64,000 bases of DNA from an uncultured Spartobacteria bacterium. Lineage in GTDB: Bacteria; Verrucomicrobiota; Verrucomicrobiia; Chthoniobacterales; Chthoniobacteraceae. The position numbers and the translations under genes were made by a program. Below, piece by piece: positions 1 to 64,000 of the stretch. Within the stretch, counting starts at the first letter, position 1, and each line of letters starts with the position of its first letter. Below the pieces are notes generated by a model. The model made no database searches. It was not told where the DNA came from and saw only the letters and a list, made by a program, of their open reading frames with translations. The stretch spans positions 1 through 64,000 of the forward strand of contig CAIXGS010000048.1 in the NCBI GenBank assembly GCA_903919125.1. Reading direction: 5' to 3'.

Positions 1-91
1 CCAGCAGCCAGCAGCCAGCAGCCAGCAGCCAGCAGCCAGCAGCCAGCAGCCAGCAGCCAGCAGCCAGCAGCCAGCAGCCAGCAGCCAGCAG
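1..91. repeat. Heptanucleotide tandem repeat (CCAGCAG)x13
   Basis: Thirteen perfect head-to-tail copies of CCAGCAG run from the first base of the window, so the array may extend further upstream. Seven is not a multiple of three, so copy-number change would shift any reading frame crossing it. On the plus strand none of the three frames of the repeat contains a stop. It resembles the short tandemly repeated heptamers known from cyanobacteria, but this comparison is only by type. The array has no spacers and is not a CRISPR. Confidence 0.97.
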
Positions 92-186
92 CTCTGACGC
101 TGCTCAGTCCTCGTACATTCAATTTTAGTCGGGTACCACTGGGGGCGCGACGAGGCAGCCAAGAGGGCGGACGGACTCAATCGGCA

Positions 187-648
187 TTGGGCGTTCTTAC
201 GGGATCAGGTCAGGCAGCGGTCCAAACGCTGGAAAAGTTAGCGCGGCAGCGAAAACTGGGGGTTGTTCCACTGCGAATTTCCGTAAAGCGGCTCCGTGCG
301 CGTCATGGGGCAACGGTAGTCGGCTCTATCATGCGCCGAATCAAACAGGCAGATGTTCTGATCTTCGACATCTCCGGGGCCCATCGGAACGTCCACTTTG
401 AACTCGGCTGTGCCCTTGCAATGAAAGGGCTAGATTCAGAGAGATTCTACGTGTTTTCAGATTCGTCGGACATCGCATCTGACTTGTCTGCGCTAATGCT
501 CACGAAATACGAGCGACTTCCCGACGGCGCTCAGAAGGCGTTTGCCAAGCTTGAGGATTTTCGCGGCTTTCGGGCGGCTCTGATGGGCACGCTCAGACAA
601 ATCGCAGAAGAGCGTGGAATGTTAGGAACGGCAAGGAACGCATTCTAA
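187..648 (+). CDS. Nucleotide-binding (TIR-like / deoxyribosyltransferase-like) domain protein, probably 5'-truncated
   Basis: The 153-residue reading frame contains a stretch ADVLIFDISG followed by NVHFELGCALAMKG (residues about 57-85). This is the signature seen in predicted nucleotide-binding proteins of the TIR-like/nucleoside 2-deoxyribosyltransferase-like fold, where an Asp follows a beta strand and Asn-Val-x-x-Glu-Leu-Gly starts a helix. The usual first beta strand of such proteins (a short hydrophobic run ending in a Pro or Ser) is not visible. The frame stays open upstream into the heptamer array, and the first in-frame start codon used here is TTG without a convincing ribosome site. 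A rearranged or truncated gene is therefore likely. Some relatives act in anti-phage defence, but no function can be assigned here. Confidence 0.5.
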   Translation: MGVLTGSGQAAVQTLEKLARQRKLGVVPLRISVKRLRARHGATVVGSIMRRIKQADVLIFDISGAHRNVHFELGCALAMKGLDSERFYVFSDSSDIASDLSALMLTKYERLPDGAQKAFAKLEDFRGFRAALMGTLRQIAEERGMLGTARNAF

Positions 649-744
649 GCCGAGGAAGAAAACGACGACGCCACACCGTAGACAAATGAATTTTTCAAGC
701 AACCAAATCCACTATTCCGATCAAATTCAATAATCCTAAAATTT

Positions 745-1602
745 ATGAGCAAACTAATCAAATGCAAATCCTGTGAAACTGAGATCGCTAGCGATTCCAA
801 AGCGTGTCCAAAATGTGGTTCCCCTAATAAGAAAAGAGGGTGTTTAAGTATAGTTTTTGGCAGCCTTATTCTGGTTATTGGAGTTGCAGCTCTAATTTCT
901 GCGGCATCTACTAAAGACGGCAATGAAAGCGCCGAGTCTGAAACAAAAGAGGGTGGTGCTTCAGTTTCCAGCAAGAAAGTAAACGACACCTCACCGAAGG
1001 GTAAAGAAAAAACAGTTGAATCCGCGAATGAACGCGAAAAACTGAAAGTGAAGGGCCTGTATATTGGAATGAAATCTGATCAGTTTATGGAAGCGATCAT
1101 TCCAATCATCAAAGAAATTTGCCTTCGCGAAAACTCAGCATTCAAGGTTGACGATGTATTCGATTCCGAGGGGCATTTTTGGGAAGACGTTATTTCCTCT
1201 CGTCGCAGCATAATTAATGGAGAAGAATTAATAGTAATATCACCAAGGATAAAAGAATCCGATGGAACGTTTAAGCACGAAACCGTAATAGATTTCACTC
1301 ACTCGGAAGAAGGTTATGTTTCTTATTTCAAACTTCGTCCTGTGTGCTTCAATACGGAGTCGTTTGATCCAAAAGTTTTTGTACCGGAATTTATTAAAGC
1401 TTATAAACTAGCATTAATTGCTCCAAAAGCTATACTCAAAAGTGGCGGTGTAGAGTTTTTAAAACCTTGGTCATGCGCGTTGCCTTTCGGCGTTAAAGTT
1501 ACCATATTTTCCGGCGTTGAATTAATGAAAATAACATCTGAAGCTGAAGAAGCTGCTGCAAACGCTAAGAAGATTAACGATGCAAAAAAAGCCTTGAATT
1601 AG
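745..1602 (+). CDS. Zinc-ribbon, single-pass membrane protein of unknown function
   Basis: The 285-residue protein starts with a zinc ribbon formed by two CxxC pairs (C7/C10 and C21/C24). A transmembrane segment follows at about residues 32-54. Next comes a Lys/Glu/Ser-rich linker (about 55-100), then an unrecognised domain of about 180 residues with alternating hydrophobic strands. The C-terminal tail is Ala/Lys/Glu-rich. Cytoplasmic zinc-ribbon plus membrane-anchor proteins of this design are common but functionally diverse. The gene is clearly AT-richer than its surroundings and uses A/T-ending codons, a sign of recent acquisition. It lies 16 bp before the next gene and could be co-transcribed with it. 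Confidence 0.75.
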   Translation: MSKLIKCKSCETEIASDSKACPKCGSPNKKRGCLSIVFGSLILVIGVAALISAASTKDGNESAESETKEGGASVSSKKVNDTSPKGKEKTVESANEREKLKVKGLYIGMKSDQFMEAIIPIIKEICLRENSAFKVDDVFDSEGHFWEDVISSRRSIINGEELIVISPRIKESDGTFKHETVIDFTHSEEGYVSYFKLRPVCFNTESFDPKVFVPEFIKAYKLALIAPKAILKSGGVEFLKPWSCALPFGVKVTIFSGVELMKITSEAEEAAANAKKINDAKKALN

Positions 1603-1618
1603 GACGTAATCTTAAATT

Positions 1619-2329
1619 ATGAATGCCAAAAAATCCGACAAAGACAACGTGGACCACCGCCGTGTGTTAGAAACACTACTCGCGGCCTACATGGAACCAG
1701 CCTTTGGCTCTCTCCCAAAACGTGAAGTCGATCTTAAGTTTCTCGAAGCTCTGGAGTCTGTTGGCAGGATACCGAAAGAGCCAACGATCTACGACCTCGT
1801 GACAACCTTACGGATCACGCGTGGCAAAGCACGGGCGCTTCTTTATGATTGGGAGCTACGAAGGTCGACCCCTGACAGCATCAGAGAAAAAGCTATAGCC
1901 GTATTAAAGCGTCCTGTTTTCGAAAACAAAGGCAAGACGCTATCATTAGAGATTGAGAATCCTCTAGTATCAGACTGGATTCGCGAACAAGCTAAAATCC
2001 ATCGTTTTATCGCCGATGGAACATTCTCTCCAACCCTGATCACGATGCCGATAAGCGGCTTTATTCTGATCATAGAATCCATTTTGGATGAGGCTCATAA
2101 AAAGGAAGTTCGCAAGGCGTTAGTCAAAGCTGGTGCCAAAGATGGAAGTTTTACCAGTGTCATGGGGAGCGCCTTGGAACATGTCGCTACCAAAGTCATC
2201 GGCGAAGCAGGAGAAGCTGTTGCAGCTCAAGCAATGAGTTACTTGACGCCTCTATTTTCTGAAGTCGGGGCATCGGTTACGACTGAAATTCCAAAGCTAT
2301 TTGGACCTCTATTTGGACCAAAGAATTGA
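1619..2329 (+). CDS. Hypothetical protein with N-terminal winged-helix-like region
   Basis: I do not recognise the 236-residue product as a named family. Residues about 25-75 (LPKREVDLKFLEAL, then YDLVTTLRITRGKARALLYDWELR) look like a helix-turn-helix-type domain in which the second half would be the recognition region. The middle part (about 140-160) has a hydrophobic helix, ISGFILIIESILD. The C-terminal 70 residues are Ala/Gly/Val-rich and amphipathic. It follows the zinc-ribbon gene closely and ends just before a dispersed repeat block. A regulatory or membrane-associated role is possible, but this is inference. Confidence 0.65.
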   Translation: MNAKKSDKDNVDHRRVLETLLAAYMEPAFGSLPKREVDLKFLEALESVGRIPKEPTIYDLVTTLRITRGKARALLYDWELRRSTPDSIREKAIAVLKRPVFENKGKTLSLEIENPLVSDWIREQAKIHRFIADGTFSPTLITMPISGFILIIESILDEAHKKEVRKALVKAGAKDGSFTSVMGSALEHVATKVIGEAGEAVAAQAMSYLTPLFSEVGASVTTEIPKLFGPLFGPKN

Positions 2330-2346
2330 GTCGACCATCTGAGCAG

Positions 2347-2654
2347 GAACGAAAAGTGTCTTTCCCCTGTGTCTGCTCTGTGTCTGCTGTTTTCCAGCCC
2401 CAACGGGGCGACCTGCGCTAGCCCCAGGCAGCGCCTAGGGAAACTCACCCCAAATGAACCGAGCCCTGTCAGGGCGCGATAAGGCCTTGTAATTTAGGGC
2501 GCACCCTTCAGGGCTCCCCGCGCTTGCATATCTTCCTAGGGCGTTGCCCTAGGCTATATTAGATCGCCCCTTTGGGGCTTCTTTGGGGCTTGAGGAACGA
2601 AAAGTGTCTGTCCCTTGTGTCTGAACGAAAAGTGTCTGTCCCCTGCGGTTCACT
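2347..2654. repeat. Dispersed palindromic repeat block, copy A
   Basis: The block begins and ends with the 19-base motif ACGAAAAGTGTCTGTCCCC or a one-base variant (near 2349, 2597 and 2625). Between these lie several short inverted repeats: CCCC-aac-GGGG, a CCAGGC/GCCTAGG pair, GCCCTGtcaGGGC and the perfect hairpin CCTAGGGC-gtt-GCCCTAGG at 2535-2553. It matches copy B at 2818-3087 almost base for base, except that copy A carries an extra internal repeat of the GGGGCTT and GAACG unit. Short open frames here are by-products of the repeat and not genes. Confidence 0.93.
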
Positions 2655-2817
2655 TCCTCCGTTGAGAGGTGCGAGCTTGAGTTTTATCGTCAATTCGGGC
2701 AACGGAGCACTCTCGCTCGGTGTAGCGACTCTGGCACCTGATGAAGCGGCTCGGACTGAATGAAACAGGCTGTAATTCCGGCTTTCCGTCTTTCCAGATT
2801 TCCGGCGGTGGAATGGG

Positions 2818-3087
2818 GAACGAAAAGTGTCTGTCCCCTGTGTCTGCTCCTGTGTCTGCTGTTTTTCAGCCCCAACGGGGCGACCTGCGCTAGCCCTAGG
2901 CAGCGCCTGGGGAAACCCACCCCCAATGAACCGAGCCCTGTCAGGGCGCGATAAGGCCCTGTAATTTAGGGCGCACCCTTCAGGGCTCCCCGCGCTTGCA
3001 TATCTTCCTAGGGCGTTGCCCTAGGCTATATTAGATCGCCCCGTTGGGGCTTGAGGAACGAAAAGTGTCTGTCCCCTGCGGTTCACT
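2818..3087. repeat. Dispersed palindromic repeat block, copy B
   Basis: This is the second copy of the block at 2347-2654. It shares the flanking ACGAAAAGTGTCTGTCCCC motif (near 2820 and 3058), the same order of inverted repeats including CCTAGGGC-gtt-GCCCTAGG at 3007-3025, and the same right end TGCGGTTCACT. About 165 bp of unrelated sequence separates the two copies. The structure is that of a REP-like or non-autonomous element, although no transposase lies nearby. Confidence 0.93.
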
Positions 3088-3138
3088 CAAAAGACGGCGA
3101 CCCACGGCAGCACTCAAACATTGACGCGTGTTCCAAAA

Positions 3139-3512
3139 ATGATACATTTCCGGAAGGTGTCAGATTCTTGTCCTCTATCAGTCGTCTTTTTTCGCTCAGA
3201 AACCGGCAGAGAACCTGTGCGGGAATGGCTCAAGTCGCTGCAGGAAAGTGAGCGGCGGGCGATTGGCTAGGATCTGGAAACTTTGCAATTCCGCTGGCCT
3301 CTTGGAATGCCGCTGGTTCGGAGTCTGGGAGACGGACTATGGGAATTGCGCTCGAATTTACCGATCGAATAGCCCGCTGTCTTTTTTATGTGCCGCACGG
3401 GCGAATCGTGCTGCTGCACGGATTTATCAAGAAAACGCAGAAAACACCAACCGAGGACAAGGCTCTGGCCTTGAAGAGAAAAGATGCACACACCCAATCT
3501 GAATCCCACTAA
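3139..3512 (+). pseudogene. Broken HigB-type toxin (phage Gp49-like/RelE superfamily)
   Basis: Read in two frames, the sequence gives a full Gp49-like toxin. It starts MIHFRK at 3139, continues FFRSETGREPVREWL, then WPLGMPLVRSLGDGLWELR, and after a frame change IARCLFYVPHGRIVLLHGF and IKKTQKTPTEDKALALKRK. A TAG stop at 3268-3270 replaces a codon that is normally Glu or Asp in this family. A one-base loss near 3370 moves the second half into another frame. The total length, 374 bp, is one base short of 125 codons, which fits a single-base deletion. The end overlaps the antitoxin gene by 29 bp, as in intact higBA operons. The toxin cannot be made as a full-length protein. Confidence 0.85.
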
Positions 3513-3795
3513 AAACCCGCATGATGGAAGCACTCTAGATGATTTCCTTCTTGAAGAAGGTATCCTTGAGGAAATTGAAGCTGCCGCTATCAAGCGGGCG
3601 ATAGCCCTCAAGATCGTTGACCTCATGCGTGAAAAAGACGTTCCAAAGGTTTCGATGGCGAAGCAGATGCGAACGTCGCGGGCGGCACTAGACCGACTGC
3701 TCGACCCAGAAAACACATCTGTCACACTGGCAACTTTGACGCGTGCAGCACACGCGCTCGGTAGGAAAATCAAAATCGATCTGGTGCCTGCATAG
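3484..3795 (+). CDS. higA: XRE-family antitoxin (HigA-like)
   Basis: The 103-residue product carries a helix-turn-helix domain in its C-terminal half (IVDLMREKDVPKVSMAKQM, then TSRAALDRLLDP, and TLATLTRAAHALGRKIKIDL). It also has an acidic N-terminal helix (DDFLLEEGILEEIEAAAIKR). This is the layout of antitoxins paired with Gp49-like toxins. These proteins normally neutralise the toxin by binding it and repress their own operon. The start ATG lies inside the 3' end of the toxin gene. The reading frame is intact although the toxin is not, so this is an orphan antitoxin. Confidence 0.85.
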   Translation: MHTPNLNPTKNPHDGSTLDDFLLEEGILEEIEAAAIKRAIALKIVDLMREKDVPKVSMAKQMRTSRAALDRLLDPENTSVTLATLTRAAHALGRKIKIDLVPA

Positions 3796-4043
3796 GAAAG
3801 GAGCCGCCGCGACGACCGAACACAGAAACGCCATGAGGGTGTGGGAGGGATCGAATTTGGAGTGGCATGTGAGAATGACATGGTCTCTTTGAGCTTCTGC
3901 ACGAGACCTAGGGTGAAAAGAGGAACGCGTCGTTCTGTGCAGAGGTTGAGGTTATTTTTTGTGCGGTAACTCTCTTTAACCGAACCCTCACTAACAGAAC
4001 GATGCCTTTTCAACTTCTGAGTTCGGGATTACAGAAGTATGAG

Positions 4044-5162
4044 ATGTCTAAAACTTTTAAAGCTCTCGGGGTCCGTGGGGACCTGATTCGTGGGATCGAA
4101 GAACTCGGGATTCACTCGCCGAGCCCTATTCAAGAAGAGGCGATTCCTTTTCTACTCCAGAACGGGAGCGACTTCATTGCGCAGGCCCAGACCGGCACGG
4201 GGAAAACGGCGGCCTTCGGCTTGCCGCTACTCACGCGCATCGACACTAAAGTTCGGGACATTCAGGCTGTGGTGGTGGCGCCCACTCGCGAGCTTGCCAA
4301 ACAGATTGGTAAACAGCTGTTTCGATTCACCAAACACTGCACGGAAAAGATTTTCGTAGAGGTGCTCACAGGCGGCGATGATATTGAGCGGCAGGTCTCT
4401 GCGCTTCAGCGACCCACCCACGTGGTGGTGGTCACTCCGGGCCGTCTTGTCGATCTGCTCGGTCGCAAGGCGCTCTCTCTGGACGCCGTCCAACTGCTCG
4501 TCCTCGATGAGGCTGACGAAATGCTCACCCTAGGGTTCAAACACGAAGTGGCCCTGATTTGCGAGAAGACTCAAGGACGGCGCGCCACTTGGCTCTTCTC
4601 GGCGACCATTCCCGACGGCGTGCAACGGTTGATCACAGATTATATGTCCCCCAAGCCGCACGTCCTCAAAGTGGACCACCGGCATGTGGTCAACCGAGAC
4701 ATCGAGCACCGCTTCATGGTGTGTGCGGTGAAGCAAAAGTTGAGCAGGATCTCCGAGTTTTTGCGCAGGCAAGGCGCAGAGCGGGGCGTGATTTTTTGCA
4801 GGACAAAAGCCGGCGCCACCACGCTAGGCGCAGAATTAGCGGCAGAGGGACACGCCGTGGGAGTCCTGCAGGGCGACTTGATGCAGTTGGAACGGGACAA
4901 AGTTCTGCGCTCTTTTCGCAAGGGCCGCTTTCAATTCCTGATTGCCACGGATGTCGCCGCTCGGGGGATCGACGTGGAAGGGCTCGCGTTTGTCATTCAC
5001 CATCAGTTGCCGGACCAAATCGAACACTACACGCACCGCAGCGGGAGAACGGGCAGAGCGGGGCGCCCGGGTGTTTCAATTGCGCTGATTGGCCAACGGG
5101 AAAAGATCGACATCGAACAGCTCGGCAAGCGGCTTGGTCTGAGTTTTATGGAGATGCGTTAA
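4044..5162 (+). CDS. DEAD-box ATP-dependent RNA helicase
   Basis: The 372-residue product has all core motifs of DEAD-box helicases: the Q motif (F5, then SPSPIQ to Q30), Walker A AQTGTGKT (48-55), PTREL (80-84), TPGR (131-134), DEAD (155-158) and SAT (186-188). In the second RecA domain it has ATDVAARGID and HRSGRTGRAG. It unwinds short RNA duplexes with ATP, usually in ribosome assembly or RNA decay. The protein stops soon after the helicase core, with no basic tail, so it is a minimal RhlE-like enzyme. The start ATG at 4044 has AGAAG six bases upstream; an in-frame ATG at 4002 would add 14 residues and lacks a ribosome site. The 200 bp upstream leader shows nothing clear. Confidence 0.95.
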   Translation: MSKTFKALGVRGDLIRGIEELGIHSPSPIQEEAIPFLLQNGSDFIAQAQTGTGKTAAFGLPLLTRIDTKVRDIQAVVVAPTRELAKQIGKQLFRFTKHCTEKIFVEVLTGGDDIERQVSALQRPTHVVVVTPGRLVDLLGRKALSLDAVQLLVLDEADEMLTLGFKHEVALICEKTQGRRATWLFSATIPDGVQRLITDYMSPKPHVLKVDHRHVVNRDIEHRFMVCAVKQKLSRISEFLRRQGAERGVIFCRTKAGATTLGAELAAEGHAVGVLQGDLMQLERDKVLRSFRKGRFQFLIATDVAARGIDVEGLAFVIHHQLPDQIEHYTHRSGRTGRAGRPGVSIALIGQREKIDIEQLGKRLGLSFMEMR

Positions 5163-5189
5163 AGCGCCTGTGGAGCTTGGCAGCGAGTC

Positions 5190-6644
5190 TCAGGTCAGAC
5201 CGGGAATGGGTTGCCCTTCGTAGAGTGAGTGCGGGCGCTGCAGCGGATCTTTCCAGTCCATGCTCGCGGGGATTCCCAACGCCTGATAAATTGTCGCCGC
5301 AAGATTTTCAGGCCGCTGTGGATCACGAATCGGGTAGGCGCCTTTTGCATCTGTTTCACCGATTACCGTTCCACCCCGTATCCCACCGCCGGCCAGAAAC
5401 ACGGTTTGGGAAGCGCCCCAGTGATCGCGGCCTGGGAGTTTTGCGCTGGGCAGCTTCGAAATCTTTGGGGTGCGGCCGAACTCGCTACCCATGACTACGA
5501 GTGTTTCGGAGAGCAGTCCCGAAGCTTCCAGGTCGTCTAGAAAAGCGCTCACGGCGCGATCCATGGGCGGGAGCAGGAAGTCTTTGAGGTTCGGGAACGC
5601 CGCCTGATGGGTATCCCAGGATTCGTTGTTTCCAAGATTGACCTGCACCATGCGCATTCCTGTTTCAAGAAGGCGGCGCGCCATAATCAGCGAGCATCCG
5701 AAACTATTATTGCCGTAACGCTCCAAAACCGAGGGTGCTACAAGGCTCATATCGAAGGCGTCCCGTACCGAGCCGTTGGTGATCAGAGACACAGCCGCCT
5801 CGCGGTAACGATCAAAAGCAGAATCCTCGATACTCGCCACCAAACGTTGAGACTGCCGCTCCAAGGATTGGCGAAGCGCCACTCGGTCCAAGAGTCGCTC
5901 ATGTGTAAGTCCCTGTGGAAGAGCAAGGTGAGGCGCCTGAAAAGAAACTGAACTGTCCGTCTGCGCTCCCTTTTCGTGGTGAAAGAGGTATTGGGGAAAG
6001 GCGCCGTAATGCTGAGGGTGGTAAGGCGACATTTCTAAAAACCACGGGTCGTGTTGTTTGCCAAGCTGCCCAGCAAACTGGCCCGGAATAAAACGGCCCT
6101 CGCGGTGTTGAAGCTTGTCGGGCAGGACTAAGGCGGGAGGGAGGTTGTTTCGAGCGGGCAGCAAGTGACCCGCCAAAGCCACGATGCTCGGCCAGTCCGA
6201 TTCCTTGGCCTTGGCCGGATCAAAACCTAGAGGCAGCTCGCTCCTGCCGGTGAGCATAATATGATGGGCCGCCGAGTGGTCATTGCTGGGGTGGGTAAGC
6301 GAACGCACCAGTGCGTATTTGTGCGCGCGCCGCGCCAGTAGCGGAAGATGCTCGCAGATTTGAATGCCGTCAGCACTGGTGGAGATGGCGTTAAATTCGC
6401 CGCGAAACTCCAGAGGAGCGTTAGGCTTCATGTCGAAACTTTCGTGCTGCGCCAATCCGCCTGAAAGGAAGATGTAGACCACGGACTTTGCCCTTCCAGC
6501 CGCGCGGGGAAGGCCGTCCGCAGCGGAAGTCTCGGCCATCGCTCGGAGAGCCGAAAGATGATTCATACCCAAGCCCAGCAGGCTGATTGCACCGGCTTGG
6601 ATGGAATGGCGGCGCGACATACCGTGGGGGGATAAGACGTCCAT
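5190..6644 (-). CDS. DUF1501 domain-containing protein, Tat-exported
   Basis: The protein belongs to the DUF1501 family (alkaline phosphatase/sulfatase-like fold). Visible blocks are VYIFLSGGLAQHESFDMKP, HEHLPLLARRAHKYALVRSL-type sequence, MVQVNLGNNESWDTH, VVMGSEFGRTPK and GRDHWGASQTVFLAGGGI. The N-terminus has a twin-arginine signal (SRRHSIQAG, residues about 10-18), so it is probably folded before export. DUF1501 genes usually travel with PSD1-type cytochrome genes in Planctomycetota and Verrucomicrobiota; here no PSD1 gene is adjacent. The ATG at 6644 is preferred over a TTG at 6680, which would add 12 cysteine-containing residues before the signal. It is convergent with the helicase gene, 27 bp away. 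The biochemical activity is unknown. Confidence 0.88.
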   Translation of the reverse strand: MDVLSPHGMSRRHSIQAGAISLLGLGMNHLSALRAMAETSAADGLPRAAGRAKSVVYIFLSGGLAQHESFDMKPNAPLEFRGEFNAISTSADGIQICEHLPLLARRAHKYALVRSLTHPSNDHSAAHHIMLTGRSELPLGFDPAKAKESDWPSIVALAGHLLPARNNLPPALVLPDKLQHREGRFIPGQFAGQLGKQHDPWFLEMSPYHPQHYGAFPQYLFHHEKGAQTDSSVSFQAPHLALPQGLTHERLLDRVALRQSLERQSQRLVASIEDSAFDRYREAAVSLITNGSVRDAFDMSLVAPSVLERYGNNSFGCSLIMARRLLETGMRMVQVNLGNNESWDTHQAAFPNLKDFLLPPMDRAVSAFLDDLEASGLLSETLVVMGSEFGRTPKISKLPSAKLPGRDHWGASQTVFLAGGGIRGGTVIGETDAKGAYPIRDPQRPENLAATIYQALGIPASMDWKDPLQRPHSLYEGQPIPGLT

Positions 6645-6934
6645 ATTCAAGCATTTATTACAGTGCTTCCCGCAAGTCAATCAACCCCTTTCCTGCTTTT
6701 GTCCCACACACTTTGTGACACAGGTCCTCTCTGAAGTTGTTGGCCCCCTCGCCTAGGGCGTTGCGCAACCAGATCGCGCAAAGTCTAAAAGTTCAACCCA
6801 ACCATTCATCCAATGGATGGTGGATATCATGCAAAACTCTAAAGTTTAGACGGCTTGCGGGATTACCTCGCCGGATTACGATTGCTTCTCTATCCAAGAA
6901 GACTCGTTCCGTTATCCCCAACACCTCAGAAGCA

Positions 6935-8389
6935 ATGAAATTCCACCGTCTCTTTACCCTGCTGCCGTTGGCCGCTCTTTCGCTAATCTCCGCGCGGGCA
7001 GAAAACAATATTCCACCGACAGGCTTCACCGCGCTGTTCAACGGCAAGGATCTTTCCGGCTGGTACGGCTGGGGCACACAGGATCCCACTGACCTTTGGA
7101 AGATGTCGCCTGAGGATCAGGCTGCTTACAAGAAGAAGTCGATCGAGGGCGGGCTCACGGATAAAAAGGGGAAGCCTGTGGAGGACCAAATCAACCTGCA
7201 CTGGCGCGTAGAGAACGGCGAGCTGGTCAACGACGGCCGCGGTTTATATCTCACCACGGACAAAGACTACGGCGACTTCGAACTGTTACTCGAATACAAG
7301 GCGCTCCCTGAGGGCGATAGCGGCGTTTATCTGCGCGGGATTCCGCAAGTGCAAATTTGGGATTCCACTCACGGCGACCCGCGCGGGCTCGGGCAGGACA
7401 AGGGCTCGGGCGGGCTTTGGAACAACAGCAAAGGCGCGCCTGGCAAGGATCCAAGCAGCAAAATGGACAAGCCTTTTGGCGAATGGAACACCTTCAAGAT
7501 TCGGATGATAGGGGAGCGAGTGACCGTCGTCTTCAACGGCGTCACCGTGGTGGACAACTGCGTTTTGGAAAACTACTTCGCAAACAAAAAGGCCGGCTAC
7601 ATCGCTTGGGCTAAACCCGCCGCCGCTGGGACCGCAGACGCCGCAGCACCAAAGGAAGAGAAACTCGCCAACGGCTGGATCAAAGATCGTGCGTTTCCCA
7701 AGGGCCCCATCCAACTCCAAACCCACGGCAGCGAGATTCGCTGGCGCAATGTGTACATCCACGAGATTACGCCAGAGGAGGCAGACAAGGAACTCCGTTC
7801 ACGTGACACAGAAGGATTTACAGAACTGGTAAACGGCAAGGATTTGAGCAACTGGCAGAACGCCGTAGACAACTACGAAGTAAAGGACGGAGCGATTGTC
7901 TGCAAACCAAAGAAAGGCGGTGATCTGCTGAGCAAAGAGGAATACGAGGACTGCATCATCAAAGTTGAGTTCAAGCTCCCGCACGCTGGAAACAACGGCA
8001 TCGCGCTGCGAACCCCAATGGGCGGCCATTCTGCGAGCGAGGGGTTTGAAATCCAAGTGCTCGATAGCGACGGTTACAACGAAGATCACAAAGATCACCC
8101 GCTACTTCCTTACCAATACCACGGCTCGCTTTACCACTGCGTCGGCGCGAAACACGGCTACCTGCGTCCCGTCGGAACGTGGAACTACGAAGAGATCGAA
8201 GTACGCGGCCAGAAGATCACCGTCACGCTCAATGGCACGAAGATTCTCGATGTCGATTGTGACACTTTTGATCGCAGCCAGATCGCGCATCCTCCTAAAG
8301 GGCTCGACCATCGCAAAGGATACATCGGCCTGGCGGGCCACAACGATCCTGTGGAATTCCGCAGCTTCAAGGTTAAGCGCTTGAACTGA
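6935..8389 (+). CDS. Secreted protein with two DUF1080 (3-keto-disaccharide hydrolase) domains
   Basis: The 484-residue product has a Sec signal peptide (MKFHRLFTLLPLAALSLISA). Two DUF1080 (PF06439) modules follow, each opening with the family hallmark: FTALFNGKDLSGW at about residue 28 and FTELVNGKDLSNW at about residue 290. Both contain the jelly-roll strands typical of the family (GDFELLLEYKALPEGDSGVYL in the first; IIKVEFKLPHAGNNGIAL in the second). Some DUF1080 proteins cleave 3-keto-glycosides made by Gfo/Idh-type oxidoreductases, and one such oxidoreductase is encoded 1.7 kb away at 10125-11429. The ATG at 6935 begins the signal peptide; the longer frame from 6737 is spurious. A remnant GCCTAGGGCGTTGC at 6751-6764, similar to the repeat blocks at 2.3-3.1 kb, lies in the upstream region. 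Confidence 0.92.
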   Translation: MKFHRLFTLLPLAALSLISARAENNIPPTGFTALFNGKDLSGWYGWGTQDPTDLWKMSPEDQAAYKKKSIEGGLTDKKGKPVEDQINLHWRVENGELVNDGRGLYLTTDKDYGDFELLLEYKALPEGDSGVYLRGIPQVQIWDSTHGDPRGLGQDKGSGGLWNNSKGAPGKDPSSKMDKPFGEWNTFKIRMIGERVTVVFNGVTVVDNCVLENYFANKKAGYIAWAKPAAAGTADAAAPKEEKLANGWIKDRAFPKGPIQLQTHGSEIRWRNVYIHEITPEEADKELRSRDTEGFTELVNGKDLSNWQNAVDNYEVKDGAIVCKPKKGGDLLSKEEYEDCIIKVEFKLPHAGNNGIALRTPMGGHSASEGFEIQVLDSDGYNEDHKDHPLLPYQYHGSLYHCVGAKHGYLRPVGTWNYEEIEVRGQKITVTLNGTKILDVDCDTFDRSQIAHPPKGLDHRKGYIGLAGHNDPVEFRSFKVKRLN

Positions 8390-8436
8390 TCTGGGTTCGG
8401 ATGCCGGTCGGCAGATGTGCTCCAACGCTAAGAGGG

Positions 8437-10095
8437 CTATTTGCCGCCGGCTATCACGGGAAGGAACACGCGCGATTCGTGGCCTTTTTCGTGCAAAATC
8501 GTATGAGTTCCCGAACGGCTTTCCTTCATCCAATCGGAAGTTTGCGCGCCACCGGTCTGGTTGTTGGGCTCATACAAAGGCGCGCCGCTACTGGTGATCG
8601 TCACGCGTAGACGGTGCCCCGTGTTAACCACAATGCTCGTCCATCCGATGTGCCAGCGAAGTTTTGCGGGCTCGCCCGACTTGAGGAGAACTTGCTTTTC
8701 AAAGCCTTCTCGGTACCGAGCACGAATGGGATAGTCCATCAGCAGCATGCTTCTGCCGTCGGGATAGACATCGGAAACGCGCAGTAAAAAATCACCGTCA
8801 GCTAAAGTGGATTGAACCCACACCTCCGCGATAATTTCCCCCGTGATTTCCATCGGTGCCTGCAGCGCCTCCGTGCTCCAAGTGCGAACGTCCTTCTGGC
8901 CTTCGACGCTGCGAGCATCCTTTGCGCCCGGGAAGGAGCGGCCCGAAATCTCCATAGGCTTCAGTGGATCGCTTTCATACGACGTTCCGCTCGCTTTTGC
9001 CACAGGCGCCTCGGCTTTTAATGCGCCATCCTCCCGCAAATAAAAGCTCGTCTCGTTGGCCGCTGGAGGCCAGTCAACCGCAGAGCGCCAGACGTTACCG
9101 GGTGCCTCCTTTTCTCCAACCGCACCCATGACGTAATAACGCACGGCAGACTCCTTTTCGACGCCGTTATCCGCCCCTTTCAACCAGTGCTCAAACCAGC
9201 GCACTAGGTGATCCAACTCCGGCCAGGTCGCGTTTTCCGGATACACCAGTTCGTTGACTTTGCTGCCCTTGTTCAAACGCCCATGCAGCCACGGCCCAAG
9301 CAATAATTGCTGCCGCCCTTTCGACCCGACTCCACCTTGATGCTGTCGGCCCACAAAGCTCTTCACACTCCCTTGCACCATAAAATCATACCAACTGCCG
9401 ATCGTAAAACACGGCACGTTCATCTTTCCGAAATGCAGACTGCAATCCTCCGCGCGCCAGTATTCATCGTAGTCTGGATGCTTGTCCCACTCGCGAAGCA
9501 AAGCCGCGTTATCTTCTGGATTGCGACAGTTTGAGCCGAAGTCAGCAAACCTCCCGGGCCGCGTCACTCCGCCGATTCGGTATCCCTCTTGAAAGAGACT
9601 CAATCCCGTATCCACCATGTATTGGCAAACGAGGTGCGGGGGTTGCGTGACAGCGAGAAAGTTCTGCGCGAAACCGCCCTGCGAACTTCCAAAGCTCCCA
9701 ACTTTGCCGGTGCTCCAAGGCTGGGTGGCCAGCCATTCGCATGTGTCGTAGCCGTCACGTTGTTCCCCCCAAGCCAGCGCTCGATACCCCACGTAGGTTC
9801 CCTCGCTTTGTTGTGAACCGCGAAAGTTGACCATCGCTACGGCGAACCCGCGCCGAGCCAGATCGGCCGAATTCTTGCGAGTCCCAGCACTGGTGAGGCT
9901 CGCGTACCGTTGTTCGAAAACAACGGGCCATGGGCCCTGACCCTCCGGTGTGTATAAATACGCGGAGAGGTGGGTGCCATCCCGCATTGGGATCTTCACG
10001 TGTTCCTCGCGGACCCCAGGCAGCTCAAGTTTCGGAGGTTCCTGCGCGATAGCAGAATAGGAAAGCGCAATGCCAATCAAAAGATAGAGTTTCAT
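8437..10095 (-). CDS. CocE/NonD-family serine hydrolase, secreted
   Basis: The 552-residue protein belongs to the X-Pro dipeptidyl-peptidase/CocE group (PF02129 with a C-terminal PF08530 jelly roll). A signal peptide (MKLYLLIGIALSYSAIA) is followed by VKIPMRDGTHLSAYLY, the nucleophile elbow GSFGSSQGG with Ser138, and SWYDFMVQG. The C-terminal domain has VRTWSTEALQAPMEITGEI and the block TGHRLRVTITSSGAP. Enzymes of this group hydrolyse esters, amides or acylated antibiotics; the substrate cannot be read from the sequence. The start at 10095 gives a clean signal peptide. The gene lies 29 bp downstream of the Gfo/Idh gene and is probably co-transcribed with it. Confidence 0.92.
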   Translation of the reverse strand: MKLYLLIGIALSYSAIAQEPPKLELPGVREEHVKIPMRDGTHLSAYLYTPEGQGPWPVVFEQRYASLTSAGTRKNSADLARRGFAVAMVNFRGSQQSEGTYVGYRALAWGEQRDGYDTCEWLATQPWSTGKVGSFGSSQGGFAQNFLAVTQPPHLVCQYMVDTGLSLFQEGYRIGGVTRPGRFADFGSNCRNPEDNAALLREWDKHPDYDEYWRAEDCSLHFGKMNVPCFTIGSWYDFMVQGSVKSFVGRQHQGGVGSKGRQQLLLGPWLHGRLNKGSKVNELVYPENATWPELDHLVRWFEHWLKGADNGVEKESAVRYYVMGAVGEKEAPGNVWRSAVDWPPAANETSFYLREDGALKAEAPVAKASGTSYESDPLKPMEISGRSFPGAKDARSVEGQKDVRTWSTEALQAPMEITGEIIAEVWVQSTLADGDFLLRVSDVYPDGRSMLLMDYPIRARYREGFEKQVLLKSGEPAKLRWHIGWTSIVVNTGHRLRVTITSSGAPLYEPNNQTGGAQTSDWMKESRSGTHTILHEKGHESRVFLPVIAGGK

Positions 10096-10124
10096 ACTGT
10101 AAAATGAGATTTGAAACTCCCTTT

Positions 10125-11429
10125 TTAAAGCGCCACCGTCCTTCCAGCCACGGGGATGGCGTACAATCCGCCAGCATCGGGTGACACGGGAGCCGGATCG
10201 CTCATGCTGTGGATCTCCGGCGCGAGGCTCAGAGTGGAGTTCAACGCGGCATCCCATTCCACAACCTTACCCGAGTAGGCGGCCATACGGCCCATAATGG
10301 CCGTCAGCGTGCTTTTTGCGCCGTAATCCGTCTCATCATAAGAGTGGTCCTTGCGGATTGCCTCAAAAAAGTCGTCGTGCTCCTGCTGGTAAGGATTTTC
10401 ACCACGCACGGACTTCATCTGCCAGGGGTTTCTCCCCGTGATGCTATACACTTCGCGGCCGTCTAGAAAATCAGCCCGCCCCTCCGAGCCGACAGCGTGG
10501 TTTGCAACACTCGCCCAGCAACCTGGCCTGCGGTCGCACTCTCCAAAAAGACGGGCGCCGCTGGGGTATTCCCATTCGATGGCGAAATGATCGAAGAGGT
10601 TCCCGTAATCCGGGCTGCGTTCGCTCAGTGCGCCCATTCCGTGGGCCCGGACGGGATAAGCGCCGTGGATCCAATTAGATATGTCGATGCCATGGATAAG
10701 GTTGTCCACGATGAAATCAGCGGATAGCCACGAGAAATAGTACCAGTTGCGGCACTGATATTCGAGCTCGCTAAACTCTGGTTTACGCACCAAACCCGTT
10801 CTCAGAGGCGTGTTGGCGAAGGCGCGCGTGTAAATGACTTCGCCCAACTGTCCGGCATGAATGCGCCGGATCATTTCCTGAAACCCTTTTTTGTGACGGC
10901 GCTGAAAACCCACCGCCACCTTGAGGTTTTTACGCTTTGCCTCTGCGGCAGCCGCAAGTACTCGGCGAACGCCCGGCGCATCCACCGCCACCGGCTTTTC
11001 TAAAAATGCGTGTTTTCCCATACGCACCGCCTCTTCAAAATGAACAGGGCGGAACGCACAAGGCGTCCCGAGAATCACCACGTCGGCGCAAGCGATGGCA
11101 TGCTTGTAGGCATCAATCCCCACAAACTGCCGCTCCAAGGGCACGTCCGCACGCGCTCCATGCTGCGCCTTAAGCGCATTAAGTCCAACGGCCAGTTTGT
11201 CGGCAAACAAATCCGCCACTGCAACCAGCGTCGTGTTGGCGTCTGCAACCAGGGCCTGGTTTGCCGCTCCAGCACCGCGGCCGCCGCATCCAACGAGCGC
11301 GATTTTAAGCGGCTCAACCGTTTCCTTGCCGCCGCCGACAAAGGGAAAACCGACGAGCGACGTCGCAGCGAGTGCTGCGCTGGAATTGAGAATAAAATCG
11401 CGGCGGGGGAGAGATGGAGTGGGGTTCAT
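10125..11429 (-). CDS. Gfo/Idh/MocA family oxidoreductase, Tat-exported
   Basis: The 434-residue NAD(P)-dependent sugar oxidoreductase has a twin-arginine signal (PRRDFILNS, residues 8-16). A Rossmann dinucleotide loop VGCGGRGAG lies at 47-55, and the family EKP motif is at 144-146 (FLEKPVAVD). The C-terminal alpha/beta domain includes WYYFSWLSADFIVDNLIHG and DISNWIHG. Proteins with a Tat signal in this family may carry a tightly bound cofactor into the periplasm. It is a close paralogue of the gene at 48878-50176 in both sequence and layout. It is followed on the same strand by the CocE-type hydrolase. Its natural substrate is unknown. Confidence 0.93.
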   Translation of the reverse strand: MNPTPSLPRRDFILNSSAALAATSLVGFPFVGGGKETVEPLKIALVGCGGRGAGAANQALVADANTTLVAVADLFADKLAVGLNALKAQHGARADVPLERQFVGIDAYKHAIACADVVILGTPCAFRPVHFEEAVRMGKHAFLEKPVAVDAPGVRRVLAAAAEAKRKNLKVAVGFQRRHKKGFQEMIRRIHAGQLGEVIYTRAFANTPLRTGLVRKPEFSELEYQCRNWYYFSWLSADFIVDNLIHGIDISNWIHGAYPVRAHGMGALSERSPDYGNLFDHFAIEWEYPSGARLFGECDRRPGCWASVANHAVGSEGRADFLDGREVYSITGRNPWQMKSVRGENPYQQEHDDFFEAIRKDHSYDETDYGAKSTLTAIMGRMAAYSGKVVEWDAALNSTLSLAPEIHSMSDPAPVSPDAGGLYAIPVAGRTVAL

Positions 11430-11580
11430 GTGGGATATAAAAAGGCATCCCCACCTTCAGTCGCCGCAGTCACTAAACCAGACGTTTACATTTGGGAACG
11501 CAGCGGAAGCTCTACCAGAGAACCACTTCCATTCCTAAATATATTCGATTCTCGGGCGGAATTTTAGAAGCTCAGGGACC

Positions 11581-12243
11581 TTACGAAGGGGTACCCGCAA
11601 ACGGCTCAAAGCCGAGACTGAAAGCGTTTGCCCCCGCAGCAAACATCGTGGGAACTGAACCAATAAAACTCTCCCAGTCCTGATCGTTGCGGTACTGAGT
11701 CTCGCAACTTACGCACACACCGGCAGGCAAAAGATTGCTGTCCTCGATCACCATACGCACCTCGTACTCCCAATCGGGAATGCGCACGTGACCCAATGCA
11801 CCGGGACGGGCCACAGTCCGATTTGAGGCGAAGGAGCGCAAGTACCGCTCGCGCTCAGAATGCGATACGAAGCGCACTTGTGCCTGCATCGCGAGACTAC
11901 TCACGGATTTCGAATCCAGCTCGACCAAGGAGTGCACCCGACAGAACGTCTGATGCACCAACTGCCAGTCCGCCCAATTGCGAGCATTGCGCACCGCCAC
12001 GCGCAACCGCTCCGGGGTACGCACAAGAGTGCCGTTGCCCTCAAAAAAGGTGGCGTTCAGTTCGTACTGATAGAGCAAATCACGCCCCACGAGTTGGCAC
12101 TGAGCGGGTCGCACGCCGATGCCCTTTAGCGGATCGCAAAGGTCACGGGCAAAATCTTCCAACACAGTGGAGCGCATGCTCACCGGCTTGGGTAACGGCA
12201 AATCAATACTCACTCCGAACAGCTCAATCGGGACTACATCCAT
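11581..12243 (-). CDS. Hypothetical protein, 220 residues
   Basis: I do not recognise the family. The protein has no signal peptide or membrane segment and reads as a cytoplasmic alpha/beta protein. Recognisable stretches are MRSTVLEDFARDLCDPLKGI, LYQYELNATFFEGNGTLVR and YEVRMVIEDSNLLPAGVCVS. A long regular coding pattern without low-complexity sequence supports a real gene. The start is the ATG at 12243; a TTG three bases upstream is equally in frame. It stands alone, 150 bp upstream of the Gfo/Idh gene on the same strand. Confidence 0.7.
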   Translation of the reverse strand: MDVVPIELFGVSIDLPLPKPVSMRSTVLEDFARDLCDPLKGIGVRPAQCQLVGRDLLYQYELNATFFEGNGTLVRTPERLRVAVRNARNWADWQLVHQTFCRVHSLVELDSKSVSSLAMQAQVRFVSHSERERYLRSFASNRTVARPGALGHVRIPDWEYEVRMVIEDSNLLPAGVCVSCETQYRNDQDWESFIGSVPTMFAAGANAFSLGFEPFAGTPS

Positions 12244-12442
12244 CAATAAGGCGTACGAGGTTTCTACAAATGTCGCACGTTTATTTTAAAGCACGGGAGC
12301 CGGAGCGAGCTTTAAGAACGCGCTTCATTGGGCCACGGCTGCGCTCCGGATAAAACTGTATTTCGACTCGTTGTTTGGGGAGATGCTCGCCCATAACGGC
12401 GCGGAACTTGCGCAGTAACAAATTTCCATTCAAAACCATTCC

Positions 12443-12910
12443 ATGCACTCCACCCACGAAGAACGCCTCGCTGCACTTCAACTCGCGCTTCCCCACGCCC
12501 CAAAACCTGTCGCGGTCTACAAACCCGTTGTTGTCGTGCAAGGGCTCGCGTACGTCTCTGGCCATGGCCCGGTCCGCACCGACGGCTCGCTCATTACCGG
12601 TCGCGTCGGCTCGGACTTAACTCTCGAAGCCGGACACGCGGCGGCACGTCAAGTTGGGATCGCCATGATTGCTACTTTGCGCGAGCATTTTGGTTCACTG
12701 GATCGTATCAAGCGCGTCATTAAGTTGTTAGGAATGGTCAACTCGGCCCCAGACTTTTATGAACACCCCAAAGTGATCAACGGCTGCAGCGAACTATTCG
12801 CCGAGGTGTTCGGCGCGGAGCACGGCATCGGCGCGCGCAGCGCAGTGGGTATGGGCCCGTTGCCTGGCAACATTGCGGTTGAAATCGAGGCGATTTTTGA
12901 GCTCGTTTAA
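12443..12910 (+). CDS. RidA/YjgF-family enamine/imine deaminase
   Basis: The 155-residue product is a member of the larger YjgF subfamily. Typical blocks are VVQGLAYVSGHGP (about 29-41), RVIKLLGMVNSAPDF, NGCSELFAEVFGAEHGIGAR and the C-terminal SAVGMGPLPGNIAVEIEAIF. In classic RidA an Arg in the penultimate strand binds the substrate carboxylate; here the Arg of GARSAVG is the candidate. RidA proteins hydrolyse 2-aminoacrylate-type intermediates made by PLP enzymes. The next gene, 8 bp downstream, encodes such a PLP enzyme, which gives RidA an obvious local substrate. Confidence 0.9.
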   Translation: MHSTHEERLAALQLALPHAPKPVAVYKPVVVVQGLAYVSGHGPVRTDGSLITGRVGSDLTLEAGHAAARQVGIAMIATLREHFGSLDRIKRVIKLLGMVNSAPDFYEHPKVINGCSELFAEVFGAEHGIGARSAVGMGPLPGNIAVEIEAIFELV

Positions 12911-12918
12911 ATCCTCCG

Positions 12919-14022
12919 ATGGACTGGTTCTCCCTCGCTAATGAGCACGAGCTCGCCTCCCCCAGCTTGGTAATTCATGCGGAGCGAGTGGAGGAAAACC
13001 TTCGCCGAATGCTCGCGATCTCCGGCAGTGCGAGCCGATTGCGCCCCCATGTTAAAACTCATAAACTGCCGCAACTCGTCGCGCGGCAGATGGAGCTTGG
13101 AATCCAAAAATTCAAGTGCGCGACCATCGCCGAAGCGGAGATGGTTGCGAGTGCGGGAGCCTTGGACGTACTGCTCGCCGTACAGCTCGTAGGGCCGAAC
13201 ATCGCGCGCTTCGTCCAGTTGCTGCGGCAATTTCCAAGCACACGCTTCTCCTCCCTCATCGATGCGCCTGAGCCGTTGGATTCCCTCGCCAAGGCGCTAC
13301 AAGCCGCAGGCGAAACCGCCACGTTGCTCCTCGACTTGGACGTTGGTCAGCAGCGCACCGGCATCGTGCCCGGGCCGGCGGCGTTTGCGCTGTATCAACG
13401 GCTCGCAACGCTGCCAGGAGTGCGGGCGGGCGGCCTACACGCCTACGACGGCCATCTACACCAATCCGACCCGTCAGTCCGCAAAACTGCTTGCGACGCC
13501 GCCTTCGCGCCTGTTGAAAAACTGCGGGCTGATTTGCTAGCCGGTGGCCTCTCTGTGCCAATCGTTGTTGCTGGAGGAAGTCCGACGTTTCCCATACACG
13601 CCAACCGGCCCGACGTAGAATCCAGCCCCGGTACCTGCGTTTTATGGGACGCTGGTTACGCCGCAAACCTCCCCGATCTCAAATTCCTGCCCGCAGCCAC
13701 ACTGCTCACGCGCGTCATTAGCAGGCCCGCCGCAAACCGAATCTGCCTCGATCTCGGACACAAAGCGGTCGCTAGCGAAATGCAGCACCCGCGCGTTGTT
13801 TTTCCCCAGTTACCAGAGGCGCGTCCGGTGGCTCACAATGAAGAACACCTTGTATTAGAGACAAATATGGCAGGAAATATCGCAGTTGGAACCGCGCTAC
13901 ACGGGATCCCTTGGCATGTTTGTCCCACCGTTGCCCTCCACGCCAACGCCTTCGTAGCCCGCGATGGGCGGGTAGAAGAAACTTGGCCCGTGAACGCCCG
14001 AGCGCGATGCATCTCGATATGA
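12919..14022 (+). CDS. D-serine dehydratase / D-threonine aldolase family PLP enzyme
   Basis: The 367-residue enzyme has the fold-type III (alanine-racemase-like) N-terminal barrel. The PLP lysine is K46 in RPHVKTHK, followed by CATIAEAEMV and GGLHAYDGH. The C-terminal domain carries the metal site HVCPTVALHAN with H333 and C335. In the family, His-x-Cys occurs in zinc-dependent D-serine dehydratases, while D-threonine aldolases have His-x-Asp, so D-serine dehydratase activity is favoured. The products would be pyruvate and ammonia via 2-aminoacrylate. It sits between RidA (8 bp upstream) and an M19 dipeptidase (4 bp ATGA overlap). No signal peptide is visible, so it is cytoplasmic. Confidence 0.88.
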   Translation: MDWFSLANEHELASPSLVIHAERVEENLRRMLAISGSASRLRPHVKTHKLPQLVARQMELGIQKFKCATIAEAEMVASAGALDVLLAVQLVGPNIARFVQLLRQFPSTRFSSLIDAPEPLDSLAKALQAAGETATLLLDLDVGQQRTGIVPGPAAFALYQRLATLPGVRAGGLHAYDGHLHQSDPSVRKTACDAAFAPVEKLRADLLAGGLSVPIVVAGGSPTFPIHANRPDVESSPGTCVLWDAGYAANLPDLKFLPAATLLTRVISRPAANRICLDLGHKAVASEMQHPRVVFPQLPEARPVAHNEEHLVLETNMAGNIAVGTALHGIPWHVCPTVALHANAFVARDGRVEETWPVNARARCISI

Positions 14023-15155
14023 TCACGCAACCTCATCCTGAATTGCGCGGGATCCCAAACCCCACTTTTTTCCTCGATGCGCACCTCGACCTTTCCATTA
14101 ATGCGATAGAATGGAACCGCGACCTCACGCGACCTTTGGCTGAGATCTGCGCGACAGAGGCGCATTTAACGGACAAAAGTGGCCGTGGCCGCGCAACAGT
14201 GAGTCTGCCGGAAATGCGCCGGGCCGGAGCAGGATTGTGTGTAGCCACGCAATTAGCTCGTGTGGAGCTGGATGGCTGGAGTCCTCTCAGTGGTTGGCGT
14301 TCGCAGGCGCAGGCGTGGGCAATGACCCAAGCGCAGCTCGCCTGGTACGGAGCGATGGAGGAAGCGGGCGAAATGGTGCAGCTCCGTAACCGCACCACGC
14401 TCGACGCGCATGTCGCGGCTTGGGAGGCGGCGCTAGAGCGTGCAGACGGATCGTACATGCAACTCCCTGTGGGCTATGTTCTTTCGTTGGAGGGTGCAGA
14501 TTCGCTGCCCTCGCTGGATCATCTTCACCGCGCCTACGCAAATGGCTTACGAGCGATCGGCCCCGCTCATTACGGATACGGCGTTTACGCCAACGGAACG
14601 GACGCCACCGGGAAGCTCAACGAGAAGGGCGTGGCGCTCCTGCGCGAAGCTAGTGCTCTCGGCATGATTCTGGACGCCACTCATTTGTGTGATGACGCTT
14701 TCTGGCAGGCCCTGGATTTGTACGAGGGTCCCATCTGGGCTAGTCACCACAATTGTCGGGCCTTGGTTCCCCACAACCGGCAGCTCAGTAACGAGATGAT
14801 TCTGGCCCTCGCCCAACGAGACGCGGTTATCGGCGTCGCCCTGGACGCATGGATGCTGGTACCCGACTGGGTGCGTGGCCAGACCACCCCGGAGTCCGCG
14901 GGCGTAACACTTTCCCATGTGGTCGATCACTTGGATCACGTCTGCCAGATCACCGGATCTGCGCGGCACTCGGGGATAGGATCGGATCTCGACGGCTGCT
15001 TTGGTACGGAGCAAACACCAACGGATGTTGCGTCCATCGCAGACCTTGGGCGGTTGCCGGAACTGCTAAAGATACGAGGCTACGAATCCGAGGACGTAGC
15101 TGGAATCATGAGCGGCAATTTTCTGCGCGCGTTGCGGTTGGGACTTCCAAAGTAA
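14019..15155 (+). CDS. Membrane dipeptidase (peptidase M19 family)
   Basis: The 378-residue protein shows the binuclear zinc ligands of renal-type dipeptidases: H22 and D24 in LDAHLDLS, the bridging Glu in VLSLEGADSLP, and His residues in LDATHLCDDAFWQA and WASHHNCRAL. The end of the barrel, HSGIGSDLDGCFG, matches the family DFDG block. M19 enzymes cut dipeptides and accept D-residues at the C-terminal position. The start at 14019 overlaps the upstream stop as ATGA, pointing to translational coupling; an ATG at 14007 is a second option. Together with the two upstream genes it forms a plausible D-amino-acid dipeptide degradation operon. No signal peptide is seen. Confidence 0.9.
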   Translation: MITQPHPELRGIPNPTFFLDAHLDLSINAIEWNRDLTRPLAEICATEAHLTDKSGRGRATVSLPEMRRAGAGLCVATQLARVELDGWSPLSGWRSQAQAWAMTQAQLAWYGAMEEAGEMVQLRNRTTLDAHVAAWEAALERADGSYMQLPVGYVLSLEGADSLPSLDHLHRAYANGLRAIGPAHYGYGVYANGTDATGKLNEKGVALLREASALGMILDATHLCDDAFWQALDLYEGPIWASHHNCRALVPHNRQLSNEMILALAQRDAVIGVALDAWMLVPDWVRGQTTPESAGVTLSHVVDHLDHVCQITGSARHSGIGSDLDGCFGTEQTPTDVASIADLGRLPELLKIRGYESEDVAGIMSGNFLRALRLGLPK

Positions 15156-15189
15156 GGATTAAAGCCCGCGAATCTAGTCCACTAACACC

Positions 15190-16308
15190 TCACTTTGCCG
15201 TCAACCGTATGACGAGTTGTTGCAGCAAACTTTCCGGTTCCTGCTGGGTAGTCACGAGCGCGATATTCGTTTCCAAAGTATATTTTTGTGCCGCGAGCAG
15301 TTCCTGAAGTTGAAAGCGGTGGGCGTGCTGAGCGGCGATGCCTAGCGCAAAGGCGTTGATGTTTCCGTCCTTCTTGCGGGGCAGATGATCGGTGGCCTCG
15401 GCGGGCAGTTTTTCGAGGGTCTTACCAAAATAAAACGCTTGAGCAGGTCGACTGAGGCGGTGCTTTTCCATCAACTCTTTGACGGCAAGAAGATTTCGGA
15501 ATGTTGGAATAATGGCCACCAGTAAAATGCCAATGGGCGACTCCTTCTGTTGCAAAAGTTGTTGAAGCAGGGCCAGTGCGTGGTTGGTTTCACGAGAAGC
15601 CAGAGCGTTGCCCAGCTCAAATATAATCGCCTCTGCCGTAAGAGGAACCAATAGTTGGACATCAGCCGCAGACACCGCGCGGTTCGCCCCCCATACGTAG
15701 AGGGCGAGCTTTTCCAACTCGGAAGTCAGCGTCCGCCGGTCTCCTCCAGTGCGTAAGGCAACGAGTTCCAGCGCGGCAGGATCCAAGCGGACGCCAGAGG
15801 CTTGTGCTAGTTGTCGTGCGAGCTCGATAGCAGCTTCTTCCCACCCGGCTTTCGAGGTATCCAGCTTGTCGCACACCGTCACCGCGCCGAGTTTAGAGAT
15901 GGTTTTGTAAAAGGTGCGCCGCTTGTCAATTTCCGTGGCACTCAGCAAGAAGCGGATACCGGCGGGTAAGCCGGCTGAAAGTGTCTCTAACAGAGATTCG
16001 AGCGCTTCTAAAACACCGCCGGCTCCGCCCATAACGCTGTCGCCTAGGAAATTGGCGTTCTTGAGCCACACAAGCTTTTCGCCTCCAAAAAAAGGGAACG
16101 TCAAAAGTGCATCCCGCGTCTGTCTTATGCGAGTTTCAGCGTCTGCTGCGTTGGCGGCATGGCCGTCGATGATGTCGGAAGAAAAGTCGCCGCCATCCGC
16201 AGGAGTGAGCTCAACGGCCAATGCAGAAGCGAGGCGCTTCACCTCAGCGTCATCCGTGCCAAGCACGGCATGGAAAGCAGCGGTGGGTTTTATTTTGGCG
16301 ACAGACAT
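15190..16308 (-). CDS. holA: DNA polymerase III subunit delta
   Basis: The 372-residue protein reads as HolA: an N-terminal domain with FPFFGGEKLVWLKNANFL (where other delta subunits have a similar LFSSRRLVLL-type strand), FLLSATEIDKRRTFYKTI, then ALELVALRTGGDRRTLTSELEKLALY. The C-terminal collar domain includes FELGNALASRETNHALALL and ESPIGILLVAIIPTFRNLL. It opens the sliding clamp as part of the clamp loader. It is convergent with the M19 dipeptidase gene and begins 66 bp downstream of the D,D-carboxypeptidase gene on the same strand. Confidence 0.9.
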   Translation of the reverse strand: MSVAKIKPTAAFHAVLGTDDAEVKRLASALAVELTPADGGDFSSDIIDGHAANAADAETRIRQTRDALLTFPFFGGEKLVWLKNANFLGDSVMGGAGGVLEALESLLETLSAGLPAGIRFLLSATEIDKRRTFYKTISKLGAVTVCDKLDTSKAGWEEAAIELARQLAQASGVRLDPAALELVALRTGGDRRTLTSELEKLALYVWGANRAVSAADVQLLVPLTAEAIIFELGNALASRETNHALALLQQLLQQKESPIGILLVAIIPTFRNLLAVKELMEKHRLSRPAQAFYFGKTLEKLPAEATDHLPRKKDGNINAFALGIAAQHAHRFQLQELLAAQKYTLETNIALVTTQQEPESLLQQLVIRLTAK

Positions 16309-16374
16309 GGGAAAAGCAAACCATGCGGGCTGAGCGGTGCAACGTCTAAACGTAAATGCTCCGCGGACACTTCA

Positions 16375-17307
16375 CTATTTCCCCGCCACCGGCGATGCCC
16401 CGCATTTGCGCAGGCCGAACTCCAACAACTTCGCGCTGTCTTCCCAGATCCCGGGCTTGTCAGTGTGCATCACAATCGCAATGGCCTCCTTCCCGTCCCG
16501 TGCCGCAGAGCTCGCAAGAACCTGTTGCGCAGGAATAGTGTATCCAGTTTTGACACCGTTACAGCCCGCGAATTTCTCGAGCAGACGGTTGTGATTGGTC
16601 AGCATAAGCCCGCTCGTTGCGGTGCTCCACTGCGCTGTTTTAGTCGAGACGATTTGCCGGAAAAGCGGTTGGTTCATCGCCGTGCGCGTGATGGTTGCCA
16701 GATCGCGGGGCGTGGTGTAATGCCCCAAATTGTGAAGTCCATGTGGATTGGTAAACTGGGTGTTGGTACAACCTAACTCTTTCGCGCGCAGGGTCATTTT
16801 TTTTGCAAATGCCTCGATGCTCCCAGCGTTGTCACGCCCCAGAACGTGAGCCACATCATTGGCACTCTTGAGCATCAAGCCAAACAACATCTGCCGTCGG
16901 GTGAAACGATCGCCGGGATGAATGTTGAGACTGCTTTCACCTACTTTGGAGTCCTCCAAAGTGACCTCCACGACCTGATCCAAATTGCCAGCCTCTATCA
17001 CCAACAGACCCGTCATGATTTTCGTTGTACTCGCAGGATAAAACCGTGTGTCCGCATTCTTCTCATACAAGGCTTTGCCGCTGAGTGCATCCAGCACAAT
17101 GGCACCCCGAGCTGCGACAACGAGATCATCGGGATCGTCGGATACATTCGGCTTGAGCTGCGACGTAGTGGCCGCAACCGCCGGCTTGCGCGCGGGCGTG
17201 GTTTTTTTCGCCGGACTGCGCCGATGACGCTTTTGGGCTGCTTCGGAGGACTGCACCCCGAAAAGGAACACGAATAGTATGGGAAAAATCAGGCGGCTGA
17301 AACGCAT
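16375..17307 (-). CDS. D-alanyl-D-alanine carboxypeptidase (peptidase S11)
   Basis: The 310-residue penicillin-binding protein has a signal peptide (residues 1-23) followed by a basic Lys/Arg/Pro/Ala-rich linker (25-45). The three active-site motifs are present: S93-T-T-K96 (YPASTTKIMTG), S148-A-N150 (LKSANDVAH) and K253-T-G255 (GVKTGYT). It trims the terminal D-Ala from peptidoglycan stem peptides in the periplasm. The protein stops about 55 residues after the KTG motif, so the C-terminal PBP5-like beta domain and amphipathic anchor are absent. ATG 17307 is preferred over TTG 17313. It is followed on the same strand by holA. Confidence 0.93.
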   Translation of the reverse strand: MRFSRLIFPILFVFLFGVQSSEAAQKRHRRSPAKKTTPARKPAVAATTSQLKPNVSDDPDDLVVAARGAIVLDALSGKALYEKNADTRFYPASTTKIMTGLLVIEAGNLDQVVEVTLEDSKVGESSLNIHPGDRFTRRQMLFGLMLKSANDVAHVLGRDNAGSIEAFAKKMTLRAKELGCTNTQFTNPHGLHNLGHYTTPRDLATITRTAMNQPLFRQIVSTKTAQWSTATSGLMLTNHNRLLEKFAGCNGVKTGYTIPAQQVLASSAARDGKEAIAIVMHTDKPGIWEDSAKLLEFGLRKCGASPVAGK

Positions 17308-17326
17308 GGGCAAAAGTGAAGGAGGC

Positions 17327-18574
17327 CTAAGTGACGATAATTTTTCCGTTCACCATCATCCAAGGAATCCAACCCTTGTATCCGACGCAAGCCTCGGCCG
17401 CTTGTTGTGCATTTTTTTCTGCACAACCGTCGAGCGGGATGGCGATTAAATCTGCAAGCGCCCCCGGGGAGACGCAGCCGAGTTGGCCCTCCTGACGTAG
17501 CGCTCGCGCGGGGGCCAGAGTGACAGTGGCGAGTAAATCTTCGGGAGAGAGCCCCGGTTCGTTGGTCTGAAGCATACGCAATTCGGAAAGCAGGCTCAAG
17601 GAGTCGGCGCTGGCCAGGCTGTCCGTCCCGACGCAAATGTTGAGCCCCAAGCCGGACAATTTCGTAAAGGCAAAGGGCGGATGCCTGAAGTAAGCGTGGC
17701 TTGCGGGACAATGGACGACGTGCGGCAGTCGTTCTTTCCCGAGTGTTTCCAAGAGAGAAAAGTCCGAGGGATGCAGGTCGTTGAGATGCGCCAAAATCCA
17801 GTCGGGTCCTACGGCTGAGTTACGCCAAAGCCAACCGAAGGGAGTGTCCAACCCACAATCATGCATCGGCCGCCCGAGGCCTTCAAGAAAGTCATGGAGT
17901 GCGCCGCAAGCCCCGGCAAACATCTCCGTCTCTTCTATAGACTCGGCCACGTGACTGGTCAGCAACATCCCATTCTGCGAGGCGCAAGCATGAGCTAGGC
18001 GATACAAAAGCAGCGAGGCCGTGTAGGGGGCGTGGGGGTTGAGGCCGAATTGGGTCAGGGGATCCTTTTGCTGATTAAAAAACGTCAGAGCCCCAGCGAC
18101 GACTTCCTCAGAAGTCACCCGGTGACGAACGTCGATCATTTCGTAAAACCACCAAGTTCGCAGTTCTGGGGACGGTAGCTGCGGCAGCAAATCAGGAAAT
18201 GCAACCATGCTACAAATGGAGGTAGTGCCGTACCGTTGCGCCTCGGCAAATCCGCGGCTAATGGCGGTGAGGATGTCCTCGGGGCCGAGTTGGCGTTTGA
18301 TAGAGTTAATCCGCTGAACCCACTCCGTAAACGAGTTAGGAGGCGCAATGGCGTGGCGCAGCGTTGAGTATTCAAGGTGGCAATGCGCGTTGATGAGGCC
18401 TGGCAACAACACGGACTCTCCTAGTTCAATAATTTCCTCCCCAGAATGTGCCGCTAAATCCGCACGTTTTCCGACCTCCATAATCCGTGTACCTTCCACA
18501 CGCACGGCGCCGTCTTCAACAGCCGGGGTATTTAAGGGTAAAATGGTGCGGGCACGCAGCAGCATAGGACGCAC
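17327..18574 (-). CDS. Amidohydrolase, aminofutalosine-deaminase-like
   Basis: This TIM-barrel amidohydrolase shows metal ligands in LINAHCHLEYS (His-x-His), in SHVAESIEET and in VGTDSLASADSLS (Asp). NPHAPYTAS and a terminal LADLIAIPLDG are also typical of the family. The NAHCHLEYSTLR block and a following FTEWVQRI segment resemble aminofutalosine deaminases of the menaquinone futalosine pathway, but related S-adenosylhomocysteine or guanine-type deaminases cannot be excluded. The GTG at 18574 has GGAG seven bases upstream and is preferred; ATG 18565 and TTG 18637 are alternatives. No other menaquinone gene lies in the window. Confidence 0.8.
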   Translation of the reverse strand: MRPMLLRARTILPLNTPAVEDGAVRVEGTRIMEVGKRADLAAHSGEEIIELGESVLLPGLINAHCHLEYSTLRHAIAPPNSFTEWVQRINSIKRQLGPEDILTAISRGFAEAQRYGTTSICSMVAFPDLLPQLPSPELRTWWFYEMIDVRHRVTSEEVVAGALTFFNQQKDPLTQFGLNPHAPYTASLLLYRLAHACASQNGMLLTSHVAESIEETEMFAGACGALHDFLEGLGRPMHDCGLDTPFGWLWRNSAVGPDWILAHLNDLHPSDFSLLETLGKERLPHVVHCPASHAYFRHPPFAFTKLSGLGLNICVGTDSLASADSLSLLSELRMLQTNEPGLSPEDLLATVTLAPARALRQEGQLGCVSPGALADLIAIPLDGCAEKNAQQAAEACVGYKGWIPWMMVNGKIIVT

Positions 18575-18818
18575 TACCAAACTCCGCTCAATGCCCTCCC
18601 GCAAGGTAAAGCACGCCAAAAAATCGCTCCCTCCCAAATCGAACCCTGATTTGCTCCGACTTGACGCGAGGACTAAAGGATTGCTCAGGTGGTGTTCCTC
18701 GAAGGCTCAGGAAAGCACGCCCAGCCCTTAGTAGGAATGGCCCTAGGAGCTCGAATGTTGTAAGGCTTAATAGCGCGTCCCGCCTAATGTGCGCTTTGGC
18801 CCTGCAGTTTAATTGATT

Positions 18819-20471
18819 ATGAAAAATGTTGCACAAGAACAGGTTAAGGAGCATTACAAGCGCCTGCGCAGCTTAAGTTGCGAGGCTTTGTGGACTCAGG
18901 AAGTTCCGCTCTTCAACGCAGCCCCTCCCGCGCAACGTACCCGCTTGGTCTCAGTGGTGCGTGCTGTAGGCGTAGTTTTTTTGGAAACCGGAACTCCCAC
19001 CCAATGGGAGACGGCGCGCAAGTGGTTGCGTGGTTTGCTTGGCGATCCCGAGGAAAAAGTACGCCGATACGCAATGGTGGCTCTCTCCAAGCTCGGCGGG
19101 GGCGAGGCGGAAGAGAAGCAGTTGCTCCAGCTCGTGGGCAAGGCGACTGGAGAAAGAGAGAGCCGCTTTTTGGTGCAGACTCTCGAGCGTATCGGCGGAA
19201 GTGAAACGCTCAAAGCTGGCGAAGTCGCCCAAGGGGAACTGTCCCAAGTGATACAAAAAGTGCGGGCGAATGTGGCTCGTCGTGAGGGGAGCGGAGAGAT
19301 CGCGTTTGAGCAGCCCCTGCGATCTGTTGCGAAGGTCCGTGTCGTCTTGGAGTGCCGCGCCGGATTGGAAAGCGTCCTTGCTCAGGAGTTTGGAGAACAG
19401 ACGGTCTTGAAAAATAAATTTCAGGTGGAGCGTATGTCTGCTGGTAAACTGCTATTAATTCCAAGCGAGCCTTTTACGTTAGCGCAGATATACACCTTGC
19501 GTTGCTTTAGTGGTGTCACGTTTCCACTTGGCGAGTTGCCTCCACTCCTCAAAACGGGCGCTCCGCTTGACGTGGAATCTCTCGCAGGACTGATCACTTC
19601 GAAACTCGCGTTGAATGTGTTGCAAAGTTTCACAGTCGGCCCAATCCGTTACCGGGTCGAATTTGCGTCCCGGAAAGCCACGCCTAGCGTAGTGCGCGAT
19701 TTGACGGAGCGCGTTTTTGCGAAGGTCCCCGTACTTTTGAATGATCCTCGTGCAGCCTTGTGGGAGGTTGTCATTCGCGAGAATGCTGCGGCCACCACGG
19801 TGGATTTGCGCCCACGACTCCGGCCAGACCCGCGCTTCGACTACCGCCAGGGCGACGTTCCAGCGGCCTCGCATCCTCCCTTGGCGGCTGCTTTAGCGCG
19901 CATTGCCCAAGTTGGCAAACTGGGTGGGGAGAGAATTTGGGACCCGTTCTGCGGCTCAGGTCTGGAGCTTGCCGAATGCGTTCTATTGGGAGGCGTCGAG
20001 GCAGTGTTCGGCACGGATCTTAACGACGAGGCGGTGCGAGTTGCCGATGCCAACGTCGCCGCGGCTTCTGGGCGCAGGCGGGGAGAACTTCGTCCGGTAC
20101 GCGACTTTGTGGCATGCGATTTCCGTTCCGGATCGAGGCGCAAGGAATTGCAGGACCTGACGCTCATCATCACCAACCCGCCATTGGGCAAGCGCGTGCC
20201 AGTAGAAGACTTGCGGGATATGGTGCAGGGGTTGTTTGAGGCGGCCCAACGCCTTTTGCGTCCCGGCGGCAGGCTCGTATTTGTGAACCCGTTGGACTTG
20301 CGACCGAGTGGCGGCGGACTTCGGCTAGAGTCGGGTCGAAGCGTCGACTTGGGCTTCTCTCATTTTCAATTGGAAAAGTACGTCAAATTGGCGGGGCCGG
20401 CAGGAGCGCTTCCACCCCGCGCGTCCAAAACTGCGGAACTTCGGCATGGCGCGCGTTACCAAAACCGTTAG
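18819..20471 (+). CDS. RNA methyltransferase with HEAT-like N-terminus and THUMP domain
   Basis: The 550-residue product combines three parts. Residues about 1-155 are helical and HEAT-like (WETARKWLRGLLGDPEEKVR, RYAMVALSKLGGGEAEEKQL). Residues about 165-330 resemble the ferredoxin-like and THUMP region of RlmL/Trm14 proteins (KVRVVLECRAGLESVLAQEF). The last 190 residues are a Rossmann methyltransferase with WDPFCGSGLELAE, a ribose-binding Asp in FGTDLNDEAV, and the catalytic NPPLGKRV. In the family the last motif is usually NPPYG; the Tyr is Leu here, which is unusual for an N2-guanine methyltransferase. The likely substrate is rRNA or tRNA. It starts a five-gene plus-strand run. Confidence 0.85.
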   Translation: MKNVAQEQVKEHYKRLRSLSCEALWTQEVPLFNAAPPAQRTRLVSVVRAVGVVFLETGTPTQWETARKWLRGLLGDPEEKVRRYAMVALSKLGGGEAEEKQLLQLVGKATGERESRFLVQTLERIGGSETLKAGEVAQGELSQVIQKVRANVARREGSGEIAFEQPLRSVAKVRVVLECRAGLESVLAQEFGEQTVLKNKFQVERMSAGKLLLIPSEPFTLAQIYTLRCFSGVTFPLGELPPLLKTGAPLDVESLAGLITSKLALNVLQSFTVGPIRYRVEFASRKATPSVVRDLTERVFAKVPVLLNDPRAALWEVVIRENAAATTVDLRPRLRPDPRFDYRQGDVPAASHPPLAAALARIAQVGKLGGERIWDPFCGSGLELAECVLLGGVEAVFGTDLNDEAVRVADANVAAASGRRRGELRPVRDFVACDFRSGSRRKELQDLTLIITNPPLGKRVPVEDLRDMVQGLFEAAQRLLRPGGRLVFVNPLDLRPSGGGLRLESGRSVDLGFSHFQLEKYVKLAGPAGALPPRASKTAELRHGARYQNR

Positions 20472-20483
20472 GTTTCCCAAGCA

Positions 20484-21041
20484 ATGAGTGTATTCCAACT
20501 TGCTGTAAACGACGCCCTCGCGACGACGGAACGTCTCCGCACACTTGAGCCTCAACTCTTGCTGGCAGCGGACCTTGTGCGCAAATGCCTACTTTCCGGT
20601 GGTAAACTTCTCGTGTGCGGAAATGGAGGCAGCGCAGCAGATGGAGCTGATTTCGCCACCGAATACACCTGCCGCTTCATCCGGGATCGTAAAGCATATC
20701 CAGCCATAAACCTTTCTGCATGCGGCAGTTTACTAACCGCAATCGGGAACGACTACGGATACGAGCGCACGTTTGCACGGCAAGTAGAGGCGTTCGGCAA
20801 GCCGGGGGACGTTCTGGTTGCCATTACCACAAGCGGCAACTCGGAGAATGTGCGCCTCGCGCTTGAGGCGGCGCGCTTAGCTGGCGTGCACTCGCTGGCG
20901 TTGCTGGGGCGAGACGGCGGAAAGTGCAAGGGCGTTGCGGACATCGAATTGATCGTGCCGTCCACCGTTACCGCTAGAATCCAAGAGGCGCACAAGTTTC
21001 TACTGCACAGCCTATGCGAGCAGGTAGAGGGCGCACTTTAG
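20484..21041 (+). CDS. gmhA: Phosphoheptose isomerase (SIS domain)
   Basis: The 185-residue protein is a single SIS domain of the GmhA type. Blocks include LLVCGNGGSAADGADFATEY, the SIS Ser cluster in VAITTSGNSENV, and RIQEAHKFLLHSLCEQVE with the catalytic His region. GmhA converts sedoheptulose 7-phosphate to D-glycero-D-manno-heptose 7-phosphate for LPS core or other heptose-containing glycans. After SAADG the residues GADFATEYTC differ from the common AQHFAAEL, so activity on a related sugar phosphate is possible. It follows the RNA methyltransferase gene by 12 bp. Confidence 0.85.
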   Translation: MSVFQLAVNDALATTERLRTLEPQLLLAADLVRKCLLSGGKLLVCGNGGSAADGADFATEYTCRFIRDRKAYPAINLSACGSLLTAIGNDYGYERTFARQVEAFGKPGDVLVAITTSGNSENVRLALEAARLAGVHSLALLGRDGGKCKGVADIELIVPSTVTARIQEAHKFLLHSLCEQVEGAL

Positions 21042-21133
21042 TCTGCTCCCTTTCGTCCAGACTGAAAGTCGGATGGTCCCGCAGAGTTGCATTTGCAGTG
21101 CGGCTTACTTTGGTTATCGTCGAAGGCTCATTT

Positions 21134-22210
21134 ATGCGTCGCTTGTCGTCCTCCATCGCACTTCTGTTGCTCCTTTCTTCCACGGCTCCGACGCTTTGCT
21201 TTGGGGCTGACCCAGCGTCGACCGTTTCTGTCGATACGGTACCCGCAGAAAAAATTGTCCCGGAACCCATTCTGGCAGAGGCTCCTGTAGTTGCTTCTGA
21301 AAAGCCCGCGACCGGTAACACGGCCGGCAAACTGTCCTATTCTTCCTGTAACATTGAAGGAAACAGCATCGCACTGACGTTCGACGATGGCCCGCACGCG
21401 CAAAACACACCGCGCCTGCTCGACATCCTCAAACAAGCTGGAGTGAAGGCCACCTTCTTCGTCGTGGGCCAAAACGCCGTTCAGTATCCGGACATCTTAA
21501 AGCGCATTGTCGCGGAGGGTCACGAGCTGGCCAACCACTCTTACTCGCACCCGTTGCTCGCCTCCTTAAGCGAGTCTTCCGTGCACGACCAACTCGATCG
21601 AACACATGAGGCCGTTCTCAAGGCAACGGGCGTTTCGATGAAAATCATGCGGCCGCCTTACGGAGCTCTTAGTGAACCGCAACGGCGTATGGTTCATGCT
21701 GACTATGGTTACAAAACTATTCTCTGGGACGTGGATCCCGAGGATTGGAAGTACCGCGACGCAGCCCGAGTCGAAAGGGAGATCGTCGCAAGGGCGCGGC
21801 CGGGCTCCATCATTCTGTCGCACGACATTCACAAAACGACCATCGACGCGATGCCATCGACGATTGAAGCGCTCAGCGCAAAGGGGTTTAAATTTGTAAC
21901 GGTTTCCGAACTACTCGCGCTGGACAAGCCGGCCCCGACAAAGATGCCCAATCCGATAGCAAGCGCCGCTCCAAAGCCGGCTCCCAAACTCGTCCGTGAG
22001 GACTCTGAGAAGTCCGAAAAATCCTCGAAATCTGAAAAGTCTGAGAAGCCCAAAACTTCCGCGCAAAAGGATCCAGCTCCCCGTGAAGTCCCTCGTGAAG
22101 CCGATTCCCGAGCCAAGCCCAATTCCAGTTCAGATGAGAGCGTCGCGGCAAAACAAAAAGCGTTAACCCAAGAAGAGTTGCGAAAAAAATGGTTGAGCGG
22201 CACCAAATAG
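21134..22210 (+). CDS. Polysaccharide deacetylase (NodB homology, CE4) with charged C-terminal tail
   Basis: The 358-residue exported protein starts with a signal peptide (MRRLSSSIALLLLLSSTAPT). The NodB domain has motif 1 TFDDGPHAQNTP (Asp84, Asp85), motif 2 NHSYSHP (His135, His139 as zinc ligands), motif 3 RPPYGA, motif 4 WDVDPEDWK and motif 5 SIILSHDIHKTT. It removes acetyl groups from a GlcNAc-containing polymer such as peptidoglycan. The last 85 residues are a Ser/Glu/Lys/Pro-rich tail with repeated SEK units, probably disordered. ATG 21134 begins the signal peptide and has GAAGG upstream. Its end overlaps the following gene by 22 bp. Confidence 0.93.
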   Translation: MRRLSSSIALLLLLSSTAPTLCFGADPASTVSVDTVPAEKIVPEPILAEAPVVASEKPATGNTAGKLSYSSCNIEGNSIALTFDDGPHAQNTPRLLDILKQAGVKATFFVVGQNAVQYPDILKRIVAEGHELANHSYSHPLLASLSESSVHDQLDRTHEAVLKATGVSMKIMRPPYGALSEPQRRMVHADYGYKTILWDVDPEDWKYRDAARVEREIVARARPGSIILSHDIHKTTIDAMPSTIEALSAKGFKFVTVSELLALDKPAPTKMPNPIASAAPKPAPKLVREDSEKSEKSSKSEKSEKPKTSAQKDPAPREVPREADSRAKPNSSSDESVAAKQKALTQEELRKKWLSGTK

Positions 22211-23595
22211 CCCTCGCAAAAGATCTGCGCGAACTACTGGGCGCGGATCGCGTCGCAGACGACCCGGAGACTCTCGCGGTACATGCGACAGACCGCTGGT
22301 TTGCGAGCCAGACGCCCGAAGTGGTGGTGCTGGCCCGCTCAACGGAGGACGTGGTGTGCACGATGAAATACGCGTCACAACACGGGGTGCCAGTCACTCC
22401 AAGGGGAGCTGGGGCCGGTTATGTGGGAGGCTGCGTGCCGTTGCGCGGCGGCATTGTGCTTTCAGTCGCGAATATGCAGCGGATCAAAGAGATCCATTTT
22501 GAAGATGGAGTCGCCGTTGTGGAGCCTGGTGTCATCACTGGTCATTTGCAGGCTGAGGCGCGCCAGCGTGGACTTTTTTATCCGCCGGATCCCGCGAGCC
22601 TAAAGGAGTGCAGCCTGGGTGGAAATCTCGCTACAAATGCCGGCGGGCCGCGTTGCTTAAAATACGGGGTTACAAGACATTACGTTCTTGGATTGGAGGC
22701 TGTTCTGGCTGATGGTCGCGTCCTTAGAGCTGGAGGGCGCACGCATAAAAACAAAACCGGCTTCGACTTGGTTGGGCTGTTTGTGGGTTCGGAAGGCCTA
22801 TTGGGCATCATCACCGAGGCCACGCTACGCCTTCTTCCGCTGCCTCCTGCCCGTGCAAGTCTCTCGGCTAGTTTCGCGACGTTCCCAGAGGCGGCTGCAG
22901 CGGTTCAGGCGATTTTCCGAGCGGGCTTTCTCCCTGCCGCGCTGGAGATTGCAGATGCGTTTACGCTTCAAGCTGCCCGGGAATACTGTGGAACAGCGGT
23001 GGTTCCCGAGGGTGCGGGCCATCTTTTAGTGGATTTGGACGGGCAACCGATATCCGTTCGAGCGGAGGCGCGGGCTCTACAATCGTTGCTTAAAGGTTTG
23101 GGTGCGTTACACGTTCAGAAGGCGATTGGCGAAGTGGCTTGCGAGGAATTGTGGGAGTTGCGGCGGCGTTTCTCTGCCTCGTTGAAAGCGACGGGGTTGA
23201 TCAAGTTGAACGAGGACATTGTCGTCCCACGGGGGCGACTGGTGGATTTGGCGGCCTTCGCGGACGAGTTGCGGCGGCGCAGTGGTTTCCCCATCGCGTG
23301 CTTCGGGCACGCAGGAGACGGCAACATCCACGTGAACATTATGGCGGCGGGATACAAGGAGGACGCTTCAGTTAGAGCAAAAGTACAAATTGCTTTAGAT
23401 GAGTTATTTGCAAAGGTTCTCGAATGGGGTGGAGCGATCACGGGCGAGCACGGTGTGGGCATCGCCAAGCAGCGTTGGTGGCCGCAGGCGGTTTCCGAGA
23501 CGAGCCATCAAGTACACGAGGCCCTGAAGCGCGCATTGGATCCTGCGGGACTGCTCAATCCTAACAAGTTTGTGACAATATCCGACACCCGTTGA
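22189..23595 (+). CDS. glcD: FAD-linked oxidase, glycolate/D-lactate dehydrogenase GlcD type
   Basis: The 468-residue flavoprotein has the PF01565 FAD-binding domain (TPRGAGAGYVGGCVP at about 66-80 and LGGNLATNAGGPRCLKYGV at about 142-160). The C-terminal PF02913 domain includes CFGHAGDGNIHVNIM, AITGEHGVGIAKQ and LDPAGLLNPNKF. It oxidises glycolate, D-lactate or another 2-hydroxy acid. The usual partner subunits GlcE and GlcF are not encoded nearby. The start lies inside the tail of the deacetylase gene, which suggests translational coupling. Confidence 0.92.
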   Translation: MVERHQIALAKDLRELLGADRVADDPETLAVHATDRWFASQTPEVVVLARSTEDVVCTMKYASQHGVPVTPRGAGAGYVGGCVPLRGGIVLSVANMQRIKEIHFEDGVAVVEPGVITGHLQAEARQRGLFYPPDPASLKECSLGGNLATNAGGPRCLKYGVTRHYVLGLEAVLADGRVLRAGGRTHKNKTGFDLVGLFVGSEGLLGIITEATLRLLPLPPARASLSASFATFPEAAAAVQAIFRAGFLPAALEIADAFTLQAAREYCGTAVVPEGAGHLLVDLDGQPISVRAEARALQSLLKGLGALHVQKAIGEVACEELWELRRRFSASLKATGLIKLNEDIVVPRGRLVDLAAFADELRRRSGFPIACFGHAGDGNIHVNIMAAGYKEDASVRAKVQIALDELFAKVLEWGGAITGEHGVGIAKQRWWPQAVSETSHQVHEALKRALDPAGLLNPNKFVTISDTR

Positions 23596-23655
23596 CGCAT
23601 CGGAGCATTGTGCTAGCGTGTCTCTCCGTACCTCGGAGTTTTGCTTCTCAATCTC

Positions 23656-24255
23656 ATGCTGGAACGGACTGTACTCGTTTTAAATCGTCTATGGCAGGCT
23701 GTAAATGTCTGCTCTGCCCGCCGCGCCTTTATGCTGCTGTGTTCGGGCCATGCTCAAGTAGTTCATGCGGAAGGAACCGGCTTTCTCACGCACGACTTTA
23801 ACAGTTGGCGCGACTTTTCCGAACGCGAGCCCTCGGAGGAGATGGTCTCGACCATTTCACTCAAGATCCGAATCCCCCGCGTCATCGTATTGCTGATGTT
23901 TGATCGCGTCCCACGCAAGGAAGTCAAATTCACACGGCACAACATTTACGAGCGGGACAAGAACACTTGCCAGTACTGCGGCAAGCTTTTCGACCGCAAG
24001 GATCTCAATCTGGATCACATTATTCCCAGAGATCGCGGAGGCGAGACGAGCTGGGAAAATATTGTCTGCTCGTGTATCAAGTGTAATTCGCGGAAGGCCA
24101 ATCGCCTACCCCACGAGGCTGGGATGCGTTTGCTACGAAAGCCTGAGCGGCCGCGTTGGCAGCCGTTTTTGCACATCACCTTTGACTCCCAACCGCACGA
24201 AAGCTGGCGGCATTTTATCGACCTCGCCTACTGGCACGTCGAGCTGGGTTCCTAG
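23656..24255 (+). CDS. HNH endonuclease
   Basis: The 199-residue protein has an HNH nuclease domain in its second half. NTCQYCGK gives the first zinc-binding CxxC, LNLDHIIPRDRGG the catalytic His region, SWENIVCSCIKCNSRKAN the second Cys pair and Asn. The first half (VLVLNRLWQAVNVCSARRAF) is the conserved N-terminus of a widespread chromosomal HNH family of unknown role. ATG 23656 is preferred over the TTG at 23641. Nothing nearby suggests a mobile element, so a housekeeping or repair role is as likely as a selfish one. Confidence 0.9.
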   Translation: MLERTVLVLNRLWQAVNVCSARRAFMLLCSGHAQVVHAEGTGFLTHDFNSWRDFSEREPSEEMVSTISLKIRIPRVIVLLMFDRVPRKEVKFTRHNIYERDKNTCQYCGKLFDRKDLNLDHIIPRDRGGETSWENIVCSCIKCNSRKANRLPHEAGMRLLRKPERPRWQPFLHITFDSQPHESWRHFIDLAYWHVELGS

Positions 24256-24335
24256 TTGCAAATCTTTCGCACAAGGCTCTTAGAGAGAAGCGTCGGCTTA
24301 CTCTGCAGTGGCCGTTTTCAATCCAAGAGAACGAT

Positions 24336-24968
24336 TTAGAAGGGCCACCACGAAAAACGTTTCTTACTGAAGGATCGTAGCTCAGCCTCAAGTCGTTCGC
24401 GGGGAACTACTTTGCTGCGTACCACTTGAATGCGCGTGACCGGTGAGTCGTTGGTGTCTGTGGCAACCTGGCCTAACTCTTGGAGCACTTCCATCCCTTG
24501 CAACACCTGTCCAAAGACGGTGTCTGTGCCGTCTAGTTCGGGTAACGCCTTGAGCACAAAATAGAACTGACTCCCGTTAGACCGACGTTGTGGGTTTAAC
24601 TTGTCCGGTATCCGCCCCATCGCGAGGCTTCCTGCGAGATGCTTGCGCCGAATTTCAGCCGCGAGCGTGTACCCCGGACCGCCCGTGCCTATGTCGACGG
24701 CACCTTTGGTTTTGCTAAGCGGATCTCCCATCTGGATTAGGGCGCTATTGAGAACCCGATGCACCGTCGTGCCGGCATAAAACCCTGATGCGGATAGTTT
24801 TTTGAAATTCGCCGCATGCTGGGGTGCATCTTTTTCATACAACTCGATAACGACAGGCTTTAACGCATTGCCCTTGGTATCAAGCTGGAGCAGGACAACG
24901 TCATCAGCGCGGAGCGAATGGACAAAGAAACTGGTAACGAGAACGGGGAGAAGGAGACGCATTTGCAT
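24336..24968 (-). CDS. Exported cyclophilin-type peptidyl-prolyl isomerase
   Basis: The 210-residue protein has a signal peptide (residues 1-21) and a cyclophilin fold. Visible blocks are VIELYEKDAPQHAANFKKL, YAGTTVHRVLNSALIQMGDP (the catalytic Arg is in VHRV), GSLAMGRIP, NGSQFYFVLKALPELDGTDT and VFGQVLQGMEVLQ. It catalyses cis-trans isomerisation of Xaa-Pro bonds in the periplasm. It is the last gene of a minus-strand run that begins at 30664; the 80 bp to the convergent HNH gene contain no clear terminator. Confidence 0.92.
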   Translation of the reverse strand: MQMRLLLPVLVTSFFVHSLRADDVVLLQLDTKGNALKPVVIELYEKDAPQHAANFKKLSASGFYAGTTVHRVLNSALIQMGDPLSKTKGAVDIGTGGPGYTLAAEIRRKHLAGSLAMGRIPDKLNPQRRSNGSQFYFVLKALPELDGTDTVFGQVLQGMEVLQELGQVATDTNDSPVTRIQVVRSKVVPRERLEAELRSFSKKRFSWWPF

Positions 24969-25063
24969 GGGATGGAATTCTAACAGAATAAATGGAGGGA
25001 AGATAAAGAGCTCAATTCGCCCACGGAGCTTGCCGCCCTACGAAGTCTGGGGGAAGCAAAGTC

Positions 25064-25951
25064 TCACTCGGCCAATCGTTGTAACAGAATGCCATTCGCA
25101 GTGGAAAAAGTGCTCTCCGTGCAGCCCCTCTTGACATAGCCCAACGCCAAAAAGCCGCCGCCGACCGCCACCACACTCGTAAGTGTCCCGGGCGCGGCGC
25201 CATCGCCTCCGACCACACAAAGCGGCGAACCCTCTTCGGGTAAAATGGCTCCGTCACCCCGGAAACGACAAAGCTTCCGGTTCACATGCCCCACGCTTTT
25301 AAGACGAGAAATGACCTCCTGCCCGATATAACAGCCCTTGTGATAATCAATGTGGGTACGTTCGAGGCCGGCTTCCGGAGGCAAAGTCTCCTCACTTAAT
25401 TCATTGCCCCACTGAGGAATGCCGCGCTCCAACCTGAGCCGCTCCCAATCGATTGCACCACCAAGTTGCGATCCAAGCGTCGTGCGAATGGACGCGCGCC
25501 GCTCCATGGGCACGCGCACATCCCAACCATCCTCGCCTAATCGCGCCGCAAGGGTCGCCGGAAACTCACGCAACACAGGATGCTCCTCCGGGTTCAATCC
25601 GAAACAATGCAACAGGCCGCTACTTCCCGTGCAGTCTTCCAGCGTGACGTCGTCCGCCACGATGTAACGCTCCAGTCGCGCGGCAAGAATCTCTCGCAAT
25701 TCAGGGGCGGCATCCACGACGAGAACGTCTTCGCCAAGAGAAACCCAGACGTCCGCCTGCAAACGCCCCTTGGCGTTGGTCACGCAAGCCGGTAGCGCTC
25801 GAATGGGGGTCAGCTTTTTAAGGTCCTGAGTCAACTGCCCGTTCAAATAGCGCAACCGATCCAAACCTTTAAATACAAGCTGCGTGCGATCAGAAAAATC
25901 CCACACCAAGGCGGGAGCGCGTGGCGGGGAATAAGGAGCAGCGGCGTTCAT
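25064..25951 (-). CDS. ygfZ: YgfZ/GcvT-family folate-binding protein
   Basis: The 295-residue protein carries the diagnostic motif KGCYIGQEVISRLKS (about residues 215-230), with the Cys that marks YgfZ proteins. The N-terminal GcvT-like domain has FKGLDRLRYLNGQLTQDL. YgfZ binds folate and supports repair or assembly of iron-sulfur enzymes such as MiaB. ATG 25951 is preferred; a longer frame from 25987 adds 12 unlikely residues. It lies 102 bp downstream of a folate-metabolism gene, which fits its cofactor. Confidence 0.92.
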   Translation of the reverse strand: MNAAAPYSPPRAPALVWDFSDRTQLVFKGLDRLRYLNGQLTQDLKKLTPIRALPACVTNAKGRLQADVWVSLGEDVLVVDAAPELREILAARLERYIVADDVTLEDCTGSSGLLHCFGLNPEEHPVLREFPATLAARLGEDGWDVRVPMERRASIRTTLGSQLGGAIDWERLRLERGIPQWGNELSEETLPPEAGLERTHIDYHKGCYIGQEVISRLKSVGHVNRKLCRFRGDGAILPEEGSPLCVVGGDGAAPGTLTSVVAVGGGFLALGYVKRGCTESTFSTANGILLQRLAE

Positions 25952-26053
25952 TGAGACAACCTGCGCTAAAGGCGCTCTGCTTCGCAACTATGGACGCTGT
26001 GCGAAGTGGAAAATGCGCAATCCAATCCGCGGGTGCATCAAAATATGCACGGC

Positions 26054-26617
26054 TCAAACAGGCATACCGCAGGGCCCAGTGTGGAGGACAGTGTGCACCG
26101 GTTCGTCGTGAAGTTCTGTCGGCAAAGTTTCGAGCAGTTGAAAACCAAAGCACACCCCGACGCTCAGCGCATTCTCTCGCAACCCGGCAAGGGCTCGATC
26201 GTAATACCCGCCGCCTCGCCCTAAACGCTCGCCGCCCAGTGTAAATGCAAGTCCCGGAACAATAATTATATCCACGTCGTGTAAAGCAACTTCCTTGCCC
26301 TCTATAGGCTCATGTAAGGAGCGGCTTCCCGCCACAGCGCGCTCTAAAAATTCCGAAGGCGCTCGCGCCTCGCGCCATTCCATTCCGGCAGCGCGCACGC
26401 ACGGAAAAACAAACTGCTTGGTTTTATCACCCAACAGTTCCAACAAATCTGGCTCCTCAGCGAGCGGATAAAACAGCGCGACAGCACGAGCCGTCTGCCA
26501 CTGCGGTAACGCTTTAATCTTTGCGCGCAGCTCGACGGAATGTGCGGCCCGCTCGGAAAGCGCCGCTCGCAACTTCAGGCGCATTTCCCGCCTCAAAAGT
26601 TTTTTGTCCGCATCCAT
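26054..26617 (-). CDS. 5-formyltetrahydrofolate cyclo-ligase
   Basis: The 187-residue enzyme has the MTHFS signature: an N-terminal KKLLRREMRLKLRAAL, VALFYPLAEEPD, IIIVPGLAFTLGGERLGRGG and GGYYDRALAGL. It converts 5-formyl-THF to 5,10-methenyl-THF with ATP. The start is 6 bp from the stop of rsmB, so the two are in one operon. It is followed by ygfZ. Confidence 0.93.
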   Translation of the reverse strand: MDADKKLLRREMRLKLRAALSERAAHSVELRAKIKALPQWQTARAVALFYPLAEEPDLLELLGDKTKQFVFPCVRAAGMEWREARAPSEFLERAVAGSRSLHEPIEGKEVALHDVDIIIVPGLAFTLGGERLGRGGGYYDRALAGLRENALSVGVCFGFQLLETLPTELHDEPVHTVLHTGPCGMPV

Positions 26618-26623
26618 CGCCGC

Positions 26624-27868
26624 CTATCGCTTGTGAAACCGCGCTGCAAACGCTCCGTCTATACCGTCGAATTGCGGACGAACACTAACGCTGCGATCCA
26701 GTTCCAACTCGGGAAATTCGTGCAATGCGTTTTCTACCACCTGCGCATTCTCCTCGGGCTCAAGAGAACAAGTGCTATAAACCAACACTCCACCGGTTTT
26801 TAGTAAAGGCACCGCACGGCGCACCAACGCGAGTTGTTGAACCGGCATCCGGATGAAATCCTCCTCCGTAAGGCGCCACCGCACATCGACCCGCCTCCGA
26901 ATCACTCCGGTATTACTGCAGGGCACATCCAGTAGGACTCTATCAAAAGATGCTTCTTGCAAGGGACTTCCAGACTCGGGTGGCAGGAGAAAATCCAGTT
27001 GGTGAACCCGCACGTTTCCAGCGCCCAAACGATGGACATTCTCCTTCAACCGGCTCACACGAGATTCGTACAGGTCGCAAGCGAGGACCTCTCCTACGCC
27101 CTTCATTTTCTGGGCGATGTAAGTCGTCTTCCCGCCCGGAGCGGCGCATGCATCCAGAACACGTTCTTCGGGTTGGGGATCTAGCAAATCAGGTGCGATC
27201 AGCGTACTGGGATCCTGCACGTAACCCCAACCGTCCTTGAGCCATTCCAACGGGATGCGTTTGAGGCGGAGCACGCCTTTTTGAGCGTCGAAAACTTCTG
27301 CCTCGGGCTGTAGGCCGCACAATGTCTCCAAGTTTTGCCGGAGGGTATTAACTCGAAAAAAGTTTTGCGAGGGCGTGTTATTCAGCCGGCAAAGCTGTTC
27401 AGTCGCCTCCAAACCAAACTGCTCTTTCCAGCGTTCAACCAAAAAGTCGGGATGCGATTCCCGCACTGGAAGTGATTGCTTTTGAACTAATTCTTTTAAC
27501 GCTTCTTTCTCTCGCGCTGCCCTGCGAAGCACCGCGTTGACCACGCCCCGCGACTTCCCTGCCATTGCCACGGTCTCAAACACAGCGGCGTGTTCCGGAA
27601 CCCTCAGGTCAAATATCTGGTACAATCCGGCGCGAAGAAGATTGCGGGTTTGAACGTCGAGTTCCGCCTCGCGGAGACGAGCAATGAGAAAATCCAGACG
27701 CCTCTGGTGACGGAGCACGCCGTAAAAAAGTTCGGTGAGCAGTCCGCGGTCAGAATTGGCCAGCGGATGTTTTTCAACGATGCCGTGTAGAATTTCGTCG
27801 GAAAAAATACGCCCCTTTTCCCACTCCAAAAGGGCGCGCTGACAAAGCGATCTGGCGGTGATTTGCAT
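26624..27868 (-). CDS. rsmB: 16S rRNA (cytosine-967-C5)-methyltransferase
   Basis: The 414-residue protein has the NusB-like N-terminal RNA-binding domain (residues about 1-135) and a C5-methyltransferase domain. SAM-binding motif I is DACAAPGGKTTYIAQKM. The two catalytic-site cysteines are in LLDVPCSNTGVIRR and VYSTCSLEPEENAQ. FFRVNTLRQNL precedes the catalytic domain. It methylates C967 of 16S rRNA. Its own start follows phoH by 26 bp on the same strand. Confidence 0.94.
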   Translation of the reverse strand: MQITARSLCQRALLEWEKGRIFSDEILHGIVEKHPLANSDRGLLTELFYGVLRHQRRLDFLIARLREAELDVQTRNLLRAGLYQIFDLRVPEHAAVFETVAMAGKSRGVVNAVLRRAAREKEALKELVQKQSLPVRESHPDFLVERWKEQFGLEATEQLCRLNNTPSQNFFRVNTLRQNLETLCGLQPEAEVFDAQKGVLRLKRIPLEWLKDGWGYVQDPSTLIAPDLLDPQPEERVLDACAAPGGKTTYIAQKMKGVGEVLACDLYESRVSRLKENVHRLGAGNVRVHQLDFLLPPESGSPLQEASFDRVLLDVPCSNTGVIRRRVDVRWRLTEEDFIRMPVQQLALVRRAVPLLKTGGVLVYSTCSLEPEENAQVVENALHEFPELELDRSVSVRPQFDGIDGAFAARFHKR

Positions 27869-27894
27869 TCTAAAGACGGGTGAGAGCGGCCACC

Positions 27895-29391
27895 TTACAT
27901 CAGGTTGGCGGCCACCTCAGCCATCTGGCTGCGCTCTCCCTTGAAGAGATTAACGTGCGCCATGAACTCCTGTCCTTGCAGACGGTTACGCGTGTATACC
28001 AGACCGTTGGTGTGAGCGTCTACGTACGGATTGTCAATCTGCCCCAAATCACCAATGAGGATCATTTTACTCCCCTTTCCCATACGCGTCACCAACGTCT
28101 TGGCCTCGTGCGGCGTGAGTTGTTGAGCCTCGTCCACGATGAAAATAGAGCGCGGTATTGAACGGCCGCGAATGTGCGTAATCGCCTCAACCTCGATGAT
28201 GCCCGATTGCAGCAGCGGCTCGTAAGGCTTCATGCCCTTGTCTGGCATCGAACCGCCCTTGGTCGCGGCCGCACCAGGTGACTTGCGGGAGCTCGCCTTT
28301 TTTCCCTCGAACTGCTCCGGCTTACGAGGCCGAGCCAGCAGATATTCCAGCGCGTCGTAAGAAGGTTGCAACCAGGGCTGCATTTTTTCCTCCACGCGGC
28401 CTGGCAAGAAACCGATGTCCTTGCCAGTAGGCATGATGACTCGGGTGATGAGCATTTTTTCGTATTCTCCCTGCTGCACCTGTTCCAAAGCAGCACCCAC
28501 ACTCAGCAAAGTTTTGCCCGTGCCAGCTTTGCCATAAACAGTCAGAAGACAGATTTTTGGATCATAGAGGGCATCCATGAGAAAACGCTGCCCTAGATTC
28601 AACGCCTGCAGACTGCGACCGCCTCGGATGTTAAGATGCTCTCGCGAAAGTGTCTGAAACTGACCGTTACGCATATAGCGGGCCGGAACGCCGTGGCGCG
28701 GCGAATCAGCGCTGGCGAGGATGATGTACTGATTTTCGAGAAATTTGCGCCCCTCCAAATCTAGTTGAATAAAGCCTTCGCTAGCAAATGCTTGCAGACG
28801 CGACTTTGGAATTTCCAGCGTCTCGTATTCCTCCGCGCCGCTCTGGCGTTGAGTACGTCTAATATCTTGGTCGTCCTCGACGCGGTCGGTGCGATAATCC
28901 TGCGCTTCGAGTCCCAAAGCGCGGGCCTTGAGCTGGAGGTTGAGATCCTTTGTCACCAATATCGTGCGCGCGGGCGTGGTGTCCGCAAGATGAGCAGCAG
29001 TAGCCAGAATCCGGTTGTCCGTGCGGCTGAGATCGGGAAAGAGGGCTTGCACCGCGATAGAACGCGCACCCACAGCGGCTTTTCCCCAAGAACCATTTCC
29101 ATACTGCAACGCGGCATTCACGCAGACTCTGAGGCTGCCTCCGCTTTCCAACTGGACGCCTTCCTGCATTTGCTCGGCGGAAGGAAAACACTCGTTAAGT
29201 TTTCGGTGAACTTCCCGAGCGTTTGCCCCACGTGTCGTGTTCTCTGGCTTGAACTTATCTAGTTCCTCCAACACCTCCACTGGTATCCAAACCACATGTT
29301 CTTGAAAAGAGAACATCGATTGCGGGTCATGGAGCAAAACATTCGTATCCAAGACGAAGTGCTTCTGTGCGGACGTCGGGGTAGATTGCAT
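27895..29391 (-). CDS. PhoH family protein with N-terminal PIN domain
   Basis: The 498-residue protein joins a PIN ribonuclease-type domain (HFVLDTNVLLHDPQSMF, Asp15; then DNRILATAAHLAD) to a PhoH ATPase. Walker A is VYGKAGTGKTLLSVG (Lys293) and the Walker B block is SIFIVDEAQQLTPHEAKTL. The protein ends with a typical LFKGERSQMAEVAANLM. PhoH2-like proteins with this design are RNA helicase/nucleases. ATG 29391 gives a start close to the PIN domain; the longer frame from 29451 is unlikely. It is followed by rsmB. Confidence 0.93.
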   Translation of the reverse strand: MQSTPTSAQKHFVLDTNVLLHDPQSMFSFQEHVVWIPVEVLEELDKFKPENTTRGANAREVHRKLNECFPSAEQMQEGVQLESGGSLRVCVNAALQYGNGSWGKAAVGARSIAVQALFPDLSRTDNRILATAAHLADTTPARTILVTKDLNLQLKARALGLEAQDYRTDRVEDDQDIRRTQRQSGAEEYETLEIPKSRLQAFASEGFIQLDLEGRKFLENQYIILASADSPRHGVPARYMRNGQFQTLSREHLNIRGGRSLQALNLGQRFLMDALYDPKICLLTVYGKAGTGKTLLSVGAALEQVQQGEYEKMLITRVIMPTGKDIGFLPGRVEEKMQPWLQPSYDALEYLLARPRKPEQFEGKKASSRKSPGAAATKGGSMPDKGMKPYEPLLQSGIIEVEAITHIRGRSIPRSIFIVDEAQQLTPHEAKTLVTRMGKGSKMILIGDLGQIDNPYVDAHTNGLVYTRNRLQGQEFMAHVNLFKGERSQMAEVAANLM

Positions 29392-29503
29392 GTGGGGTAG
29401 TGGGCTGTAGCCTCTCCATGGAACGAGTTTTCCGCAACAGCTTTCCCCCAAAGAATGCGCTTTGTGCTACTCGGATATGCCTGCCGTCACCGCGAAATTA
29501 TTC

Positions 29504-30664
29504 TTACTGCACCACTTCCACGTGCATCCCGTCAGTGAGAGAATCCGGCGGGTTAAGCACCACTCGGGATTGGCCCGTGACGCCCTCAGAAATCTCGACG
29601 CTTGCTCCAAAATCCCGCCCCAAAGTGATCTTAGCAAACGTAACCACTCCGTCGCCTCCCACCACGGCGAGCTGGGCGCCGTCGGAGCGGAAAATGAGAG
29701 CGTTGGCGGGAACCGTCAGGGGCGCGTCCATAGTGGCGCCCGGCAGAAGGACCTGCGAATAACTACCCGCCAGCAATTTACCATCGGAGTTGTCCACCTC
29801 CAGTTCGGTAAGCAACGTGCGCGACGCTGGATCGATGGCGCCTGCCGTTCGCGTCACCTTGGCTGGGAATGTCGCTCCGCGAAACTCGGCGACCACCAAC
29901 TGGGCCTCCTGACCCACACGGATACTTTGAGCGTAGCCTTGAGGTACATGAATAAACACGTGGAGTTTGGAAGTGTTCGCGAGTCGGAAAAGCTCGGTGG
30001 CGTTGTTCGAGTCCACCAACTGCCCAAGCTCCACACGCCGTGCAATGACGGTTCCCGCGAAGGGTGCGTTGAGCGTGGAAAATTTCAGCATTTGCTCGAG
30101 ACGCTCCAGATCCGCTTTTGCGGCGGCGACAGAAGCCGTTTTCAGTTCGAGATCGGCCTGCTTCTCATCGCTGGCCTGGGGCGCAGCGGCCTGGACGGCC
30201 AACATCTCTTTCCAGCGACTGGCAGTAGTTTGCGCCAGCTTTCGGCCAGCTTCGGCAACTGCTAACTGGGCCTGAGCTCTTGCAATATCCCGCTCCACTT
30301 CGGGGGTGTCCAATTCCAAAAGAACCTGACCCACAGATACCTTGTCCCCTAAATCTACGTGCCACTTTTTAACGTAACCTGTCGCCCGTGCGGTGATGGC
30401 CGCCTCGGCAGACGGCTTTAGCTCTCCAGGCAGTGCAAGCGGCGCGGGCGGCGGCGCGGGCACAGGCAAAGTGGTGCGAACCCGCACGACGGCTAGTTCG
30501 CGGTTGTCGCTCACGGCCACCTGCTGCTTTTGTAATTTGGGCAGCCAGCCCCACACAAAGGCGGCACCCGCCGTGACAAGCACCAGCAGCAGCACTCCGT
30601 AAAAGCCAAAACCGGAAGTCGGTGGAAGTGTGGAAGACGGCGTTGGATTTTTGGGAGCGTTCAC
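29504..30664 (-). CDS. RND efflux periplasmic adaptor (membrane fusion protein)
   Basis: The 386-residue protein has one N-terminal membrane anchor (GFYGVLLLVLVTAGAAFVWG, about 20-39). The lipoyl half-motifs flank a coiled coil: ATGYVKKWHVDLGDKVSVGQ and FSTLNAPFAGTVIARRVELG. Beta-barrel and membrane-proximal domains follow, ending RVVLNPPDSLTDGMHVEVVQ, which is typical of RND adaptors. The start is GTG. The partner RND pump and outer-membrane channel genes, normally adjacent, are absent; phoH comes next. It therefore stands as an orphan adaptor, or works with a pump encoded elsewhere. Confidence 0.9.
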   Translation of the reverse strand: MNAPKNPTPSSTLPPTSGFGFYGVLLLVLVTAGAAFVWGWLPKLQKQQVAVSDNRELAVVRVRTTLPVPAPPPAPLALPGELKPSAEAAITARATGYVKKWHVDLGDKVSVGQVLLELDTPEVERDIARAQAQLAVAEAGRKLAQTTASRWKEMLAVQAAAPQASDEKQADLELKTASVAAAKADLERLEQMLKFSTLNAPFAGTVIARRVELGQLVDSNNATELFRLANTSKLHVFIHVPQGYAQSIRVGQEAQLVVAEFRGATFPAKVTRTAGAIDPASRTLLTELEVDNSDGKLLAGSYSQVLLPGATMDAPLTVPANALIFRSDGAQLAVVGGDGVVTFAKITLGRDFGASVEISEGVTGQSRVVLNPPDSLTDGMHVEVVQ

Positions 30665-30714
30665 TGGATGCGCGGCTGAAAGCTAAAAAGGGAAAAGAGA
30701 AGCAAAGGGCGTGT

Positions 30715-30732
30715 TAGACGTCATATAGACGT
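30715..30732. promoter_or_regulatory. Direct repeat TAGACGT spaced one helical turn (possible operator)
   Basis: TAGACGT occurs at 30715-30721 and again at 30726-30732, with starts 11 bp apart. That places both on the same face of the helix. It lies in the 187 bp region between the divergent RND adaptor (start 30664) and ABC permease (start 30852) genes. This geometry suits a tandem-binding regulator. No regulator gene is adjacent, so the role is inferred only from spacing and position. Confidence 0.35.
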
Positions 30733-30851
30733 TTATTAAGCACTGAAGAAAAAACTCGGAGACGTAATCAAACCCCGGTCCGTCCCCGAGCTTAGTGCAA
30801 TGCCTCCCTCAGCGTTGACCCTAAGGGCTGCCAGTGTTTGGATCAAGGCAC

Positions 30852-31985
30852 ATGCTGCGCCTCGCTTTGAAAATGCTCTTCGGAGACCGCGCTAAATACG
30901 GAATGCTAGTCTGCGGACTGAGCTTTTGCGCCCTGCTCATGTCTCAACAGACATCGGTATTCTGCGGGTTGCTGCTTTGGACCACCGCCACGGTGCGCAA
31001 CATTCGCGTGCCGATCTGGGTCGCGGATTCGAAAGTGGAGCAGGCCAACGAAGTGGTCTCGATGCGTGAGATCGAAGTGCAAAGAGTGCGCTCCGTGCCC
31101 GGGGTGCAATGGGCGGTACCCTTGTTTTGGGGCATTCAACAGGCGCGCCTGCCCGACGGGACTTTCCAGGCCATCCAGCTGACGGGTCTAGACGGCGCCT
31201 CGCTTGTGGGTCGACCGGCGATCATGCGCTCGGGGCGGATCGAAGATTTACGGCTGCCCAACGCGGTCATTGTCGACCAAGTCGCCATTTCCAAATTTGC
31301 CAAGCGCGGCATCCAGCTCAAAATCGGGACGGTGTTTGAGATCAACGACAAGGAGGCACGCGTGGTCGGGATTTGCGAAACCCAACGCTCCTTCCTGGGG
31401 CAACCCTACGTCTTTACCACGTATTCCCGCGCGCTCGAATACGCGCCGCCACAGCGCAAGCTACTCTCTTTTATCCTCGTCCAACCAAAGCCCGAGCAGG
31501 ACCCCGCCGCCCTCGTACGCCGCATCTCGCAGTGCAGCGGCTTGCGCGCCTTCGAGTCGGATACCTTCTCCTGGGGTACCTTGATGTGGTACGTGCGCAA
31601 CACTGGAATTCCGATCTCGTTTGGAACGGTAGTTCTGCTCGGGCTCGTGGTCGGCATCGCCATCGCGGGGCAAACGTTTTATCTTTTCGTGCACGAAAAC
31701 ATGCGGTTTCTCGCCGCCCTCAAGGCCATGGGAGCAACCTTCCAAGTGCTCGCACAGATGGTTTTGCTTCAGGCATTTACAGTCGGCTTTATCGGATACG
31801 GAATCGGCGTCGGCATCGCGGCGATTTTCGGAAACTTGGTTCTGCAAAAGGGCGAGCCACCATTTTATATGCCCTGGCAAATCTTGGTGTTCACCGGCGG
31901 GGTGATCTTAATTATTTGTAGTCTCTCCGCAGCGGTAGGCCTGGTGAAAGTTGCGCGCACGGAGGCAGCGATGGTGTTTAAATGA
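30852..31985 (+). CDS. ABC exporter permease (FtsX/DevC-like)
   Basis: The 377-residue protein has an N-terminal transmembrane segment (YGMLVCGLSFCALLMSQQ) followed by a ~200-residue periplasmic domain. Three C-terminal transmembrane segments follow, starting near GTVVLLGLVVGIAIAGQTFY, FTVGFIGYGIGVGIAAIFG and ILVFTGGVILIICSLSAAV. This is the topology of MacB/DevC-type permeases with the FtsX domain at the C-terminus. It forms the membrane part of a mechanotransmission exporter with the ATPase encoded by the next gene (ATGA overlap). ATG 30852 follows AAGG five bases upstream. Confidence 0.9.
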   Translation: MLRLALKMLFGDRAKYGMLVCGLSFCALLMSQQTSVFCGLLLWTTATVRNIRVPIWVADSKVEQANEVVSMREIEVQRVRSVPGVQWAVPLFWGIQQARLPDGTFQAIQLTGLDGASLVGRPAIMRSGRIEDLRLPNAVIVDQVAISKFAKRGIQLKIGTVFEINDKEARVVGICETQRSFLGQPYVFTTYSRALEYAPPQRKLLSFILVQPKPEQDPAALVRRISQCSGLRAFESDTFSWGTLMWYVRNTGIPISFGTVVLLGLVVGIAIAGQTFYLFVHENMRFLAALKAMGATFQVLAQMVLLQAFTVGFIGYGIGVGIAAIFGNLVLQKGEPPFYMPWQILVFTGGVILIICSLSAAVGLVKVARTEAAMVFK

Positions 31986-32719
31986 GTACGTCGCTTTCCG
32001 CAAAAACTCCGCAAATCGCTGTACGTACCGTCGACCTTGGCAAGACTTTCGGCAAAGGCGAGGGGACGGTTCACGCTCTTAAGGGCGTGAATTTTGAAGC
32101 GCTGTGCGGCGAGTTGCTAATGATCGTCGGCCCCTCGGGCTGTGGAAAAACGACCCTGCTCAGTGTCATCTGCGGCACGCTCGGCCATGATACGGGCTCT
32201 GTCACGGTCTTCGGCCAGGATCTCGCACAGCTTTCCTCCGGCAAACTGACCGCCTTTCGCGGCAAAAACGTCGGCTTTGTTTTCCAACAGTTCAATCTCA
32301 TCCCCACTTGGAACGCCGTGGAGAACGTCAGCGTTCCGCTCCTGCTCAACGGCAGTTCAACCGCCGATGCCCAAAGCGCCTCCGCCGAACTGTTGCACGA
32401 CGTCGGCATCGGAGACAAGCTGCACGCTCTTCCAACGGAGCTTTCCGGTGGCCAGCAGCAACGCGTTGCCATCGCACGAGCGCTGGTCCACAAACCCCGA
32501 CTGCTCATTTGCGATGAACCCACTGCCGCCCTTGACGCCGCCTCGGGACGCAAAGTGCTCGAACTGATAAAGACGCGTGTATGCAGCCCCGAGCGCTGCG
32601 TCATCGTCGTCACCCACGACAGTCGTATTTTCCCGTTTGCCGATCGCATCGCGGAAATGGAGGATGGCCAAATGAAGGCCGTCCACAGTGCAGGTGAATG
32701 GAAAGCTCTTTATGTTTAA
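31982..32719 (+). CDS. ABC transporter ATPase (MacB/LolD/DevA type)
   Basis: The 245-residue ATPase has Walker A VGPSGCGKTTLLSVI, the Q-loop in FVFQQFNLIPTWNAVENV, signature LSGGQQQRVAIARAL, Walker B LLICDEPTAALD and the switch VVTHDSRIFPFAD. It belongs to the MacB/LolD/DevA branch, which powers FtsX-like permeases. It overlaps the upstream permease by 4 bp and the downstream adaptor by 8 bp, so the three proteins are translationally coupled. Confidence 0.95.
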   Translation: MSTSLSAKTPQIAVRTVDLGKTFGKGEGTVHALKGVNFEALCGELLMIVGPSGCGKTTLLSVICGTLGHDTGSVTVFGQDLAQLSSGKLTAFRGKNVGFVFQQFNLIPTWNAVENVSVPLLLNGSSTADAQSASAELLHDVGIGDKLHALPTELSGGQQQRVAIARALVHKPRLLICDEPTAALDAASGRKVLELIKTRVCSPERCVIVVTHDSRIFPFADRIAEMEDGQMKAVHSAGEWKALYV

Positions 32720-33635
32720 GCGCGTCTCGGTGGTGATTTCTGTCTTGGGTATTTTATTGGCGATCAGCTTGGTCTTCCGGCAACGGCGACCGCTCCCGAG
32801 TGCGCCGCCTCTCAGCGAACCGGCTTCAGCTCCCTACGCCGTGTCCATCGGAGCGCGGGGGATCGTAGAGAGCGTGGAGGAAAATGTTCGAGTAGCGCCT
32901 GCCATGGCGGGTTTGGTGGCGGCGGTGCGAGTGAAGGTCGGGGTTACCGTGCGAGCTGGAGACGTCCTTTTTGAACAGGACGCCCGAGATGCAGAGGCGC
33001 TCGTCGCTGTGCAGGAAGCCAACGTTGCGGCCATTCAAAGCTCTATCGCCGAGTCGGAGGTGGCACTCGCCGACCATCAGAGCCAGTGGAATCGCATGGA
33101 GCAACTGGGCAAAAACCGCGTCGTGAGTGCCGATGAAAGGGAGCGCACGCTTTTTGCTCTGCGCGCAGCTTCAACGCGGCTGGAGTCGCGCAAAAGTGAT
33201 TTGAAAGCGGCGGCGGCCCTGCGCAACCGAGCTTCGGTGCAGCGGGATTTGCTTTTAGTGCGGGCGCCTCGGGACGGCACCGTGTTGCAGATCAACATAC
33301 GGCCCGGAGAATATACGATGCCCACAGCGACGGAATGCGCGGTGCTACTGGGACGCGTGGATGAGTTTCAGTTGCGTGCGGACGTCGACGAAGACAATGC
33401 GCCCAGCGTCAAGGCGGGTTGCGCTGCTGTGGCGTTCATCAAGGGTTCCCGGCACGAGGCAATCCCGCTTCGTTTCATCCGGATTGAGCCCTACATTCTC
33501 CCCAAACGTTCCCTGAGCGGGGATAGTGCGGAGCGGGTGGACACGCGGGTCCTCCAAGTAATTTTCCGGTTTCAGCCCTCTGGAGTGCCTCTGTACGTGG
33601 GCCAGCAAATGGACGTTTTTCTTGATGCGAAATGA
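32712..33635 (+). CDS. HlyD/DevB-type membrane fusion protein
   Basis: The 307-residue periplasmic adaptor has one membrane anchor (VSVVISVLGILLAISLVF). A first half-lipoyl block GLVAAVRVKVGVTVRAGDVL, a coiled-coil hairpin with Ala/Glu/Arg heptads (about 90-165), and a second half-lipoyl block VRAPRDGTVLQINIRPGEY follow. It bridges the ABC permease to an outer-membrane channel. The gene begins inside the end of the ATPase gene. The order permease, ATPase, adaptor is the reverse of the DevB-C-A order known from cyanobacteria. No TolC-like gene is present. Confidence 0.9.
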   Translation: MFKRVSVVISVLGILLAISLVFRQRRPLPSAPPLSEPASAPYAVSIGARGIVESVEENVRVAPAMAGLVAAVRVKVGVTVRAGDVLFEQDARDAEALVAVQEANVAAIQSSIAESEVALADHQSQWNRMEQLGKNRVVSADERERTLFALRAASTRLESRKSDLKAAAALRNRASVQRDLLLVRAPRDGTVLQINIRPGEYTMPTATECAVLLGRVDEFQLRADVDEDNAPSVKAGCAAVAFIKGSRHEAIPLRFIRIEPYILPKRSLSGDSAERVDTRVLQVIFRFQPSGVPLYVGQQMDVFLDAK

Positions 33636-33968
33636 GCGGTTTAAAGTTTGTCAGTTTTAAGACTGAACACCTGCACTTCTGAGAAATGTATAATCGCCTC
33701 TCATACATTTACGAGAAACCACAAAGAACGGACTCTCCTCAACCCTATTATTAAATTACGGCCTATCCTCGCTTGCCTAGGCAACTTATCTCTCTGATTT
33801 AGTCTTTGATAGCCCCTGATAGAGTTTGGTTTAAGTGGGTCGATTAGAGAATTGGGGCAGCCAATCACCCGTTCAAGAACTCCTTAAAGCGATCGTTAAA
33901 ACCATAGCCGAATCGGCTGGCACATTAGGTGCTTGTTGTGAAGCTAACTTTTCTGCAGACTAAACATC
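33636..33968. other. 333 bp intergenic region with no gene
   Basis: No open frame longer than about 40 codons shows coding character. The region holds a short inverted repeat TCAGT-tttaag-ACTGA near 33654, a perfect 12 bp palindrome at 33773-33784, and a pair of TGATAG hexamers at 33807 and 33817. It must contain the promoter of the DUF1501-PSD1 pair. Clear -35/-10 boxes could not be picked with confidence. Confidence 0.7.
33773..33784. promoter_or_regulatory. Perfect palindrome TTGCCTAGGCAA (possible operator)
   Basis: TTGCCTAGGCAA is self-complementary over all 12 bases. It lies 185 bp upstream of the DUF1501 gene and 138 bp after the end of the adaptor gene. A symmetric site of this length suits a dimeric regulator. 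Its core CCTAGG also occurs in the repeat blocks at 2.3-3.1 kb, so descent from such an element is an alternative. Confidence 0.3.
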
Positions 33969-35426
33969 ATGAATCATCGCGAGTCAAATTCCTGTTCCTT
34001 TAATTCGGACAGCTCCCCGCTTCTCCATCCGGGCGCTGCCGGCTTTCTATCCCGCCGCGATTTCTTGGTGCGCAACGGTGTCGGCTTCGGCGGTCTAAGT
34101 TTGGCAGCTCTTTTCGGCATCAATCCTTTCGACTTAAACGCCGCCACAACCGGCGGGCCACTGATGCCCAAGGCGCCCCATTTCCCAGCGAAAGCCAAAG
34201 CTGTCATCCAAATCTTCGCCTCCGGTGCACCCTCCACAGTGGACACTTGGGATTACAAGCCCGAGTTGGAAAAGAACGATGGTAAAAAAATTCCAGGCTA
34301 CGAAGGCTTGGCGTTCGCCTCTCCCTTCAAGTTCACGAAAAGCGGAAAGTCTGGAATTGATACCAGCGAAATTTTTCCTGAACTGGCCAAGCACGTCGAC
34401 AGCATGACGGTGATCAAATCCCTGTTTACCGAAATTCCCGACCACGTGATTGCCGGCCGAATGTTGAATACGGGCTCCGCGCAGTTGCCCAAGCCCAGTT
34501 TGGGCTCATGGGTAACGTACGGATTGGGCAGCGTGAACCAGAACATGCCCGGCTTTATCTCCTTGGGAGGGAGGCCGGATAACCGCCAATGTGCATTTCT
34601 CCCGGGCGTTTACCAAGGCTGTAACGTGAATTACAGTCCCACAGCGAGTCTCTCCACCATCCTTGCCAACATTAAGAGCGAGTTCAGCACGTTGGAGAGG
34701 CAGCGCCGTCAAATCGATTTCGCCGCCCAGTCCAACAGGGAGCACGCCGCGATGCTTCAGAAAGACACTCAGCTCGAAGCACGCATCGAGGCTTTTGAGA
34801 TCGCCTTTAAGATGCAGACGGAAGCGACAGACGCCTTCGATATTTCCAAAGAGCCTGAGGCGATGCGCGAAAGATACATGGGGCCAGCCACGACAATGGC
34901 AGCCGCCGCCGCCATGAAGTCTAACGGCGCGAAGATGTTGGTTGCACGGCGTTTGATCGAACGCGGAGTACGGTTTGTACAAGTGGATACAGGCAACTGG
35001 GATCATCACGAGAATCTCGCCATCAAAGCCAAGGAGGCGGCGTTTGCTGTGGACGGCCCAGTGGCTGCGCTTTTGCAGGATCTCAAAGAACGCGGTCTTC
35101 TAGATTCCACGCTGGTTATTTGGGGGGGCGAGTTCGGCCGCACTGTCACAACCAGCGGCGGCGCAGGGGTTCCCGGGCGCGACCACAACGGCAACGCGAT
35201 GGTCTCCTGGATGGCCGGCGGCGGCGTCAAAGGTGGCCAGAGCTACGGAGGGACCGACGAGTTCGGGGGCAAGGCTGTCGAGAACCGAATGCACATCCAT
35301 GATTTACACGCCACTATCCTCGCGCTCATGGGGTTTGATCACACCAAGCTGACCTTCAACTACAATGGCCGGGATTTCCGTCTCACCGACAACTTCGGCA
35401 ACGTCGCCAAAGAGATTATCGCCTAG
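33969..35426 (+). CDS. DUF1501 domain-containing protein, Tat-exported
   Basis: The 485-residue protein has a twin-arginine signal (LSRRDFLVRNG, about residues 27-37) after an unusually long n-region. The DUF1501 body shows AVIQIFASGAPSTVDTWDYK, DHVIAGRMLNTGSAQLPKP, RFVQVDTGNWDHHENL, LVIWGGEFGRTVTTSGGAG, VPGRDHNGNAM and MHIHDLHATILALMGFDH. The Asp, Glu and His blocks match the sulfatase/phosphatase-like metal site of the family. It is paralogous to the gene at 5190-6644. It precedes the PSD1 gene by 60 bp; in many relatives the order is reversed. Confidence 0.92.
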   Translation: MNHRESNSCSFNSDSSPLLHPGAAGFLSRRDFLVRNGVGFGGLSLAALFGINPFDLNAATTGGPLMPKAPHFPAKAKAVIQIFASGAPSTVDTWDYKPELEKNDGKKIPGYEGLAFASPFKFTKSGKSGIDTSEIFPELAKHVDSMTVIKSLFTEIPDHVIAGRMLNTGSAQLPKPSLGSWVTYGLGSVNQNMPGFISLGGRPDNRQCAFLPGVYQGCNVNYSPTASLSTILANIKSEFSTLERQRRQIDFAAQSNREHAAMLQKDTQLEARIEAFEIAFKMQTEATDAFDISKEPEAMRERYMGPATTMAAAAAMKSNGAKMLVARRLIERGVRFVQVDTGNWDHHENLAIKAKEAAFAVDGPVAALLQDLKERGLLDSTLVIWGGEFGRTVTTSGGAGVPGRDHNGNAMVSWMAGGGVKGGQSYGGTDEFGGKAVENRMHIHDLHATILALMGFDHTKLTFNYNGRDFRLTDNFGNVAKEIIA

Positions 35427-35486
35427 TCCTTTCTTTGATCCACTCCCAAAGGCTGCTCACTCTTCACTTACCTTCAGTTCCTTAAT

Positions 35487-38400
35487 ATGCGACTTCCTTC
35501 GTCGTTAACTTCTACCACAGTTGCGGCGCTGGCCGCCCTGCCGTTTCTCTGTTTTCTGCAAAAGGCCGATTCTGCAGTCACCCCCGCTGCAGCACCGGCG
35601 GTGACCCCTGAACAGAGGGAATTCTTTGAAAACAAGATCCGCCCCATCTTCGCGAATCATTGCATGGAGTGTCACTCCGGAGAAAAAGGGAAAACCAAGG
35701 GCAGTTTCAGCATGGATTCCCGAGAGGAGATTCTCAAAGGCGGTGAAACCGGGCCTAGCATCATTCCGGGTAATGCGAAAGGCAGCACCATGATAAAGGC
35801 GGTGACCTGGGAGGACGATCTCCAGATGCCGCCAAAGAAGAAGTTAAGTGCGGAGCAGATCGAGAATTTGCAAAAATGGGTGGCAATGGGCGCTCCGGAT
35901 CCACGCGACCCGTCTAAACTCGCAAAGGCAGACAAAAAAGCGCATTGGGCTTTCCAACCCGTCGTCAAACCAACCCCGCCAACCGTCAAGAACGCGGCTT
36001 GGTGCGTGAATAAGGTCGACAACTTCATTCTCGCGAAACTGGAAGAGAAGCAGATGTTGCCCGCCCCTCAGGCGGAGAAGGAAACGCTCCTGCGCCGCGC
36101 TTATTACGATTTGATTGGTTTGCCCCCCACTCCGAAAGACATCGAGGACTTCATCCGTGATGCAACGATCAATCAGGATCAAGCATACGCAAAGGTCATT
36201 GAACGTCTTCTAGCGGATCCCGCCTACGGAGAGCGCTGGGGCCGTCACTGGCTGGATACCGCCCGCTATTCGGATACCACAGGGGATGTCAATCAGGAGC
36301 GGGTCAAAGATTATCGTTACCCCTTTGCTTGGACGTATCGGGAATGGGTGATCAAAGCGCTCAACAGTGATCTTCCCTATGATCAATTCATCATGCAGCA
36401 ACTCGCTGCGGATAAACTTCCGAACAACCCGAAGGAAAATCTAGCCGCCTTGGGTCTGCTAACGGTTGGTCAACGTTTCGATACGAAGGACGACATTATC
36501 AATGACCGCATCGATGTCATCGGCCGTGGGTTCTTGGGTTTGACCCTTGCGTGCGCCAGGTGCCACGACCACAAATTTGACCCAGTCACCGCTGCCGATT
36601 ACTACGCGCTTCGCGGGGTCTTCGCGAGCACGGTTGAACCTAAAGAAGGGCCTTTGATTGCAGGCGATCCGCATTCGCCAACGTTCATTAAATATCAGGA
36701 AGAGTTGTCGAAACTGGAGGAAAAGGCGTACGCCGCGTTCTATAAACTTCAGAGAGATTACAACGATAAATTAATGAAGCACGGAGAAGCCATATTTGAA
36801 GCAGCCGTACTCACCAGAAAAGGTTCAACCCAAGAACAAGTTGCCAAAGGCAATGAGATCTTAAAGAAAGCGGGGCTCGATAAAGATAAGGACGTCCTTT
36901 TTAACGGGGCGGTCATGGCGACTGCTAAACTGAGGCCAAATGACGATATCTATGGGCCGTTTTTCCGGTTGTTCAACACCACCGACGATACTCGAGCAGC
37001 CCTCATCGAATCCACTCTCAATGGTCGGGACAGGGCCAAGTTCAATCCAGAGGTCATCACCTTTTTAAAAGAACAGAAGGCTCCTCTCCCGTCCGATCTT
37101 CATGAGGTGGCCGTCCTCGTGGGCAAATTCTTTCAGAAAATGGAGCCTCGAGTCGCCGGCCTCTACGCAACGTTCACGGACAAAACCAAGGACATTTCCA
37201 ACTCCCCAGACTTGGCAGCGATGAAAGTGGCGGTGTTCCCCCTGCGGCTAGCGCCCGCCTCTGAATTGGACATCCCAAGGCTGATGGAAGAGGGCAACAC
37301 GGGCGGTTTCAACACTCGGATGCAGGGGATACTGAAAGAGACAGCGAACTTGGCTGGGATTAATAAGTTCAAAGTGACCTTCAAGGGCGGTCCAGTGCGC
37401 GCAATGACTTTGGAGGACATCGCCACGCCCGTCGACTCGCCTTTGTACGTGCGCGGGAACGCCCCTAAACCCGGCGAGAAAGTGCGCACGGTGCCCCGCC
37501 GTTTCGTCGAAGTCCTCAGTATGAATGGCGAGCCGGTGCCCTTCAAAGATGGAAGCGGCCGTCTGGAGCTCGCGCAGTCCATCGCGAGCAAGACCAACCC
37601 ATTAACGGCTCGAGTCATCGTCAACCGTGTGTGGATGCATCATTTTGGCGATGGCTTGGTACGCACGCCGGATGATTTGGGGAATCAAGCGGGTAAACCC
37701 ACGCACCCTGAGCTGTTGGACTTTTTGGCCAACTGGTTCATGGAAGATTTTGGCGCTGCAAAACCAGGCTGGTCTTTGAAAAACCTGCACAAGGCCATCA
37801 TGCTTTCACGGGCTTATCAGCAGTCCAGCAACACCGCATTCAAAGCCGGCTCTGGCGGTTACGAAAAAGTAGATCCAGCCAACACCATGCTTTGGCGCGC
37901 CAACGTGCGTCGTTTGGACTTCGAGGGCTTCCGCGACTCCCTCATCAGTATGGCGGGGATCATGGATCGCACCCTCGGCGGCCAATCCTTCAACGTCACC
38001 GACGAGCCTTACAGTTTCCGCCGTTCTGTGTACGCCTACATCGACCGCGCCAGCATGCCTGACTTGCTGATGCAGTTCGACATGGCCAACCCCGATGCAC
38101 CCAACAGTCGGCGCAACTCCACGATCGTTCCCCAGCAGGCGCTCTTTCTCATGAACAGTTCCTTCGTGGCGGAAATTGTGCAAAACGTCGTTCACCGCCC
38201 GGAAATTGTCCAAGCGGTGCGCGAAGGTTCCGACCGCGGGATCAACGCGGTTTATAGGGTGGTTCTGCAGCGCCTCCCGACTCCTAATGAGCGTCAGAGA
38301 GCGATGGCCTTCCTATTGAAAGAAAACAAGGAACAGGCTACAGTTAAAGCGGATGCGCAGAAAATTAATCAGGAAGCCGCAAAGCTGGCGGAGAAAAAGG

Positions 38401-38540
38401 CCAAAGCCGCTCAAAACTCAAAATTGAACACTGCGGCCATCCAAAACGAAGGTGAAATGGTGCAACGCGTGGCGTTCTCTCCGTGGGAGACGCTGGTTCA
38501 GGCGTTGCTCTTCTCCAACGAAGCGGCCTACGTGAACTGA
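35487..38540 (+). CDS. PSD1 and planctomycete cytochrome c domain protein (DUF1549/DUF1553)
   Basis: The 1017-residue exported protein starts with a signal peptide (about 1-29). A planctomycete cytochrome c domain follows with the haem motif C59-x-x-C62-H63 (NHCMECHSGEKG). PSCyt2/DUF1549 comes next (about 165-370, with YDLIGLPPTPKDIEDFI, YGERWGRHWLDTARYSD, GLTLACARCHDHKFDPVTAA). The C-terminal DUF1553 (about 680-1000) has NPLTARVIVNRVWMHHFGDG and VPQQALFLMNSSFV. A second CxxCH (CARCHDH) lies inside DUF1549 and could bind haem or metal. It is the usual genetic partner of DUF1501. Substrate and electron acceptor are unknown. Confidence 0.94.
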   Translation: MRLPSSLTSTTVAALAALPFLCFLQKADSAVTPAAAPAVTPEQREFFENKIRPIFANHCMECHSGEKGKTKGSFSMDSREEILKGGETGPSIIPGNAKGSTMIKAVTWEDDLQMPPKKKLSAEQIENLQKWVAMGAPDPRDPSKLAKADKKAHWAFQPVVKPTPPTVKNAAWCVNKVDNFILAKLEEKQMLPAPQAEKETLLRRAYYDLIGLPPTPKDIEDFIRDATINQDQAYAKVIERLLADPAYGERWGRHWLDTARYSDTTGDVNQERVKDYRYPFAWTYREWVIKALNSDLPYDQFIMQQLAADKLPNNPKENLAALGLLTVGQRFDTKDDIINDRIDVIGRGFLGLTLACARCHDHKFDPVTAADYYALRGVFASTVEPKEGPLIAGDPHSPTFIKYQEELSKLEEKAYAAFYKLQRDYNDKLMKHGEAIFEAAVLTRKGSTQEQVAKGNEILKKAGLDKDKDVLFNGAVMATAKLRPNDDIYGPFFRLFNTTDDTRAALIESTLNGRDRAKFNPEVITFLKEQKAPLPSDLHEVAVLVGKFFQKMEPRVAGLYATFTDKTKDISNSPDLAAMKVAVFPLRLAPASELDIPRLMEEGNTGGFNTRMQGILKETANLAGINKFKVTFKGGPVRAMTLEDIATPVDSPLYVRGNAPKPGEKVRTVPRRFVEVLSMNGEPVPFKDGSGRLELAQSIASKTNPLTARVIVNRVWMHHFGDGLVRTPDDLGNQAGKPTHPELLDFLANWFMEDFGAAKPGWSLKNLHKAIMLSRAYQQSSNTAFKAGSGGYEKVDPANTMLWRANVRRLDFEGFRDSLISMAGIMDRTLGGQSFNVTDEPYSFRRSVYAYIDRASMPDLLMQFDMANPDAPNSRRNSTIVPQQALFLMNSSFVAEIVQNVVHRPEIVQAVREGSDRGINAVYRVVLQRLPTPNERQRAMAFLLKENKEQATVKADAQKINQEAAKLAEKKAKAAQNSKLNTAAIQNEGEMVQRVAFSPWETLVQALLFSNEAAYVN

Positions 38541-38589
38541 GGCCGTTTCCAAACGTCAGAAAAAGAGAAGTAGGATTTGACCAACTGGT

Positions 38590-38862
38590 TTGATCAACGA
38601 GTTTAAATGGGTGATTCCGTCTTCTAACCTGGTCGGCGCTTTTGAGGCGAAAACCAAACTCGGCGAACTGCTAGAACGGGTTCGGTTTGGGGATTCATTT
38701 ACCATCACTAAACACGACCGCCCAATCGCCCGCCTTGTGGGTTATGACAGCGCGATGGAGGAACGGCGACAGGCCGCTACGGCCGCGCTGAGGAACCTGC
38801 GTTCTCGGTACCGGCTTCAAGGTGTTGATCCTCGCGTGTTACGTGAAGAGGGACGGGCATGA
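38590..38862 (+). CDS. Type II antitoxin, Phd/YefM family
   Basis: The 90-residue product shows the Phd/YefM pattern: FEAKTKLGELLERVRFGDS followed by FTITKHDRPIARLVGYDSA, then a C-terminal helical tail that would bind the toxin. Members bind DNA as dimers through the N-terminal half and repress their operon. The start is TTG 38590, or GTG 38611, which would give a shorter and equally good N-terminus. The stop overlaps the next start as ATGA, the classic antitoxin-toxin coupling. The toxin downstream is ruined, so this is an orphan antitoxin. Confidence 0.85.
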   Translation: MINEFKWVIPSSNLVGAFEAKTKLGELLERVRFGDSFTITKHDRPIARLVGYDSAMEERRQAATAALRNLRSRYRLQGVDPRVLREEGRA

Positions 38863-39282
38863 GTTTGGCTTTTGTTCTCGATTGTTCAGCGACGCTGCCT
38901 TGGATTTTTGGCGATGAAGCGACCGACGCTACGGACCGTTTTCTGAACGAGTTAACATTGGGGGCACGCGTGGGTTCCTTCTCTGTAGCACCTGGAACTC
39001 GCAAATGTATTGGTAGGAGCGCAACGCCGGATTCGGCTTGATCAAGCCGCTTGCGAGGCGTTTCTTTCCCATCTGGGCGAATACGATATTCGTATGGATA
39101 CCGAGACTGTTCCCCGAGCATGGAGCAAGACATTGGATCTTGCGCTGCTTCATAAGCTCTCGGTTTACGATGCTGCCTATTTGGAATTGGCGTTACGCTG
39201 GGATCTTCCTCTCGCGACGATGGATGGCGCACTGCTTTAGGCCGCTCGCGTTTCTGGAGTCAGACTATCTCTCCAAGCTTGA
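38859..39282 (+). pseudogene. Broken VapC-type toxin (PIN domain)
   Basis: The first part, LAFVLDCSATLPWIFGDEA, carries the first PIN Asp and runs in one frame to about 38970. After a frame change the rest reads WVPSL, stop, HLELANVLVGAQRRIRLD, then TLDLALLHKLSVYDAAYLEL and ALRWDLPLATMDGALL, stop, AARVSGVRLSLQA. Two TAG codons interrupt it: 38986-38988, where VapC proteins usually have Trp, and 39238-39240, where Gln would fit. The total length, 424 bp, is one base more than a multiple of three, matching one insertion or a two-base deletion near 38970. The catalytic acidic residues are otherwise still recognisable, so the damage is recent. Confidence 0.85.
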
Positions 39283-39585
39283 TTTGCTGATGGCAGTTTC
39301 CGTGCGTGCGTAACACAGGGGGGGACACTTCCCTTCCCACCGTGCCCGTACATCGGCATTGCTTTTGTGATCCCAGCCATAGCTGTGCACCAAGTTGAAC
39401 CCCACAGTCGCGAGTGTCGGGAAGTCAGCCGTGCTGGTCGAATATATGCCAATTGGGAATAACAGCTTACCGTTGAACTTAATACACTGCTGACCATTGA
39501 GCTGTACGGTTGCTGGTTCAACGGCGGGCAGCGGTGCCAGCGGCGGGAGCAAAAGTAAGGAAAGGAGAGTTTTGCGGAGTTTCAT
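39265..39585 (-). pseudogene. Truncated secreted glycoside-hydrolase-like protein
   Basis: A signal peptide (MKLRKTLLSLLLLPPLAPLP) is followed by VQLNGQQCIKFNGKLLFPIG, IYSTSTADFPTLATVGFNLV and HSYGWDHKS. This is how the first strands of secreted TIM-barrel glycoside hydrolases (GH2/GH42-like) read, with the product breaking off after about 80 residues. The remaining 28 residues (from ADVRARWEGK) do not continue the fold and reach a stop inside the neighbouring VapC remnant. A deletion near 39345 therefore joined the end of the carbohydrate locus to the toxin locus. It lies 28 bp downstream of the beta-helix/esterase gene and would be its operon partner. Confidence 0.6.
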
Positions 39586-39613
39586 CAGGTGACGAGAGGG
39601 ATTGCGGTCGACC

Positions 39614-41995
39614 TCATTTCGCGGAGACAAGCTGCTTATCGAGAAAATCGAACAGCGCGGGCAGTGTCGCTCGCACCGTCCCGAAATCATGTGCGCCGTC
39701 CACTTCACGGAAGGTGTGGGCAATGCCGGTGCCTGTGAGTGCAGCGTCGAAGTTGCGATTCATCTGCGCGTCGAAAGCTGCCTTGCCGGTAATGAAGAGC
39801 ACGGACTTTCCACGCAGGGCCTCGACCTTGTTCATGCAGTTGAATGGACGCCATGCCTTTTCATCCGAACCGAAGAGTGATGAGACGGGATAGTTCTCCT
39901 CTTTGGGCAAATGCGGGTTGGGAAAATCGAGCAGCGCAATGCTGGTCGCGACGGCTCCGATCTCAATGGGGAAGGTCTGCGCAAAACGCATGGCACCATA
40001 GCCGCCCATGCTCCAGCCGCAGATCCCTGTGCGCTCGGGCTTCGAGGAAACCGGAAGTGTTTGCCGCACATGATCGAGCAGCTCCCGAAGCATGGATTCA
40101 TACCGAGACGTTGGCTCAGCTTGGCTGTCGAGATACCAGCCGCGCCGACCATCTGCGAAGACGATGGCAAACTTTTGCTGGAACACGAGCGCGCGAGCGT
40201 CAGCGTCTTCGGCAATGGTCCGGTGATTGCGCCCATCGCCATGTAGGAGGAGCACCAGCGGCCAGCCCCCTGCGGGCGGAGTGCCTTTAGGCATGTAAGC
40301 GGAGTAGTCGACCACGCGACCGAGCGCCTGAGACTGGAATGTGAGGGCAGGGATTTCAGCGCCCACGGCGTTGGGTGCGGACTCCGTATTGCCTCGAAGG
40401 GTCACGTTTTCACAACCGACCGCCGGTGGAATATCGCGCACGGGGCCGCTGAAAATGTTGTCCGCTACAAGGATGGTGTCGCCACCCGGAGCGAAGGTGA
40501 TAGCGTACCCGGCGTTGGGACCGCTGGTGAAAATATTCCCGCGCACGGTAACGTTGCCGTAGCGACCACTCGGCTCGTGCGTGGTGAAATAGAGTTCGGA
40601 GTAGCGCTCGTAGTCGCCGGTGAGGAAGCTGCGGCGTCCGCGGCGCGGGTCGCGTTCGCACTTAGTCGTGTTATTCACGAAGACGTTGTCCGCGAGAATG
40701 AAGTTGCGCGGTTGATTGATCCAGGAGCCGCGTCCGCCGTTGCGGAACGTGTTGCCGATGATGGTCACGTCCTCGCACGATTTTTCTACGCTGATGACGC
40801 GCGATCCGTTTGTCCCGTCCACGGTGTTCCCTGTGATGGTCGCGTTCTTGCAAAATTCGGCGAGGAAAAAGGCCCCCATGCGCGAGCCGGTGATATGGTT
40901 ATTGGCGAAGGTGATGCCGCGCGATTTCTGGATGTGCATTGTGTCGCCGAGTGCGCTGAAGCGGTTGCCGCGCACGATGACGTTCTCGCAGCCCACAAGG
41001 TCGAGCGCGCCTTTGCCCGGCCCGCTGCCCGCTGGTGCGTAGAGGGCAAGATGGGCTTGAAATAAATGACTGATGAGCCGCGCCTGCGGCCCTGCGTCGC
41101 TAGCGAACTTGATTGCCTCACCGCCGACTTTGTCCGCGATGCGGATGAAGTCCGGTGTAGTCTCGATGACAAAATACTGCCGCCCGCGCACGAGGTTCGA
41201 CGGTAGCGAATCGCCGAAAAAACAAACAGTATCGTGGCCACGCTCCGCCTCGGCACCCTCTCGCTTTTTCGAAACAGGCAACGGATTGGAGTTGTCGAAG
41301 AACACACGCTCGTCGTCCGCCTTCATCCTCACCGGCCCGCGCACGAGGTCGTTGCGGAAATACTTCGTGGCCATCGCGCGCTCCGCGTCGCTGTAGTCCT
41401 CGGGCCAGACCGTGATTTGCCAAAGATAGCCGTAGTCCCACATGAATTTCCCACTGCGCTCAAGCGTGCAGTTCTCCACCGTCACGTTGCGCGCAAATGT
41501 CTCCACCGCGCGCTCACTGCCTTTCTTTTCCGCACCGAGCACGGTGATGACCGCACCTGCGAGGCCGTCTGACGTGACGTCGCGAAAGGTAAGATTCTCC
41601 GTGCGACCGCCCGGCGTCGTGGTGACGAGAATCGCCCGCGTGTTCGCATTCGGCTCCCACGAGTTGTCGCCCTTTGTATTGTCAAAAACGTGCCCAGTGA
41701 AATGGCCGCCGAACCAACGAAAGTCGCTCACGTTCTCACCGGCAAAAAGAACCACCCGCGCCTTGTCGCCGAGTGTCTTCGGTAAATGAAACCGCGCCCC
41801 GTAGGCTGACACCGTCGTGTGCGAGGCAATCGGCAGCGGCTTCGTGCCATCGAGTTCGTAGTCGCCTGGCGGAATCGTCACCACGCCGCCGTGCTCCCCG
41901 ACTGGAGCGAGAATGGCTGCAAGTTTCGCGGAGTCATCGGCGAACGCGGGTGAGACAGCTAACGCGAGGATTGAGAGAAGCACGGTTATGTTCAT
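39614..41995 (-). CDS. Secreted beta-helix (pectate-lyase-like) / serine esterase fusion
   Basis: The 793-residue protein has a signal peptide (MNITVLLSILALAVSPAFA). A right-handed parallel beta-helix covers about 20-545, shown by GGVVTIPPGDYELDG at the cap and repeated coils such as NVIVRGNRFSALGDTMHI, ATITGNTVDGTNGSRVISV and DVTIIGNTFRNGG. The last 230 residues form an alpha/beta hydrolase of the esterase D/feruloyl-esterase type: PLVLLLHGDGRNHRT, nucleophile Ser662 in GWSMGGYGAMRFAQ, and a C-terminal His in VDGAHDFGT. The two halves suggest binding or cutting of an acidic polysaccharide combined with removal of ester groups. ATG 41995 starts the signal peptide. It is the ninth gene of the minus-strand carbohydrate locus. 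Confidence 0.88.
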   Translation of the reverse strand: MNITVLLSILALAVSPAFADDSAKLAAILAPVGEHGGVVTIPPGDYELDGTKPLPIASHTTVSAYGARFHLPKTLGDKARVVLFAGENVSDFRWFGGHFTGHVFDNTKGDNSWEPNANTRAILVTTTPGGRTENLTFRDVTSDGLAGAVITVLGAEKKGSERAVETFARNVTVENCTLERSGKFMWDYGYLWQITVWPEDYSDAERAMATKYFRNDLVRGPVRMKADDERVFFDNSNPLPVSKKREGAEAERGHDTVCFFGDSLPSNLVRGRQYFVIETTPDFIRIADKVGGEAIKFASDAGPQARLISHLFQAHLALYAPAGSGPGKGALDLVGCENVIVRGNRFSALGDTMHIQKSRGITFANNHITGSRMGAFFLAEFCKNATITGNTVDGTNGSRVISVEKSCEDVTIIGNTFRNGGRGSWINQPRNFILADNVFVNNTTKCERDPRRGRRSFLTGDYERYSELYFTTHEPSGRYGNVTVRGNIFTSGPNAGYAITFAPGGDTILVADNIFSGPVRDIPPAVGCENVTLRGNTESAPNAVGAEIPALTFQSQALGRVVDYSAYMPKGTPPAGGWPLVLLLHGDGRNHRTIAEDADARALVFQQKFAIVFADGRRGWYLDSQAEPTSRYESMLRELLDHVRQTLPVSSKPERTGICGWSMGGYGAMRFAQTFPIEIGAVATSIALLDFPNPHLPKEENYPVSSLFGSDEKAWRPFNCMNKVEALRGKSVLFITGKAAFDAQMNRNFDAALTGTGIAHTFREVDGAHDFGTVRATLPALFDFLDKQLVSAK

Positions 41996-42092
41996 AAAAG
42001 TAACGCAAAACTCACATGGGCAACCATTTGTTGGAAACCGTGGCGACAAACTCTATGTGAAAAGCGACAATGCCACGCTTGCGTCTATGGAG

Positions 42093-42113
42093 CACTCAGA
42101 GTGATTCTGAGTG
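42093..42113. terminator. Perfect hairpin CACTCAGA-gtgat-TCTGAGTG after the DUF1080 gene
   Basis: An 8 bp perfect stem with a 5-base loop lies 5 bp beyond the stop of the minus-strand DUF1080 gene and 98 bp before the next gene. There is no T-run after it on the minus strand. It may be a transcript-stabilising or attenuating hairpin rather than a true intrinsic terminator. It could set different mRNA levels for the upstream and downstream parts of the operon. Confidence 0.45.
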
Positions 42114-42118
42114 GTAAT

Positions 42119-42844
42119 TCAAGGCAGCTCCCGCACGCGCAACTTCCGAAACTGAATAGGCGACCCTTCACTTTCCAAGCACAGATAACCCTTCGCCGGC
42201 TCAATCGCAGTGCCGCCGGAAACCTCTTCGCCGTTCACCCAGAGGCGCACTTCGCCGTTGATGGCGCGGATGTAGTAATGGTTCCACTCACCGTGCCCTT
42301 TACTTAAATGCTTGCGCGGGAAGCTACGTTTGCCGTCAGGAGACAAGGGGGGAAACGGGGTCATTTTGACGCGGACAGGGAAAACGTCGCCGTTGGTACC
42401 GAACCAGTCTGTCTTGGCGCCCTTGGCCTTCATCATCTCGGTGAAGCCGTGGTCGAGAATCTGGACTTCGATACCATCCGGCAGGCGCTGCTTGCCCTCG
42501 AGGGTCAGCTTCTCGAGCGAATCGGGCTTTGCCCAAACAAACACGCCGGAATTGCCAGCGGACTTTTCGTGCATCCATTCGACCACCATTTCGAAGTTGG
42601 TGAATTCCTTGGTGGTGCGCAGCACGCCGATGGGTTCACCGGTGCAGTGCAGGACTCCGCTTTTCCAGGCCCAAGTATTTTCGGGTGTATTGACGATTGC
42701 GAAGTCGCTCTCTACGAGCGAACGCCACCCCGGACTTTCATCATCGATAAAAGCGCGAACGGTTGCAGCGGGGGAAGCGGTATCTTGCGCATTGGCAGTC
42801 GCGGCAACGCACAAGATCAGACTGAGGATGAGGGTTTTATTCAT
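42119..42844 (-). CDS. Secreted DUF1080 (3-keto-glycoside hydrolase-like) protein
   Basis: The 241-residue product has a signal peptide (MNKTLILSLILCVAATANA) and one DUF1080 domain: NTPENTWAWKSGVLHCTGEP, FTNFEMVVEWMHEKSAGNSG, VFVWAKPDS, LPDGIEVQILDHGF and RLWVNGEEVSGGTAIEPAKG. The Glu in the GIEVQILD block is the conserved acidic residue that in DUF1080 structures lines the active site. It would cleave a 3-keto-glycoside outside the cytoplasmic membrane. It follows the ThuA-like gene by 25 bp. Confidence 0.9.
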   Translation of the reverse strand: MNKTLILSLILCVAATANAQDTASPAATVRAFIDDESPGWRSLVESDFAIVNTPENTWAWKSGVLHCTGEPIGVLRTTKEFTNFEMVVEWMHEKSAGNSGVFVWAKPDSLEKLTLEGKQRLPDGIEVQILDHGFTEMMKAKGAKTDWFGTNGDVFPVRVKMTPFPPLSPDGKRSFPRKHLSKGHGEWNHYYIRAINGEVRLWVNGEEVSGGTAIEPAKGYLCLESEGSPIQFRKLRVRELP

Positions 42845-42869
42845 AAATTAAAGACAGAGTTGAGCAGGC

Positions 42870-43883
42870 TTATTTCTTCAAGTCCTGCGGTAGGACGCCC
42901 GGCTTGAGCCCTTTGGCGCCAGCCGGCCCGGGATTATATTCTCCCGGAATATCCATGTTGGAGCTCGGATCAATGGCGTCCTCCAGATTCATGCACCACA
43001 GGCAGGCATTGGCGAGCATCCGGCGGAATGCTTCGATCTTAAATGCGTCTCCATGGCCCATCGTGGAGGTGAACACCCGTGCCGTTTTCCCCGTGGCCCC
43101 CGTATAAGACTTCGTCCAAGCAATGGGTTGGGGAATCTTTTCCGCAACAGGTTTGGCCTCGGACGTCCAGGCATCCAAGGGTTGCCCCAACAGGATGGGC
43201 GTGCTGTCGCCAGACAAAGCGGAGCTGATCCCATACACGTCATCGGGTATCCAAAACCCCGAGCGGATTCCCTTAAATATCGGGTGCGCGGAAGCCGTTT
43301 CCGCAATGTCGCAGCGGGTACTCTCAACGAGGTTTTTGCCGTAGTGCGAGATCCATGTTTCGCCAAGCACGAGCCGCCCCCAACCGCCGCTTGGGTCTTT
43401 GCTGGCGGAGTCGAAACGGGCATACGGGCTATCAGGGCGTTTTGCGTACTTGAAGGGATGCGTGGCATTGCGAATGCCAAGAATTGGTTTGCCCGACTCG
43501 GTGTAGTCGATGATGTGCTTCATCTGCTCATCGGGCAGTTCCCTCCAGCGTAAAAACGCTACCAGAAGATCCGCAGTATCCAGCTTCTCGAGGCCGGGAA
43601 TGTTGTCTTTGATTTTCGGATTGATCGTTCCATCTGTGGGATCGATGGCAAAGAGCACTGTGCACTTGAAGCCCTGACGGGAGAGAATCTGCGCCATCTT
43701 GGGCATGGATTCCTCGGAGCGGTAGGCCTCCTCGGCGGCTATAAAGACAATGTGTTTTCCCTTTCCTGGGCCATTTTCACCTTCAGAGGTAAACCAAGGA
43801 TCAGCCGCCAAGGCGCTAATAGAGATGCATGCGCCTAGGATAAGCACCGCAAAAAAACCGGAAACGATGGAAGAATTACTCAC
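42870..43883 (-). CDS. ThuA-like domain protein, exported
   Basis: The 337-residue protein has a signal peptide (VSNSSIVSGFFAVLILGACI, with GTG start) and a ThuA-like class-I amidotransferase-type fold. Blocks are GKHIVFIAAEEAYRSEESMP, LLVAFLRWRELPDEQMKHII, GKPILGIRNATHPFKY and TMGHGDAFKIEAFRRMLANA. ThuA proteins accompany 3-keto-sugar pathways, for example with trehalose in rhizobia, but their exact reaction is not established. The longer frame from 44132 overlaps the neighbouring gene and is rejected. It lies 53 bp after the NagB-like gene. Confidence 0.87.
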   Translation of the reverse strand: MSNSSIVSGFFAVLILGACISISALAADPWFTSEGENGPGKGKHIVFIAAEEAYRSEESMPKMAQILSRQGFKCTVLFAIDPTDGTINPKIKDNIPGLEKLDTADLLVAFLRWRELPDEQMKHIIDYTESGKPILGIRNATHPFKYAKRPDSPYARFDSASKDPSGGWGRLVLGETWISHYGKNLVESTRCDIAETASAHPIFKGIRSGFWIPDDVYGISSALSGDSTPILLGQPLDAWTSEAKPVAEKIPQPIAWTKSYTGATGKTARVFTSTMGHGDAFKIEAFRRMLANACLWCMNLEDAIDPSSNMDIPGEYNPGPAGAKGLKPGVLPQDLKK

Positions 43884-43936
43884 GTGGAATTTTGTTTGAG
43901 AGATAAAATTGGATGGGCGATTCGACACAGGTTCCG

Positions 43937-44875
43937 TTAATGCATTTCTACCGAGCAGCTTCCCAAGCCGCCGCGGTAATAATTGAATTTCACGTTCGGA
44001 TGATCTGCCAGTAGCGACATGGGGACTGCGGAGTCCGCGATGCCCTTGGAAATCATCAGTGCCGTAAGGCGCTGCCCCAGAGGGTTGTCGTGCATCCCTG
44101 CGTGCCAGATGCTCACTTTTTCCGCTTTCCATGTTTCCCGCGGCCCCACAGTGATCGCCTTTCGCGGAACCATGGTGATGTTCCCGCCGCCGGAGGTGCG
44201 CGCGTTTTGTCCCAGCGTCACCGGATGGAGATCCACGATGCGGGTTGCGAGTTCGCGGTATTCAGCGGCACTCGGAGGCTCGTTTTTCCATTTGCCTTCG
44301 CGCTTGAGAGGATCGTTAAACGCCCAATGTTTGATTTCTCCCTGTCCTCCCTGCATGACGGCGCAGCGCACGCCGGAGTCCCATGTCTTTTGAAAACCAG
44401 CCACATCGGCCTTTGGAAAATGGAGGTTGGCCTCGGGCATCTCGAGGTTTTTATGGATGCGATTAAAGCACAGTTCACGATCGGCTTTTTCAAAGGAGAG
44501 CGGGTGAGTCGGCGCCACTTCGGTTTGTGTGGTTTCATCGAACCATTCATCCATGCCCCAGAAGTGAGCGTGTTGGAGGCTTAGTCCGAGTTCGTTGACC
44601 AGTCTGGCTACTAGGGGAAGTTGTTCGGTCGGGCCGATGGGGCCGCAGATTCCCACTGGGTTGTCGGCGGTGGCTTGGCGCCAAGCGGCGATATATTCGA
44701 GGGCTTCTGCGAGGTAAAAATCCTGCAGCGTATCGTAGAGGGCAACCTCAAAACCGGGGCGGGAAAGCTGTAGCAGATCGCGTTCGGTGAGCGCGGCTGC
44801 GTCGTTAATGAGGTCGGATTCAAGCGTGGTGTAATCCCACCAATCGGCGGCGATGTAACTGGTTTTGCGTGGCAT
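43937..44875 (-). CDS. Glucosamine-6-phosphate isomerase/deaminase-like protein (NagB family)
   Basis: The 312-residue protein has the NagB/SIS-like fold: [20 protein letters not shown] near the phosphate loop, [14 protein letters not shown] (equivalent to the FNMDEY catalytic Asp block) and [12 protein letters not shown]. The latter corresponds to GxGxDGHIAFNEP of NagB. In that segment the acidic residue before the His is Glu, the spacing is one residue longer and the final Glu is Asp. The enzyme may therefore act on a variant amino sugar or not deaminate at all. The start at 44875 removes 70 unlikely residues. The neighbours, a deacetylase and a sugar-type transporter, support amino-sugar catabolism. 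Confidence 0.8.
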
Positions 44876-44928
44876 ATAAAATGTCTTAAGATTGATAGTT
44901 GCAACGTGCGGCTGTCGTGGGGAGTTGG

Positions 44929-46134
44929 TTAGCTCGAGGGACTTCCTTCGTGTTTGTCTTCGCGGTAGAAAATGGCGAAAACAACAGCGAGAACGGCCCC
45001 CATCACGGCGGGAATCAGCCATATCGATTGCCAGGAATGGCTGCCCGCTTCGGTGTAATGTTGGGCCGCAACTCCCGAAAGCCACGATCCCACAAACATG
45101 CCGGCCCCCAGCGTGACAATCGCGTGCAATCCCTGGGCGGCACCTCGGATATCCTCGCCTGCGTACTTATCCACGAGCATCCGTCCCATGACGAAGATGA
45201 AGTCGTAGCACATGCCGTGCAGCAGAATGCCGGTGAAAAGCATCCAGATGGCGGAAGGGTTTTGATGAAACACAGCAAAGAGCCCGAAGCGGACGGCCCA
45301 CGCGCTGATCCCCAGCAAAAGAATTCCCTTGGAACCGACACGGCTTAGAAACGCGGGTAAAAGTAGCAGGAAGACCACGTCTGAAACCTGGCCCAAAGTC
45401 ATTTTTGCCGCGGCATTTGGAATGTGCATCTCGTTCATAAACACATTCATCCAGCTGAAATAGAAACTCAGCGGCACGCAGATCAAAAAGGAACAGAGCA
45501 TGAATGTGGCAAACGCTCTGTTGCGCAAAAGCTTGAGGGCGTCGAATCCCAGAAGAGTCCCCAGAGAAATTGGCGCCCCAGTTCCCTTAGGCGGCGTGTG
45601 CGGCAGAGTGAGTGAATAGACCCCCATGATCAAAGCGGCGCCGGACGCTAGCCGGAACATGCCGGCGTTGTCCTCCAGCTTAAACCAACTCACCGCGAGG
45701 CCCGATGCGATCCAACCGACGCTAGCCATGACCATGACCAGAGGGAATTCCTTGGCGGGGTTTTTGGAGTGATGCAAGGCGAGCGTGTTCGTCAGTCCGT
45801 GGCAGGCCATGTAGGTGATCGTGTAGGCCAGCAGCACGGGATAGAACTGTTGGAATTCCTTCAGTGTCGAAATCCAGTAAAGCAGCCCAGCACCAACAAG
45901 ATGCAGACACGCGAGAAGACGTTGCGTAGCAAAAAAACGATCGGCGATAATCCCCACGATGAAAGGAGACACCATGGCGCCAACCGCAGTGCTTCCATAA
46001 GCCAAGCCCACCTGGCCTCCCAAAAAGCCCAGCTTTGCCGTGGTGTAAGTTCCCATGGTCACGTACCACGCCCCCCACACAAAGTAGTGCAGAAAGACCA
46101 TGACCCAAAGGCGGCTAAGGAGAATGAAATTCAT
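44929..46134 (-). CDS. MFS transporter, nucleoside:H+ symporter (NupG-like) family
   Basis: The 401-residue protein has about 12 transmembrane segments and the family N-terminus [40 protein letters not shown] and [20 protein letters not shown] follow, as in the NHS family (2.A.1.10). The C-terminal half includes [19 protein letters not shown]. In Verrucomicrobiota and Bacteroidota many such proteins are thought to import sugars rather than nucleosides. Its place in a sugar locus suggests it takes up the released mono- or disaccharide. It follows the PIG-L deacetylase gene by 34 bp. Confidence 0.88.
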
Positions 46135-46168
46135 AGGGAGGGGTGGGGATTAATTTTTTGGAGAAAAA

Positions 46169-46981
46169 CTAACGGGGGACTAGCAGGGCTGATTCGTAAG
46201 ACTCATCGATGGCGCAGTCCGCCTCCAAGGCCTCGCGGAGTGGATCAATGTCTTTGGCGCTAAAACCCAAATGCAGGTGGCGCCGCCAACCTTCCGCGTG
46301 CTCAAACTGTCCGGAGAGTCGCCCCACCGCGCGGGAGAGATCATCCATACTGGACAGGTAGGAATCCATTCCCTGACTGGCGTCCAGCCAGTGTTTCTGA
46401 CTGACATGCAGCGCAAGCGCCTCGCGTTTGCCCGCGTGAACCGCCGTCGTATTTACGTAAAGCCCAGCCCGGATTTTCTGCCGCAACGGGTCGCTCAGGC
46501 CATGCGGCATCGCATGATACACGGTGACGTCATCCGTAAACGAGGCACGGGACGGTTCGGTTTGAAAGTTTGGAATCCCGTGTGCAAACGCCGCCGTAAC
46601 CGCAAGTCGCGAGGCGTTCATGTGATCCTCCATGTAGTCTTGTGGAGAATGGGTTAGTACAATGCTCGGCCGCGTCTCGCGCACAATCGCAGCGACTTTT
46701 TTGAGCATCTCGGGGCCGTAGAAAAGCTCCAAGTCATCTGCAATGGGAGGATAAAAGCTCGCCCCCAGAGTGCGTGCGGCTGCTTGCGCTTCTTTGAGTC
46801 GGGTTTCGGCCGTGGTGAGGGCGTCCATCTGAACAGAGCCGCCGTTTCCCGAGCAGAGGTTCAGATAGTGCAGCTCCCAGCCGCGCAGGCCCAGCTGAAG
46901 AAGGGTGCCCGCTGCGACGAATTCGATGTCGTCGGGATGGGCGAATATTGCCAGAGCAGATTTGCGGGATGGGCTGGCCAT
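46169..46981 (-). CDS. PIG-L family N-deacetylase
   Basis: The 270-residue protein has the zinc-binding motif AHPDD (H15, D17, D18) in LAIFAHPDDIEFVAAG. The later ligand His is in SIVLTHSPQDYMEDHMNAS. The family de-N-acetylates GlcNAc in glycolipids, bacillithiol and related conjugates. The start at 46981 has no good ribosome site; a TTG at 47005 would add 8 residues. With the NagB-like gene it fits removal of the acetyl group from an N-acetylated sugar before further breakdown. Confidence 0.9.
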   Translation of the reverse strand: MASPSRKSALAIFAHPDDIEFVAAGTLLQLGLRGWELHYLNLCSGNGGSVQMDALTTAETRLKEAQAAARTLGASFYPPIADDLELFYGPEMLKKVAAIVRETRPSIVLTHSPQDYMEDHMNASRLAVTAAFAHGIPNFQTEPSRASFTDDVTVYHAMPHGLSDPLRQKIRAGLYVNTTAVHAGKREALALHVSQKHWLDASQGMDSYLSSMDDLSRAVGRLSGQFEHAEGWRRHLHLGFSAKDIDPLREALEADCAIDESYESALLVPR

Positions 46982-47027
46982 AAAAAGGGAATTGGACTTT
47001 GCCAAACTGGAGTCAGCAAATTGGCAA

Positions 47028-47720
47028 TCACAGTGGGGTCACAAGCAGGCTGCGAAACGCGACGGGGCCGTGATCCCCTTGTATAAGAAGCGGCCCCAGA
47101 GGTGCCTCGTCATTGAATTTGCTCGCGCGTGTCGGACCGGAGCACTCGACATTCTCGTGAATCAGTTCTCCGTTGTGCAGGACTTTAACGAAGGTCGCGT
47201 TAGAAACCTTTTTCCCATTGAAATCAAAGCGCGGCGCCTTGAAAGTGACGTCAAAGGATTGCCACTCTCCGGGCGGCTTACTCGCGTTTAAGCGCGGGGC
47301 TTTTCCCTCAAAACCAGCATTGTCTTTCCACCGTTGGTAAATCGCACCGCAATCGTGCGTACCGATCTCCGCCTTGCCGTAGCTGTCTAAAATCTGCACC
47401 TCGTATCTGCCCATGAAATAAACTCCGCTGTTGGAATCCTTCGGGACGCAAAACTCCACGTGCACCTGACAATCCCCGAACTCCTGCACGCTCATGATAT
47501 TGACGCTTTTTCCGGCTGCACATCCCAGCGTCAGTCCCATTCCAGCGGTTACCGAAAACGACTTCGGGGCGTCGGGATTCAGTGCGAGAGAGCCTACGAT
47601 GGACCACGGGGACGTAGGCTCCCGCCAACTCTGCAAATCCTGTCCGTTAAAAAGTTGGAGGTCGCCTGCAAATCCGAGACTGGTGGAAAAGAGAACACCA
47701 AAGAGAATAAATAGTTTCAT
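47028..47720 (-). CDS. Secreted DUF1080 (3-keto-glycoside hydrolase-like) protein
   Basis: The 230-residue product has a signal peptide (MKLFILFGVLFSTSLGFA) and one DUF1080 domain opening with LQLFNGQDLQSWREP. The core is FGDCQVHVEFCVPKDSNSGV, YFMGRYEVQILDSYGK and GTHDCGAIYQRWKDN. The C-terminal strand is GPLLIQGDHGPVAFRSLLV. The Glu in RYEVQILDS occupies the conserved active-site position. It follows the second Gfo/Idh gene by 67 bp and is distinct from the domain at 42119. Two different DUF1080 enzymes in one locus suggest two linkages or a two-step cleavage. Confidence 0.92.
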   Translation of the reverse strand: MKLFILFGVLFSTSLGFAGDLQLFNGQDLQSWREPTSPWSIVGSLALNPDAPKSFSVTAGMGLTLGCAAGKSVNIMSVQEFGDCQVHVEFCVPKDSNSGVYFMGRYEVQILDSYGKAEIGTHDCGAIYQRWKDNAGFEGKAPRLNASKPPGEWQSFDVTFKAPRFDFNGKKVSNATFVKVLHNGELIHENVECSGPTRASKFNDEAPLGPLLIQGDHGPVAFRSLLVTPL

Positions 47721-47787
47721 GGAGGAAAGAAGATGAGAAAAAAATGGGTCGGCATGCTTGCTGACCCTACGAGGAGTCAAAAGACGT

Positions 47788-48816
47788 TTATGCCAAATGC
47801 ACGGGCGCTCCGCCTTGAGCGGCGCTTTGGTCCGCCGCAAAGATGACTTCAAAGGTTCGAAGGGCATCTTTGAAACTGGTGAGAGGCATGTGTTGGCCCG
47901 CTTCCAAGGCGCCGAAAAACGCTTCGAACTGCGACTGATAAGGGTGGTCGTTTACGTCGCCGGAATCCGCCAGTTGAACCGCAAGTTGACTCCAGCGTCC
48001 CTTATCGGACTTCAGCTTTTGAGAGTGGAACTTATCGTCAAGAAGACTCCCCTGACTGCCAACAAGGTGGGTATGAAAGTAATACGGCTGGAAACAATCC
48101 ACAACGGCAGCGCACTTCCCGACGGCCCCATTCTTAAACTTCAAAAGCGTCACCGAGGAGGTGTCGTATTCATAGGGCGCAAAAACGTCGCTCTTGGACT
48201 TCGTACTCATGCTCGTGACGCTCTCGACTTCACCGCCCATGCACAACAACAGAGCATCGAGTGCGTGGCATCCGGCTGAGAGCAGGGCGCTGCCACCTTC
48301 CTTTTTTCCCGTGTTCCAACGGAACTGGCCGTACCATGGTCCAATACCATGATAATAATCAACTTCCGCGTAGTGGAGTTCCCCCAGCAGGCCTTGCTCG
48401 ATCAAGGCGCGGGTCGCGATCATTTGCCCGGAGAAGCGCAATTCAAAGCACACGCATCCCTTGACTCCGTTCGCGTCTGCAGCGGCGACGATCGCCCTGA
48501 CCTCCTCCAGCGAATTGGCCATCGGCTTTTCTAGAATGATGTGTTTTTTGGCTTTAGCCGCGGCGATTGCTTGCTGACAGTGCAGGCTGGGGTAGCCGGT
48601 GATGTCAACGATGTGAATATCGGGGTCGGCGAGAAAAGCGTCGAAATCTTGGTACGCTTTGATGTTGCCTCCATGTTGTGCGCTCAGTTGCGAACTCTCC
48701 AGTGGCCGTGACGAATACACGGCGCTGACCTGAGCCTGCTGTGTCGCGTTGATTGCTTCGATATGGGCTCTCGCAGCCCAGCCATAACCGATAATTCCAA
48801 CATTGAATTTCTTCAT
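47788..48816 (-). CDS. Gfo/Idh/MocA family oxidoreductase, cytoplasmic
   Basis: The 342-residue enzyme has the dinucleotide loop GYGWAARAH (residues 10-18), the EKP motif (E96-K97-P98 in ILEKPMANS) and a C-terminal alpha/beta domain with AEVDYYHGIGPWYGQFRW. Unlike the neighbour at 48878 it has no Tat signal, so it works in the cytoplasm. One likely role is to oxidise or re-reduce the 3-position of the sugar once it is inside the cell. It follows the Tat-exported enzyme by 61 bp. Confidence 0.92.
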   Translation of the reverse strand: MKKFNVGIIGYGWAARAHIEAINATQQAQVSAVYSSRPLESSQLSAQHGGNIKAYQDFDAFLADPDIHIVDITGYPSLHCQQAIAAAKAKKHIILEKPMANSLEEVRAIVAAADANGVKGCVCFELRFSGQMIATRALIEQGLLGELHYAEVDYYHGIGPWYGQFRWNTGKKEGGSALLSAGCHALDALLLCMGGEVESVTSMSTKSKSDVFAPYEYDTSSVTLLKFKNGAVGKCAAVVDCFQPYYFHTHLVGSQGSLLDDKFHSQKLKSDKGRWSQLAVQLADSGDVNDHPYQSQFEAFFGALEAGQHMPLTSFKDALRTFEVIFAADQSAAQGGAPVHLA

Positions 48817-48877
48817 AGGTCTAAAGTGTTTGATATGACGCGGTAAAAAACATCAACGTTGTTTTTTGGGCACACGT

Positions 48878-50176
48878 CTAGATCAACTTTGTCCGGCCTG
48901 GTGACGCCATGGCTGCCACGGGTAATTCCATGTCCCACTTTAGGTTCTGTGGGAAAATATTTTCCTGAGATTTGAGCATATGCTCCCAGGTCACCTCAAG
49001 ACCGGTATATGCGGCCATGCGTCCCATGATCCCAGCTAGGGTACTTTGGCACATCCATTCCCCATCATTCATGGCCGCTCCGCTCCGTATGGAATCATAT
49101 AGATCCTTATGTTCTTGAAGGTACATCCCAAGGTGCTTGCCTTCGGCTTTCCAAGGATTTGGTCCGGTAATCTGTGCCAGGCTCCACTTGCTGGTAGCGA
49201 TTCCAGTGGCTCCGGTGATGTAGTCGCTATTGTCGTTGAAGCATCCGCTAATCTGGCGCTGCGCCATGACCCCGCGCACTCCGTTGGCCCATTCGAAATT
49301 CACTTCAATGTGATCGAAAGTGTTTCCGCCGGGATTTGGATTCTGTCGACCGCCCGTCGCCGTGCATCGGAGCGGCGGTTTGTCTTCCATGGCCCAGAGC
49401 ATTTTATCGACGCTGTGAACGGCTTGTTCTACAAACCCGTCGCCGGAGAGCCAGGTGAAATTGTACCAGTTCCGCAGCTGCCATTCGAGGTCCGTAACTC
49501 CCTCTTTGCGAGTCTCAAGAGCCGGCATGGGCTTCACGGAACCGCCTAAATAAGTGTGATAGAGTCCACGCACCTCTCCAATCGCGCCGGAGTGGATTCG
49601 CCCAAAAAGATCCCTCCGAGCTGCGTCAAAACGCCAGCAAAAACCGGCGGTGACACTAAGCTTCTTTTCCTTGGCTCGGCGCGCAGCCTCGATGACGGCA
49701 CGCACTCCGACTGCATCGGTTGCCATCGGTTTTTCGCAAAAGATATGTTTCCCCGCCTCGACTGCGGCAGCGAAGTGCAGAGGCCGGAACCCTGGAGGCG
49801 TGGCCAGCAGCACGCAATCGATGTCGGAAGCAAGAACCTGCTTGTAGGCGTCCAGGCCGGTGAATTGGCGTTCTTTGGGAACGTCCACGCGCTCTGGAGT
49901 GCCCGCGTATTTGGCGGTCAGCCCGCTGACTGCAGTTTCCACTTTTTCGCCAAAGACATCGCCCACAGCCACCAGTTGAACGTTGGGGTCAACGGTGAGT
50001 GCATCATTGGCAGCACCTGTTCCGCGGCCTCCACAGCCGACTAAGCCAATGCGTATACGATCTTTTTTATTCTGGGCGTGCAGGATGGAGGGGAACGCCA
50101 TCGCGCCGGCAGCGAGAGATGAAGCGCGCAGAAAATTGCGGCGTGTTAGATCAAGTTGGGATTGGATGGAATTCAT
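48878..50176 (-). CDS. Gfo/Idh/MocA family oxidoreductase, Tat-exported
   Basis: The 432-residue protein has a Tat signal (TRRNFLRASS, residues 11-20) ending in SILHAQ, the Rossmann loop VGCGGRGTGA (46-55) and the family EKP (148-150, FCEKPMATD). The C-terminal domain has LRNWYNFTWLSGDGFVEQAV and VDKMLWAMEDKPP. It closely resembles the gene at 10125-11429. It is the first gene of the minus-strand carbohydrate locus and diverges from the AraC-type regulator 77 bp away. It could make the 3-keto intermediate for the DUF1080 enzymes in the periplasm. Confidence 0.93.
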   Translation of the reverse strand: MNSIQSQLDLTRRNFLRASSLAAGAMAFPSILHAQNKKDRIRIGLVGCGGRGTGAANDALTVDPNVQLVAVGDVFGEKVETAVSGLTAKYAGTPERVDVPKERQFTGLDAYKQVLASDIDCVLLATPPGFRPLHFAAAVEAGKHIFCEKPMATDAVGVRAVIEAARRAKEKKLSVTAGFCWRFDAARRDLFGRIHSGAIGEVRGLYHTYLGGSVKPMPALETRKEGVTDLEWQLRNWYNFTWLSGDGFVEQAVHSVDKMLWAMEDKPPLRCTATGGRQNPNPGGNTFDHIEVNFEWANGVRGVMAQRQISGCFNDNSDYITGATGIATSKWSLAQITGPNPWKAEGKHLGMYLQEHKDLYDSIRSGAAMNDGEWMCQSTLAGIMGRMAAYTGLEVTWEHMLKSQENIFPQNLKWDMELPVAAMASPGRTKLI

Positions 50177-50253
50177 GAGGGAAGAGGTGGGCGAGGTTCG
50201 TTTAGATCACATTTTGATTCGTGCGTGGTGCCGAGTTCTGATACTTTTATGAC
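50177..50253. promoter_or_regulatory. Divergent promoter region of the carbohydrate locus and its AraC-type regulator
   Basis: Only 77 bp separate the start of the Tat-exported oxidoreductase (minus strand) and that of the AraC-type regulator (plus strand). Both promoters and the operator must lie here or within the gene ends. The sequence is AT-rich near 50210-50250. Individual promoter boxes could not be assigned. Confidence 0.6.
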
Positions 50254-51123
50254 ATGAGCCGTCGTGCGATTCGCGAACAGATCCCGTGGAGCGCAGAACA
50301 GGCTGTTTTCTGTGAACACATTCAGGGAGATGATTATGGAACACCGTGGCATTTCCATCCCGAGATTGAATTCGCTCTGGTTCGAAAAAATGCTGGGTAC
50401 CGTGTTGTCGGCGATCATGTGACAAACCTGCAGGCTGGGGACCTTGTGCTTATCGGAAGTGGATTGCCCCACGTATTTTACCATGATAAAGACACTGGGT
50501 CTGCGGACGCTCTAATCATTCAGTTTAACGCCAATTTTGCCGGTGAATCTCTCTTTCAACACCCTGATTTTCAGCCTATTCAACGCCTGTTTAAGAGGGC
50601 GGCCCGCGGTTTGAAAATCGTGGGCGCCCTTCGCGTGGAGACCGCGCAGCAATTGGAAACGCTTCCGTCCTTAGGGCCGTTGCGACGGATTGCAAAGCTG
50701 CTTGAGGTTTTAGACAACTTGGCTGCGGCAAAGGGGCTTGTTCCGTTATGCGCCCCCGGTTACGTCGCGCCCATTGATTTACGGGACCAAGACAGAGTTG
50801 GGCGTGTCATGCAGTTCATCCACGCCCGGATCAGAAAAACGATCAAGCGAAGTGAAGTCGCCGAGGTGGCAGCCCTCAGTGAAGGGGCTTTCAGTCGATT
50901 TTTTCGTAAATGTACGGGGCGGACATTGCCAACGTACTTGAATGAGATTCGTCTTGGGCGCGCGGCGCGTTTGCTGCTGGATACCGACCTCAGGGTCTCG
51001 GATGTGGCTTCAGAATCCGGCTTTACCAACTTATCCAACTTCAACCGGCGTTTTTTCGCTTGGAAACAGATGACGCCTGTCGTGTTCCGCGGAAAGGTTG
51101 AGGGCGCTCAGCGGGAAGGATGA
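50254..51123 (+). CDS. AraC-family transcriptional regulator with N-terminal cupin
   Basis: The 289-residue protein has a cupin-type sensor (GTPWHFHPEIEFALVRKNAG at about 28-47, and LQAGDLVLIGSGLPHVFYHD). Its C-terminal pair of helix-turn-helices includes RSEVAEVAALSEGAFSRFFR and SDVASESGFTNLSNFNRRF, ending WKQMTPVVFRG as in the AraC signature. It probably activates the divergent ten-gene locus when its sugar ligand is present. It is followed by a 350 bp region before gcvP. Confidence 0.93.
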   Translation: MSRRAIREQIPWSAEQAVFCEHIQGDDYGTPWHFHPEIEFALVRKNAGYRVVGDHVTNLQAGDLVLIGSGLPHVFYHDKDTGSADALIIQFNANFAGESLFQHPDFQPIQRLFKRAARGLKIVGALRVETAQQLETLPSLGPLRRIAKLLEVLDNLAAAKGLVPLCAPGYVAPIDLRDQDRVGRVMQFIHARIRKTIKRSEVAEVAALSEGAFSRFFRKCTGRTLPTYLNEIRLGRAARLLLDTDLRVSDVASESGFTNLSNFNRRFFAWKQMTPVVFRGKVEGAQREG

Positions 51124-51182
51124 AGTGCCTTTAGTCCAGCGTAAAAAATTGCCGCCCAAGGTCTGTATCGAGCTGGGTTAAA

Positions 51183-51233
51183 ATCGTCCGCAGAGAGGGG
51201 GGGCGAGAATACGCCTTAATTCCTGTGGACGAT
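51183..51233. other. Two-tier hairpin between the regulator gene and gcvP
   Basis: ATCGTCCGCAG (51183-51193) pairs with CTGTGGACGAT (51223-51233), giving an 11 bp stem with one G-U pair. Inside lies a smaller stem GGCG/CGCC (51202-51205 with 51212-51215). There is no U-run after it, so it is not a standard terminator. It lies upstream of the likely gcvP -10 box and so belongs to the 3' region of the regulator transcript, or it is a DNA-level site. Confidence 0.5.
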
Positions 51234-51285
51234 CGCCAGCAAAGAGCGCGAGAAAGCGTCATCCCCGCGGGAGCAGCATCTTAAT

Positions 51286-51294
51286 TGTTATAAT
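51286..51294 (+). promoter_or_regulatory. Extended -10 promoter element (TGtTATAAT) before gcvP
   Basis: A perfect consensus TATAAT at 51289-51294 is preceded by TG at 51286-51287, the extended -10 arrangement that can work without a good -35 box. Transcription would begin near 51301, giving a leader of about 170 bases before the preferred gcvP start at 51471. Confidence 0.55.
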
Positions 51295-51324
51295 GGCCCA
51301 GCATTAATAGGAGGTGCGCTTTCG

Positions 51325-51360
51325 TTGGAAATGAGTCACTCACTCAAAACCACTGGGTAG
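51325..51360 (+). other. Possible leader peptide with strong Shine-Dalgarno before gcvP
   Basis: A perfect AGGAGG lies at 51309-51314, one of the strongest ribosome sites in the window. Ten bases later a TTG (51325) opens an 11-codon frame ([11 protein letters not shown]). Its stop TAG at 51358-51360 overlaps a GTG that is in frame with gcvP. No glycine run is present, so classical glycine attenuation is not supported. The site may otherwise pair within the leader RNA. Confidence 0.3.
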
Positions 51361-51470
51361 TGTTTGCGAGCCATTCGCAAAAAGGATCTTGGGCATCAAC
51401 CCACAATCCGGCAGATTTTGCCTCGTTGCTTCGCTTGCCTCGCATTGCGTCGGGCGTTCATTCTGAGAAG

Positions 51471-54377
51471 ATGCAATTTCCCAATGAACAGCGCCCAACA
51501 GCTGATTCCCCAGCGCTGGGCCAGACCCTTTTGGACGCTCAACTCAGCCCCTCGGACTCGTTCAGCAAAAGGCATTTGGGTTCCGACGCGAAGGCCATCC
51601 AGACTCTGCTTTCCAGCCTCTCCCTCCCCTCGATGGAGGCCCTCATCGCCGACACCGTGCCAGCGGCGATCCGCCTGCAAGCGCCGCTCCAACTTCCTCC
51701 CGCTAAGAGCGAAAGCGCTGCACTCGCCGAGCTGCGCCTACTCGCCAGCCGCAACACCCTTCATCGTAATTTTATAGGGCAGGGCTACTACGGTTGTCTC
51801 ACGCCTGCGCTCATTCAGCGTAACATTCTGGAGAACCCAGCGTGGTACACCGCCTACACTCCATACCAGGCGGAGATCGCGCAGGGTCGCCTTGAAGCCC
51901 TCGCAAACTTTCAGACCATGATCCTCGATCTGACTGGGATGGACGTGGCGAATGCGTCCCTCTTGGACGAGGCCACCGCCGCCGCCGAGGCGATTGCCAT
52001 GGCCCATTCCGTCACAAAAACGCCCGACCCCACCACGATTTTCCTGGATGCCGCCTGCCATCCCCAGACGCTGGCCGTGGTCTCAACCCGGGCCGAGGCG
52101 CTCGGACTTCGCATCCTCATTGGAGACGCCTTCGAGTGCCCGCTGGATCAGGGCGTTTTTGCCGTGCTCGTTCAGGTGCCAGACACTCTCGGGACTATTC
52201 GCGATTTCACGGCACTCGCCGATAAAGCGCATGCCGTTGGCGCGCTCTGTATTGTGGCGGCCGATCCGCTGGCCCTCACGCTGATCACGCCGCCCGGCGA
52301 ATGGGGCGCAGATATTGCGATTGGCTCGACCCAGCGCTTTGGGGTGCCTATGGGTTTTGGCGGGCCGCACGCTGCTTATATTGCTACACGGGAACCGTTT
52401 AAGCGTACCCTTCCGGGCCGGCTGGTAGGTCTCTCCAAAGATTCACAAGGCCATCCGGCTTATCGTCTGGCGCTCCAAACTAGGGAGCAACACATCCGCC
52501 GCGACAAGGCGACGAGCAACATTTGTACCGCGCAAGTGCTTCTCGCTGTGATGGCTTCCATGTACGCCGTCTACCACGGTCCGGAGGGCTTGCGCACCAT
52601 TGCACGGAGAATCCATGCCTTAACTGTCTTCCTGGCAAACGGACTCACTGCGGCAGGCCTGAAACTTCATGCGGGCACTTACTTCGATACGCTGACCATT
52701 TTAACTGAACCAGCTCAGCGGGATACACTTTTAGAAGCGGCTCTGAGCGCAGGGGTAAATCTGCGCTGCCTGGAGCAGGGCGTCGGGATTTCTCTGGACG
52801 AAACCTCCTCACTTTCGGACGTGAGCTTGCTGCTGTCCATTTTAGGGTGCGCCCCACAGGCCTCACTGGAAATAGGTGTGCCTGAGGCATTAAAGGCTGC
52901 ATCTGCGCTGGAAACGCGTCGCACCAGCTTTCTAAGCCATCCCGTTTTTCACAAATACCACACGGAGACCGAGATGCTGCGATATATTCGCAGCCTCGAA
53001 GCCAAAGACATTTCGCTGGTTCATTCCATGATTCCGTTGGGGTCTTGCACCATGAAACTCAACGCTACCAGCGAGATGCTACCGGTTTCGTGGCCTGAGT
53101 TTTCCGCGCTGCACCCCTTTTGCCCACCGGCTCAGGCTGCCGGTTATGCGGCCGTAATGGCAGATCTCGAGCGTTGGCTGGCGGAGATCACGGGCTTCGC
53201 CGCAGTGAGCCTCGAGCCCAACGCGGGCTCTCAAGGAGAATACGCAGGGTTGCTTGTCATCCGCGCGTTTCACAAAGCGAGAAACGAGGCGCATCGCGAC
53301 GTCTGCCTGATTCCCACCAGCGCCCACGGTACCAACCCAGCTAGCGCCGTCATGGTGGGGATGCGTGTCGTGACCGTCGGCTGTGGAGAGGACGGCAATA
53401 TTGAGCTCGCAGACCTCCAGAGCAAGGTGGAGAAACATTCCCATGAGCTTGCGGCCCTGATGGTAACCTATCCCAGTACCCACGGAGTATTTGAAGAGGG
53501 GATTCGGGAAATCTGCGCGCTCATCCACCAACACGGCGGCCAAGTGTACATGGACGGCGCCAACATGAACGCGCAAGTCGGTTTGTGTCGCCCCGGAGAT
53601 TTTGGTGCGGATGTTTGCCATCTGAATTTGCACAAGACGTTCTGCATCCCGCACGGCGGAGGCGGTCCGGGCGTGGGCCCCATTGGCGTGGCGGCGCACC
53701 TCGCGCCCTACCTCTCGGAGAAACAGCGGGGCGGAGCCAAAGACAGAGCGGGAGCCGTTTGCGCGGTCCCGCAAGGGAGCGCGAGCATTTTGGTGATTCC
53801 GTGGATGTACCTTCGGATGATGGGCGCCGAGGGTTTGACGGACGCTACGAAGCTGGCAATTTTGAACGCGAATTACATGGCGCACCGACTGGATCCGTAT
53901 TTCCCAGTGCTCTTCAAGGGTCGCACTGGCCGAGTCGCACACGAATGCATTTTGGATTTGCGAGGATTCAAGCTGACCACAGCGGAAGACGTGGCCAAGC
54001 GCCTCATGGATTACGGGTTCCATGCGCCGACCTTGAGCTGGCCAGTGGCGGGTACGCTGATGGTTGAGCCCACGGAGAGCGAATCCAAGGAGGAATTAGA
54101 CCGCTTTTGTGACGCGCTTATTGCGATCCATGCCGAGATGACGGCTGTCGAAAACGCGACGGCGCACCCGATTCACAACGTCTTAAAAAATGCGCCACAC
54201 ACGGCCACCGCGGTTTGTTCGGATACGTGGGATCGTCCCTACTCGCGGGAAGTCGCCGCGTTTCCTGCTCCGTGGGTGCGCAGCCAAAAGGTATGGCCGG
54301 CGGTTGGGCGTATCGACAATGTCTGGGGCGACCGCAATTTGTTCTGTGCCTGCGCGCCCGTAGCGCCGACGGAGTGA
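51471..54377 (+). CDS. gcvP: Glycine dehydrogenase (decarboxylating), P protein
   Basis: The 968-residue protein is the full-length homodimeric P protein of the glycine cleavage system. The N-terminal half has [30 protein letters not shown] and [19 protein letters not shown]. The C-terminal half has the PLP lysine K722 in [15 protein letters not shown] and [18 protein letters not shown]. It decarboxylates glycine and passes the aminomethyl group to lipoyl-GcvH. ATG 51471 gives the usual length; a GTG at 51360 would add 37 residues. No gcvT or gcvH gene is adjacent. Confidence 0.95.
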
Positions 54378-54383
54378 GGACGC

Positions 54384-54965
54384 TTAGTTGTTACCCAAAT
54401 TCTCGGGCGCCTCGGTGAGAAACTTGAAAAGCGGCCCGTGGGTGCGCACGAGGGTTCTCCACAATTCCATTTGTACGTCTGGGTTCAAAATCGTGGCATC
54501 AGGTTCGTGAACGACCCAGATGTTACGACTCAACTCGTTTTCTAGCTGCCCTTTACTCCAGCCCGTATAGCCCTCGAATACACGGAGAATAGCCCCTTCA
54601 TCTTCAACAACCGTGCGCGCAGTCTCGGGGTTTAAGTCGTGCCGCCAACTCCAAGAACCACCGTTGGGGTGTGCCGCGTCCGGGATCCAGCGGAAGGCCA
54701 CCATCAGCAACTGGTCTGTGGCAACCGGGCCACCCATATAGACGGGCGCCATCGCGAGGAGATCAAGGTCATCATCTGGCAGTAGTTCGTTCAACCGTTT
54801 GCCACTGGGGCGATTCAGGATGACGCCAAAGGAGCCGTCCTCTTCGTCATTGATCGAAACGAATATGATAGCCTGTTCAAAGTTTTCGTCCCTCATGCTC
54901 GGATGGGCCAACAATAGGGTTCCCGCCAAGGAGTTCGATTCAGGCTCAACGTAAGGCACGATCAA
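54384..54965 (-). CDS. YqgE/AlgH family protein (DUF179)
   Basis: The 193-residue product has the AlgH pattern: LAGTLLLAHPSMRDENFEQA, VSINDEEDGSFGVILNRPSG, VYMGGPVATDQLLMV and FEGYTGWSKGQLENELSRNI. The family role is unknown; links to alginate regulation in Pseudomonas are indirect. The start is TTG 54965, or GTG 54959. It is convergent with gcvP, with only 6 bp between the stops. Confidence 0.9.
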   Translation of the reverse strand: MIVPYVEPESNSLAGTLLLAHPSMRDENFEQAIIFVSINDEEDGSFGVILNRPSGKRLNELLPDDDLDLLAMAPVYMGGPVATDQLLMVAFRWIPDAAHPNGGSWSWRHDLNPETARTVVEDEGAILRVFEGYTGWSKGQLENELSRNIWVVHEPDATILNPDVQMELWRTLVRTHGPLFKFLTEAPENLGNN

Positions 54966-55043
54966 ATTCTGCGAAATTCTCGGGCGAAGGCAAGCCTTGC
55001 AAAAAGTGATCCCGCAGGAACCTCAAGAGCCAGATCGCTATAA

Positions 55044-55628
55044 CTATTCGACACTCAACTCAGGAGTCATTCGCGATGTTCGCTTTACGAAAAAAAGCGT
55101 CTCCGTAGACCCGTAGCGCTTACGGCGCACGCACTCCCATTCTGAACACTCCGGCAACACCCATCGTTGGCCGACTTCCAGCACAAGCAGTCCGTTTTCC
55201 TGCAATGCCCCGAGGACACCCTGATTTCGAAGTAGTTCCGCCGCGAAATCGCGGGCCCCAGCGTCTTTTGCGTAGGGAGGGTCTGCAAAAATGAGGTCGA
55301 ACGCGGCGGTGCCTCCTTCCTTTTCGAGGAAACGGAACACGTCCATGCACAGGACATTAGCCTTGAGGCGCGTTTGTTTAAGGTTCTCCGCGATCACTTC
55401 GCAGGCTTTTCGATCGGCTTCCACGAGCGTCGCACTTTCAGCGCCACGACTCAGCGCCTCGATGGCGAGAGAACCAGTCCCAGCAAACAGATCCAGCACT
55501 CGTGCCCCCACGGTCGCCTCTCCCAAACTTGAAAAAATGGCACCGCGCACCATGTCCATAGTGGGACGCAGTTCAGTTTTTGGGAGGCGCAGGGGAATCC
55601 CGCCAGCACTGCCTGCAATCACGCGCAT
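55044..55628 (-). CDS. rsmD: 16S rRNA (guanine-966-N2)-methyltransferase
   Basis: The 194-residue enzyme shows MRVIAGSAGGIPLRLPKTEL, RPTMDMVRGAIFSSLG, SAM motif I VLDLFAGTGSLAIEALSRGA and the catalytic FADPPYAKDAGARDF (DPPY). It methylates G966 of 16S rRNA. The length matches RsmD. It lies 12 bp downstream of the AsmA-like gene on the same strand. Confidence 0.93.
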   Translation of the reverse strand: MRVIAGSAGGIPLRLPKTELRPTMDMVRGAIFSSLGEATVGARVLDLFAGTGSLAIEALSRGAESATLVEADRKACEVIAENLKQTRLKANVLCMDVFRFLEKEGGTAAFDLIFADPPYAKDAGARDFAAELLRNQGVLGALQENGLLVLEVGQRWVLPECSEWECVRRKRYGSTETLFFVKRTSRMTPELSVE

Positions 55629-55640
55629 CGGAAGAGTTGG

Positions 55641-57065
55641 CTACGGGTGGGATTTTGAGTCGCGGTTTGGATCGCGGGGCGCCTCGGTGGATTCCGCAGA
55701 GGGCGCTGGTTTAGTTTCCTTGGCGTCAGGCGCTTCCGCTTTGCGCGGCTTGAGAAAGCCACCCAATAAGCCACCCACGAGTTTGCCCAAATCTCCCCCA
55801 ACCACCCGCTCCATTAAATCGGTCTTGGGATTCTGCGCAGTGCCCGTCACTTGAAACGCCACGGATTGCCGCCCGTCAGCGTCCGGCGCAGTAAACCTAC
55901 CGCCCAGCAACTGCCCCATCTTCCCGCCAAGGAGGCGTCCTGGTAAGGTTAGCTGGGCATTGAGCTCCAACTCGCCTGAGAATCCGGCGCGACCCGGCGC
56001 TGAAAAGACGATGTCGCCACCGTTCAAATTGAAAGGGTCCAGCCAGAGGGAGCCCTCCCCGATGCGGAAGCGAACCTCGGCAAGCTGTAATTTTAACGTT
56101 GCAAGCTCCTGAATCTGAAATATTTGTCCAATAGATTTTAATAACTGAAGCTTGGGCATTGTCCCCTCTCGGATGTCTAGACGCCCGCCTCCAACCCAAG
56201 ACTTCTGATCCAGCCAAGGCCCCCGTAATTCCAAGGCGCCCTCGGCTGCCCCACTCAAGCGGGTGCCTGGCAATTCCTCGCTCATCACCGCCAAGTCCAC
56301 GCCCGTACCGCTGAGCTGCAATGTGAAAGGCTGCATGTCCGCCATACCCCACTCTGCACTTCCCTCGACGAGCCCGCCGCCGCAATGCGCCGTAAAATGT
56401 TTGGCGTAAAGCGTTTGATTTAAACATTCGAGACTGCTTTGAAATCCTGTAAGGGCGACCATCTCCAAAAAGGTGCCCTGTTTGATATGCAACTCTCCTT
56501 CGCTTTTCCCGCCACCCACCGCTCGAAGGGAGATATCGACTCCGGCCATCTGCATTTTGCTGCGACCATCCGCGCGCTGCCAATCCAACGAGGCGTTGGT
56601 CACGGTCAGTTCGCGCAAGGACGTGAGCGGATTTCTCAGAAAAAACGGAGAAGGCCCGCCGCTGGAAGTTTCCTTTTGCGCAGCGGCGTCCCCAGTTGGA
56701 GCAGTTCCAGCGGGTACAGGGGCCGGTTCCAGACGCACAAGACGCAGATCGGTAACGTTTAACGAAGAGAAAACGATATTCCCTTTTAAAAGCGGCAGCA
56801 ACCGAAGCTGTAGGCTGATCTCGCGAGCCGAAAGCGAATCGCCGCTCGTATTAAAAGCCGTGAAGTTGCCCAAGTCCGTCGCGCCAAGAATACCGGGCCG
56901 AAACGACTCGAAACGCACTTCCATTTGCAAAGCACGGGAAAGGCGCTCTCTGATCTGATTCTGCATCAGATCACTGCGCAAAAGGGCCCCGGCACTGAGC
57001 AGGCCGACAACCAGAAGCACTGCGAGACCGACCAGCGCGGTTAAAATTACCTTGGAAGAACTCAT
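55641..57065 (-). CDS. AsmA-like envelope protein
   Basis: The 474-residue protein has one N-terminal membrane anchor (LTALVGLAVLLVVGLLSAGA). A long beta-rich body follows: QNQIRERLSRALQMEVRFES, FSSLNVTDLRLVRLEP and LSGTGVDLAVMSEELPG. A C-terminal AsmA-like repeat reads KLQLAEVRFRIGEGSLWLDP, then GDIVFSAPGRAGFSGELELN. AsmA/YhdP-type proteins are thought to move lipids between membranes. The tail after residue 430 is Lys/Pro/Glu-rich. ATG 57065 is preferred. It is divergent from the lipid-kinase gene. Confidence 0.8.
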   Translation of the reverse strand: MSSSKVILTALVGLAVLLVVGLLSAGALLRSDLMQNQIRERLSRALQMEVRFESFRPGILGATDLGNFTAFNTSGDSLSAREISLQLRLLPLLKGNIVFSSLNVTDLRLVRLEPAPVPAGTAPTGDAAAQKETSSGGPSPFFLRNPLTSLRELTVTNASLDWQRADGRSKMQMAGVDISLRAVGGGKSEGELHIKQGTFLEMVALTGFQSSLECLNQTLYAKHFTAHCGGGLVEGSAEWGMADMQPFTLQLSGTGVDLAVMSEELPGTRLSGAAEGALELRGPWLDQKSWVGGGRLDIREGTMPKLQLLKSIGQIFQIQELATLKLQLAEVRFRIGEGSLWLDPFNLNGGDIVFSAPGRAGFSGELELNAQLTLPGRLLGGKMGQLLGGRFTAPDADGRQSVAFQVTGTAQNPKTDLMERVVGGDLGKLVGGLLGGFLKPRKAEAPDAKETKPAPSAESTEAPRDPNRDSKSHP

Positions 57066-57120
57066 CGCTGCTTTCACGTTACTCAGGTGAAGCACGTTGA
57101 AAAGGGGGAAGGCTAATCTT

Positions 57121-57996
57121 TTGAAAGATCACTGCATCATTTTGAATCCGGCGGCCCGAATTGCGCGACGGAAGCGCGTTGCAGAGCGGCTCGTGCCGTT
57201 GGCCCGCGAGGCTTGCATACGGCTCACGGAGAGTCCGGGCCATGCTACGGAGTTGGCGAGGATAGCGGTGGCAGAGGGCTTCAAAACGATTGTCGCTGGC
57301 GGCGGTGATGGGACGGTCAACGAAGTGCTGCGAGGCATCGCTGGGGCGCAGGTGCGTCTGGGTGTGCTGCCGCTGGGGACGATGAACGTTTTTGCGAGGG
57401 AGTTGGCGCTGCCGCTAAAGTGGGAGGCGGCTTGGGAGCGAATTTTGCGCGGCAATTCCCGCTGGGTGGATATGGGTTGGGTCAACGGGGCGCCGATCGC
57501 GCAGTTGGCTGGGGTGGGGTTCGACGCGGAAGTCGTGGAATCGGTGAGCGCGCGTTGGAAGTTGTATGCTGGGCCGCTAGCCTATGTGGCGGCGGCGTGT
57601 CGCAGGTTGGGGCGGCCACTTCCTCGTTTGACGGCGCAGGCTGCGGAGATCGGGACGCTCCCGGCCGCGTGGGTGCTGGTCGGGCTGGGCCGTTACTACG
57701 GAGGACCTTTCACGGTCTTTCCGCGCGGCAGCAATACCAACGGTCTTTTGGACGTCGTGGTGGTGGAGTCTTTTGATCCGAAAAAGGCGCTGAGCAGTCT
57801 GACACGTCTCGCGTGGGCGGGCCACACACAGCTGCAGGGCATTACGTATTTTCAAACCTCCAAGCTTTTGGTGCAAAGCAGCGCCGCGTCTCCGTCCGCG
57901 CTGCAGCAGCCTGCGTTGGAAGTAGACGGGGAATGGCGCGGCCGAGGGGCGGTGGAGTTCGGCGTGACGCCTCGCGGCCTATGCGTCGCGGTGTGA
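57121..57996 (+). CDS. Diacylglycerol kinase family lipid kinase
   Basis: The protein has the DAGK catalytic signature: IILNPAARIARRKRVAERLV, the nucleotide loop IVAGGGDGTVNEVLRGIAGA and LGVLPLGTMNVFARELALP. The C-terminal part has GVGFDAEVVESVS and LEVDGEWRGRG. It phosphorylates diacylglycerol or a related lipid. A strong GGGGGAAGG site (57104-57112) lies 8 bases before the TTG at 57121 and decides this start over TTG 57097. The membrane-lipid theme is shared with the divergent AsmA-like gene. Confidence 0.88.
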   Translation: MKDHCIILNPAARIARRKRVAERLVPLAREACIRLTESPGHATELARIAVAEGFKTIVAGGGDGTVNEVLRGIAGAQVRLGVLPLGTMNVFARELALPLKWEAAWERILRGNSRWVDMGWVNGAPIAQLAGVGFDAEVVESVSARWKLYAGPLAYVAAACRRLGRPLPRLTAQAAEIGTLPAAWVLVGLGRYYGGPFTVFPRGSNTNGLLDVVVVESFDPKKALSSLTRLAWAGHTQLQGITYFQTSKLLVQSSAASPSALQQPALEVDGEWRGRGAVEFGVTPRGLCVAV

Positions 57997-58046
57997 GTCG
58001 GTTCAGAAGACGGCTCTCACCGAGGAGCTCGACGAAGGCAGCGGCA

Positions 58047-58772
58047 CTACTTCAGCGCCGCGAGCTGCAGACGGGCGGCGTGCCACATGAAACCGGGGCC
58101 GGAGCGATCGGCGGCCTCCCCGTCAAACAAGGCTACAGCTTCTTGGAGCCACTTGATCCCTAAAGCTTTATCGCCGAACAACGCCTCATATAGACCTGCG
58201 TAATACTTCGCAAAAAACTGCACCTGCCGCGTGTGGCCCAAGCCTTTTTCATCGAGTTGAGCAAAAAGTGCTGCAGCAGTTAATTTGCCTTCCAGCATCT
58301 CGTAGATTCCTGGAAAGGGTTCGCGATCAAACTGAGTGTAAACCAAAAGTCCCTTGCGAGCCGCCTCAACTCCCTCGGCACGCGCCTGACAGAAGAATTT
58401 CCACACGCCGTTTTCACGATCCCGCCCATCGTAGGCGTGATACTTCTCAAACTGGGCGGCGGCAGCAGCGAACTTGCCACAGAAATAGTAAGCGATCCCA
58501 AGTCTCCAATGAGGAGCGTCTTGTGTGGGATCTAGCGCGATCATGCCTTCGTAATCTGCGACCGCATTGGCGAATTTGCCTAGGAAGAGACGGGCATCAC
58601 CGCGCTTAGAAAGTAGACTGACAGATTTGGGAGTCTTGGCGATTACCGCGCTGATGGTGCGCTCCTGATCATCGAACTGCTCATCCAAGGTCGCAGCCGC
58701 GAGTTCGCCGGACACGCTGAGTGCACGGAAAACCGAAGCCGAAAGTAGAAACTTCAGCGGTCTAGGGAGCAT
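58047..58772 (-). CDS. Exported TPR protein (NlpI-like)
   Basis: The 241-residue protein has a signal-like N-terminus (MLPRPLKFLLSASVFRALSV). TPR-like helical pairs follow: SVSLLSKRGDARLFLGKFAN, AVADYEGMIALDPTQDAPHW, and RLGIAYYFCGKFAAAAAQFE. The rest (WKFFCQARAEGVEAARKG and beyond) resembles a widespread lipoprotein-type TPR family, but no lipobox Cys is seen. Scaffold function in the envelope is likely; partners are unknown. It is convergent with the lipid-kinase gene. Confidence 0.85.
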   Translation of the reverse strand: MLPRPLKFLLSASVFRALSVSGELAAATLDEQFDDQERTISAVIAKTPKSVSLLSKRGDARLFLGKFANAVADYEGMIALDPTQDAPHWRLGIAYYFCGKFAAAAAQFEKYHAYDGRDRENGVWKFFCQARAEGVEAARKGLLVYTQFDREPFPGIYEMLEGKLTAAALFAQLDEKGLGHTRQVQFFAKYYAGLYEALFGDKALGIKWLQEAVALFDGEAADRSGPGFMWHAARLQLAALK

Positions 58773-58860
58773 TCCAGAGCTTATCGCCGAAATAAGGAAG
58801 AGCTCAAGTGGGAACGCTATCTGAACGCGCTTCTCTTAAGGCGCAAATCAGTTTACTCTA

Positions 58861-59493
58861 GTGAAATCTATGAAAGTGCTGTTCCCCGCCCTATTGCTCA
58901 CTTTATCTGCCATGACTTTATCTGCTGTTGAATCGGCGGTACCTGCCGCTACGAAACAAACCGAACGCATCACCTTCGGTGGCGGCTGTTTTTGGTGCAT
59001 TGAAGCGGTGTTTCAGCGCCTTAAAGGTGTGACGGCTGTCGCCAGCGGTTATGCCGGGGGCCAGATCGCAAACCCAACGTACAAACAAGTTTGTACAGGA
59101 GAAACCGGTCACGCGGAGGTGGTACAATTGGAGTTTGAGCCTTCAGTGGTATCTTACGAAAAACTACTCGATGTGTTCTGGGCCGCGCACGACCCGACCT
59201 CGTTAAACCGGCAGGGAAATGATCACGGAACGCAATACCGGTCGGTCATCTTCTTCGAAGGTGAAAAGCAGAAGGCGCTGGCTGAGAAATCTAAGGCGAC
59301 CGCGCAAAAGGATTACATGCTGCCCATCGTCACGGAGATCTCACCGCTCACAAAGTTTTATAAAGCCGAAGATTATCATCAAAACTATTACAATTTGAAC
59401 GGCACCAAAAACGGCTATTGTGCGGTAGTGATTACGCCCAAGCTTCAAAAACTGTTGCACAAGGGATTGATTGAGGAAACACCCGCCAAATGA
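58861..59493 (+). CDS. msrA: Peptide methionine sulfoxide reductase A, exported
   Basis: The 210-residue enzyme has a signal peptide (about 1-24) and the MsrA core. The catalytic Cys43 lies in [19 protein letters not shown], followed by [30 protein letters not shown] and [12 protein letters not shown]. It reduces methionine-S-sulfoxide, here in the periplasm. The recycling Cys pair at the C-terminus of some MsrA is absent; C46 and C57-region cysteines are candidates. GTG 58861 or ATG 58870 can start it. It overlaps the next gene by 4 bp. Confidence 0.94.
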
Positions 59494-59798
59494 CCGCGAC
59501 ATCCGCCACAACCCACTTGCCAATACCTCTCACCGGTGCAGAAAAACGCGCCCTGAGAGCCCGCGCGCAACTGTTGGACGCGGTCGTGCGCGTTGGCCAC
59601 GCTGGGGTCACTGACGCAGTAGTCGCGAGCCTGGATGAGGCACTACTTCAGCACGGTCTGGTGAAGGTGCGCTTCGCGGAGTTTAAAGAACAGCGTGACG
59701 AACTCGCTTCGCAATTGGCTCAACGCACGACGAGCCACTTAGTCCAGCAGGTGGGCAATGTGGCGGTGTTTTTCAGGGCACAAGAGTCTATAGACTAG
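59490..59798 (+). CDS. yhbY: YhbY family RNA-binding protein (CRM domain)
   Basis: The 102-residue protein is a single CRM domain: [60 protein letters not shown] and [11 protein letters not shown]. The usual GxxG of the domain reads VGHAG here. It binds rRNA in 50S precursor particles. It overlaps msrA by ATGA, so the two are coupled. Confidence 0.92.
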
Positions 59799-59896
59799 AG
59801 CCCTCCGCCCGCTGGAGCGCTGAGTTCTACCCAGCATTCCCTTGTTCGCCCGATTAGATGCCGAGCTGGAGCCCGGCACCCACACAGAAACTTTTT

Positions 59897-61576
59897 ATGA
59901 TCTTGGATCCCAGCCGCAAATACCGCGCTTACCCGCCCATCTCCTTGCCCAATCGACAATGGCCCAGCCGGACGCTTTCCCACGCGCCGATCTGGTGCAG
60001 CGTTGACCTGCGCGACGGTAATCAGGCGCTCGCAGTTCCGATGAACGTCTCCCAAAAGCTGGAGCTTTTTGACGCCTTGGTGCGCTGCGGTTTCAAGGAA
60101 ATCGAAGTCGGCTTCCCTGCCGCTTCCAACACGGAATTCGCGTTTATGCGTCGTCTTATTGAAGACGGTCGTATTCCAGAAGATGTTACTGTTCAGGTTC
60201 TTGTGCAGGCGCGTGAGGATCTCATTCAGCGCACCGTCGAATCTCTCGCGGGAGTGCGCAAGGGCATCATTCACCTCTACAATTCCACCTCTCCCGCCCA
60301 ACGCCGTATCGTGTTCGGTTTAGAAAAGCCGCAAATTGTCGAGATGGCGCGCAAGGGCACGCGTTGGATCAAGGAGCGTCTACCGAGTTTGGCGGGATCG
60401 GACATCCGGCTGGAATACTCGCCGGAAAGTTTCTCCGCGACTGAGGTCGAATTTTCGCTAGAAGTCTGCGAGGCGGTGATGGCGGAATGGGGCCCCACCC
60501 CAGAACGGAAGGTCATTTTGAACCTGCCCGACACTGTCGAAGTCGCCATGCCCAACGTGTACGCGGACCAGATTGAGTGGTTTTGTACGCATCTCAAAAA
60601 CCGAGACGCGGCGATCATCAGCGTCCACACGCACAACGATCGGGGCACGGGCACGGCGGCGACGGAATTGGCTCTGCTGGCTGGTGCGGAGCGCGTGGAG
60701 GGGACTCTTTTTGGCAACGGGGAACGTACAGGCAATCTGGACATCATCACCGTAGCCCTGAATTTATACATGCACGGGATCGCGCCGGAGTTGGATTTTT
60801 CGAAGATCAACGCTTTGAGGGATGTGTACGAGCGTTGCACCGGAATGCACGTACCACCGCGGCACCCTTACGCGGGAGAGTTGGTGTTTACGGCGTTTTC
60901 GGGATCGCATCAGGATGCCATTCGCAAGGGTTTGACGCAGTGGGAAGGCGAGGCAGGGGAAGCAGGGAAGGCGATTTGGGACATCCCTTATCTCACGATT
61001 GATCCGTCGGATTTGGGTCGGGAATACCGGGAGGTCATTCGCGTCAACAGCCAGTCGGGAAAAGGCGGGGTGGCGTACTTGTTGGAAAGCGAGTTCGGGA
61101 TTGAGCTGCCCAAGGATATGCAGCGCGAGTTCGGACCGTTGGCTAACGACGCAGTAGACGCGCTCGGGAGAGAGGTCACTGCAGAAGAATTAAAGACGAT
61201 GTTTTGGAAGGAATACGTGGACCGGCGGGCTCCGTTGGAATTGCACCACTTCCACGCAGACGGCGTCTCCGGCGTGTTTCGCTGCCGAGCGAGTCTACGG
61301 CGAAACGGAGCGGAACTTGCGGTGACAGGGGAGGGCAACGGGCCGATAGCCGCGTTCGTGAGCGGACTGGCCCACGCGGGCGTGGCTCCGTTTGAGGTGG
61401 TGGATTACCGGCAGGCCGCCTTAGGGAGCGGGACGGAGGCCAGCGCTATTTCCTTCGTCAAAATTCGTACGCCCGAAGGCCGCGAAGTTTGGGGAGCGGG
61501 GGTGAACACGCACATTCAATTAGCGTCCATCGAAGGAGTGCTCAGCGCCTTGAACCGCGCGCAAGCCAGCCGCTAA
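59897..61576 (+). CDS. leuA: 2-isopropylmalate synthase (LeuA2 type)
   Basis: The 559-residue enzyme is the long LeuA2 type, with WCSVDLRDGNQALAVPM carrying the metal-binding Asp and catalytic Arg. GFKEIEVGFPAASNTEFAFM and the metal-binding HTHNDRGTGTAATELAL follow. The C-terminal allosteric LeuA dimer domain covers about 440-555. It makes 2-isopropylmalate from 2-oxoisovalerate and acetyl-CoA, the first step to leucine. ATG 59897 is preferred over ATG 59858. It precedes queD by 5 bp. Confidence 0.94.
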   Translation: MILDPSRKYRAYPPISLPNRQWPSRTLSHAPIWCSVDLRDGNQALAVPMNVSQKLELFDALVRCGFKEIEVGFPAASNTEFAFMRRLIEDGRIPEDVTVQVLVQAREDLIQRTVESLAGVRKGIIHLYNSTSPAQRRIVFGLEKPQIVEMARKGTRWIKERLPSLAGSDIRLEYSPESFSATEVEFSLEVCEAVMAEWGPTPERKVILNLPDTVEVAMPNVYADQIEWFCTHLKNRDAAIISVHTHNDRGTGTAATELALLAGAERVEGTLFGNGERTGNLDIITVALNLYMHGIAPELDFSKINALRDVYERCTGMHVPPRHPYAGELVFTAFSGSHQDAIRKGLTQWEGEAGEAGKAIWDIPYLTIDPSDLGREYREVIRVNSQSGKGGVAYLLESEFGIELPKDMQREFGPLANDAVDALGREVTAEELKTMFWKEYVDRRAPLELHHFHADGVSGVFRCRASLRRNGAELAVTGEGNGPIAAFVSGLAHAGVAPFEVVDYRQAALGSGTEASAISFVKIRTPEGREVWGAGVNTHIQLASIEGVLSALNRAQASR

Positions 61577-61581
61577 CGACC

Positions 61582-62037
61582 ATGCCGTTTCGAGTCTGCA
61601 AATCGTTTGAAATCGAGAACGGACACATGCTGTCCAAACACCCGGATAAGTGCCGGTTTCCGCACGGACACACCCGCAAAGTGGAATGTGTCCTGGTGGC
61701 CGACAGCCTTGATGAGAACGAGATGGTGTGCGACTTCAAGGTGGTTAAAGGCCTCCTGAGCGGATTTTTAGAGCAGTACGATCATGCGCTTTGCATGAAC
61801 ACTGCCGACCCGCAATACGCTCATTTCAAAGCAGTTTATGGAGAGAGGGTCATTGGCTTTGAGCAGCTGGATCCCACAACGGAAGTGCTTGCGCAGGCGG
61901 TTTACGAACATTTGCGCAGGGAGCTTGCGGCGTACGTTAGCGGGCCGCAGAGCAGTTATCCTGTGCGCGGATGTGTCCGGCTGGAGCGGGTGCGCGTGTG
62001 GGAAACGACGAGTTCTTGGGCGGAGTACTGGTCGTAA
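61582..62037 (+). CDS. queD: 6-carboxy-tetrahydropterin synthase (QueD) family protein
   Basis: The 151-residue protein has the zinc ligands of the family: H15 in ENGHMLSKH, and H28 and H30 in CRFPHGHTRKVEC, with the catalytic Cys24. YDHALCMNTADP, FKVVKGLLSGFLEQYDHAL and RVRVWETTSSWAEY complete the fold. It would make 6-carboxytetrahydropterin for queuosine or a related pterin. No other queuosine gene is near. ATG 61582 follows the leuA stop by 5 bp; the longer frame is rejected. Confidence 0.88.
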   Translation: MPFRVCKSFEIENGHMLSKHPDKCRFPHGHTRKVECVLVADSLDENEMVCDFKVVKGLLSGFLEQYDHALCMNTADPQYAHFKAVYGERVIGFEQLDPTTEVLAQAVYEHLRRELAAYVSGPQSSYPVRGCVRLERVRVWETTSSWAEYWS

Positions 62038-62054
62038 ATCTGGACGGAGTTGCT

Positions 62055-62073
62055 GGGAGTTTTTCTCCCCCTT
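62055..62073 (+). terminator. Terminator-like hairpin GGGAG-ttttt-CTCCC after queD
   Basis: A 5 bp stem with a five-T loop lies 18 bp after the queD stop and is followed by CCTTTT. It is short, and the T-run is weak, so efficiency would be modest. Confidence 0.4.
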
Positions 62074-62083
62074 TTCACCTCTG

Positions 62084-62123
62084 ACATCGGCTGGTGACTT
62101 ACCGATTTGTGACCACCCGATGT
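62084..62123. terminator. Long imperfect hairpin between convergent genes
   Basis: ACATCGGCTGGTGAC (62084-62098) pairs with GTGACCACCCGATGT (62109-62123) at 13 of 15 positions around a 10-base loop. It lies between the convergent queD gene and the small membrane-protein gene. Neither strand has a T-run next to it. It may still end or protect transcripts from both sides, or be a single copy of a REP-like repeat. Confidence 0.5.
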
Positions 62124-62190
62124 CGCTTTGAAATCAAAGAGCAAGCCCGTCAGCCATTCGAAAAATGTCCGTACCGGAGAGGGGTGCGAG

Positions 62191-62493
62191 CTAGAGAACA
62201 GGAGCGGAGGGCTCGTGTTCCTGCGGCTTTGGACGACGCGCTTCGAGCTCCTCGGCGATTTTGACCACGCCAAGGATCATCAGCAAAGGTCTTGCGATTA
62301 GAAAGATAAGCCTACTGACTCCCGTGACAAGACCGCCCAGCGGCAGCAGTGTCAGCAGAATGCCGATCCCGAAGGAAGCGCTGATGGCCTTAGTGGGTTC
62401 GAGGCGGGTGTAGGCCTCGACGCGGTCCAGCAAGATGTCCCGCGTGGGCTGGGAGGGCTGAGTGGGAATTTCCGGTGTGCTCATGCGGCTCAT
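62191..62493 (-). CDS. Small membrane protein of unknown function
   Basis: The 100-residue product (97 if it starts at ATG 62484) has two adjacent hydrophobic segments, AISASFGIGILLTLLPLGGL and SRLIFLIARPLLMILGVVKI. These are flanked by a Pro/Gln/Thr-rich N-terminus and a Glu/Arg/Pro-rich C-terminus. The layout resembles small DUF883-like or holin-like envelope proteins, but I do not recognise it. The longer frame from 62829 runs antisense into exonuclease III and is rejected. Confidence 0.65.
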   Translation of the reverse strand: MSRMSTPEIPTQPSQPTRDILLDRVEAYTRLEPTKAISASFGIGILLTLLPLGGLVTGVSRLIFLIARPLLMILGVVKIAEELEARRPKPQEHEPSAPVL

Positions 62494-62623
62494 TGTTCTG
62501 CGAGGTTTAGCCCGCGCAAGCAATACCAGATTCTGAGAATAGCGCCCTGCACACTCCAAACCTTTGAAGGCGTATTGAATTTCTCGTGCTCCAATGGGAG
62601 TCGGCGTGAATACTATCTGTCGC

Positions 62624-63376
62624 ATGAAATTGATTTCCTGGAACGTAAACGGACTGCGTGCAGTGCTTCGCAAAAACTTTCTCGAATTCCTCGCTGCCGA
62701 GAACCCGGACGTGTTGGCGTTGCAGGAAACCAAATGCACGGAAAGCGACGTTGAACCGCAGTGGCCTGGGTACTCTGCGTATTTCAATAGTGCCCAGAAA
62801 AAGGGGTATTCGGGAACGGCTGTACTCACCCGGGTAACGCCTGTGAGTGTTAGCCGCGGAATTGGTCTGGAGGAACACGATCAGGAAGGGCGCGTGCTGA
62901 CATTAGAATTCGAGGCGTTTATTTTAGTAAACGTGTACGTACCCAATGCGCAACGGGAGTTGGCGCGCTTGGGGTATCGGCAGGAATGGGACCGCGCTTT
63001 TCTGGGGTACTTGCGCGGCTTGGAAGAGCGCAAACCGGTGGTGTGTTGCGGTGATTTCAACGTGGCTCATCAGGAGCGGGATCTAGCTCGGCCCAAAGAA
63101 AACGTTCGTACTCATGGATTTACAGTTGAAGAACGCAGTGGTTTTGGCGCGCTGATGGAGGCGGGCTTCGTGGACACATTCCGCCAATTTGAAACCGCAG
63201 GCGGCCATTACACCTGGTGGAGCGCCATGAATAAAGCGCGGGAACGAAACGTTGGTTGGCGCATCGATTATTTTTTGGTGAGTACGGCTTTGACGCAACA
63301 GGTGAAGCGCGGATGGATTCTGCCAGAAGTGGGCGGCTCGGATCATTGTCCAGTGGCGGTAGAATTAGCGGGGTGA
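62624..63376 (+). CDS. xth: Exodeoxyribonuclease III
   Basis: The 250-residue enzyme has the AP-endonuclease family motifs: MKLISWNVNGLRAVLRKNF, VLALQETKCTESD (metal-binding Glu), LVNVYVPNAQRELARLGYR, VVCCGDFNVAH and VGWRIDYFLVSTALT. The end reads GGSDHCPVAVEL with the catalytic His. It cuts DNA at abasic sites and degrades 3' ends of duplex DNA. ATG 62624 gives the usual N-terminus. Confidence 0.95.
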   Translation: MKLISWNVNGLRAVLRKNFLEFLAAENPDVLALQETKCTESDVEPQWPGYSAYFNSAQKKGYSGTAVLTRVTPVSVSRGIGLEEHDQEGRVLTLEFEAFILVNVYVPNAQRELARLGYRQEWDRAFLGYLRGLEERKPVVCCGDFNVAHQERDLARPKENVRTHGFTVEERSGFGALMEAGFVDTFRQFETAGGHYTWWSAMNKARERNVGWRIDYFLVSTALTQQVKRGWILPEVGGSDHCPVAVELAG

Positions 63377-63455
63377 GCCGCGCTTTTTGCGCCCCACGCG
63401 CATCATCAGGCTAGGCAAAAGGGCGGCGGCTGGAGTTTACTCAACTCTCACTTTT

Positions 63456-64000
63456 ATGGCTCGTAAGACCCCCACCCACCCAGCGGCCCAAACTAGGCCC
63501 GCAGTTGTTGCACCCAAGAAACTACTCGTCGCCAATCGCTCCGAGATTGCAATCCGCATCATGCGCGCGGCGACAGAGCTAGGTTTGCGCACCGTGGCGA
63601 TCTACGCACAGGAAGATCGTTTTTCCATGCACCGCTTCAAAGCGGATGAAGCCTACCTCGTAGGCGAAGGGAAGGGCCCTGTGGGCGCTTATTTAGACAT
63701 CGATGGGATCGTTGCTCTGGCCAAGGAAAAAGGGGTGGACCTCATTCATCCGGGATATGGATTCCTCTCCGAAAACGCTCATTTTGCCCGGGCGTGCGCA
63801 AAAGCTGGAATCGGCTTTGTCGGCCCCAAGCCCGAGCTCTTAGAATTGATGGGGGACAAAGTCGCGGCGCGTGCCCTGACTCAAAAGCTCAAAGTTCCCA
63901 CGTTGCCGGGCACCGAGGACCCCGTAAGCAACCGCAGTGAGGCACTTAAAATCGCCAAGAAGATTGGTTTTCCGCTCATCATCAAGGCGGCTTTCGGCGG
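63456..64000 (+). CDS. pyc: Pyruvate carboxylase, N-terminal biotin carboxylase part (runs off the window)
   Basis: The first 181 codons read as the start of pyruvate carboxylase. After a short Pro/Thr/Ala-rich leader, KKLLVANRSEIAIRIMRAAT, then YAQEDRFSMHRFKADEAYLV, GVDLIHPGYGFLSENAHFAR and GDKVAARALTQKLKVPTLPG identify the biotin carboxylase domain. The RFSMHRFKADEAY block is closer to pyruvate carboxylase than to acetyl-CoA carboxylase AccC. It makes oxaloacetate from pyruvate and bicarbonate. The open frame continues past the last base, so the rest of the protein is not visible. Confidence 0.9.
   Translation, partial: MARKTPTHPAAQTRPAVVAPKKLLVANRSEIAIRIMRAATELGLRTVAIYAQEDRFSMHRFKADEAYLVGEGKGPVGAYLDIDGIVALAKEKGVDLIHPGYGFLSENAHFARACAKAGIGFVGPKPELLELMGDKVAARALTQKLKVPTLPGTEDPVSNRSEALKIAKKIGFPLIIKAAFG

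Follow-up and report, generated by a model that had tools for sequence, protein, structure and literature searches.

A bacterium of soil or freshwater encodes, in a single reading frame, a signal-peptide-like start, a long right-handed beta-helix and an esterase-like alpha/beta-hydrolase domain, and the same architecture recurs in a second genome of the same genus. The gene lies on the minus strand of the 64,000-nucleotide stretch of DNA that was analysed as a whole (the window). It can best be read, with a probability of roughly 0.45, as coding for a secreted polysaccharide-active helix enzyme with a tethered accessory hydrolase, in which the helix is predicted to be catalytic, the hydrolase to act as an esterase and the substrate to be a polymer.

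The fusion gene and its counterpart in a second genome

The frame opens with an ATG at 41995 and proceeds over 793 codons to a stop at 39614-39616 (reading-frame analysis of the window, minus strand). Pfam places Beta_helix and NosD at residues 329-450 and PF00756 (Esterase) at residues 555-780, with no further family above cut-off on the 793-residue protein. The gene is composed as follows:

39614..41995, minus strand: complete fusion gene, 793 amino acids; single frame without internal stop; gap-free homologue at L001:899-3277
41939..41995, minus strand: signal-peptide-like N-terminus, residues 1-19, from reading of the sequence (MNITVLLSILALAVSPAFA before DDSAK) and a hydrophobic helix over residues 2-18 in the AF2 model
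40388..41938, minus strand: right-handed beta-helix domain, residues 20-536 (Pfam Beta_helix/NosD; AF2 pLDDT mostly >90); stand-alone homologues stop here
40337..40387, minus strand: linker, residues 537-553, with low model confidence after the helix and less conserved against L001
39617..40336, minus strand: PF00756 esterase-like alpha/beta-hydrolase domain, residues 554-793 (Pfam E=7e-11; PDB matches 7xrt, 2uz0, 6vh9)

Related loci were collected from public genomes, 80 in total, and in 73 of them the helix gene was complete enough to be extracted. One of these loci, L001 (genome G006, of the window's genus), has the same helix-esterase architecture. Its codon alignment with the window's fusion gene contains zero gaps at a dS of 0.41 in the helix and 0.405 in the esterase, and an omega of 0.10 and 0.24, respectively, indicates purifying selection in both parts. 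That two genes were joined by a frameshift, one of the two refutations named in the earlier note, or by an assembly error is excluded by this separate, identically built and selected copy; its probability is practically nil and the fusion is considered real. The L001 contig is labelled Akkermansia muciniphila, which is probably wrong, as a genome search leads to the window's genus.

The fusion is also as rare as had been supposed. In most other homologues the frame stops a few residues past helix residue ~536, and about 70 other helix genes are devoid of the esterase tail. Within the window's family, a near-full-length helix gene is found in 9 of 40 genomes, with the tail in two of the nine; one genome of the family (G026) is apparently that of Chthoniobacter flavus, since the contig coordinates of its helix gene agree with those of L031, the stand-alone helix locus of this species. 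In a 55-sequence tree of the helix, the two proteins with an esterase group in a single clade (100/99): the tail has a single origin and is known from two genomes. As this clade sits among mixed Verrucomicrobiota and Planctomycetota sequences, its position suggests horizontal transfer of the helix. A second fusion within the window's genome was sought and discarded, since PF00756 and Beta_helix matches coincide at this gene only; equally, the long open frame of L104 was rejected as a fusion, the helix having its own start on reading. Literature searches on the helix family and on fusions of a beta-helix with a feruloyl esterase retrieved no report of either.

The beta-helix and its invariant groove

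With a 55-sequence alignment as input, the AF2 model shows stacked three-strand rungs of a right-handed beta-helix over residues 20-540, with pLDDT mostly >90; structure prediction and the Pfam Beta_helix/NosD matches thus agree with the long helix initially recognized. AF2 from the single sequence (pLDDT 34) was of no use. With 54-83% identity among homologues of Verrucomicrobiota, Planctomycetota and Lentisphaerota, the helix is, as judged from sequence, a conserved secreted protein that mostly stands alone in three phyla. Among distant members, L110 apparently has no signal peptide, while L111/L112 are without an insert of about 90 residues. The features within the helix are:

41420..41449, minus strand: invariant motif K183-FMWDYGYLW-192, with K183, W186, D187, Y188 and W192 invariant in 46 sequences
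41096..41371, minus strand: small insert, about residues 209-300, missing from the G422 homologue (L111/L112), which is otherwise similar, so that the insert is dispensable to the fold
40661..40945, minus strand: putative active-site groove, rungs 351-445, with D351, H354, R372, E380, R399, E404, K405, R422, W425, N427, Q428 and K445

Assignment of the helix to a known beta-helix lyase, hydrolase or epimerase family (PL1, PL3, PL6, CE8, GH28) was rejected, as neither a family profile nor a solved member matched by sequence. Pfam returned just Beta_helix/NosD on 37 helix members, two of which add the generic Pect-lyase_RHGA_epim, and a PDB sequence profile search of the helix against solved structures gave nothing convincing (best E=0.01). 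The top PDB matches in Foldseek are enzymes of polysaccharides (AlgE6/AlgE4 C5-epimerases, GH110, GH91 inulin fructotransferases, RbmB lyase and phage tailspikes), which speaks for a polysaccharide-active helix. They share 8-12% identity with it, and the lyase- or epimerase-like nature ascribed to the helix in the earlier note is unproven. Even the best fold match, the A-modules of the mannuronan C5-epimerases AlgE4 and AlgE6 (2pyg, 5lw3), reaches only 11-12% identity and a TM-score of 0.27-0.36 on query length. A scan for the AlgE/AlgG signature YG-x-DPH, restricted to the exact string YGFDPH, found no occurrence in the helix.

On the other hand, the proposed search for conserved residues on the helix revealed an invariant charged groove. 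Conservation was scored over 46 sequences, distant members included, in which the groove residues are mostly invariant (E380 and K405 in 96%). The invariant set, mainly charged and aromatic across three phyla including the divergent members, encompasses K183, W186, D187, Y188, K328, D332, D351, H354, R372, R399, E404, R422, W425, N427, Q428, K445, R454, E467 and Y469. In our reading of sequence and model, the rungs repeat with a period of 24 residues, such that Q356-E380-E404-Q428 form one column, with D351/R399 and S398/R422 beside it in the same register. The groove looks catalytic, which suggests that the helix is an enzyme; it would act on a (probably acidic) polysaccharide held in the groove of D351, H354, R372, R399, E404, R422 and K445, with K183/W186/D187/Y188 alongside.

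Alternatively, the helix might serve as a carbohydrate-binding module and direct the esterase in the way in which CBM89, a non-catalytic right-handed beta-helix N-terminal to a capybara GH10 xylanase, directs its enzyme (PMC8810776). This precedent of a beta-helix joined to a carbohydrate-active domain and the fusion of the helix to several different partners, as common for such modules, speak for binding. However, the helix is usually found alone as a secreted protein, unusual for a binding module, and its dense invariant column of Asp, His, Arg, Glu and Lys resembles an active site more than a binding face, which renders a mere targeting role quite improbable. The PDB sequence profile search with the helix as query did not return a CBM89 chain.

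The esterase-like domain and its missing acid

With 42.7 bits against a cut-off of 22 and coverage of profile positions 1-246 of 251, the C-terminal domain is, by its sequence, a member of the PF00756 (CE1/FrmB-like) esterase family. It shares the GxSxG serine, the histidine and the HG oxyanion region with FrmB (6vh9), EstA (2uz0), the ferulic acid esterase 7xrt and BiFae1A (5vol), but differs from them in its position behind a beta-helix and in the replacement of the canonical aspartate:

40010..40012, minus strand: nucleophile Ser662 in GWSMG, residues 660-664 (alignments to homologues and FrmB)
39776..39778, minus strand: Ala740 at the canonical catalytic-acid position, aligned with FrmB Asp204 and with Asp in eight homologues; Ala also in L001
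39689..39691, minus strand: catalytic His769 in a conserved GxH column

The catalytic triad of FrmB consists of Ser120/Asp204/His233 (PMC8318587); its numbering is offset by 3 from the 6vh9 chain, as hand-counted in the printed alignment, which fits both Asp and His. Among nine homologues from relatives, the acid column is Asp in all eight that reach it, the frame of the ninth ending earlier. In alignments including 6vh9, the canonical aspartate after strand beta-7 is absent from both fusion proteins. Hence, while the GxSxG motif with Ser662 was correctly recognized in the earlier note, its notion of a complete esterase is not supported: Ser662 and His769 are kept, and the canonical acid is Ala740 in both proteins. 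The acid might instead be provided by Asp742 or by Asp690, whose column, at the end of strand beta-6, frequently holds an Asp. AF2 confidence is low over the esterase half, because just two sequences cover it.

The chemistry of the hydrolase half has most likely been altered or lost. If lost, the domain would be a pseudo-esterase, kept for binding or as a spacer beside a catalytically active helix. Compatible with this are the alanine in both fusion proteins, an esterase omega that exceeds that of the helix and the near-neutral omega over the last 14 residues of the fusion between window and L001. Such a loss is nevertheless regarded as unlikely, since the domain keeps Ser662, His769 and its HG oxyanion region, and residues 660-739 evolve with an omega of 0.05-0.09 between window and L001 just where a dead domain should relax. 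This strong constraint means that the esterase domain is under selection whatever its role. In the preferred reading of a helix enzyme with an accessory hydrolase, one Chthoniobacteraceae lineage has attached a CE1/FrmB-like hydrolase domain at the C-terminus, which would strip acyl or aromatic ester decorations from the helix-held chain using Ser662, His769 and one of the two candidate substitute acids.

Partners, neighbourhood and meaning

In the window the fusion is the last gene of a minus-strand run of sugar genes. This run (42119-50176) consists of two Gfo/Idh/MocA oxidoreductases, DUF1080 (3-keto-disaccharide hydrolase), PIG-L, a nucleoside/sugar symporter, a gene without Pfam match at 1e-8, ThuA and a second DUF1080, followed 123 bp on by the fusion. 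Reported members of DUF1080 include one that hydrolyses 3-ketotrehalose and another active on xanthan (PMC9007349, PMC5673643); the run ahead of the fusion is likely a sugar cluster of the 3-keto-glycoside type, and the context suggests sugar-polymer use. Just downstream of the fusion, a 106-residue frame (39265-39585, minus strand) without Pfam match resembles the broken-off start of a secreted enzyme for sugar polymers; its homologue at L001 is a fragment that runs into sequence resembling a DUF1080 C-terminus.

The domain-architecture comparison shows the esterase tail in two genomes and LamG-like and FAD_oxidored domains as other partners of the helix. A LamG-like C-terminal domain of ~400 residues is fused to the helix of four Planctomycete homologues (L022, L025, L026, L027). 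In L003 and L006 the same protein, 67-81% identical, has a gene of its own immediately upstream of that for the helix (by 22 and 0 bp, respectively), and a random C-terminal addition was therefore dismissed:

L003:6636-7925 and L006:6736-8001: separate LamG-like genes, very conserved, ~400 residues

Equally, a FAD_oxidored domain is fused N-terminally to the helix in one Lentisphaerota genome (L046:3-3215 and, on the complementary strand, L106), and genes for such proteins lie directly upstream of the helix in L001, L005 and L016. The window has no FAD_oxidored neighbour. The gene of L001 (L001:1-864) is 89% identical to that of the Verrucomicrobiaceae locus L061, whereas the helix proteins of window and L061 are only about 56% identical, which points to a mosaic or transferred neighbourhood.

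Esterase genes adjoin the helix as well. A BD-FAE-type secreted esterase is encoded 0-68 bp upstream in seven loci of Verrucomicrobiaceae type (L059, L061, L062, L064, L065, L067, L075), in some of which it stands behind an SDR and a xylose-isomerase-like gene, and a CE15-like gene is located downstream in L016. The BD-FAE pairing may represent a single event in Verrucomicrobiaceae. The coupling of helix and esterase envisaged in the earlier note is suggested by these adjoining genes, and the occurrence of three different hydrolase families as partners makes a real functional link more likely. Further arrangements have been encountered: a C-terminal helix tail of ~250 residues without Pfam match (L008:9600-10352) and another secreted, beta-helix-like protein whose gene immediately follows that of the helix (L002:9631-11685 and L007:5110-6393, 65% identical mutually). 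The idea of a universal operon around the helix was abandoned, as the immediate neighbours vary by clade.

Proteins that combine a depolymerising and a deesterifying activity on one chain, such as PL1-CE8 and similar lyase-esterase fusions, are known. CE8 is itself a beta-helix, while the esterase half here is an alpha/beta-hydrolase. Fusions of the Xyn10Z type (CE1-CBM6-GH10, mentioned in PMC8810776) equally tie a feruloyl-esterase-family domain to a polysaccharide enzyme or binding module; in contrast, the partner here is a beta-helix of unassigned family in place of CBM6-GH10 and the esterase is C-terminal.

The fusion itself is one lineage's variation on the well-known theme of CAZyme-esterase fusions. 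Of wider importance is the helix, which is secreted, 54-83% identical over three phyla and lined by an invariant charged groove, yet has been assigned no activity. Tentatively, it might found a family of its own, of secreted beta-helix enzymes acting on polysaccharides, and serve as a hub that exchanges fused or adjoining partners, here a serine hydrolase with a relocated acid. As the partner kinds, LamG-like proteins, FAD oxidoreductases and esterases, also adjoin stand-alone helix genes, they provide testable hints about the pathway. Equally, the missing triad acid turns the esterase half into a test of whether a hydrolase of the PF00756 family can use a relocated acid.
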